IMG/VR virus record: IMGVR_UViG_3300011114_000059
Location: 1 to 24,908 of that record
From: a virus
Reading direction: 5' to 3' (one strand)
Length of the DNA: 24,908 nucleotides
Position numbers and translations under genes: made by a program. The notes beneath the pieces are model-generated. The model was not told where the DNA came from. It ran no database searches and saw only the letters and a list, made by a program, of their open reading frames with translations. This document shows, one piece after another, positions 1-24,908 of this stretch (position 1 is the stretch's first letter; each line of letters opens with the position of its first letter).

Positions 1-71
1 GTAGTCGGAACTGCATCCAAGCTATTAAAACTGAATTGATTCTTCATTGTGTTTCCCTTCTTTAGTTAACT

Positions 72-255
72 GGGGACGTCCCCCAAAAAGTCCTCGCAAA
101 CCAACACCCCCGAAGGGCAGGGCACTACATTGGTAGCGGCAAGGCCGGAAGGCCCAACGCCGTGCCACAGCTTTATCGTGGCGCGGGTGCCGCAACCTCG
201 CGGGCTGTAAGAGGAACTACCGCAGCCCGCGCACCTAGCGAGGCTGGGGGCGTCC
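72..255 (+). ncRNA. candidate branched structured RNA, family unknown
   Basis: A GC-rich island in an AT-rich non-coding region can fold into a closed, branched structure. The outer stem pairs GGACG (74-78) plus CCCCC (80-84) with GGGGG (246-250) plus CGTCC (251-255), leaving one bulged T. A second stem pairs CCTCGC (92-97) with GCGAGG (238-243). Inside are CCC/GGG (108-110 with 115-117), a three-way element with GGCA (121-124)/TGCC (163-166), CTAC (125-128)/GTAG (133-136), CGGC (137-140)/GCCG (159-162) and GGCC (143-146)/GGCC (151-154) capped by a GGAA tetraloop, and a 9-bp hairpin CGCGGGCTG (199-207)/CAGCCCGCG (223-231). The GNRA loop has its proper sense on the + strand. A competing local palindrome, GGGGACGTCCCC (72-83), exists. 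I could not match it to RNase P, tmRNA, a group I intron or another known class. Folding was judged by eye only. Confidence 0.42.
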
Positions 256-538
256 ACAGATAACTACAGAAGGATAAGAAACACAATGGATAAACAATTC
301 GGTTTTGTTTTAATAGCTGGGTGGATGCAATTCCGACACCTCTCTGCCAGGTTTGTGGGCTGCTGTTACCATCCATGGGACGATACAGCCGCTGGATTAC
401 TACGGCTTCAGCGACTACCTCACCGAAGTTGGGGATGGTGAAAGCAAACTCGCTCCTCCTCGTCAAGGAAGAGGCTGTTGCGAAGATTGCCAAGAGGAGA
501 CATACCCACAAGGGTAACAAGGTAGGGGGGATAGTCAC

Positions 539-558
539 CCATACCAATACTGGTGTGG
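539..558 (+). other. stem-loop
   Basis: CCATACCA (539-546) can pair with TGGTGTGG (551-558), giving eight base pairs including one G-U around an ATAC loop. It lies in the gene-poor leader. No T-tract follows, so it is not an obvious terminator. Confidence 0.3.
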
Positions 559-615
559 TTAAGTGGTACTTACCTGGTAGATGTTATGGATAGTAACAAC
601 AGTAGTTGGGCATAT

Positions 616-646
616 GTTAGTGAGTGCTAACTTACTGAGTAGTAAG
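616..646 (+). repeat. two tandem hairpins with near-identical loops
   Basis: GTTAG (616-620) and CTAAC (627-631) flank TGAGTG. CTTAC (631-635) and GTAAG (642-646) flank TGAGTA. The two 16-base hairpins share base 631 and have almost the same six-base loop. This looks like a duplicated recognition element. Its partner is unknown. Confidence 0.4.
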
Positions 647-664
647 GGAGTTGTAATTGCTAAT

Positions 665-676
665 GTTATTAATAAC
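665..676. repeat. palindrome copy 1, GTTATTAATAAC
   Basis: A perfect 12-bp palindrome and the first of eight exact copies of GTTAYTARTAAC in the window. This copy lies in the gene-free leader, 19 bases after the tandem hairpins. Confidence 0.6.
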
Positions 677-690
677 TTACCGTCATGTTG

Positions 691-755
691 TAAGCTGCAT
701 CAACCCCCACAGTTACATCACTGCCCCTGCTGTCCTAAGCTACATCAGGTGGGGG
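691..755 (+). repeat. direct repeat TAAGCTRCATCA with pairing C and G tracts
   Basis: TAAGCTGCATCA (691-702) and TAAGCTACATCA (736-747) are 11/12 identical and 45 bases apart. The first is followed shortly by CCCCCAC (704-710) and the second by GTGGGGG (749-755), which are perfect reverse complements. The segment could therefore fold into a 7-bp stem with a 38-base loop. Confidence 0.4.
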
Positions 756-761
756 AGGGGA

Positions 762-773
762 AAAGCATGCTTT
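762..773. promoter_or_regulatory. 12-bp palindrome AAAGCATGCTTT, operator-like
   Basis: A perfect palindrome directly before the AT-rich array. Its symmetry fits a dimeric DNA-binding protein site, but no second copy was seen and no regulator is encoded in the window. Confidence 0.25.
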
Positions 774-840
774 GCTAAAATTTATATATCACCACATGTA
801 ACGATTTTTATAGTTTTTAAATAGTGGGTAGGTACTCCCT

Positions 841-977
841 ATATATATATAACTACTATATAACTACTAATAACAACATATATATAACTACTACCCCCAT
901 ATATATATATATATAACTACTATATAAAAGAACTAATGTTGTTACTAATAACAACTACTATATATATAACTACTACT
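841..977. repeat. AT-rich iterated array, possible replication origin
   Basis: About 137 bases of TA dinucleotide runs are punctuated by repeated ATATAACTACTA-type units, near 847-857, 858-868, 881-893, 911-924 and 966-976. The second palindrome copy is embedded at 941-952. Iterated short repeats in an easily melted AT-rich tract in a gene-free region are typical of replication origins. A packaging or recombination site is the main alternative. No initiator gene lies in the window. Confidence 0.4.
941..952. repeat. palindrome copy 2, GTTACTAATAAC
   Basis: Exact copy of the 12-bp motif inside the AT-rich array. Its flanks extend the symmetry to GTTGTTACTAATAACAAC (938-955). A 10/12 relative lies at 863-874. 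Confidence 0.6.
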
Positions 978-1021
978 GCTCTTGCTGTTGAATCTCAGTC
1001 TAGAGCCTTATAGGGCCTATT

Positions 1022-1035
1022 CTTACAAATGTAAG
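1022..1035. promoter_or_regulatory. inverted repeat CTTACA-AA-TGTAAG
   Basis: Six-base arms separated by two bases, 98 bases upstream of the first gene. It could be an operator for a dimeric regulator of the packaging genes. There is no other support. Confidence 0.25.
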
Positions 1036-1098
1036 CGTTTTCATTTTGGCTGTAGGGTTATTAGCTATTGTTCTTTTTCACCCACTGTGGTTTACTTC

Positions 1099-1120
1099 CG
1101 TTCCATAGAGATATGGAACG
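1099..1120 (+). promoter_or_regulatory. 5' leader hairpin with GAGA tetraloop before the first gene
   Basis: CGTTCCATA (1099-1107) and TATGGAACG (1112-1120) are a perfect 9-bp inverted repeat around GAGA, a GNRA tetraloop on the + strand. It ends 12 bases before the ATG at 1133, leaving only the AGGA ribosome binding site between. No T-tract follows. It is more likely an mRNA-stabilising, processing or translation-control hairpin than a terminator. Confidence 0.5.
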
Positions 1121-1132
1121 AGTACACAGGAT

Positions 1133-1663
1133 ATGAAGCGAGGTAGATCTAAATACCCCTGGTTTAAGAAAGCTCTCTGGACTCAGAACCAGAAGCTTGA
1201 GGCTGTAGCCACCTACGTCATGCTTGGCAGTCTTACTGAGACTGCCTTGGTTACAGGCATCCCAAGAGACACCGTTAAGTCCTGGAAACTAACCCCCTGG
1301 TGGAAAGAGATACAGGCCCAGATCAGGCAAGACGATATACAGGCTCTGGACAGCAATCTCCAAAGGGTCATTGGGAAGGCTCTAAAAGCCACAGAAGACC
1401 GTCTGGATGCTGGGGAGTACCAGTATGACCCCAAGACTGGCAAAGTCATCAGAATCCCCATTAAAGCCTCCGTAGCCCTAAAGATAACAACCGAGCTGCT
1501 TACCAAGCAGGACATCCTTAGGGATGTTCCTGAACGTATGGAGATTGAAAAGACCATTGATGCTCGATTAGCCAAGCTTGCTGAGGAGTTTCAGAAGTTT
1601 GCCAAGGCAAAGACAATTGATGTGGTGCCGGATGTTATTAGTAGCATTGCTGTTACCCCTTAA
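1133..1663 (+). CDS. terS: probable terminase small subunit
   Basis: This 176-residue protein probably recognises phage DNA and hands it to the large terminase. A helix-turn-helix-like segment is visible around residues 22-55, where a helix (LEAVATYVMLG) is followed by TETALVTGIPRDTVKSWK, the usual arrangement in small terminases. The rest is helical and charged (residues 60-165), as expected for an oligomerising subunit. Its position as first gene of the packaging module, 1.9 kb before the large terminase, supports the call, but no sequence identity to a named TerS was checked. The ATG at 1133 has CACAGGAT just upstream and follows a perfect 9-bp hairpin. Near the C-terminus the codons for VIS fall in an 11/12 copy of the repeated palindrome (1634-1645). 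An alternative is a generic HTH regulator. Confidence 0.6.
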   Translation: MKRGRSKYPWFKKALWTQNQKLEAVATYVMLGSLTETALVTGIPRDTVKSWKLTPWWKEIQAQIRQDDIQALDSNLQRVIGKALKATEDRLDAGEYQYDPKTGKVIRIPIKASVALKITTELLTKQDILRDVPERMEIEKTIDARLAKLAEEFQKFAKAKTIDVVPDVISSIAVTP

Positions 1664-1677
1664 AACAAGGATTGAAT

Positions 1678-1932
1678 ATGGCTAAGTCTCCTGCATGGCA
1701 ACGTAAGGAAGGTAAGAACCCCAAAGGGGGGTTAAACGCTAAAGGCAGAGCTTCTTATAACGCAGCTAACCCAGGTAAGCCAGGTCTTAAGGCTCCTCAA
1801 CCTGGGGGAGGTAGTCGTAAAGCTTCTTTTTGTGCCAGAATGGGCGGCATGAAGAAGAAACTTACCTCTGCTAAGACTGCTAACGACCCCAACAGTCGTA
1901 TAAACAAGAGTCTTAGAGCTTGGAAATGTTAA
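1678..1932 (+). CDS. small basic phage protein with SFCARM motif
   Basis: This 84-residue, Lys/Gly-rich protein has NPKGGLNAKGRASYNAA near its start, SFCARMGGMKKK in the middle and a tail ending in NSRINKSLRAWKC. The pattern is familiar from short conserved proteins of aquatic phages, which I recall as annotated DUF6321, but I could not check this. Function is unknown; a DNA- or capsid-associated role would fit the charge. The ATG at 1678 is preferred because AAGGA (1667-1671) sits six bases upstream; an in-frame TTG at 1672 would be too close. A stem-loop terminator follows directly. Confidence 0.75.
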   Translation: MAKSPAWQRKEGKNPKGGLNAKGRASYNAANPGKPGLKAPQPGGGSRKASFCARMGGMKKKLTSAKTANDPNSRINKSLRAWKC

Positions 1933-1958
1933 AAATGGGGCTAAAGCCCCTTATTTTT
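1931..1958 (+). terminator. intrinsic terminator
   Basis: GGGGC (1937-1941) pairs with GCCCC (1946-1950) around TAAA, followed by TTATTTTT. An A-run before the stem pairs with the T-run, so it could work in both directions. It separates the first two genes from the next one, whose ribosome binding site (AGGAG) begins at once. Confidence 0.65.
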
Positions 1959-1969
1959 AGGAGATAAAC

Positions 1970-2374
1970 ATGGCTGACACAGTAACGAGTCAAAAGATTG
2001 TTGATGGTGAACGTAATTTAGTAATGAAATTTACAAACATTAGTGATGGTACTGGTGAAAGTGCTGTTACAAAGGTAGATGTTACTACACTGAGTAAAGA
2101 TGCATCCGGGGCTGCATGTACTCGTGTCACAGTGTCCAAAATTTACATTGCTACGCACGGCATGGAAGTCAGAATGTATTGGGATGCCACAACGGATGTG
2201 CCGTTCTTCCTTTCATCGGCTGGTGCTACTCAGACTCTAGACTTCTCAGGCTTTACTAGTATCCCCAACGATGCTGGTGCTGGTGTTAACGGTAACATCG
2301 TATTCAGCACTGCTGATGCTTCTGCTGGTGACAGCTATTGGTGCATCTTAGAGATGATTAAAGGGTATACGTAA
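1970..2374 (+). CDS. probable virion structural protein, unknown role
   Basis: This 134-residue protein lacks a signal peptide or membrane helix and is rich in alternating polar and hydrophobic residues, suggesting a beta-sandwich. The start MADTVTSQKIVDGERNLVM and the segments MKFTNISDGTGESAVTKVD and YWDATTDVPFFL resemble short conserved proteins seen next to packaging genes in many podoviruses. I infer a head decoration or head-associated protein, without direct proof. TTTTTAGGAGATAAACATG gives a strong ribosome binding site for the ATG at 1970. Its stop overlaps the next start (TAATG). Confidence 0.65.
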   Translation: MADTVTSQKIVDGERNLVMKFTNISDGTGESAVTKVDVTTLSKDASGAACTRVTVSKIYIATHGMEVRMYWDATTDVPFFLSSAGATQTLDFSGFTSIPNDAGAGVNGNIVFSTADASAGDSYWCILEMIKGYT

Positions 2375-2562
2375 TGCCAAAAGCCAAGGCTAGTGGAGTA
2401 AATGTTTCTGGCAACTACACTAAGCCAGGGCTTCGTAAGCGTATTTTCAACAGCGTTAAGGCAGCAGCAGTTCAAGGTACAGGTGCTGGGCAGTGGTCAG
2501 CAAGGAAAGCCCAGCTAGTGGCTAAACGCTACAAGGCTGCTGGCGGGGGGTATAAAAATTGA
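2374..2562 (+). CDS. small basic protein, SARKAQLVAKRYKAAGGGY type
   Basis: This 62-residue, strongly basic protein is translationally coupled to the gene before (TAATG at 2372-2376). Residues from about 42 to the end contain WSARKAQLVAKRYKAAGGGY, a pattern that recurs in short phage and large-DNA-virus proteins. The N-terminal half has YTKPGLRKRIFNSVKAA. Its function is unknown. The charge suggests nucleic-acid binding or a packaged basic peptide. It is one of six tiny basic proteins in this window. Its stop codon overlaps the TTG start of the following gene. Confidence 0.7.
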   Translation: MPKAKASGVNVSGNYTKPGLRKRIFNSVKAAAVQGTGAGQWSARKAQLVAKRYKAAGGGYKN

Positions 2563-2792
2563 AAGCACCACAGCAGTCCCTAAAAGACTGGGGTACCCAG
2601 AAGTGGCGTACCAAGTCTGGTAAACCTTCATCAAAGACAGGTGAGAGGTATCTTCCAGAGAAGGCAATCAAGTCCTTAACCTCTGCTGAGTATGCTGCTA
2701 CCACTAGGGCTAAACGTAAAGGTAAGGCAGCAGGTAAACAGTTCGTAGCCCAACCCAAGAACATAGCCAGAAAAACAGCAGGGTACAGGTAA
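2559..2792 (+). CDS. small basic protein, DUF5872-like, TTG start
   Basis: This 77-residue basic protein contains LKDWGTQKWRTKSGKPSSKT, then GERYLPEKAIKSL and SAEYAATTRAKRKGKAAGKQ, ending in KNIARKTAGYR. This is a recognisable conserved pattern in phages and giant viruses that I recall as DUF5872, though the family number is unchecked. Its function is unknown. No ATG fits the conserved N-terminus. Translation appears to begin at TTG (2559-2561), overlapping the upstream TGA, with a G-rich run (2545-2550) as a possible ribosome binding site. Coupling to upstream translation is likely. It ends in TAATG with the next gene. Confidence 0.75.
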   Translation: MKAPQQSLKDWGTQKWRTKSGKPSSKTGERYLPEKAIKSLTSAEYAATTRAKRKGKAAGKQFVAQPKNIARKTAGYR

Positions 2793-2971
2793 TGGCTAAA
2801 GGTAACTGGATTGCTGCTGCTACCAAGAACAAAGGTGGTCTACACCGTAGTCTTGGTGTACCTATGGGTAAAAAGATCCCTGCTTCTAAAATTGCTGCTG
2901 CTGCTTCTAAAGGCGGCAAAGTAGGCAAACAAGCTAGGCTGGCTCAAACTCTTAAAGGTTTTAGGAAGTAG
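2792..2971 (+). CDS. 59-residue basic protein, KNKGGLHRSLGVP type
   Basis: The ATG at 2792 overlaps the stop of the gene before (TAATG). The product starts MAKGNWIAAATKNKGGLHR, continues SLGVPMGKKIPASKIAAAAS and ends RLAQTLKGFRK. The Ala/Lys/Gly content and the GLHRSLGVP core are typical of a short conserved protein seen in many phages. The function is not known to me. It is very basic and probably mostly helical in its second half. Confidence 0.7.
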   Translation: MAKGNWIAAATKNKGGLHRSLGVPMGKKIPASKIAAAASKGGKVGKQARLAQTLKGFRK

Positions 2972-2974
2972 GCC

Positions 2975-3361
2975 ATGCCACTACCTGACTATCATCCTAT
3001 ACCTGATGTGGCGCACTTCTCAATGCCTTGGTCTCCTCTTCCAGAGAAAGACCCTAGCTCTTATCGTCAAGATGGCAGTGTAAAGGGGCCAGGTTGGTTG
3101 GGCCCATATAAGAATCCAAAGGGCCAAATGGTGACTGAATACTCCTTAGGAGTAGAGTTAGATGGCAAAGAGTTGGATATACCCAGCCTTGTTCCTGGAC
3201 TAACACCTCAAGAGATACGAGAAGTAGTTCTTGGTAGGGTATCAAAGTCGGTAACGGATAAAGCTATTGCTCACGCAAGGCAACGGATAAAAGAAAATAA
3301 GTCGGTCTGGGCAGATGAGAACGACTATAAGAAATTCATGTCTCCCCCCAAGGGTAAGTAA
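2975..3361 (+). CDS. conserved phage domain protein, possible internal virion component
   Basis: This 128-residue soluble protein starts MPLPDYHPIPDVAHFSMPW. The region from about residue 33 to 118 reads as a known type of small phage domain: a polar lead-in (DGSVKGPGWLGPYKNPKGQ), then a DGKELDIPSLVPG strand pair, then KAIAHARQRIKENKSVWAD. The same order (DGKEVLIPTV, then AYA...H) is familiar from the ends of large internal virion proteins. Here it is a stand-alone protein. A role in the virion is inference. The ATG at 2975 has AGGAAG about seven bases upstream, overlapping the end of the previous gene. Confidence 0.65.
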   Translation: MPLPDYHPIPDVAHFSMPWSPLPEKDPSSYRQDGSVKGPGWLGPYKNPKGQMVTEYSLGVELDGKELDIPSLVPGLTPQEIREVVLGRVSKSVTDKAIAHARQRIKENKSVWADENDYKKFMSPPKGK

Positions 3362-3388
3362 TAGGAAGTGGGGAAGAACTGGATAGTT

Positions 3389-3400
3389 GTTATTAGTAAC
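3389..3400. repeat. palindrome copy 3, GTTATTAGTAAC
   Basis: Exact copy of the recurrent 12-bp motif in the 64-base gap before the 45-residue gene that precedes the large terminase. Confidence 0.6.
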
Positions 3401-3425
3401 ATTAACCCTTAATTAGGAACACAAC

Positions 3426-3563
3426 ATGGCTAAGATGACGATGAAGAAACACCCCGATGAAAAAGAAGACAAAGCTCTTATTAAAAAAATGATAAAGGCT
3501 TCTGCTTCAAAGAAACCAATGGCTTCTAAAGCAAAGCCCAAAATGGCTAAAAGGGGCTACTAA
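3426..3563 (+). CDS. 45-residue lysine-rich protein
   Basis: The ATG at 3426 has TTAGGAAC seven bases upstream. The product starts MAKMTMKKHPDEKEDKALI and ends KMAKRGY. HPDEKEDKALIKKMIK resembles the start of other tiny phage proteins beside terminase genes. It is highly basic at its C-terminus and has no membrane segment. Its function is unknown; packaging with DNA or mRNA binding are guesses. Confidence 0.65.
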   Translation: MAKMTMKKHPDEKEDKALIKKMIKASASKKPMASKAKPKMAKRGY

Positions 3564-3572
3564 GCCGCTAAT

Positions 3573-5099
3573 ATGGCTGAAAGCCGCTTATCCGCAGAGG
3601 TTCTTGAAGGTTTTGTAAACAGCGTACTTCGCAAGAACTTTGATGACCCTGCGGATAATGCCGAGTTTCACAGAGAGATTTGGCAACTAATCTGTTCTGA
3701 TAGTACCAAGGTAGCTATAGCAGCCCCTCGTAACCACGCTAAGAGCACCGTAGTAACTCATGCCTACGTACTGGCTTCAGTCCTGTTCAGGGAACAGTCC
3801 TACGTAATAATTGCCTCGGATACTGTAGGGCAATCTGTTCAGTTTCTTGGGGATATAAAGAAGGAGTTAATGGAAAATGACGATCTCAGGAATCTGTTCG
3901 GGGTTAAAGAGTTCATTAAAGACACTGAAGACGACCTTATCTGCAACATGGATGACGGTCATCTCTTTCGTATCCAGGCTAAAGGATCGGAACAAAAGCT
4001 AAGGGGTTTAAAGTGGAAGAACCGTAGGCCGGGTCTCATTGTCGGTGACGACATGGAGAACGATGAGATTGTAATGAACCGAGACAGGCGGCTTAAGTTC
4101 AAGCGGTGGTTTTATGGGGCCCTGCTCCCAGCCCTGTCAGACAAGGGCAAGATACGCTTGGTAGGTACCATTCTCCACCTGGATAGCCTTCTTGAGAACC
4201 TGATGCCTGGTAGCCTCCTTAGGAACGTCAGGAACGGACACAAGTACCTAGTCCGTGAAGACCTCAAGGAGTACACAGACATGAGGCTTTCCTGGAAGTC
4301 TGTTAAGTACCGAGCCCACACCGACGACTTCAAGAAGATCCTTTGGCCTCAAAAGAAGTCAGCAGAGGCCTTTAAAGCCCTGAAAGAAGACTACGCTAGG
4401 CAAGGATTGTCTGATGTCTACAGCCAGGAGATGCTTAACGTTCCTGTAGATGAGACTGATACCTTCTTTAAACAGCAGGACTTCTTTGCTATGAAGGTAG
4501 AAGACAAAAAGAAAAAGCTGCTTTACTACATCACCTGTGATCTGGCTGTGTCCCAGTCCCAGAAGGCTGACTACTCAGCTTTCTGTGTGGCTGGTACGGA
4601 TGATGAGGGTAAATTGCACCTAGTTCATGTTCTAAAGGAGAGGCTTGACTCTTTACAAATTGTGGATACTATGCTGGCTTTACAGCGTATCTATAAGCCG
4701 GTACTCTTCGGCATTGAAAAGGGTGTCATTCAGAAGTCTATTGGGCCATATCTCAATGAGGCCATGCAAAAACGCAACGAGTATCTCAGCACAGCTTTAT
4801 TGGCTCCTTCTGCTGACAAACTAACTCGTGCAAGAAGCATACAGGCCAGGATGAGAGCAGGTGCGGTTAGGTTCGATAAAGATGCTGATTGGTACCAGCC
4901 TTTTGAAGACGAGCTAATGAAGTTCCCACGGGACAGACATGATGACCAGGTAGATGCCTGGGCATACATGGGTCTTATGTTAGATAAGATGTGGGAAGCT
5001 CCTACTGAAAAGGAGGACGAAGACGAAGAGTACCGACTTATGGTACGCAAGTTTAAAACCGACGACATGGTTGGTAGAAGTCCTACTACAGGGTATTAG
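3573..5099 (+). CDS. terL: terminase large subunit
   Basis: This 508-residue motor cuts concatemeric DNA and pumps it through the portal using ATP. The ATPase domain has a Walker A-type loop PRNHAKST (residues 52-59), a Walker B strand LIVGDDME (155-162) and a VGT coupling motif (197-199). The C-terminal RNase H-like nuclease domain shows the expected acidic residues: D323 in YYITCDLAVSQ, E382 in FGIEKGV, and D457/D458/D461 in HDDQVDAW. Length and motif order are normal and the gene looks intact. The C-terminus carries a very acidic stretch (EKEDEDEE, 479-486). The start has only a weak ribosome binding site (AAAAGGGG is 16 bases off), so coupling to the gene before is likely. The portal gene follows after five bases. 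Confidence 0.95.
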   Translation: MAESRLSAEVLEGFVNSVLRKNFDDPADNAEFHREIWQLICSDSTKVAIAAPRNHAKSTVVTHAYVLASVLFREQSYVIIASDTVGQSVQFLGDIKKELMENDDLRNLFGVKEFIKDTEDDLICNMDDGHLFRIQAKGSEQKLRGLKWKNRRPGLIVGDDMENDEIVMNRDRRLKFKRWFYGALLPALSDKGKIRLVGTILHLDSLLENLMPGSLLRNVRNGHKYLVREDLKEYTDMRLSWKSVKYRAHTDDFKKILWPQKKSAEAFKALKEDYARQGLSDVYSQEMLNVPVDETDTFFKQQDFFAMKVEDKKKKLLYYITCDLAVSQSQKADYSAFCVAGTDDEGKLHLVHVLKERLDSLQIVDTMLALQRIYKPVLFGIEKGVIQKSIGPYLNEAMQKRNEYLSTALLAPSADKLTRARSIQARMRAGAVRFDKDADWYQPFEDELMKFPRDRHDDQVDAWAYMGLMLDKMWEAPTEKEDEDEEYRLMVRKFKTDDMVGRSPTTGY

Positions 5100-5104
5100 A
5101 GTCT

Positions 5105-7207
5105 ATGGAACACAAGTACAGTCTTAAAACAGATGATCTGATCTACGAACCAAACATCGCAGATCTTCTCTCAGATGACCAGTTAATTACAATTGGTATG
5201 GAAGTAGTCAGGCAATTTGAGGCAGACGTAACTAGTCGCCAATCCTGGGAGAAGAAGATGGAGTCCAGCATGAAGCTGGCTCTGCAAGTCTCAGAAGCCA
5301 AAAACTTTCCTTGGCCCAATGCCAGCAACATCAAGTTCCCCCTCATTACCATAGCTGCTCTCCAGTATCACGCTAGAGCCTATCCCACTCTCATCAATGG
5401 AGACACTCCGGTTAAGTGTCGGGTGATTGGGGAAGATACTGATGGAGAAAAGACTAGCCGTGCGGAACGTATTGAAACGCACATGAGCTACCAGATTCTT
5501 GAGGAAGATGAGGCTTGGGAGTCTGAGATGGATAAGGCTCTCATTACTCAACCAATCATAGGTTGTGCCTTCAAGAAGAGTATGTTTGATCCTATCAGGG
5601 GTCGTAATGTCAGTGAAAACGTCTTAGCTAAGGATCTGGTAGTTAACTACTGGACTAAGACGCTAGACACAGCACCCCGTATTACCCACATTTTGTACTA
5701 CAGCAAAAATGATATTTATGAGCGTGTAGTACGAGGTCTCTGGAAAGATGTGGGTGTTGAGAGGCCCACTAACACAACAAACAGTGGAGAATCAAGGACT
5801 CTATCTTCAGCTACTATACGAGCCCAAGGGTCTACTCCCCCTGAAGCAACTGACCCCAGTACTCCCTACGAGATACTAGAGCAGCACCGCTACTATGACT
5901 TTGACGGTGATGGCTATGAAGAACCCTACATTGTGTACGTACGTAGAGACAATAAGCAGGTAGCTCGTATTGTAGCTAGATACTTTGAGAGCAGTATCCA
6001 GCGCAACGAGAAGGATGTAATTCTTAACATAACGCCTGAGCACTGCTTTACCAAGTACCCATTCATTCCTTCACCAGATGGAGGCTTCTATGACCTTGGT
6101 TTTGGTGTCCTTCTTGGGCCGCTTAACGAGTCGATTAACACCCTTATCAACCAGCTTGTTGACGCAGGAACAATGTCAGTTACAGCAGGTGGATTCCTTA
6201 GTAGAGGAATTAAGGTCAGGGGTGGAAACTATTCGTTTACTCCTCTTGAATGGAAGCATGTCGACTCAACAGGCGACGACCTTAAAAAAGGAATTCTACC
6301 GCTGCCTGTTAGAGAACCTTCACAAGTCCTCTTCACCCTCCTTAGCCTCCTTATCAACTATGGAGAACGTACGGGTGGAGCAGTAGACATTCTTGTAGGA
6401 CAAAGCCCAGGCCAGAACACTCCTGCCGAGACCAGCCGCACAGTGGCTGAAGAGGGCAAGAAGGTGTTCAATGGAATATTTAAACGTACTTACCGATCTC
6501 TTAAGCAGGAGTTCCGTAAGCTCTACCGACTTAACCAGTTGCACATTACCGAGAACATGACTTTCATAACAGAAGCTACGGATAAGGGCGTAATTCTGGT
6601 TAAGGACTATGAAGGGGATTCTAGCGACGTAAGACCGTCTGCTGATCCTAGTATCACCTCTGACTCCCTACGGCTCCAACAGGCTATGGCAATGCAAGCC
6701 TCAGCTAAAGAAGCTCCAGGGATGTACAACCGTTATGAAGTTGAGAAGCGGTTTCTTAAGGCTATCAGAATACCTGACATTGATCTTTTGTTGCCTGATC
6801 CTAATGGCCCAAATAAGATTGAGCAACAACCTAATCTCAAACTTCAAATAGAAGAATTGAAAGCCAAAACCAAACAAGCTGAAATTGACTTGAACATGAA
6901 GCTCGGTCTCTTGAAGCTTATGAAAGAGGCTGAAGTAGCTCAAGCTAAGATTCGTAGATTGGAAGCAGAGGCCAAGGTACTAGAGATTGAAGCAGGTACC
7001 GTCCAAAGCAAACAGAAGATTAATGAGATTAATACCTCCATTGCTCTAGAAAGAGAGCGTAGAGAAAGCACGCTACAAAGTATTGAAACTATGACTAGAG
7101 CCTTTGATATGATGAAAGGCAACGATCAGTTTCAACAGCAAGGTCAAATGCAACAAGAACAGCAAATGCCTCCACAAATGGATATGCCACAACAGCCTAT
7201 GGAATAA
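5105..7207 (+). CDS. portal protein (P22-like)
   Basis: This 700-residue protein should form the dodecameric ring at one head vertex through which DNA enters and leaves. The pattern is typical of P22-type portals: an N-terminal wing (SWEKKMESSMKLALQ, then FPWPNASNIKFPLI), a DGDGYEEPYIVYV strand pair in the middle, the crown/stem part GFGVLLGPLNESINTLINQL, and QSPGQNTPAETSRTVAEEGK. Residues about 575-660 are a long charged coiled coil (QIEELKAKTKQAEIDLNMKL and following). The last 30 residues are Gln/Met/Pro-rich, as in the extended barrel of P22-like portals. It directly follows terL. No frameshift was seen. Confidence 0.92.
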   Translation: MEHKYSLKTDDLIYEPNIADLLSDDQLITIGMEVVRQFEADVTSRQSWEKKMESSMKLALQVSEAKNFPWPNASNIKFPLITIAALQYHARAYPTLINGDTPVKCRVIGEDTDGEKTSRAERIETHMSYQILEEDEAWESEMDKALITQPIIGCAFKKSMFDPIRGRNVSENVLAKDLVVNYWTKTLDTAPRITHILYYSKNDIYERVVRGLWKDVGVERPTNTTNSGESRTLSSATIRAQGSTPPEATDPSTPYEILEQHRYYDFDGDGYEEPYIVYVRRDNKQVARIVARYFESSIQRNEKDVILNITPEHCFTKYPFIPSPDGGFYDLGFGVLLGPLNESINTLINQLVDAGTMSVTAGGFLSRGIKVRGGNYSFTPLEWKHVDSTGDDLKKGILPLPVREPSQVLFTLLSLLINYGERTGGAVDILVGQSPGQNTPAETSRTVAEEGKKVFNGIFKRTYRSLKQEFRKLYRLNQLHITENMTFITEATDKGVILVKDYEGDSSDVRPSADPSITSDSLRLQQAMAMQASAKEAPGMYNRYEVEKRFLKAIRIPDIDLLLPDPNGPNKIEQQPNLKLQIEELKAKTKQAEIDLNMKLGLLKLMKEAEVAQAKIRRLEAEAKVLEIEAGTVQSKQKINEINTSIALERERRESTLQSIETMTRAFDMMKGNDQFQQQGQMQQEQQMPPQMDMPQQPME

Positions 7208-7215
7208 CTTGAACT

Positions 7216-7476
7216 ATGAACGTACCAGTTACGCAACAAGATTTTGAGGAGTGGTTAACCATTCCAGCAACAAAGAAGTTTTTTAAGAAGATCAGGGACG
7301 AGCGCGAACAGATGAAGGAAGGTTTGATAAATGATGTTTACGAGCGCCCTGAAGTAGTAAAAGGCATGTGCAAAGCTATTGCACTAATTTTAAACATTGA
7401 GTACGAGGATCTACATGAGCAACAGTTCGACAAGCGGAATCAATCCAGTGGGCCACAGGATTCTCTTGCTGCCTAG
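7216..7476 (+). CDS. small conserved helical protein before GroES
   Basis: This 86-residue soluble protein starts MNVPVTQQDFEEWLTIPATK and is dominated by charged helices. Residues 1-60 have the look of a short conserved phage protein placed between portal and scaffold. The last 62 bases overlap the GroES gene in another frame, so the two are probably translationally coupled. The ribosome binding site is weak (the portal stop is eight bases upstream). The function is unknown. Confidence 0.65.
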   Translation: MNVPVTQQDFEEWLTIPATKKFFKKIRDEREQMKEGLINDVYERPEVVKGMCKAIALILNIEYEDLHEQQFDKRNQSSGPQDSLAA

Positions 7477-7777
7477 AGAGATAGCAGAAAAGACTACTAG
7501 CGGTATCATCATTGCTACAGATTCAATGAGAGAGCGGGAACAGATGTCTAATACCACAGGCGTAGTTGTGTCTATGGGAGATAGCTGTTACGACGATATG
7601 AGCACCCCTTGGTGCAAGGTTGGAGATAAGGTAGCGTTTGCCAAGTACGCTGGGCTCCTTTACCAGGGTAAGGATGGCGTTAAATACAGGATGGTTAATG
7701 ATGGAGACATCACTGCTGTTCTAGATTCTGACGTTGAGTTAGTAGATCCCTATCTGGTTACAAAGAAAAGCACCTAG
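7415..7777 (+). CDS. groES: GroES-like co-chaperonin
   Basis: This 120-residue protein should cap GroEL and alter its chamber. The Cpn10 fold is recognisable: PVGHRILLLPREI (first strand), a mobile-loop region EKTTSGIIIATDSMREREQM (residues 26-45), GVVVSMGD, then KVGDKVAFAKYAGLLYQGKD and MVNDGDITAVL. It is slightly longer than host GroES (about 97 residues), mostly from the loop and the ends. It sits between the portal and scaffold/capsid genes, which suggests help in folding the major capsid protein, as with T4 gp31; this is inference. The start at 7415 is chosen for GAGGA (7405-7409) five bases upstream; an in-frame TTG at 7397 is weaker. It overlaps the gene before by 62 bases. Confidence 0.88.
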   Translation: MSNSSTSGINPVGHRILLLPREIAEKTTSGIIIATDSMREREQMSNTTGVVVSMGDSCYDDMSTPWCKVGDKVAFAKYAGLLYQGKDGVKYRMVNDGDITAVLDSDVELVDPYLVTKKST

Positions 7778-7806
7778 TTGACTAAGCAAATTTTAAGGAG
7801 TATATG

Positions 7807-8652
7807 ATGACGGAAGAAAGCAAAGAAGCTTCTGGGGCAGAGAATACTGAACAGGCTGATGAAAAGGTAGTTCAGGAAGCTGTGTCACAGGGATGGGTCT
7901 CCAAAGATAAGTATCGTGGTGACGAAAAGGACTGGGTAAGTGCCGAGACCTTTGTTAAGCGGGGTAGAGAGATTCTTCCAATACTCAGGAAGAATAACGA
8001 GAACCTACTCAAAGAGCTTAACCAGACCAAGGAGAACCTGAAAGAATTCAAACAAGCAGCAGATGAATTCAAAAAGTTTCAAAAAGATTCATACGAACGC
8101 AAAGCTAAGGATTTAGAAGCACAGGTTGAGCAACTAAAGGATGCCCGTGCTGAGGCCATCAGTAATGGTGATGGTAAGAGAGTTAACGCCCTTGATGAGG
8201 CAATTGATAGCGTCAAGGAAGAAGCTAAGGTAGCTAAAGACGAAGGTGCTAAAGTAACTGCTAAACCTACGCCTAATATAACTAGCACAGTAGATCCCAA
8301 TCTCCAACATTGGTTAGATAGAAATCCTTGGTTTGGCAAAGATAAGCGGCAAACAGGAATAGCTAACTCTCTTGGTGAGGCTCTTAGAGAAGAGCAACCC
8401 CACCTTAGAGGCGAAGCGTTTCTAAGTAAGCTTGATGAAGTATTGGCTGAAGAGCTTCCACAAAGGTTTGGTAAACGTACTCCCAACTACACTGCTGAGT
8501 CAGGTAGTAACAGGGAGAGACCTGGTGGAAACAACGGCAAGAGGTCTTACAGTGATCTCCCTCCTGAAGCTAAAGCTGCTTGTGATAGGTTTGTTAAACA
8601 AAAGTTGATGACTAAAGAAACGTACGTGTCTGAGTACGATTGGTCTAACTAA
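7807..8652 (+). CDS. capsid scaffold protein
   Basis: This 281-residue, highly charged helical protein probably guides shell assembly and then leaves or is degraded. Visible features are the N-terminal AVSQGWVSKDKYRGDEKDWV, then FVKRGREILPILRKNNENLL, both common in podovirus scaffolds. A coiled coil spans about residues 60-150. A Pro/Thr-rich hinge (TAKPTPNITST) is followed by a helical C-terminal part after DPNLQHWLDRNPWFGKDKR. The position directly before the head genes agrees. Two adjacent ATGs exist (7804 and 7807). The second is preferred because AAGGAG (7795-7800) is six bases away rather than three. Confidence 0.85.
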   Translation: MTEESKEASGAENTEQADEKVVQEAVSQGWVSKDKYRGDEKDWVSAETFVKRGREILPILRKNNENLLKELNQTKENLKEFKQAADEFKKFQKDSYERKAKDLEAQVEQLKDARAEAISNGDGKRVNALDEAIDSVKEEAKVAKDEGAKVTAKPTPNITSTVDPNLQHWLDRNPWFGKDKRQTGIANSLGEALREEQPHLRGEAFLSKLDEVLAEELPQRFGKRTPNYTAESGSNRERPGGNNGKRSYSDLPPEAKAACDRFVKQKLMTKETYVSEYDWSN

Positions 8653-8674
8653 GAGAGATAAAGGAAGAACTACT

Positions 8675-9187
8675 ATGGCTCGCGCAAAAACACCAGAAGA
8701 GAAACGTAATGACTCTATTGAAACACTTGCTCAAGCACAAAAACCGCTTGCGCCTACTCCAAGTGCTGACGGTGCAGTTCGCCGTAAACGTGGAGTGTTC
8801 AACGGAACTAAGGGTAAGCTGTCAGTAGATACAAATCTTCCAGGTTATCATTTGCACATAATGAATGATGACAAGACAAGGATTCAAGATGCACTGGATA
8901 ACGGATACGTCTTCGTTAAACCAGAAGAAGTTGAGGGTCTATCGGATAATGTAGTTGCCAAAAATGGCGACTTAGGAGATAGCAGGATACGGTTCTTGGT
9001 CGGCTCTAGAGATAAAGGCGAACCAATGTACGGGTACCTGATGAAGATTCGGCAAGAATGGTACGAGGAAGATCAAGCCGAGCTTCAGGCAAAAAACGAT
9101 AAGATTGATACAGCCATTAGGACAGGTAAGATCACTGGTAGTGATCCTATGTTGTATGTTCCTAAGGACGGTATCAAACTTTCTTAA
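8675..9187 (+). CDS. conserved head-module protein, function unknown
   Basis: This 170-residue protein has a disordered, basic N-terminus (to about residue 50), then a compact part with LPGYHLHIMNDDKTRIQDAL, DNGYVFVKPEEV and FLVGSRDKGEPMYGYLMKIR, and a helical, charged end. The GYH...ND...R...A...GY pattern recurs in proteins placed between scaffold and capsid in other phages. I infer a head-assembly or minor capsid role; no enzymatic motif is visible. A good AAAGGAAG ribosome binding site lies seven bases before the ATG. Confidence 0.7.
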   Translation: MARAKTPEEKRNDSIETLAQAQKPLAPTPSADGAVRRKRGVFNGTKGKLSVDTNLPGYHLHIMNDDKTRIQDALDNGYVFVKPEEVEGLSDNVVAKNGDLGDSRIRFLVGSRDKGEPMYGYLMKIRQEWYEEDQAELQAKNDKIDTAIRTGKITGSDPMLYVPKDGIKLS

Positions 9188-9210
9188 ACCTCAATTTGGA
9201 GTAATTTAAT

Positions 9211-9888
9211 ATGGCTAATACCAACAAGATTAACGGGTTCAGTCCCGTTGGCTACTTGAATGGTGCCGCCTACTCTGGTCAAGCTCGTATGTACGCAATA
9301 CCCACTGCGGATACCACTGCCTCCTATGCTATTGGCGACGTTGTTCAGTCAGCCCCTGGTTCGGATGCAAATGGTATTCCGTACGTTATCAAAGTTCCGG
9401 TTGCTAATGCTTCTAACTTTGTAGCTCTTGGGGTTGTTGTAGGTGTGAGTGTGGCTGATGCTGGTGTGTCACTGGTCGGTACAACTCTTAGTCTGGAAGT
9501 TTCATACCTTGTGTCTGGTACTCGTACTGCTGTTCGGTATGTGTATGTTGCAGATGACCCTAACTTGCTTTTTGAAGTTAGTGCAGGCACTACTGCTACG
9601 AACGTAACGCTTGCCAAAATGCGCTATAACTCTGGCATTGCGTCAAACTATTCAGGTGCAGATCAAACCTACGCTATTAGTCAGAACACGTATTTGGCTC
9701 CGTCTTCGCCGTACTCGAATATTGTTCTATCGAGTGCTACGATGAATACAACCAATACGCTTCCGATTCAAATGCTAGGCTTGGCCCAAAAGCCCGACAA
9801 CGCGATTGGAGCTTATGCTCGAATCCTTTGCCGGTTTAATAATCACGAGTTTGGCGTTGCCACTGGCACGAACTTTACTGGTCTGTAA
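9211..9888 (+). CDS. probable head decoration or capsid-associated protein
   Basis: This 225-residue, Ala/Val/Thr/Ser-rich beta protein starts MANTNKINGFSPVGYLNGA. The N-terminal N-x-x-GF-PVG-x-x-x-GA pattern and the place directly before the major capsid gene are typical of shell-associated proteins in related phages. There is no signal peptide or membrane helix. Codon use is close to that of the capsid gene, implying high expression. A decoration role is inference; a minor capsid protein is the alternative. GGAGTAATTTAATATG gives the start. Confidence 0.7.
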   Translation: MANTNKINGFSPVGYLNGAAYSGQARMYAIPTADTTASYAIGDVVQSAPGSDANGIPYVIKVPVANASNFVALGVVVGVSVADAGVSLVGTTLSLEVSYLVSGTRTAVRYVYVADDPNLLFEVSAGTTATNVTLAKMRYNSGIASNYSGADQTYAISQNTYLAPSSPYSNIVLSSATMNTTNTLPIQMLGLAQKPDNAIGAYARILCRFNNHEFGVATGTNFTGL

Positions 9889-9900
9889 GGGAAAACTATC

Positions 9901-10821
9901 ATGGCTGGAATTATCACAACTGCTAGTCACCCTAAAGCACTTTGGCCTGGAATCAAGGCGTGGTGGGGTCAGGTCTATGACGAACACAAGACCGAATATA
10001 CTGATTTGTTTGATACGGACAACTCGCAGCAAAACTACGAGGAAGACGTTCAACTGACCAGCTTCGGTTTGGTTCCGATTAAGAACCAAGGTCAGGCTGT
10101 TACGTACGACTCAGAAGTTCAAGGCTTTGTTACCCGCTATACGCACATCGCGTATGCAATGGGTTATATTGTTACGAAAGAAGAGTTGGATGACAATCTG
10201 TATGAGACGATCTCTCGTAAACGTGCAGCAGCATTGGCAATGTCTTTCCGTCAAACGAAAGAAAACGTAGCAGCCAATATCTACAACCGTGCCTTCAACA
10301 GCACGTATAAAGGTGGTGATGCGGTAGAGCTTTGCTCGACTAGCCATCCAAATACGACTGGTGGTACGTGGTCTAATAAACCGGCTGTAGATGCTGACTT
10401 GAGTGAAGCTTCGCTGGAAGATGCCATGATTGCGATCATGGGCTTTCAGAATGATCGTGGTCTCCTGATCTCGGTTATGCCGAAGACTTTGCACATTGCA
10501 CGTAATGAAGTATTTAATGCACAGCGTATCTTGAACAGCTCTTACCAAACAGGTAGTGCTAACAACGATATTAACGTCATTAAATCTGGTAACTATCTGC
10601 CAGGTGGGTTTTGCGTTAACCACTACTTTACCGCAGCACACGCATGGTTTATTCGTAACTCCATTCCTGGTAAATCAGGTATGAAGCACTACGAGCGTGT
10701 TGGTGTTACGTTTGACCAAGACAATGACTTTGATACCATGAACGCGAAAGCTAAGGGGTATGAGCGTTATTCGTTTGGTTGGAGTGATCCCCGTGCTGTC
10801 TACGGTAGCAACGGCCCGTAA
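9901..10821 (+). CDS. major capsid protein (Mu gpT-like, HK97 fold)
   Basis: This 306-residue shell protein matches the Mu gpT-type head subunit pattern: FGLVPIKNQGQAVTYDSEVQ, then YTHIAYAMGYIVTKEELDDN, KRAAALAMSFRQTKENVAAN, SVMPKTLHIARNEVF, and the ending GYERYSFGWSDPRAVYGSNG. No N-terminal delta domain of the HK97 type is visible, consistent with a separate scaffold. All 12 arginines use CGT or CGC, with no AGA/AGG, unlike the terminase and portal genes, which fits very high expression. The gene follows the decoration protein after 12 bases and is followed by hairpins at 10818-10870. Confidence 0.9.
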   Translation: MAGIITTASHPKALWPGIKAWWGQVYDEHKTEYTDLFDTDNSQQNYEEDVQLTSFGLVPIKNQGQAVTYDSEVQGFVTRYTHIAYAMGYIVTKEELDDNLYETISRKRAAALAMSFRQTKENVAANIYNRAFNSTYKGGDAVELCSTSHPNTTGGTWSNKPAVDADLSEASLEDAMIAIMGFQNDRGLLISVMPKTLHIARNEVFNAQRILNSSYQTGSANNDINVIKSGNYLPGGFCVNHYFTAAHAWFIRNSIPGKSGMKHYERVGVTFDQDNDFDTMNAKAKGYERYSFGWSDPRAVYGSNGP

Positions 10822-10830
10822 CAATACTTT

Positions 10831-10842
10831 GTTACTAATAAC
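10831..10842. repeat. palindrome copy 4, GTTACTAATAAC
   Basis: Exact copy just after the capsid stop codon. Its first half also forms one arm of a small hairpin (GTAACAA 10818-10824 with TTGTTAC 10829-10835), and its last two bases begin the next stem-loop. Confidence 0.6.
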
Positions 10843-10870
10843 ACGGAGAGGAATAAACCCCTCTTCGTGT
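10841..10870 (+). terminator. stem-loop after the capsid gene, terminator-like without T-tract
   Basis: ACACGGAGAGG (10841-10851) pairs with CCTCTTCGTGT (10860-10870), 11 bp with one G-U, around an eight-base loop. ATTACTC follows rather than a T-run, so it may be a transcript-end or processing hairpin rather than a standard intrinsic terminator. Confidence 0.4.
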
Positions 10871-10890
10871 ATTACTCAAAGGAGAATACA

Positions 10891-10959
10891 ATGAGTTTTG
10901 AACGTGAGAAGCAAAAGGGTAAGCGTCCTACACCCTCTGTTCCCAAACGTACTAAATAG
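10891..10959 (+). CDS. 22-residue basic peptide ORF
   Basis: AAAGGAG (10878-10884) lies six bases before the ATG. The product MSFEREKQKGKRPTPSVPKR (plus TK) is short, basic and ends just before a long inverted repeat. The strong ribosome binding site argues for translation. It may be a small virion peptide or a leader peptide controlling the next gene. No homologue is known to me. Confidence 0.45.
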   Translation: MSFEREKQKGKRPTPSVPKRTK

Positions 10960-10960
10960 T

Positions 10961-11003
10961 ACAACACTCTAATGATGATGCTATCTATTTTAGGTAGTGT
11001 TGT
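10961..11003 (+). other. stem-loop in leader of the beta-helix gene
   Basis: ACAACACT (10961-10968) and AGTGTTGT (10996-11003) are perfect inverted repeats with a 27-base loop that can itself form a small stem. A short T/G-rich stretch follows. It could be a weak terminator or a leader structure, 35 bases before the next ATG. Confidence 0.35.
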
Positions 11004-11038
11004 TTGTGTAACACATATATCAACAAAGGAGAATTAAA

Positions 11039-12028
11039 ATGGCACTGCCTCTTGGCCCAGCTTCTAACTATCCCGGTGGTTTTAATAACGTAACTATCCG
11101 TGGTGTTCCACTTACGCAGTCGCACCCAGGCCAAGTCTATTGGGTGTCTAATGCTGCTACCGTTTTGCCAGGGCAAGTTGGCGGCTCTGATGGCAATCCC
11201 GGTACTTTCAATGCTCCGTTTGGCACTCTTGAATACGCTATTAGTCGTTGTGTTGCTAATCGTGGAGATGTAATTTTTATTAAACCGGGCCACACTGAAA
11301 CTATTTCTAGTGCCACTGCTCTGTCTTTTGACGTTGCTGGTGTAGCAATAGTTGGTTTGGGTTTTGGTACTAATCGTCCTAAATTTACTTTTGATACCGC
11401 AGCAACTGCTACTATTGCTGTAAGTGCTGCTAATGTATCAATTCTTAATTGTCAGTTTGTTGCTAACTTTTTGGGCATTACTTCTGCCTTTACTGTTGGT
11501 GCTGCTCCTTACTTTACTATTGATAAGTGCGACTTTACTGATACAAGTGCAATTCTTAACTTCTTGTCAGCAGTCAAAACTACTGTAACTGTTAATGCTG
11601 ATTATCTCCAAGTATCTAACTGTTACATTAAGTCAGACGCTACAACCAAAGCTGTTGCTCCCATTGTTGTTCTTGGCACAATGACTGGACTTACGTTGAC
11701 TGGTAACTATGTTGTTCAAACTGTTGCTCAGAATAACTTGTCCCAGTTCCTAAGCCATGCAGCACTAGTAATGACCGCAGCTTATATTGCAGATAATAAG
11801 GTCTACTGTGTTAACACAGATACAGCTACTGGAGCTTGTTTTATTACTACTAGTGCCACCACAGGCTCTGGTATTGTTATTAATAACACTATCCGCGCTC
11901 TAGACGTTGCTGCTGCTATTTTAGTTACAGCTACTGCTGTTCAATATGGGATGTTTAATAATCTCTATATTGGTGATGGGACGATGAACTCAGGATTTGT
12001 ACTTCCTGCCATTGGTTCTGACGCGTAA
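11039..12028 (+). CDS. parallel beta-helix-like virion protein
   Basis: This 329-residue protein shows the short-period pattern of a right-handed parallel beta-helix: an early GTFNAPFGTLEYAISRC (the fold-opening 'distribute over positions' motif), then repeated strand-turn units such as AGVAIVGLGFG, AANVSILNCQF, ADYLQVSNCYI, MTGLTLTGNYVV and SGIVINNTIRA. There is no signal peptide. Such proteins act as fibres, spikes or head-bound adhesins in phages, often with glycan binding or cleavage. No catalytic residues can be assigned by eye. Its position directly after the capsid suggests a head- or tail-attached appendage. AAAGGAG (11026-11032) supports the ATG at 11039. The VINN codons (11876-11887) contain palindrome copy 5. 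Confidence 0.65.
   Translation: MALPLGPASNYPGGFNNVTIRGVPLTQSHPGQVYWVSNAATVLPGQVGGSDGNPGTFNAPFGTLEYAISRCVANRGDVIFIKPGHTETISSATALSFDVAGVAIVGLGFGTNRPKFTFDTAATATIAVSAANVSILNCQFVANFLGITSAFTVGAAPYFTIDKCDFTDTSAILNFLSAVKTTVTVNADYLQVSNCYIKSDATTKAVAPIVVLGTMTGLTLTGNYVVQTVAQNNLSQFLSHAALVMTAAYIADNKVYCVNTDTATGACFITTSATTGSGIVINNTIRALDVAAAILVTATAVQYGMFNNLYIGDGTMNSGFVLPAIGSDA
11876..11887. repeat. palindrome copy 5, GTTATTAATAAC
   Basis: Exact copy inside the beta-helix gene, read as Val-Ile-Asn-Asn. Confidence 0.6.
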
Positions 12029-12036
12029 GTAAAGCA

Positions 12037-12753
12037 ATGGGTTGGATTGACGAAGCAAAGACGCAGATGCAGCGGTGGTTTCAACCAACACCGCTGCGTC
12101 CAAGTTATGGAGTTGCAGCAGGAAGCCCAAGCATAGAAGATGATGCTACGCTTCCTTTTCATCCATCAGACTTGTCTTTACGTCAAGATCCAGAAAAAAC
12201 ACTTAACGCAAGAGAAGTAGCTAGTATTGCTCGTGCTCGCCGCCTAGCAGAAACTCAAGGAGTACTAACTCCTGAACTAGGAGAATACCTTCTTCCAATG
12301 GCTATGACGGAGGGAGAAGGTGGAGGAATGGGGATAATTGAGGGGAATGAACGCTTCTATGCTTCACGACGTTTTAAGTCTTATCTGGATAAGATGGGTA
12401 TGAAAGAAGGGGAAGATTATACAAAGGTACAGTATAAAGGCGAGCCACACTTTAAGATTGACTCAGCTAGTCCTGCAATGGCAGCGGTAATTCTGGGAGA
12501 AAAGTCTCGGTTAAAGCAAGCAGGCGGTACTATTGAAGGCGCAATAAAGGCTTATAACGGAAAAGGTAAGGCATGGGAACGTGGAGCTAATGCACAGGGA
12601 GTAGATATTGAAATACCTGCTGACGTAGAACTCTATTTGAAAAAAGTACAAAAGGCTAAAGAATTGTTAGAGCATCCAAAAAACTCTTCAATCTACAATC
12701 ATTTTAATAGCGAGTATGGAAGATTACGCTCTTATCTTGCACCTGGTAAATAG
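12037..12753 (+). CDS. lytic transglycosylase-like protein
   Basis: This 238-residue protein has an SLT/GH23-like outline. A helix LTPELGEYLLPMAMTEGEGG carries a possible catalytic glutamate (E92 or E94). It is followed by AAVILGEKSRLKQAGGTIEG, the motif AIKAYNGKGKAW (169-180) that resembles the A-x-AYNxG motif of transglycosylases, and a helix YLKKVQKAKELL (200-211) matching the usual Y-x-x-KV end. The N-terminal 60 residues look disordered. No signal peptide is present, so it is either a virion enzyme that opens peptidoglycan at entry or an endolysin released by the holin at 16627. The catalytic residue assignment is uncertain. The ribosome binding site is weak. Confidence 0.6.
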   Translation: MGWIDEAKTQMQRWFQPTPLRPSYGVAAGSPSIEDDATLPFHPSDLSLRQDPEKTLNAREVASIARARRLAETQGVLTPELGEYLLPMAMTEGEGGGMGIIEGNERFYASRRFKSYLDKMGMKEGEDYTKVQYKGEPHFKIDSASPAMAAVILGEKSRLKQAGGTIEGAIKAYNGKGKAWERGANAQGVDIEIPADVELYLKKVQKAKELLEHPKNSSIYNHFNSEYGRLRSYLAPGK

Positions 12754-12776
12754 AAACCTAGTAACATTATTTAATT

Positions 12777-13331
12777 ATGTCTAACATAAGCGTATATAGT
12801 AAAGGAAATTGGAACGCTATCTGCGATGTCTGTGGAAAACAATATAAGAGTACTGACTTACGCAAGCGTTGGGATAACCTTTGGGTTTGTTTTCGAGACT
12901 ACGAAGAACGTCAACCACAAGACTTTGTAAGGGGTGTTGCAGATACGCAAGCTGTACCTTGGGCTAGACCACAGGGTGCAGATACTTTTGTTCCAATCAA
13001 CTACACTACAAGTATTGGCGAGACTAGTAGCTTAGATGAGGTAGTATCTAAATATGTTACTAAAATAGTTTCTGATGAGCCAGTATACTTACCAGACTTA
13101 GCTACAGATGAAGGACTAGGATTAAGCTTCTTAGGTAAATATACTTTAGCAGGAACAGGAACAATTGTTGGTTCTACTAGTACCTTAGCATTGTCAGAGT
13201 CAGTTAATGTTATTCTTACTAAGTACATAACTATTGCAGAAACAATTACTATTTCTGAAACTGTTTTACCAACACTCTTAATAAATAGATCAATAGGTTC
13301 TGTAGTTTTAGGTGGCACTACATTAGGATAA
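12777..13331 (+). CDS. Cys-motif N-domain fused to Ser/Thr/Val-rich tail
   Basis: This 184-residue protein opens with YSKGNWNAICDVCGKQYKST and continues RKRWDNLWVCFRDYE, then RQPQDFVRGVADTQAVPWAR. C16-x2-C19 and C38 look like a rubredoxin- or zinc-ribbon-type site with the fourth ligand not obvious. This N-terminal module is common in phage tail regions. After about residue 75 the protein becomes a repetitive Ser/Thr/Val/Ile-rich beta sequence (ITIAETITISETVLP), as in tail appendages. I infer a tail-associated structural protein. The exact role is unknown. Confidence 0.65.
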   Translation: MSNISVYSKGNWNAICDVCGKQYKSTDLRKRWDNLWVCFRDYEERQPQDFVRGVADTQAVPWARPQGADTFVPINYTTSIGETSSLDEVVSKYVTKIVSDEPVYLPDLATDEGLGLSFLGKYTLAGTGTIVGSTSTLALSESVNVILTKYITIAETITISETVLPTLLINRSIGSVVLGGTTLG

Positions 13332-13337
13332 TTAAAT

Positions 13338-13784
13338 ATGAATTCTATTACTCCATTAATTCTTACAGGTCGAGTTCATATGGTTTTAACGGACTCTATG
13401 GGCAACATCAAGGTGGACAGGGAGAGCGATAACTTGATTGTTACTGTAGGTAAAGCATTTGTTGCTAGTGCTTTAATTACTGTTCCTAGTATTAGTTTCT
13501 TATATATGGCAGTAGGAACTAGTACTACTTCTCCTGCTCTTGGACAAACTGCTTTAATTGGTTCTGAGTTGGCGCGTGTAGCTACTACCAACACTAACCC
13601 TACTTCTGTAACTACCCAGTTTGTAGCTAGTTTTGGTTCTGGTGTTGGCACTGGAACTATTGAAGAAGCTGGTTTGTTTAGTGCTGCTAGTGCAGGATCT
13701 ATGTTTAGTCGGTATCTGACTGGAACCTTTGCTAAAGGTGCTACAGATACTCTTGCTGTTACCTGGACTATAACGGTGAGCTAA
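13338..13784 (+). CDS. tail-associated structural protein
   Basis: This 148-residue beta-rich protein has a familiar tail-protein layout: SDNLIVTVGKAFVASALI, then YMAVGTSTTSPALGQTALI, TGTIEEAGLFSA and ATDTLAVTWTITVS. The same order (G-x-A...LG-TAP..G-T-L..EAGLF...TWTI) occurs in small baseplate or fibre-linked phage proteins. No enzyme motif was seen. It is located in the fibre cluster, one base before the following start. Confidence 0.7.
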   Translation: MNSITPLILTGRVHMVLTDSMGNIKVDRESDNLIVTVGKAFVASALITVPSISFLYMAVGTSTTSPALGQTALIGSELARVATTNTNPTSVTTQFVASFGSGVGTGTIEEAGLFSAASAGSMFSRYLTGTFAKGATDTLAVTWTITVS

Positions 13785-13785
13785 T

Positions 13786-14685
13786 ATGTCAAATATTCAA
13801 TTTACTAACTTTGCTGCAACAACCCTAGCTTCAGGGATTAATAGTGTTGTTACTAGCCTGACTGTAGCTACTGGCACAGGAGCACTGTTTCCAACTCTAG
13901 CTGGAGCACAATACTTTTATTGTGTTCTGGCTGATGCTGCTACAGGCGTTACTAGAGAAGTTATAAAAGTAACTGCAAGATCTACAGATACTTTTACTAT
14001 TACTAGGGCTCAAGATGGCACTACTGGGCAGACGTATATAACTGGAGACAAGGTTGAGCTTCGTCTTACTTCTGCTGGTATAGCTACTCTAGCAACTACA
14101 GAAACAGCCCAGACCTTTGCTGGTGTTCAGACGTTTTCCTCAGCTCCTGTATTGTCAGCCCCACTAGCAGCTTCTGGTGGTGGAACTGGTGTTGCTAATA
14201 ATGCAGCAAGCACCATTACCATGTCGGGTAGCTTTGCCAGCACTTTTGTAGTTACTGGTGCGTTCTCGTATACCCTGCCAGCCGCTTCAGATACCCTGGT
14301 CAACCTTGGGTCAACGCAGACCCTGACAGCCAAAACGCTGACGAATCCGACCGTAACAAATTACGTCGAATCCGTGGTCGCCATCGGAACGGTAACGAGT
14401 TCCTCTACCTTGTCGCTGACATCCGGCACAGTTCAGACCGCAACCTTGACCGCATCCACGGCTTGCACGTTTACCATGCCGACTGCTACTGCTGGCAAAT
14501 CCTTTGTGCTTTTGCTTAAGCAAGCGGCGGCTACCGGAAACGGAACGGCAACATTTACCGGCGTAAAATTTGGAACTGCTGGTGCGCCGACGATTACCGC
14601 AACCGCGGGCAAGATGGATATCTTGACCTTTATCGCTGATGGCACAAACTGGTATGGCTCAATCGCGCAAGGTTATACGCCGTAA
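13786..14685 (+). CDS. tail fibre protein, probably mosaic
   Basis: This 299-residue protein begins with a virion-attachment-like part (FTNFAATTLASGINSVVTSL to TRAQDGTTGQTYITGDKVEL), then a GGGTGVANNAASTI linker typical of tail fibres, and ends with a beta-rich distal domain closing in FIADGTNWYGSIAQGYTP. Base composition and codon choice shift near 14230-14290: upstream codons are A/T-ending, downstream ones (CCG, GCG, ACG, TCC) are G/C-ending. The shift falls at the linker, so the distal half was likely swapped by recombination. The stop overlaps the next start. Confidence 0.75.
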   Translation: MSNIQFTNFAATTLASGINSVVTSLTVATGTGALFPTLAGAQYFYCVLADAATGVTREVIKVTARSTDTFTITRAQDGTTGQTYITGDKVELRLTSAGIATLATTETAQTFAGVQTFSSAPVLSAPLAASGGGTGVANNAASTITMSGSFASTFVVTGAFSYTLPAASDTLVNLGSTQTLTAKTLTNPTVTNYVESVVAIGTVTSSSTLSLTSGTVQTATLTASTACTFTMPTATAGKSFVLLLKQAAATGNGTATFTGVKFGTAGAPTITATAGKMDILTFIADGTNWYGSIAQGYTP

Positions 14686-15512
14686 TGTTTGCCGCTAAGA
14701 ATATGTTTTTGACTAGCCAAGTCCCTGCGCCTTCCGCAGTTAATTACCTTGTCGTAGCGGGTGGCGGCGGCGGGTCTAGTTACGGCGGTGGTGGCGGTGC
14801 TGGCGGTTTTAGAACAGCGGCGTCATTGGCTGTTTCCGGTGGAACTTCGTATACAGTAACTATCGGTGCCGGTGGTAACGTGGACGGCAACGGATCAAAC
14901 TCCGTATTTTCGTCCATAACATCTACAGGCGGCGGTAAAGGCGGCAACACAGGCGCTGCGGCAGGGAATGGTGGTTCGGGTGGCGGCGCTGGTGGAACTG
15001 GCAGTTCTATTGGAACGGGAACAGTTGGGCAGGGAAATAATGGCGGCGCAGAATATACCAGCGGATTTGACAGGGGGTTTGGCGGTGGTGGTGGAGCTAC
15101 CGCTGTCGGCGTTACGGCTACGAACGGTAACGGCGCTAACGGCGGTGCTGGCACATCCAACTCGTATTCCGGCTCCGCTGTCACATATGCTGGCGGTGGA
15201 GGCGGCGGGTTTGATGGTCGTGGCGCGGGAACAACTGGCGGGACAGGCGGTTCGGGTGGCGGCGGCAATGGAACCGCGTCAGGAACCGCAACAGCAGGGA
15301 CTGTAAACAGGGGCGGTGGTGGTGGTGGCGCAGGGTATACAGCAGGGTATGGAACTGCTGGAACTGGCGGTTCAGGCATAGTAATAATTTCTTATGCGTC
15401 AACTAGCGGCGATTTACTGTCCATTGGCGGCGGGTTGACGTATACAAAAACGGCTTCTGGTGGCAACACTATATACACATTCACAGCCGGAACCGGCAGT
15501 ATTAATTGGTAA
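14685..15512 (+). CDS. glycine-rich tail adhesin-like protein
   Basis: This 275-residue protein contains many runs of Gly with spacer residues. It opens at about residue 20 with NYLVVAGGGGGSS and closes with GTGGSGIVIISYA, then a small beta domain (GGGLTYTKTASGGNTIYTFT). Such glycine-rich domains form polyglycine-II bundles in phage receptor-binding adhesins, and their variable loops select the receptor. That role here is inference. The start is coupled to the fibre gene (TAATG at 14683-14687). Composition is GC-rich relative to neighbours. A long proline-rich antisense reading frame is only its shadow. Confidence 0.72.
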   Translation: MFAAKNMFLTSQVPAPSAVNYLVVAGGGGGSSYGGGGGAGGFRTAASLAVSGGTSYTVTIGAGGNVDGNGSNSVFSSITSTGGGKGGNTGAAAGNGGSGGGAGGTGSSIGTGTVGQGNNGGAEYTSGFDRGFGGGGGATAVGVTATNGNGANGGAGTSNSYSGSAVTYAGGGGGGFDGRGAGTTGGTGGSGGGGNGTASGTATAGTVNRGGGGGGAGYTAGYGTAGTGGSGIVIISYASTSGDLLSIGGGLTYTKTASGGNTIYTFTAGTGSINW

Positions 15513-15516
15513 TGAT

Positions 15517-15855
15517 ATGGCTCACTACGCATTTTTAGACGCAAATAATATTGTTTTACAAGTCATAGTCGGCAAGGACGAAACCGATCTGTCTGAAGAT
15601 TGGGAACAGTTTTACGGTGATTTTTGCGGGCAGACTTGCAAGCGAACAAGTTATCACGCAAACATCCGCAAGAACTATGCGGGTATCGGCTACACCTTTG
15701 ACGCAGGGCGTGACGCGTTTATCGCTCCGCAACCGTTTCCGTCGTGGGTTCTGAATGAGCAGTCTTGCCAGTGGGAAGCGCCTATTCCTATGCCTACGGA
15801 CGGTAAGATGTATTCTTGGGACGAAACAACCTTAAATTGGATTGAAGGCGTTTAA
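15517..15855 (+). CDS. small fibre-linked protein, MAHYAFLD-type
   Basis: This 112-residue protein begins MAHYAFLDANNIVLQVIV and contains QTCKRTSYHANIRKNYAGIG, then YTFDAGRDAFIAPQPFPSWV, WEAPIPMPTDGKMYSWDE and a final NWIEGV. It matches a short family often found after tail fibre genes in aquatic phages, with conserved YAGIGY, DAFI and PYPSW-like motifs. Function unproven; a fibre cap, chaperone or minor tail component is possible. The ATG at 15517 is used because the family begins MAH. Upstream in-frame codons lie inside the previous gene. Confidence 0.75.
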   Translation: MAHYAFLDANNIVLQVIVGKDETDLSEDWEQFYGDFCGQTCKRTSYHANIRKNYAGIGYTFDAGRDAFIAPQPFPSWVLNEQSCQWEAPIPMPTDGKMYSWDETTLNWIEGV

Positions 15856-15857
15856 AC

Positions 15858-16091
15858 ATGGAAAACCAACAACTAATAAATATGTTTCTTGGTATAGGCA
15901 TGACTGTTGTTGGTTGGTTTGCACGAGAACTTTGGTCTGCTGTTAAAGAACTAAAATCTGATCTTGCAAAACTACGTGAAGACTTGCCCAAAGACTACGT
16001 AGCGCGAGATGATTACCGCGAAGACATTCGTGGCATTAAAGAAATGTTGGCTAAGATTTTTGATAAGCTTGAGAACAAAGCAGACAAATGA
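15858..16091 (+). CDS. small membrane protein with coiled-coil tail
   Basis: This 77-residue protein has one N-terminal hydrophobic helix (about residues 6-22: LINMFLGIGMTVVGWFA) followed by a charged helical tail (VKELKSDLAKL, EDIRGIKEMLAKIFDKLENK). This is the outline of small lysis-associated proteins of the holin-accessory or XhlA-like sort, but sequence identity to one was not established. It is the first of three overlapping genes leading to the 3-TM holin (ATGA overlap at 16088). A role in lysis or in timing it is inferred from this context. Confidence 0.6.
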   Translation: MENQQLINMFLGIGMTVVGWFARELWSAVKELKSDLAKLREDLPKDYVARDDYREDIRGIKEMLAKIFDKLENKADK

Positions 16092-16630
16092 AAAAATTAC
16101 TGCTGTTAATTTTATTTTCTGGAAATGCGTTTGCAAGTGGCATTAACTTTATGGTTTGCAATGGAGAGTTTGCGTTGTGCGCTGCGTCTGCTAGTGTGCC
16201 AACCGGAAAAACAATTCGTGTGGACGGTAAAGAATTTCAGGAAGGCATGGCGGTTTGCCCGGTATTGAAGGGTAAAGCTGTCGCCAACTACGATCTAATG
16301 AAAGGTAGCTGCCAAGCGCCGCCGGGTAAAGTCTGGTCGCTGTTCTCAACGGTTACTGAGTATCCGCAAGCTCCATCTTGGGCAGTAGTAACCATGACTC
16401 CTAGGACGTTTGTTACCAACACTGAACCCGGTGGCGGAATGTCAAACCAATGGGCTATGATGTGCGTCAAACAAGCCAAAAAAGTCAACGGCGTGCAGCT
16501 TGCCAATTGCTACGGGCCAATTAACGAAAGCCCGTGGAATAACGGCCATGTTCCGCCGGGAACCGCGTCGTTTACGGCAGCGCCACTGGGTGCTGCAAAC
16601 CCCGTGGGCGCTAACATTCTAAGCAAATGA
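16088..16630 (+). CDS. secreted six-cysteine protein, function unknown
   Basis: This 180-residue protein has a classic Sec signal peptide (MKKLLLLILFSGNAFA, cut probably after A16). The mature part holds six cysteines (C24, C31, C57, C75, C126, C141), suggesting three disulfides formed in the periplasm. No known enzymatic motif is visible. It overlaps the gene on each side by four bases, so it is co-translated with the membrane protein before it and the holin after it. Possible roles are lysis control, superinfection exclusion or a host-derived periplasmic protein; none can be chosen from sequence alone. Codons are unlike those of the core genes. Confidence 0.7.
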   Translation: MKKLLLLILFSGNAFASGINFMVCNGEFALCAASASVPTGKTIRVDGKEFQEGMAVCPVLKGKAVANYDLMKGSCQAPPGKVWSLFSTVTEYPQAPSWAVVTMTPRTFVTNTEPGGGMSNQWAMMCVKQAKKVNGVQLANCYGPINESPWNNGHVPPGTASFTAAPLGAANPVGANILSK

Positions 16631-17061
16631 ACCCGCTGGTCATATCAGGACTGTTCTCTGCTGCCCAGTCTTTGATTGAGCGTTTCTTTCCTGATCCAGA
16701 GAAGAAGGCTGCTGCTCAATTAGAATTGCTTAAGATGCAGCAGAATGGTGACTTAGCGCAGCTTGTTGCAGAGACTGATTTAGCAAAGCTTCAAGTGCAG
16801 GTTAATCTGGAAGAAGCTAAATCACCTAATCTGTTTACTTCTGGATGGAGGCCGTTTATTGGCTGGATTTGTGGTTGTGGTCTTGCCTACGTATCCATTA
16901 TTGAACCTGTTGCTAGGTTTGCTGCACAGGTTTGGTTTCACTATGCTGGGTCTTTTCCAGTCATAGATACCACTATAACGATGCAAGTCTTGCTAGGTAT
17001 GCTAGGTTTAGCTGCTGCCAGGACTGTGGAAAAAGTAAGAAATGTGGAAGGTAAACGATAA
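16627..17061 (+). CDS. holin, 3-TM GTA type
   Basis: This 144-residue protein begins with a helix (MNPLVISGLFSAAQSLIERF), has a charged amphipathic stretch to about residue 65, then SPNLFTSGWRPFIGWICGCG and a hydrophobic helix around residues 75-105, and a final hydrophobic helix MQVLLGMLGLAAARTVEKV. The GWRP-x-x-GW motif before the first strong membrane helix and the LGMLGLxxxRTxEK ending match the 3-TM holin family used for phage and gene-transfer-agent release. It would form membrane lesions that let the peptidoglycan enzyme out. Starts overlap: ATGA with the gene before, TAATG with the one after. Confidence 0.8.
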   Translation: MNPLVISGLFSAAQSLIERFFPDPEKKAAAQLELLKMQQNGDLAQLVAETDLAKLQVQVNLEEAKSPNLFTSGWRPFIGWICGCGLAYVSIIEPVARFAAQVWFHYAGSFPVIDTTITMQVLLGMLGLAAARTVEKVRNVEGKR

Positions 17062-17804
17062 TGCCTACGTCAACATACTCTATTACTAGAGACCAGATAA
17101 TAATCACAGCTCTACGTAAGTTAGGGACTGTTGAACCTGCTGACACTACGTCTACCATTGATGCCAACATAGTTACTAACTGTGCTCAGGCTCTTAACCT
17201 TATGGTTAAGCAGTGGATGACTGAAGGCATTAAGCTTTGGACAGTTACTGACTACACTCTTACTTTGGTAGCTAGTCAAACCTCTTACATCATTGGCCCC
17301 AGTGGGCCCGACTTAGTGGCTGATAAACCTTTACGTCTTATTCAAGGACTACTTAGGAACATATCAGTAACGTCCTATATAGACACTCCTTTACAAATTC
17401 TTAGTAAGCAAGAGTACACAACCCTTGGTTCCAAGTTCTCTACAGGTATAGCCAACTCTGTGTACTTAAACCCAGGTCTTACGTCTGCTACGGTTAAGTT
17501 CTTCCTGACTCCAGATACTTCTACGGCAACTAACTATCAAGCCATTCTGACCTGCCAGAGACCTATCTATGACATATCACTCTCTAGTGATGTGCCTGAC
17601 TTTCCTAACGAGTGGATGCAAGCCTTGGTCTGGGGGTTGGCAGACCAGCTTAGTCTGGAATACGGATTGCCTGTTAACCACCGGCAAGAGGTTCTGCTGA
17701 GAGCTGAAAAATACAAGATGCAGCTAATGGATTGGGACGTAGAATATGAAAGTACCTTTTTTCAGCCTGACTCCCGTAACTTCACTCCTAGCTATGGTAT
17801 GTAA
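17061..17804 (+). CDS. head-tail adaptor (P22 gp4-like)
   Basis: This 247-residue protein should bind under the portal and seal the DNA-filled head, beginning the short tail. The N-terminal pattern TRDQIIITALRKLGTVEP followed by CAQALNLMVKQWMTEGIKLW is diagnostic of P22 gp4-type tail accessory factors, and the C-terminal FPNEWMQALVWGLADQLSLEYG agrees. Length is normal. It is followed after five bases by the gp10-like gene, as in P22. No hydrolase residues are obvious. Confidence 0.82.
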   Translation: MPTSTYSITRDQIIITALRKLGTVEPADTTSTIDANIVTNCAQALNLMVKQWMTEGIKLWTVTDYTLTLVASQTSYIIGPSGPDLVADKPLRLIQGLLRNISVTSYIDTPLQILSKQEYTTLGSKFSTGIANSVYLNPGLTSATVKFFLTPDTSTATNYQAILTCQRPIYDISLSSDVPDFPNEWMQALVWGLADQLSLEYGLPVNHRQEVLLRAEKYKMQLMDWDVEYESTFFQPDSRNFTPSYGM

Positions 17805-17809
17805 CTACT

Positions 17810-19486
17810 ATGCCTATAGTACGTATACCACTTACTCAGGTAATACAATCTAGAACAGCCTCTACTAGTAAAGATTCTAGGGGTGTTAATTGCTACTTTG
17901 AGTCTAGGGGTGAGAACTCTAAGGACAACATCAAGCGTCCTGGGCTACTTAACACGGTAGTTACCCCAGCTATGGCTGCTGGTCAAGCCCAAGGTCTTTA
18001 CAAGCGTGACAATGGAGACCTGTGGGTTGTTATTAATAACACCGTTACAGTAGTAGATTCAGCACTAGCTACCTCCTCAGGAGGTACTTTGTCAGGGACT
18101 GTTCAGAACGTCTACTTTGCTGAGTCTGGTAATGATGCCTATCTATTCATGCACAATGGCTCTAGTGGCTATACCTCTACGGGTAGTGCTGCTTTTGTAG
18201 TAATTGCTCCAGGTAAGCTGTATGAAGCTCTGGTAACGACTGGTGGAAGTGGCTACGTTACCCCTACTTGCACCTTTAGCGCAGCTCCTGGTAGCGGTGT
18301 AACAGCTACAGGCAACGTTATTATCTCTGGTGGGGTAGTGATAGCCATAGATATAACTGACTACGGTTCTGGGTATGTAACAGCCCCAACCTGTACTATT
18401 AACCCGGTAGGTGGTGGTTCAGGTGCTACTGTCTCAGTAACCCTTAATGGGTTCCCTTCAGGAGCAGGGCTCTTGGCTACAGGCGCTGTGTATCTAGACG
18501 GATACACTGTAGTAGCTACTAAGGCTGGTCAGATATTTAACAGTGACCCAGAAGATCCTACCTTGTGGAATCCTTTAAACACGATAGCTGTAGAGTCTGA
18601 TCCTGATCCTCTAATAGGCATTGTTAAGCACTTTAACTACATAGTTGCTTTTGGAGAGTGGTCTACAGAGTTTTTTTACAACGCTGCTAATGCTACTGGT
18701 AGTCCTTTTCTTAGGCAGGATAGCTATAAGAATGAAATAGGCTGTGCCAATGGAGCTAGTGTTGTCCAGTATCAACAAGGTGTAATGTATGTAGGTAAGT
18801 CAAAGACACGGGGTAAGTCTGTGTATGTTCTGGATGGGTTTAGTCCTAAGCCAGTATCTACTCCCTACATTGAGACCTACCTTAACGCAGACACCAACTC
18901 AAATATCCAGTCTTTTGCTTTTAGGATAGCTGGGCACACTTTTTATGTAATGACGCTAGTAGACCTAGATTTAACCTTTGTCTACGACATAGATGTAAAC
19001 CTATGGTACCAGTGGACTAGTTACTCTAGTAGTGCTGAACATGCCTTTAGGGTATGGACTGCTACAGACTTCCTTGGAGCTACGTACGGTATAGATACCA
19101 GCAACGGCTTGTTATACAAGATAGACACTGGTACTTATAGTGATAATGGGGCTAATATCTATTGGCGTATTGTTACTAATAACTTGGATGCTGGAACCAG
19201 ACACAGGAAGTTCTGGGAATCAGGAGAGATTATTGGAGACAAAGTTAATGCTACTATGTACATTAACTTTAGTAACAATGATTACGTTAGTTTTTCTGCT
19301 ACAAGAACAGTCAATCTAAATAGTACTAGAAGCATTATTAGGCAACTAGGACAAGACAGATATAGGTCATATCAGTTTCTTGTAACTGACAATGTGCCTC
19401 TTAGGTTATCTGCTTTTGAGATGTCTGTACAAGGTGGTGAGATGGCTGCTGACCCTGAACTACAAGCTATATCGCAACAGAAATAA
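17810..19486 (+). CDS. tail hub / DNA stabilisation protein (P22 gp10-like) with inserted repeat domain
   Basis: This 558-residue protein has the start IQSRTASTSKDSRGVNCYFE, then KRPGLLNT and GLYKRDNGDLWVVINNTV, and later PLIGIVKHFNYIVAFGEWST and EFFYNAANATGSPFLRQ. These are typical of P22 gp10-like hub proteins, which extend the tail below gp4 and bind the fibres or needle. Residues about 139-212 form an extra module of two similar units, each with G-S-G-Y (147-149 and 187-189) followed by a PTCT strand and a GSG turn. It probably adds a surface domain. Palindrome copies 6 and 7 lie in this gene. Confidence 0.82.
   Translation: MPIVRIPLTQVIQSRTASTSKDSRGVNCYFESRGENSKDNIKRPGLLNTVVTPAMAAGQAQGLYKRDNGDLWVVINNTVTVVDSALATSSGGTLSGTVQNVYFAESGNDAYLFMHNGSSGYTSTGSAAFVVIAPGKLYEALVTTGGSGYVTPTCTFSAAPGSGVTATGNVIISGGVVIAIDITDYGSGYVTAPTCTINPVGGGSGATVSVTLNGFPSGAGLLATGAVYLDGYTVVATKAGQIFNSDPEDPTLWNPLNTIAVESDPDPLIGIVKHFNYIVAFGEWSTEFFYNAANATGSPFLRQDSYKNEIGCANGASVVQYQQGVMYVGKSKTRGKSVYVLDGFSPKPVSTPYIETYLNADTNSNIQSFAFRIAGHTFYVMTLVDLDLTFVYDIDVNLWYQWTSYSSSAEHAFRVWTATDFLGATYGIDTSNGLLYKIDTGTYSDNGANIYWRIVTNNLDAGTRHRKFWESGEIIGDKVNATMYINFSNNDYVSFSATRTVNLNSTRSIIRQLGQDRYRSYQFLVTDNVPLRLSAFEMSVQGGEMAADPELQAISQQK
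18029..18040. repeat. palindrome copy 6, GTTATTAATAAC
   Basis: Exact copy inside the tail hub gene, read as Val-Ile-Asn-Asn. Confidence 0.6.
19172..19183. repeat. palindrome copy 7, GTTACTAATAAC
   Basis: Exact copy inside the tail hub gene, read as Val-Thr-Asn-Asn. Confidence 0.6.
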
Positions 19487-19537
19487 TTGTAATTAAAAGT
19501 CTTACTATTAGGGTTTAGGTAGTACAGGAGAAACAAT

Positions 19538-21373
19538 ATGGCTAAAACACTACAACAAACGCTTGCTGATTACCAAGCGAACGCCTTGCAAAATAGAGCG
19601 CGTTGGGACGCTGGCGAACGTGACGGATTGCCATTGCCCGAAAATTCCTCAGATTACTCGGATGGGATTCCGTTATTTGACAACGCATATGCAAAAAACC
19701 GTTGGTTGCATGACAACGGTTTTGTTGTTTTAGACAAGAACGATATAGCAAATATGGCAAACCCGCGTTTTAGCAACATGGCGGGGAGACCAGTAATTGA
19801 CCAGATGGTTGCGCTGTATGGGCCAAAAGCAAGAAACTGGACAGTTACACCTGACGGTTCCGGTGGTTTAATATTTGATACCGGAACTGGACAAAACATA
19901 GATACTCTTGCCACTGGTACTTATGACCTTGCCGCAGGAACGGTTGGCGGCAACAATGGTGGTGGATTTTTTAATAACTTAGCAGGAATGGTCACTGACA
20001 CAGGCCTTCCTTTTCTAGCAAGTATGGCAGCAGGAGGTGCTGGTGGAGCCCTAACAGCCGGTGGTGCTGCACTAAGCAACCTTGGCGGTATGACTGGAAA
20101 TGACGCTCTAAAGTATGGGGGCATGTTAGTAGGTGGTGCAAGTAAATTAGGTGGCTTTGGTGGCAGTGTGGGTGGTGATGGAGCATTTTTAGGTGGCTAT
20201 GAAGACATGGCTCCAGTGCCTACTAATGTAGCTAGTAATGTAGTAGACCCTACTTATGGTGTAAATTTAAGACCAGATCCTTACCAAGGTTTAGGTTACT
20301 CACAAGCTGATATTGAAGCTTTAAAAAATGGTACGTACTCAGGCCCCGAACAGGCAGGAGGAGGAGGAACACCAGTTTTTCCTAGTACACAAGCAGTAGA
20401 CTATGGAATGACTCCTACTGGTACTCCAGCAGGTGGACTTACTCCTACGGGAGGTGGTCTAGGACTTACGCAAACAGCAGCAGGTGGGGCCGCTATTACT
20501 GGTGGTCTAGCAGGGGCTGCTGGAAGTACGGCAGTACCTGATACTGTGGCAGGTGAAGCAGGTGCTTCTATTGGAGGAATCACTGGTGCTGGTACTAGTG
20601 TGTTTGATACGTTCCTAGACAAACTCAGTAATAACCCAGTACAGACTGCCATTAAAGCTGCTCAGGTTGTGTCAGGCATAGCGTCTGGTGTGAATGCTAT
20701 GAATGCGCCTATTAGCCCTACTGACGCTCAGAAGATGGCTGATCCGTTTGCTTCTTCCAGACAGCAATACATAGACAAGCTTAATGCTCTAATGGCTAAC
20801 CCATCTCTTGCTATGTCTCAGCCTGGGTATCAGTTTGCTTTGCAACAGGGTATGCAAGGACTCAATAGGAACCTCTCAAAGAGTGGCATGGGTACCTCTA
20901 CTCCTGGTTTTCCTGGAACTCCTGCTTCTGGTGCTGCTGGTATTGCTCAACAAAAATATGGGCAAAATTTTGCTCTTAAGTCTTATGATGACTATGTTAA
21001 CCAACTATCAGCATTATCTGGAGCTACTCAAAGACCTTCTGCTGGTTCTGATGCTTTTATAACTGCTCAGAAAGCAGCATCTGATGCAGCTAACTCTGGT
21101 TGGAAATCTGTGGCCCAAGCTAGTGGAGGACTACTTGATTTGTTTGGTAGTAAGTCTCCACAGACTGGTTCTACAGTAACTGCACCTCCTGTAGGTGGGG
21201 GTGCTGCTGCTGGTGGAAACTTTAGCCCCGCCAGTTGGAACACTGCCCCCAATTGGTATTTAGGGGGGCCTTCTACAACAGTAGATGGTAATACAACCAT
21301 ACCTGACTATACTAATTACGGTGATCCTGGTGGGGGTATTAACTATAATGACTACAATATGTTTGGGCCATAG
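19538..21373 (+). CDS. internal virion (ejection) protein, Gly/Ala-rich
   Basis: This 611-residue protein likely leaves the particle with the DNA. Residues 1-145 are charged and mixed. From about 150 on it is Gly/Ala-rich and weakly hydrophobic (LPFLASMAAGGAGGALTAGG; later AAITGGLAGAAGS), as in phage proteins that cross the envelope. A conserved C-terminal unit includes ADPFASSRQQYIDKLNALMA, then AMSQPGYQFALQQGMQGLNR and a KYGQNFALKSYDDYVNQLSA helix, found in many podovirus internal proteins. Base and codon use change near 19970-19990: the first 145 codons use GCG, TTG and CCG, later ones GCT, CTA and CCT. This suggests a replaced N-terminus. CAGGAGAAACAATATG gives a strong start. Confidence 0.72.
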   Translation: MAKTLQQTLADYQANALQNRARWDAGERDGLPLPENSSDYSDGIPLFDNAYAKNRWLHDNGFVVLDKNDIANMANPRFSNMAGRPVIDQMVALYGPKARNWTVTPDGSGGLIFDTGTGQNIDTLATGTYDLAAGTVGGNNGGGFFNNLAGMVTDTGLPFLASMAAGGAGGALTAGGAALSNLGGMTGNDALKYGGMLVGGASKLGGFGGSVGGDGAFLGGYEDMAPVPTNVASNVVDPTYGVNLRPDPYQGLGYSQADIEALKNGTYSGPEQAGGGGTPVFPSTQAVDYGMTPTGTPAGGLTPTGGGLGLTQTAAGGAAITGGLAGAAGSTAVPDTVAGEAGASIGGITGAGTSVFDTFLDKLSNNPVQTAIKAAQVVSGIASGVNAMNAPISPTDAQKMADPFASSRQQYIDKLNALMANPSLAMSQPGYQFALQQGMQGLNRNLSKSGMGTSTPGFPGTPASGAAGIAQQKYGQNFALKSYDDYVNQLSALSGATQRPSAGSDAFITAQKAASDAANSGWKSVAQASGGLLDLFGSKSPQTGSTVTAPPVGGGAAAGGNFSPASWNTAPNWYLGGPSTTVDGNTTIPDYTNYGDPGGGINYNDYNMFGP

Positions 21374-21425
21374 GCACTAATAGTTTAATTAAATATAGTG
21401 AACTGGTAATAACTAGGAAAATATT

Positions 21426-22640
21426 ATGCCATTCTTATTGACAGATGCTGACGCAGGGCAAGAGGCCATGATTAACATGCGTCTTAGGCCGCTTCAAGCG
21501 CAGGCTATAGAGGAACGCATCCCTCTTGAAACTCAAAAGATGCAACAGAGTCTTGCAACTGAAAAGACTAACCAAGAGACTGCTGTTTTAAAAATGCAGG
21601 CACTGGTTGAAGCTCAAGCAGATGACAGGGAAGCTAAAGAGGTTATAAATAATCTTGCTAAAGACCCTAGCTTTACTTCTTTATCTTTGGCTGACCAGCA
21701 ACAAAGAATAGGTACAGCACTCACTAGTAAAGGAAAATTTAGTATTGGTGAGAAGTTTATTAAAGACTCACAACAGAGCAGGATGACTGACGCTAACATT
21801 AAAAAGACTGGACGTGAAATAGAACAGTTTCATCTTGAACAAATTAACACTTATCTTTCAGGCATAAATACTGCTGGAACTCCTGATGAACAAGCAGCTT
21901 CTTTAGACACAGTGTTAATGGGGGTTAAAGCAGATGGGCTAATGACTCCCCAACAACAACAAACCTTTGAAAATAATGCTAGGGCTGCTTATGCTTCAGG
22001 CAATCTTCCACAGTGGAAAAGAGAAGCCCAAGCAACTTATGATTCTATAGCCAGTAAAAAACAAAAAGAAGTGGTGGCTCGTAATATAGCTGAAGAACTT
22101 CGTAAAGAACTTAAAGCTGATGAAGATCTTAAACAACGTCGTTATGAAGAGGACAGAAAAGAAGCTCGTGCTAGAACGGCTGAAGAATCAAGAGATGAGC
22201 GTCAAGAACGTAGGATAGAAGCAAAAGATGCTAAATTAGAAAAAGAACAAGCATTTAAAGAATACAATGACATTGCAACAAGAATAATCCCTAGACTTAA
22301 CGACCAAATACGAAACGCTAGAAGAAATGCAAGCGAGGCTCCTAAAGATAGTCGTAGGTCATTTGAGAATGAAGTTGCTACGTTAGAAGAAGCTCGTAAA
22401 GATGAATACAGAAAAGCTAATAGCCTTAGAGCTCAACTAAAGCTTCCTCTTTTACCTGTTCCTAAAGATGGCCCACCTGCTTCTGGGTCTGGTGCTGCTG
22501 AGACTAAGCCTAAAGTAGTACGTCCTACTCCAATACGTCCTGCTGATGTGCCTAATGATTGGAAAATATGGCAAGATGAAGTAAGTGGAGATAGAGCTTG
22601 GGTAAGTCCAGATGGTAAAAAATTTAAAGAGATAAAATAA
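21426..22640 (+). CDS. internal virion protein, coiled-coil-rich
   Basis: This 404-residue helical protein sits between two other probable ejection proteins. The N-terminal half starts MPFLLTDADAGQEAMINMRL and has helices rich in Gln/Glu/Lys. Residues about 215-325 form a strongly charged coiled coil (RRYEEDRKEARARTAEESRD). A Pro-rich linker (PVPKDGPPASGSGAAETKPK) leads to a C-terminal motif NDWKIWQDEVSGDRAWVSPD. No enzyme motif was found. The order hydrophobic/coiled-coil/giant protein is typical of podovirus ejection proteins. Its stop overlaps the start of the next gene (TAATG). Confidence 0.68.
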   Translation: MPFLLTDADAGQEAMINMRLRPLQAQAIEERIPLETQKMQQSLATEKTNQETAVLKMQALVEAQADDREAKEVINNLAKDPSFTSLSLADQQQRIGTALTSKGKFSIGEKFIKDSQQSRMTDANIKKTGREIEQFHLEQINTYLSGINTAGTPDEQAASLDTVLMGVKADGLMTPQQQQTFENNARAAYASGNLPQWKREAQATYDSIASKKQKEVVARNIAEELRKELKADEDLKQRRYEEDRKEARARTAEESRDERQERRIEAKDAKLEKEQAFKEYNDIATRIIPRLNDQIRNARRNASEAPKDSRRSFENEVATLEEARKDEYRKANSLRAQLKLPLLPVPKDGPPASGSGAAETKPKVVRPTPIRPADVPNDWKIWQDEVSGDRAWVSPDGKKFKEIK

Positions 22641-24908
22641 TGGCCTTTGACCTCTCTACTGCTAAGCCTATTGATGAATCTAGTCCTACTCGCCCTAGTA
22701 CCACTAGGGGGTTTAATCTATCTACTGCTCGTCCTATAGACGACTCAGATGTTATTAGTAACGCAGATGAAGGAGCTTTAGCTGCTGGCACTAGGGGTGC
22801 TGTTGAAGCTGTAGTTCCTGGGTTTGCTGGTCTTGCTGGATTTGGTGCTGGTATGAAGGCTGCTGCTCCAACGGCTGCTAGAGCCGCTGCTGCTACTCCA
22901 GGCCCTGCTATAGCTAAAGGTCTTGTTGGTGGTGCTGTAGCCCTTACAGGAGGCTTTGCTGGAGCCTTTGGAGCCTCCAGTGGTGCTGCTTGGGTACAGA
23001 ATAAACTGTACGCCATAGTAGATCCAGAGGGGTATAAAAACAGCCAGACTGCTAAAGAACAACATCCTACAGCTAGTGCCGTAGGGAATGTGGTTGGTGG
23101 GTTAGCTGGTATGAGTCCTAAGACTATTCCTGAAGTAGCTGGTAAATTCTTTACTAAACCTATAGTCCAACGTAGCGTTAGTGCTGGTTTGACTGGTACT
23201 TTGGATGTAGGACAGCAAGCTGCCACAGAAGATAGTATTGATTGGGCACGGGCTGGTGCTGCTGCGGCGGGTGGTTTTGCAGCCCCTGGGTTTAATCCTG
23301 CTGGTAGAGCTGCTTATGATGTTGGAGGAAAGCTTGTCCCAGGTAGAACTGCACCTACGCTTGAAGGCACTAGACCTCCTACAGATTCTACTGAGGCAGG
23401 CATTAAGAAGAACGAAGACTCTCTAATAAGGGAGTTTGAGCTTGGTACTAATCCAAATAAGCAGCTGGATCAAGCTGCTTTTATGGACACAAAGACCGGG
23501 GAGTACATTAAACAAGGAGCTCGTCACGATGAGCTTCTTAAGAAGAACCCTAATCTAGTTGCTGGATTCCTCCTTAAAGACGGTACTTTTGTTACCCGTA
23601 AAGAAGCAGCAATCATTGCCAAGGATCAACACGCTGACAAACTGGTAGAGGAAATAGATCCTAAACAAGGTTTGCGTTCTAGTAACTTTGGCCCTGAGCG
23701 TATGGATGCTCTTAAGACCAAAGACTTTGCTACGTTTGATTCTATGCAACCAGGAGAATCTGTTACTTTGTATCGTGGCGAAACTAAAGAAAATGAATCA
23801 GGTGGACAGTGGTGGACTACTGACCCAAATAAAGCTGCAAAGTATGGAAAAGTAGAACAAGTAACTCTTCCTTCAGAAACAATAGGCAAACATGCTGCAC
23901 AAGGGCATGGCGGCCCTAATGAATTTGTTTTCCCTACTGAAGGTAAAAGACCTGCTGATCTAGTTAAATTGGCTAAGTCTGCTGTTCAAAAAGAAGACGA
24001 TTTATTTTTGAAGTATGAAAAAATAAAACAGCAACACGAGGATGCTTTAGCTTCTCCAGACAAATACTCTAAAGAACAAGTAGAGGCTTTAAACCAACAA
24101 AGGTTGTCTCTAAGAGATGAGTTGTTGGCTGCAAAATTAGCTACTATAGAAGACCCTGTTCTTCGCAAGATGGCTCTTGAAGCAAGTGCTGATGATCCTT
24201 TTTTAAATAGCAACAACATATCAAATGTTGGAGATTTAGTTCGTCATTTAAAAGGTAAGTTTGGGGATAACCACTACATCTCACAAATGTTAGATGTATT
24301 AAATGTAGACCCATATACAAACACATTTGTTTTATCAGTAGATGAGTTTAAACGTCAGGCACAAAAGTATGGGTTTAACCCAAATACTCCTGCGTTTTGG
24401 AATGACCAAGGAATCTTTATTGCGGAGAGTAGAGGTACTAACGCTATAGTAGTTGCACATGAAATAGGACATGCAGCACTATTTTCTAAAATAGAACAGA
24501 TACAAGCACTGCCAGCAAATCATCCTGATGCTATACGGCTTAAGAAGTTAGTAAGTAATATTGAAAACATTCTTGCTGATGTCAAAAGTAAAGTTGATTT
24601 AAACAAGCTATCTTTAAGTGGTAAAGCCAAACTAGATTACGCACTAAGCGATGTACACGAATTTATTAGTGATGGGTTATTTCAGCCCACTGTAATTCAA
24701 GAGTTGATGGCTATAGATAGGGCAAACCCTAATCTTGGATTTATAGACAAGATACTTAAAGCTGTCAGTGATTTCTTTGGGATGAACTCTAAGCAGTACA
24801 CTGCTTTCCACGATCTTATTGCGTCTGTATCCAAGCTGTCTGAAGTAGACATGCCTAAAAATATGCAGGCAGTAGATCCAAACTCTACTGCACCTAGACC
24901 CAGTTCTA
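22640..24908 (+). CDS. partial giant ejected protein with ART-like and HEIGH zinc-protease segments
   Basis: Open from the ATG at 22640 (overlapping the previous TAA) to the window edge; 756 codons are seen and the C-terminus is missing. Residues 3-14 and 25-36 are near repeats (FDLSTAKPIDES, FNLSTARPIDDS). Residues about 45-120 are Ala/Gly-rich and hydrophobic, typical of envelope-crossing internal proteins. Residues 375-431 resemble an ADP-ribosyltransferase core: YRG (R379), WWTTDPNKAAKYG (391-403) and NEFVFP (E428). Residues 607-611 are HEIGH, a zinc-metalloprotease motif, with HEF (E674) about 60 residues later as a possible third ligand. I infer a multi-domain protein ejected into the host. 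Either enzyme could instead be inactive or act in virion maturation. Confidence 0.75.
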   Translation, partial: MAFDLSTAKPIDESSPTRPSTTRGFNLSTARPIDDSDVISNADEGALAAGTRGAVEAVVPGFAGLAGFGAGMKAAAPTAARAAAATPGPAIAKGLVGGAVALTGGFAGAFGASSGAAWVQNKLYAIVDPEGYKNSQTAKEQHPTASAVGNVVGGLAGMSPKTIPEVAGKFFTKPIVQRSVSAGLTGTLDVGQQAATEDSIDWARAGAAAAGGFAAPGFNPAGRAAYDVGGKLVPGRTAPTLEGTRPPTDSTEAGIKKNEDSLIREFELGTNPNKQLDQAAFMDTKTGEYIKQGARHDELLKKNPNLVAGFLLKDGTFVTRKEAAIIAKDQHADKLVEEIDPKQGLRSSNFGPERMDALKTKDFATFDSMQPGESVTLYRGETKENESGGQWWTTDPNKAAKYGKVEQVTLPSETIGKHAAQGHGGPNEFVFPTEGKRPADLVKLAKSAVQKEDDLFLKYEKIKQQHEDALASPDKYSKEQVEALNQQRLSLRDELLAAKLATIEDPVLRKMALEASADDPFLNSNNISNVGDLVRHLKGKFGDNHYISQMLDVLNVDPYTNTFVLSVDEFKRQAQKYGFNPNTPAFWNDQGIFIAESRGTNAIVVAHEIGHAALFSKIEQIQALPANHPDAIRLKKLVSNIENILADVKSKVDLNKLSLSGKAKLDYALSDVHEFISDGLFQPTVIQELMAIDRANPNLGFIDKILKAVSDFFGMNSKQYTAFHDLIASVSKLSEVDMPKNMQAVDPNSTAPRPSS
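22751..22762. repeat. palindrome copy 8, GTTATTAGTAAC
   Basis: Exact copy in the N-terminal part of the ejected-protein gene, read as Val-Ile-Ser-Asn. Confidence 0.6.

Follow-up and report, generated by a model that had tools for sequence, protein, structure and literature searches.

The GC-rich stretch at positions 72–255 of a 24,908-base IMG/VR virus record (the window, considered here at its full length) is a member of a family of folded sequences, so far undescribed, that is common to tailed phages, filamentous ssDNA phages and the transferable elements of a single bacterial family. The fold, its family, its covariation, its single copy, its constant strand, and the recurrence of one arm (P3) and, mostly, of an accompanying hairpin across three mutually unrelated kinds of mobile element are all established, as are an enrichment of mini-hairpins, a characteristic placement beside a leftward gene, and the presence of inverted arms whose differences are evenly spaced. 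The reading that we favour, with an assigned probability of roughly 0.4, is that the element may be a conserved single-stranded DNA (ssDNA) initiation/promoter or priming module of mobile elements, akin to Frpo or to the minus-strand origin of phage f1.

The fold and its family

Folding of the plus strand of 72–255 gave a minimum free energy of −94.4 kcal/mol (z = −4.75), a stability reached by none of 200 dinucleotide shuffles (mean −74.4, sd 4.2); the corresponding value for the minus strand was z = −3.04. These data confirmed the fold proposed in the initial annotation, which had described the stretch as a possible new structured RNA, and bore out the GC contrast remarked on there (approximately 0.68 in the core versus approximately 0.2–0.5 nearby). 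Every stem and hairpin that it had named was present in the predicted plus-strand fold: an outer stem (74–83/246–255, 10 bp with one G.T), a 6-bp inner stem (92–97/238–243), a GGAA-capped hairpin (143–154), and a 9-bp GC hairpin (199–207/223–231) whose sequence also occurs in the related loci L002 and L003. Overlooked at that stage were a three-way junction at 136–193, consisting of P1 (136–141/188–193), P2 (143–146/151–154, with the GGAA loop) and P3 (160–168/178–186); the sequence CCC-GAA-GGG at 109–117, a GNA-triloop hairpin of a class enriched in the family; and the long inverted repeat whose inner end is the outer stem. The self-complementary sequence GGGGACGTCCCCC at 72–84 is able to fold locally into a hairpin or to contribute to the outer stem, and is the counterpart of the GAGGGG...CCCCTC of relatives.

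The prior failure to place the stretch in any known family was substantiated by a search of the whole window against Rfam (4227 families), which returned no match at the gathering score, and none overlapping 72–255 within window positions 1–1200 at E values up to 10. A tRNA/tmRNA search of the window found none, and the only Rfam matches in 26 related loci (tRNA, glycine riboswitch and group I intron) all lay away from the element, so that known RNA families could be ruled out. Coding was similarly ruled out: a 63-aa minus-strand open reading frame (ORF) does span 66–257, and is argued against by the covariation and the altered lengths encountered in relatives. The description of a new structured RNA thus stood in so far as the element is structured, conserved, covarying and outside Rfam; its RNA nature was not established, and the unit extends beyond 72–255.

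Relatives were sought with the product of the anchor gene at 1133–1663 (plus strand), presumed to be the small terminase subunit (TerS) from its position before TerL in a tailed-phage late operon that also includes portal, major head protein and connector genes; its best PHROG match is an entry of unknown function. The single protein recovered four loci and an alignment 53 IMG/VR loci; L002, with a TerS 100% identical to that of the window, contains the complete site. In most of the 53 TerS-related loci with enough upstream DNA a GC-rich element was located at the same divergent junction, typically with a core of approximately 160–300 nt and 0.6–0.7 GC, 0.9–2.4 kb to the left of TerS, in surroundings of about 0.4 GC. 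Two outgroup phages with a related TerL (L008 and L009) had neither arms nor the P3 arm.

Eight type-A cores yielded a consensus containing a three-way junction, with two-sided changes at 14 of 47 pairs and one-sided changes at none of the 47 in alignment A3. An alignment of the P3 arm (21 sequences, 20 distinct) defined the consensus RUGMCA...UGGCGY within the GC-rich fold at the divergent junction, which the window carries as GUGCCA...UGGCGC in its own P3. Pair 15–80 was A-U in 11 sequences and G-C in nine, and the U.G wobble at pair 16–79 was invariant (20/20); 86.1% of cells were paired as against 78.0% after shuffling, and the covariation score of 0.223, compared with 0.106, was reached by none of 500 shuffles, confirming that the arm covaries among relatives.

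The covariance model R1, trained on 21 sequences from the same loci on which it was scored, matched 35 of 56 sources (521,646 bases), once in each and always on the plus strand; 19 of 25 whole records had a match, 18 of them a single one, the second match in G010 having an E value of 0.45. Model R2, built from 18 sequences excluding the window, L002 and L003, found positions 149–199 of the window (20 bits, E = 0.0038) as its sole match there, and over the sources of these three loci its only matches were this one and those in L003 and L002. Family membership of the window thereby rests on a P3 arm within a GC-rich fold, detected by a model that had not included it; its group is a diverged member lacking the CAAAG/CGAC internal loop. 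The P3 model is thus a ready search tool. Outside this set, blastn of window positions 1–600 against 50,697 phage records gave no match, a TerS search of 84,980 genome species produced 111 pattern stretches and no relatives, and none of the entries listed in searches of the open-licence PMC library described the element. Two further observations concern the related loci: a second GC-rich folded stretch lies some 1–2 kb to the left of the main element in several of them (approximate starts L015:1865, L018:2452, L034/L035:2741 and L042:2963), and a RTGMCAGCNNNGCTGGCRYG hairpin, which resembles the closing pairs of P3, was recorded in L021, L025, L033, L041, L052, L054, L056 and L057.

Occurrence and gene setting

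Scanning of viral contigs with the pattern CACAAAG...CGACTGGCGYG gave 101 stretches, 80 of which were obtained as loci. R2 scored above 39 bits in 19 of these, the next best reaching 18.1, and most of the 19 were contigs already in the set, six being new. The at least 119 matches to the same pattern in genome contigs were mostly due to chance, only one of the 80 scored, L250 from Aquabacterium sp. CECT 9606, being a strong R2 match. Both L250 and the new viral contig L096 proved to be filamentous phages, with Zot in each and Rep_trans in L250; blastn of the L250 element against phages and plasmids returned no convincing match. Within the bacterial family of L250, 17 of 399 genomes matched at E values up to 1e-3 and seven at up to 1e-4, the latter threshold giving two of 399 in the order sample and two of 398 in the phylum sample, one in each case being L250's own genome.

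The 17 comprised filamentous phages with a Zot match (L250, L323, L327, L330, L332), loci with other filamentous-phage-type genes (L325, L334), six homologous islands (L326, L329, L331, L333, L336, L338), a chromosomal copy of the element beside an ArdA-type antirestriction gene (L324, 5186–5692, minus strand), and three probable chance matches in coding DNA (L328, L335, L337), which were rejected. DUF932 was detected in islands L329, L331, L333 and L336, L326 and L338 being assigned by DNA similarity; ParA and ParB (ParB/KorB) were present in L333 and L336, and some of the six islands carried two P3-like hairpins. Flanking DNA of two islands added a type IV secretion system coupling protein for L336 (flank L361) and an integrase for L331 (flank L364); in the vicinity of one island are a type I restriction locus and a conjugative coupling protein. 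Two further matches (L357, L358) had no homologue of the probes in their flanks.

In the filamentous phages with a Zot match the element was invariably on the Zot strand, intergenic and after Zot, with Rep on the same strand where found, and in four filamentous-phage-type loci (L096, L323, L330, L334) a resolvase follows on that strand. The motif was absent from all six named filamentous phages examined. In three saliva filamentous phages (L352, at ~1390; L353, at ~1833; L354, at ~1475) a TGCCACRTGGCGAA hairpin stands after Zot, which may be a remote variant of the P3 arm.

A second shared motif, the CCCCTCRC hairpin, occurred 64–98 nt before the start of the P3 model in 13 of 26 tailed-phage loci (as CCCTCTCRC in six more) and 75–90 nt before P3 in eight of nine filamentous-phage/ArdA loci, the exception being L330; four of the six islands also had it, at −82 in one and at a greater distance in the other three. 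It was absent from the window and L003.

In all three classes a leftward gene lies to the left of the element, such that the folded strand is its template. The window retains only the 5' end of this gene (1–47, minus strand, start codon 47–45) with a Shine-Dalgarno-like GAAGGG at about 55–60; the gene is whole in L002, where it encodes a 72-aa protein (P0001) with no match in Pfam, PHROG or PADLOC. A small FDFNAFN-type protein gene occupied this position in 11 of 17 listed tailed loci, the longest ORF picked in the other six being a different one, and the leftward neighbours elsewhere included ArdA (L324), ParB_N (L323, L325, L330) and DUF932 (L329, L331, L336). To the right, a G-rich, C-poor plus-strand stretch at 541–760 (GC skew up to +0.43) is succeeded at 761–1000 by AT-rich DNA with repeated TATATAACTACTA-like units, a candidate unwinding region. 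In L005 an extra 210-aa ORF (4365–4997, plus strand), absent from the window, intervenes between the AT-rich stretch and TerS. In all four whole-length records the element lay no more than about 0.8 kb from the detrended cumulative GC-skew minimum, and in one of them the leftward genes include a DNA polymerase, a DnaB-like helicase and a primase; this minimum alone does not prove an origin, because gene orientation flips at the same place.

Inverted-repeat arms

The outer stem continues into a long imperfect inverted repeat, the left arm of which is represented in the window by 4–83 (plus strand; pairing with 246–337 at 77%, E = 6e-13). In L002 the repeat extends over approximately 300 nt per arm and scores 263, where 200 shuffles gave no more than 48: the left arm consists of the small leftward gene, its leader and its terminator, and the right arm is a degenerate, frameshifted inverted copy of the same, corresponding to 256–545 (plus strand) in the window, with leader and terminator hairpin. 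The arrangement was the same in L003, L004 and L005, and alignments of L002–L005 placed the end of the arm just past the terminator-like hairpin of the gene. Among 32 loci with a defined core, clear arms were present in 13, the element being enclosed in a 300–500-nt imperfect inverted copy of the neighbouring gene, and weak or none in the other 19.

The right arm is hypervariable between phages that are otherwise about 99–100% identical around it. Comparison of the window with L002 (4126–4413) gave 257 identical positions, 25 mismatches (25 of 282 sites) and four gap columns within the arm, as against 219 identities and one mismatch at 541–760 and no mismatch in the next 240 positions; the arm is possibly a hot spot of template-switch rewriting. 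Differences between the arms were more evenly spaced than in shuffles (p at most 0.03 in 12 of 13 loci; 0.068 in L052), and perfect runs of 10 or more numbered 11 in total, compared with about 52 expected by shuffling and about 55 by a simulation with realignment, which gave slightly lower densities and, for individual loci, weaker p values (0.000–0.055). Substitutions in the right arm were strongly directional: C was lost 312 times and gained 62, G gained 283 times and lost 90; A>G plus C>T changes numbered 259 against 74 of G>A plus T>C (45:0 in L032, 55:2 in L015), and C>G changes 62 against 13 of G>C. In 11 of the 13 armed loci the arms matched the gene of their own genome best (rank 1 of 32).

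From these patterns we infer that the arms arose by repeated fold-back copying: a nascent plus strand would fold back on the outer stem, and copying would run through the neighbouring gene to the terminator hairpin before switching back. The copy would then decay, long perfect palindromes being selected against in a transcribed or single-stranded stretch. Inverted gene copies with mismatches spread so evenly are an evolutionary oddity, testable in their own right.

The nature of the folded strand and its possible role

Mean z values over 31 elements were −3.43 and −2.44 for the plus and minus strands with RNA parameters, and −2.88 and −2.45 with DNA parameters; these values identify the plus strand as the one that folds, RNA parameters performing best. 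Hairpins with a GNA or GNNA loop closed by at least two G-C pairs are, according to an excerpt of PMC4686876, extraordinarily stable DNA mini-hairpins (GCGAAGC Tm 78 °C), GCGNAGC being described as such for ssDNA in excerpts of PMC4686876 and PMC10527192. On the folded strand of 32 cores GCGNAGC occurred 46 times against 6.5 expected from shuffles (sd 2.2), on the opposite strand three times against 2.4; 29 of the 46 had only a 2-bp stem, and 21 of the 32 cores contained at least one. The window core has none, carrying CCC-GAA-GGG instead. Outer stems from seven filamentous-phage-type loci (L330 and L324 being left out since their outer stems are interrupted) comprised 54 pairs without a single G.U and covaried; of the first six positions, five had two to four pair types.

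The GCGNAGC excess and the occurrence in filamentous phages together make folded ssDNA slightly more likely than RNA; the strand specificity of that excess, the outer stems devoid of G.U and the presence in filamentous ssDNA phages indicate ssDNA at least as well as RNA, and the first two of these weaken a reading in terms of RNA alone. The ssDNA reading is itself weakened by the better plus-strand z obtained with RNA parameters, by the invariant G.T/U.G pair of P3, which is natural for RNA, by the absence of GCGNAGC and CCCCTCRC from the window core, by the six named filamentous phages without the motif, and by the double-stranded DNA (dsDNA) of tailed phages, where a single-stranded stage is assumed. 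It is further weakened because no −35/−10 boxes were found in the cores, the best 12-position matches over 32 cores being 7.16 (plus) and 7.38 (minus) versus 7.37 and 7.44 after shuffling, and because the leftward small gene of the tailed phages has no recognised function.

The closest known counterparts are the Frpo/ssi sequences of conjugative plasmids (F, ColIb-P9). According to excerpts of PMC9849209 and PMC11541004, Frpo ssDNA promoters stand before leading-region genes; folding reconstitutes the −35 and −10 boxes (PMC9849209), and the genes behind Frpo/ssi promoters include those for anti-defence functions, SSB and similar (PMC11541004). Compared by description, the present element resembles them in being a stable fold of the template strand placed before establishment/anti-defence-type genes (here ArdA, ParB-like and DUF932), and differs in its three-way junction with an invariant P3 and in its presence in tailed and filamentous phages. 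Since the −35/−10 boxes that define Frpo were not found beyond the level of shuffles, a canonical Frpo was ruled out and the element was not filed under that name.

The minus-strand origin of filamentous phage f1/M13 is a folded structure on the virion strand, intergenic and after an assembly gene. The element has the same placement, being intergenic on the Zot (hence virion) strand after Zot, whereas its structure differs and it is found also in dsDNA tailed phages and integrative elements. The virion-polymerase promoters of phage N4 are small GNA-type DNA hairpins on one strand, a feature shared here; by way of contrast, the present element gathers many such hairpins in one compact junction, and no giant virion RNA polymerase was seen among the genes examined.

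The element probably marks the start of the first copying of a single DNA strand. We infer ssDNA rather than RNA, a host factor, and priming or transcription as the components of a mechanism in which the single-stranded plus strand would fold into the outer stem, the CCCCTCRC hairpin (in most members), the three-way junction with P3 and the cGNAg mini-hairpins. A host factor, RNA polymerase or a primosome being the simplest candidates, would recognise this fold, and the folded strand would then template synthesis that starts in the leftward direction. For filamentous phages the product would be a primer for the complementary strand, the element serving as minus-strand origin; for tailed phages and integrative elements, it would be the first transcript of a leftward establishment/anti-defence-type gene and/or a primer at a replication origin.

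The main rival is a structured RNA, a possible but doubtful reading in which rightward transcripts would carry the element in a long untranslated leader, acting either in cis, as an antiterminator or leader regulator for the late operon, or in the form of an independent RNA bound to a host protein or RNA polymerase. It draws on the strongest folding signal being that of the plus strand with RNA parameters, on the invariant U.G pair and internal-loop letters of P3, on the four same-strand resolvases downstream, and on the non-coding, G-rich, C-poor stretch to the right, which would suit an untranslated transcript that avoids Rho or is prone to R-loops, as is expected of such a composition from the base preferences of both. 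Antiterminator RNAs of the HK022 put type would, compared by description, likewise explain a folded leader before a rightward operon; the orientation of the element in the DUF932 islands, where no immediately downstream gene was evident on that strand, does not fit. Also against an RNA are the strand-specific enrichment of 2-bp GCGNAGC hairpins, a DNA-type motif, the outer stems free of G.U, the lack of one-sided pair changes in alignment A3 and the lack of an Rfam match. The phi29 pRNA and the GOLLD/ROOL class of large, ornate phage RNAs are similarly structured non-coding phage elements, and differ in that no covariance model matched, Rfam having been searched as a whole. If the element does prove to be RNA, it would still represent a new and widely shared structured RNA family outside Rfam.

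A folded DNA site for recombination, packaging or integration (a packaging signal of filamentous phages, an att-like site or a template-switch hot spot), operating without transcription or priming, is improbable. Its intergenic position after Zot, adjoining resolvase genes in several loci, and the inverted duplications at the site in tailed phages would agree with such a role; its occurrence once per genome at a divergent junction would not, and a shared packaging or att signal is unlikely because we know of no packaging machinery common to terminase-packaged tailed phages and filamentous phages. Less probable still is the reading of the long arms as a giant hairpin RNA (about 800 nt), with selection maintaining the pairing of the right arm to the left. 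The arms do track the gene of their own genome, their differences are evenly spaced, and the excess of A>G and C>T changes would preserve G.U pairs in a plus-strand transcript; however, losses of C are to all three other bases and the DNA beyond the arm is likewise poor in C, so that this bias needs no pairing and is explained by composition, and weak or absent arms in 19 of 32 loci are difficult to reconcile with such selection.

Extending the ssDNA promoter/priming reading, a rather unlikely proposition is that one hitherto undescribed module, carried by filamentous ssDNA phages, by tailed phages with dsDNA genomes and by conjugative elements of a single bacterial family, activates the earliest genes of each carrier, those for establishment or counter-defence, with tailed phages too expressing genes from a single-stranded DNA stage and, in some, with repeated fold-back copying of the neighbouring gene. 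If the favoured ssDNA reading itself is right, one folded DNA signal would be common to three kinds of mobile element that are unrelated yet found in the same bacteria, would provide a direct handle on the start of phage gene expression or replication in uncultivated hosts, and would point to the small genes switched on first as candidate anti-defence genes.

Two observations were made on other genes in the analysed DNA. Window positions 14685–15512 encode a glycine-rich protein with GGGGGAG-like repeats, probably a tail-fibre or adhesin-like ORF, and L340 (7704–10749, minus strand) carries phage genes matching PHROGs named for porphyrin biosynthesis and a cobaltochelatase CobT subunit.

What the first reader, a model, noticed from the sequence alone, without database searches (positions are those of the whole stretch)
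22640..24908. Ejected protein joining an ADP-ribosyltransferase-like segment to a zinc-protease motif
The incomplete last gene carries an YRG...WWTTDP...NEF arrangement (R379, T393/T394, E428) reminiscent of ART enzymes, and an HEIGH motif (607-611) with a later HEF. An Ala/Gly-rich stretch and the neighbouring internal-protein genes suggest that it enters the cell with the DNA. A protein that might both modify and cut host targets at the moment of entry would be an unusual early-takeover or counter-defence device.
Basis: partly seen in the sequence, partly recalled or inferred. Interest (0 to 1): 0.7.

Follow-up and report, generated by a model that had tools for sequence, protein, structure and literature searches.

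The report
Phage ejection protein with swappable cargo
The cut-off last gene encodes a protein that a short-tailed phage most likely ejects into the bacterium with its DNA; it carries a metal-protease-fold domain and a small ADP-ribosyltransferase-like domain, a combination described before in phages, but here the domains sit in a slot whose contents are swapped between related phages.

Summary
The motifs are real, at the stated residues, and conserved. The 756-aa frame 22640-24907 is cut by the window end. Contig L002 overlaps it with 3 mismatches in about 7.2 kb and continues the gene past 1242 aa; a complete orthologue has 1703 aa. Residues about 360-443 form a compact 80-aa module with R379, T393, T394 and E428 invariant in 18 of 18 sequences. 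Its AlphaFold model (pLDDT 87) matches mainly ADP-ribosyltransferase-fold proteins, with low scores. It is homologous to a domain of solved podophage ejection proteins and resembles N4 vRNAP's HExxH domain. ART plus zincin in one injected protein is the published 'polyvalent protein' theme (Iyer 2017), so the pairing is not new. What seems new: orthologues keep both ends constant and exchange the middle. HExxH is present in 42 of 46; the YRG module in few, and four close relatives lack exactly that cassette. Best reading: an ejectosome component with interchangeable cargo; the zincin probably acts on ejection proteins, the ART on the host. No activity, virion presence or counter-defence role is shown.

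The parts
22640..24908 (+). incomplete gene of the ejection protein (756 aa seen; at least 1242 aa in L002; 1703 aa in the complete orthologue L011)
22640..23674 (+). constant N-terminal arm, residues 1-345, with Ala/Gly-rich stretch (residues 42-120 = 22763-22999)
   Evidence: about 55% identical in L011 and 72% in L009 (the L009 figure spans the zincin as well), 36% in the insert-less L055; A+G 56%
23717..23968 (+). YRG...WWTTD...EFVF module, ART-like, residues 360-443
   Evidence: 18-sequence alignment, AlphaFold2 pLDDT 86.9, structural matches dominated by ART-fold proteins, present/absent comparison
23774..23776 (+). R379, invariant
23816..23821 (+). T393-T394, invariant
23921..23923 (+). 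E428, invariant
24143..24877 (+). zincin-like domain with its N-terminal helical part, residues 502-746 (core about 585-745)
   Evidence: alignment, model pLDDT 78.3, VIA-align Z 7.1-7.6 to gluzincins and to N4 vRNAP 2124-2359, profile hits to solved ejection proteins
24458..24472 (+). HEIGH, residues 607-611: predicted zinc ligands H607, H611 and general base E608
   Evidence: 39/39 invariant
24656..24664 (+). HEF, residues 673-675: E674 is the predicted third zinc ligand
   Evidence: E674 and F675 39/39 invariant
21426..22640 (+). 404-aa charged protein, probable partner ejection protein
   Evidence: same place beside the gene in L007, L009, L046, L049, L088; function inferred from position only
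19538..21373 (+). 611-aa Gly-rich protein, probable partner ejection protein
   Evidence: C-terminal part conserved in the same order in 10 of 12 other loci tested; function inferred from position only
17810..19486 (+). head closure Hc3 / phage stabilisation protein
   Evidence: phrog_578 E=4e-59; Pfam Phage_stabilise E=2e-8

Best explanation
The gene encodes a large ejection protein of a short-tailed phage, of the polyvalent type. Conserved N- and C-terminal arms (inferred) package it in the head and take part in DNA ejection. Between them lies a slot for interchangeable enzymatic modules. In this phage the slot holds (1) a compact ART-fold module with an R-T-E residue set, predicted to ADP-ribosylate a host molecule after entry, (2) a gluzincin-like HExxH...E domain shared with other podophage ejection proteins, most likely acting on the phage's own ejection proteins (processing or release of cargo) rather than on host targets, and, beyond the window end, (3) a segment that resembles a second ART by motif only. 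Shown here: gene anatomy, conservation, folds, family, module exchange. Inferred: packaging, ejection, catalysis, targets. Rough odds: ejected protein 0.9; zincin fold 0.95; ART fold 0.85; ART catalytically active 0.6; zincin acts on phage proteins 0.5, on host proteins 0.25, inactive scaffold 0.25.
For: Zincin: HExxH + E invariant in 39/39; profile hits to solved ejection proteins 9sfn_G E=4e-14, 8vb2_A (PhiM1 TEP gp48) E=6e-11 and 23sg_S E=4e-4, all keeping HExxH and the E; N4 vRNAP 2124-2359 aligned over 191 residues, Z 7.1, the region whose HExxH motif is published (PMC12633501). ART module: 18/18 invariant R, T, T, E; pLDDT 86.9; structural list of Tpt1/KptA, RhsP2, TreX, TreTu, PARPs, C3, ExoA domain III; the phiKT/PGT2 ejection protein carries it too. 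Ejection context: head-closure gene and two conserved genes upstream in relatives. Slot: 46 orthologues with a closed 5' end, C-terminal arm mostly over 50% identical, HExxH in 42, YRG in few; 78-aa presence/absence in L018/L087 against L069/L090/L095/L096; insert-less L055; zincin dS 0.10 against N-arm dS 0.80 for the same pair.
Against: The ART match is weak (VIA-align Z at most 4.1; Foldseek PDB E at least 0.5) and no Pfam, PHROG or NCBIfam model names the domain. The atomic active site could not be inspected. The constant C-terminal arm has no match to a solved ejection protein, so the ejection role of that arm rests on the zincin and on gene order. No proteomics. ARTs and zincins can be catalytically dead.
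Confidence: 0.7

Rival explanations
1. Both domains are effectors: the zincin cuts and the ART modifies host proteins at the moment of entry.
For: Iyer 2017 lets some polyvalent metallopeptidases act on host proteins; the zincin itself is exchanged between phages (dS 0.10 against 0.80), as effector cassettes are; three clusters of orthologues lack HExxH.
Against: An HExxH domain is present in 42 of 46 orthologues, in divergent sequence types, whatever else is in the slot, and is shared with podophage ejection proteins in which no effector role is described; nothing links the gene to any defence system.
Confidence: 0.25
2. The zincin fold is a structural part of the ejectosome and not an active protease; the ART fold is a binding module.
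For: In PhiM1 the matching region is part of the assembled ejectosome and is described as inserted into the hub domain; N4 vRNAP is packaged uncleaved (Iyer 2017).
Against: Zinc ligands and general base are invariant in 39/39 and R/T/T/E in 18/18 while the zincin otherwise diverges to about 20% identity, which is more than a scaffold needs.
Confidence: 0.2
3. The YRG module is not an ART; R, T and E are conserved for another reason in an unrelated small fold.
For: Low structural scores (Z at most 4.1) and only about 80 residues; no profile library names it.
Against: The ranked structural list is dominated by ART-superfamily proteins; the best viral matches include polyvalent proteins and an annotated ADP-ribosyltransferase; order of motifs as in ARTs.
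Confidence: 0.15

Closest known systems
Polyvalent proteins of phages (Iyer et al. 2017, PMC5512222)
   Same: Large multidomain protein next to virion genes, zincin-like metallopeptidase plus ART; other carriers of the same modules have curated polyvalent domains (SLT, ART-PolyVal, LPD23, LPD38 in L035; LPD38 in L003; LPD1 in L016).
   Different: The window protein itself matches no LPD or ART-PolyVal model; its ART module has R-T-E instead of the H-Y-D set described; the modules lie in a slot between two constant arms.
Tetrameric ejection protein gp48 of phage PhiM1 and other solved podophage ejection proteins (8vb2, 9sfn, 23sg)
   Same: Homologous zincin region with HExxH and E retained.
   Different: No similarity found over the C-terminal arm; the PhiM1 authors call that region endolysin/exotransglycosidase-like.
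Phage N4 virion RNA polymerase, domain C1 (2124-2375)
   Same: Similar fold over 191 residues (Z 7.1), HExxH motif, ejected giant protein.
   Different: No polymerase domain was recognised in the window protein or in the complete orthologue.
phiKT / PGT2 internal virion protein (SLT domain)
   Same: Carries the same YRG-type module (33-36% identity; HRG, WWTTD, DEVVF kept).
   Different: N-terminal transglycosylase; no HExxH motif.
Phage T4 Alt
   Same: Head-packaged, injected ART of the R-S-E class (from the literature).
   Different: No sequence relation was detected; the module here is about 80 aa and is one part of a larger protein.

Membership tests
Polyvalent proteins (phage type) | two or more unrelated enzymatic domains in one polypeptide | tested here: met
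   zincin plus ART-like module by alignments and models
Polyvalent proteins (phage type) | encoded beside virion morphogenesis genes | tested here: met
   head closure, adaptor, portal and terminase on the same strand; order kept in relatives
Polyvalent proteins (phage type) | recognised polyvalent domains (LPDs, ART-PolyVal) in the protein | tested here: not met
   none in the window protein or its orthologues; present only in more distant carriers of the same modules
Polyvalent proteins (phage type) | delivered into the host | not testable with these tools
   needs virion proteomics or a translocation assay
Zincin-like metallopeptidase, gluzincin-like | HExxH helix | tested here: met
   39/39; in helix 101-121 of the model
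Zincin-like metallopeptidase, gluzincin-like | downstream E as third ligand on a later helix | tested here: met
   E674 39/39, in helix 171-180 of the model
Zincin-like metallopeptidase, gluzincin-like | fold | tested here: met
   VIA-align Z 7.6 to lethal-factor-type zincins, 7.1 to N4 vRNAP, about 6 to PPEP peptidases; unrelated rows fall below 5; Foldseek alone weak, best E=0.027 to collagenase H
Zincin-like metallopeptidase, gluzincin-like | proteolytic activity | not testable with these tools
   bench assay needed
ADP-ribosyltransferase superfamily | ART fold | tested here: inconclusive
   the structural list is dominated by ART-fold proteins, but Z is at most 4.1 and Foldseek E at least 0.5
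ADP-ribosyltransferase superfamily | conserved catalytic triad (R-S/T-E or H-Y-E/D) | tested here: met
   R379, T393/T394, E428 invariant 18/18; their geometry was not inspected
ADP-ribosyltransferase superfamily | NAD binding and transfer | not testable with these tools
   bench assay needed
ART-PolyVal (PF18760, H-Y-D class) | Pfam profile match and H-Y-D residues | tested here: not met
   no match for the YRG module in 18 members; hhalign to the ART-PolyVal of L035 gives probability 2%; residues are R-T-E
Tetrameric ejection proteins (T7 gp16 / PhiM1 gp48 type) | homology over the hub and C-terminal core | tested here: inconclusive
   zincin region homologous; no sequence match for the C-terminal arm

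The most novel reading that the evidence does not exclude
A family of podovirus ejection proteins is a platform with a defined cargo slot: constant arms, and between them recombining modules (zincins, a GNAT-like segment by motif, ART-like cassettes). Phages of one lineage thus change what they deliver at entry, much as polymorphic toxins change their tips. The 80-aa YRG module is a new, unusually small ART family with an R-T-E active site.
Probability: 0.5. Interest if true: 0.65.

Novelty: new variant of a known kind. Interest (0 to 1): 0.45.

Why it matters
If right, it shows how a phage ejection machine can be re-armed by cassette exchange without touching its structural ends, and it gives natural with/without pairs (L018/L087 against L069/L090/L095/L096) for asking what an injected ART does. 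It also suggests that the 'endolysin/exotransglycosidase-like' domain of a published ejectosome (PhiM1 TEP 268-528) contains a metallopeptidase fold, which can be tested on deposited maps.

Tried and rejected
Chance motif: rejected by invariance and fold. Direct Pfam, PHROG and NCBIfam searches of the window protein: nothing significant. PDB profile search with the YRG module: nothing. Scan of cellular genome contigs with the YRG module: no relative found, which does not exclude diverged ones. C-terminal arm against PDB: no match. Nearest annotated record MW202796 shares terminase (48%) and head closure (40%) and part of the upstream 611-aa gene; no match to the window part of the ejection gene was seen in the stretch fetched. 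Literature searches for swappable slots in ejection proteins found no such report in the held library; absence there proves little. Searches were input errors.

Full report
Observation. The last frame of the window, 22640-24907 (+), is open for 756 residues and is cut by the window end. An HExxH is expected 0.012 times by composition.

Completing the gene. A viral contig, L002 (IMGVR_UViG_3300011115_000180), overlaps window 17749-24908 with three mismatches and runs on in the same frame to at least 1242 aa. L011 holds a complete orthologue of 1703 aa, followed by a gene with tail-fibre-like repeats.

Zincin. Homologues from viral contigs, down to about 20% identity, keep H607, E608, H611, Y667, E674 and F675 (15/15 for H607, E608, H611, Y667, E674, F675; 39/39 after adding orthologues). 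The profile finds three solved podophage ejection proteins, 9sfn_G (E=4e-14), 8vb2_A of phage PhiM1 (6e-11) and 23sg_S (4e-4), all with HExxH and the downstream glutamate. The AlphaFold2 model (pLDDT 78) aligns best with lethal-factor-type zincins (Z 7.6), with N4 virion RNA polymerase 2124-2359 (Z 7.1 over 191 residues) and with PPEP peptidases (Z about 6). Plain Foldseek alone was weak (best E=0.027, to collagenase H). N4's region is the one whose HExxH motif the N4 authors report (PMC12633501) and which Iyer et al. unified with lethal factor (PMC5512222).

ART-like module. The stretch 360-443 recurs at 52-74% identity in otherwise different phage proteins, and at 33-36% in the ejection protein of phiKT and PGT2. 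R379, T393, T394 and E428 are invariant in 18/18. The model is confident (pLDDT 86.9). The structural neighbours are mostly ART-superfamily proteins (Tpt1/KptA, Rhs toxins, PARPs, C3, exotoxin A domain III), with low Z, at most 4.1; Foldseek in PDB is not significant, and in viral models the named top hits include polyvalent proteins and an ADP-ribosyltransferase, the best E being 5e-3. I therefore call it ART-like, probably an ART, with an R-T-E set unlike the H-Y-D ARTs described for polyvalent proteins.

Context. Upstream lie a portal (PHROG 1216), an adaptor (PHROG 12985), head closure Hc3 (PHROG 578, E=4e-59) and two genes conserved in the same order in related contigs. This is the place of ejection-protein genes in short-tailed phages (general knowledge). 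Delivery itself is inferred.

The slot. A profile of the C-terminal arm found 71 loci. Among 46 with a closed 5' end (28 clusters of the upstream part), an HExxH precedes the C-terminal arm in 42 (25 clusters). It comes in at least two sequence types, the HEF type and a shorter HEAEH type that the zincin profile does not match. The YRG module is rare: the window/L002, L018 and L087 (same contig as L005), plus L007, whose C-terminal arm is not covered. L018 and L087 differ from L069, L090, L095 and L096 by exactly this cassette of about 78 aa at one site, where L074 has another insert. In L009 another segment replaces it. L055 has no insert between the arms. The zincins of the window and L009 differ at dS 0.10, while their N-terminal arms differ at dS 0.80: the module was exchanged recently. 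dN/dS is 0.17 for the YRG module (window against L003), 0.47 for the zincin and 0.20 for the second ART-like segment, so these are maintained protein sequences. None of the slot contents in 27 members matched Pfam at E 0.001.

Mechanism. The picture that fits best is an ejectosome component that carries cargo. The zincin is nearly a fixture of the family and is shared with podophage ejection proteins, so I favour action on phage ejection proteins (processing, release of cargo) over a host-directed protease; autoprocessing is also the first role Iyer et al. propose for such domains. The ART-like modules come and go and are the likelier host-directed part, as T4 Alt is (literature). None of these activities is shown here.

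Known or new. ART plus metallopeptidase in an injected phage protein is the published polyvalent-protein theme, and a cassette-like recombination is suggested there for one case. The slot between constant arms and the small R-T-E module are, as far as I could search, not described. I rate it a new variant of a known kind, interest 0.45.

Limits. No coordinates of the models could be inspected; no virion data exist; the second ART-like segment is known only from relatives and by motif; contigs are metagenomic, so single cases such as L055 may be assembly products.

Noticed in passing
PDB 8vb2_A (PhiM1 TEP gp48) residues 376-510; paper PMC11440229: The region published as endolysin/exotransglycosidase-like (268-528) matches the zincin profile at E=6e-11 with HEAAH and HEFIS kept; it may be a metallopeptidase fold.
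   Followed up: partly
L002:7459-7896, residues 857-1002 of the extended protein: Second ART-like segment (VHYT...GTYYFT...NNGYDGVRF...DDFLIFN), 92% identical in L011 although the zincin before it differs; not confirmed by profile comparison.
   Followed up: partly
L081 and L086, middle region: Orthologues without HExxH carry a GNAT-like segment (RRKGVATALYDA) and, in L081, another ART-like YHGT segment; by motif only.
   Followed up: no
L006:4159-12201: A 2681+ aa protein with the YRG module, an inorganic pyrophosphatase domain (InPase, E=1e-47), a NADAR-like segment and a zincin-like HEVGVHH stretch; the last two by eye only.
   Followed up: no
L035:553-7731: One protein with SLT, two HExxH motifs, ART-PolyVal, LPD23 and LPD38: a clear polyvalent ejection protein sharing the window's zincin.
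   Followed up: partly
window 14685-15512: Extremely Gly-rich 275-aa protein in the tail region with a long antisense frame (14780-15379); probably a tail-fibre-type protein.
   Followed up: no
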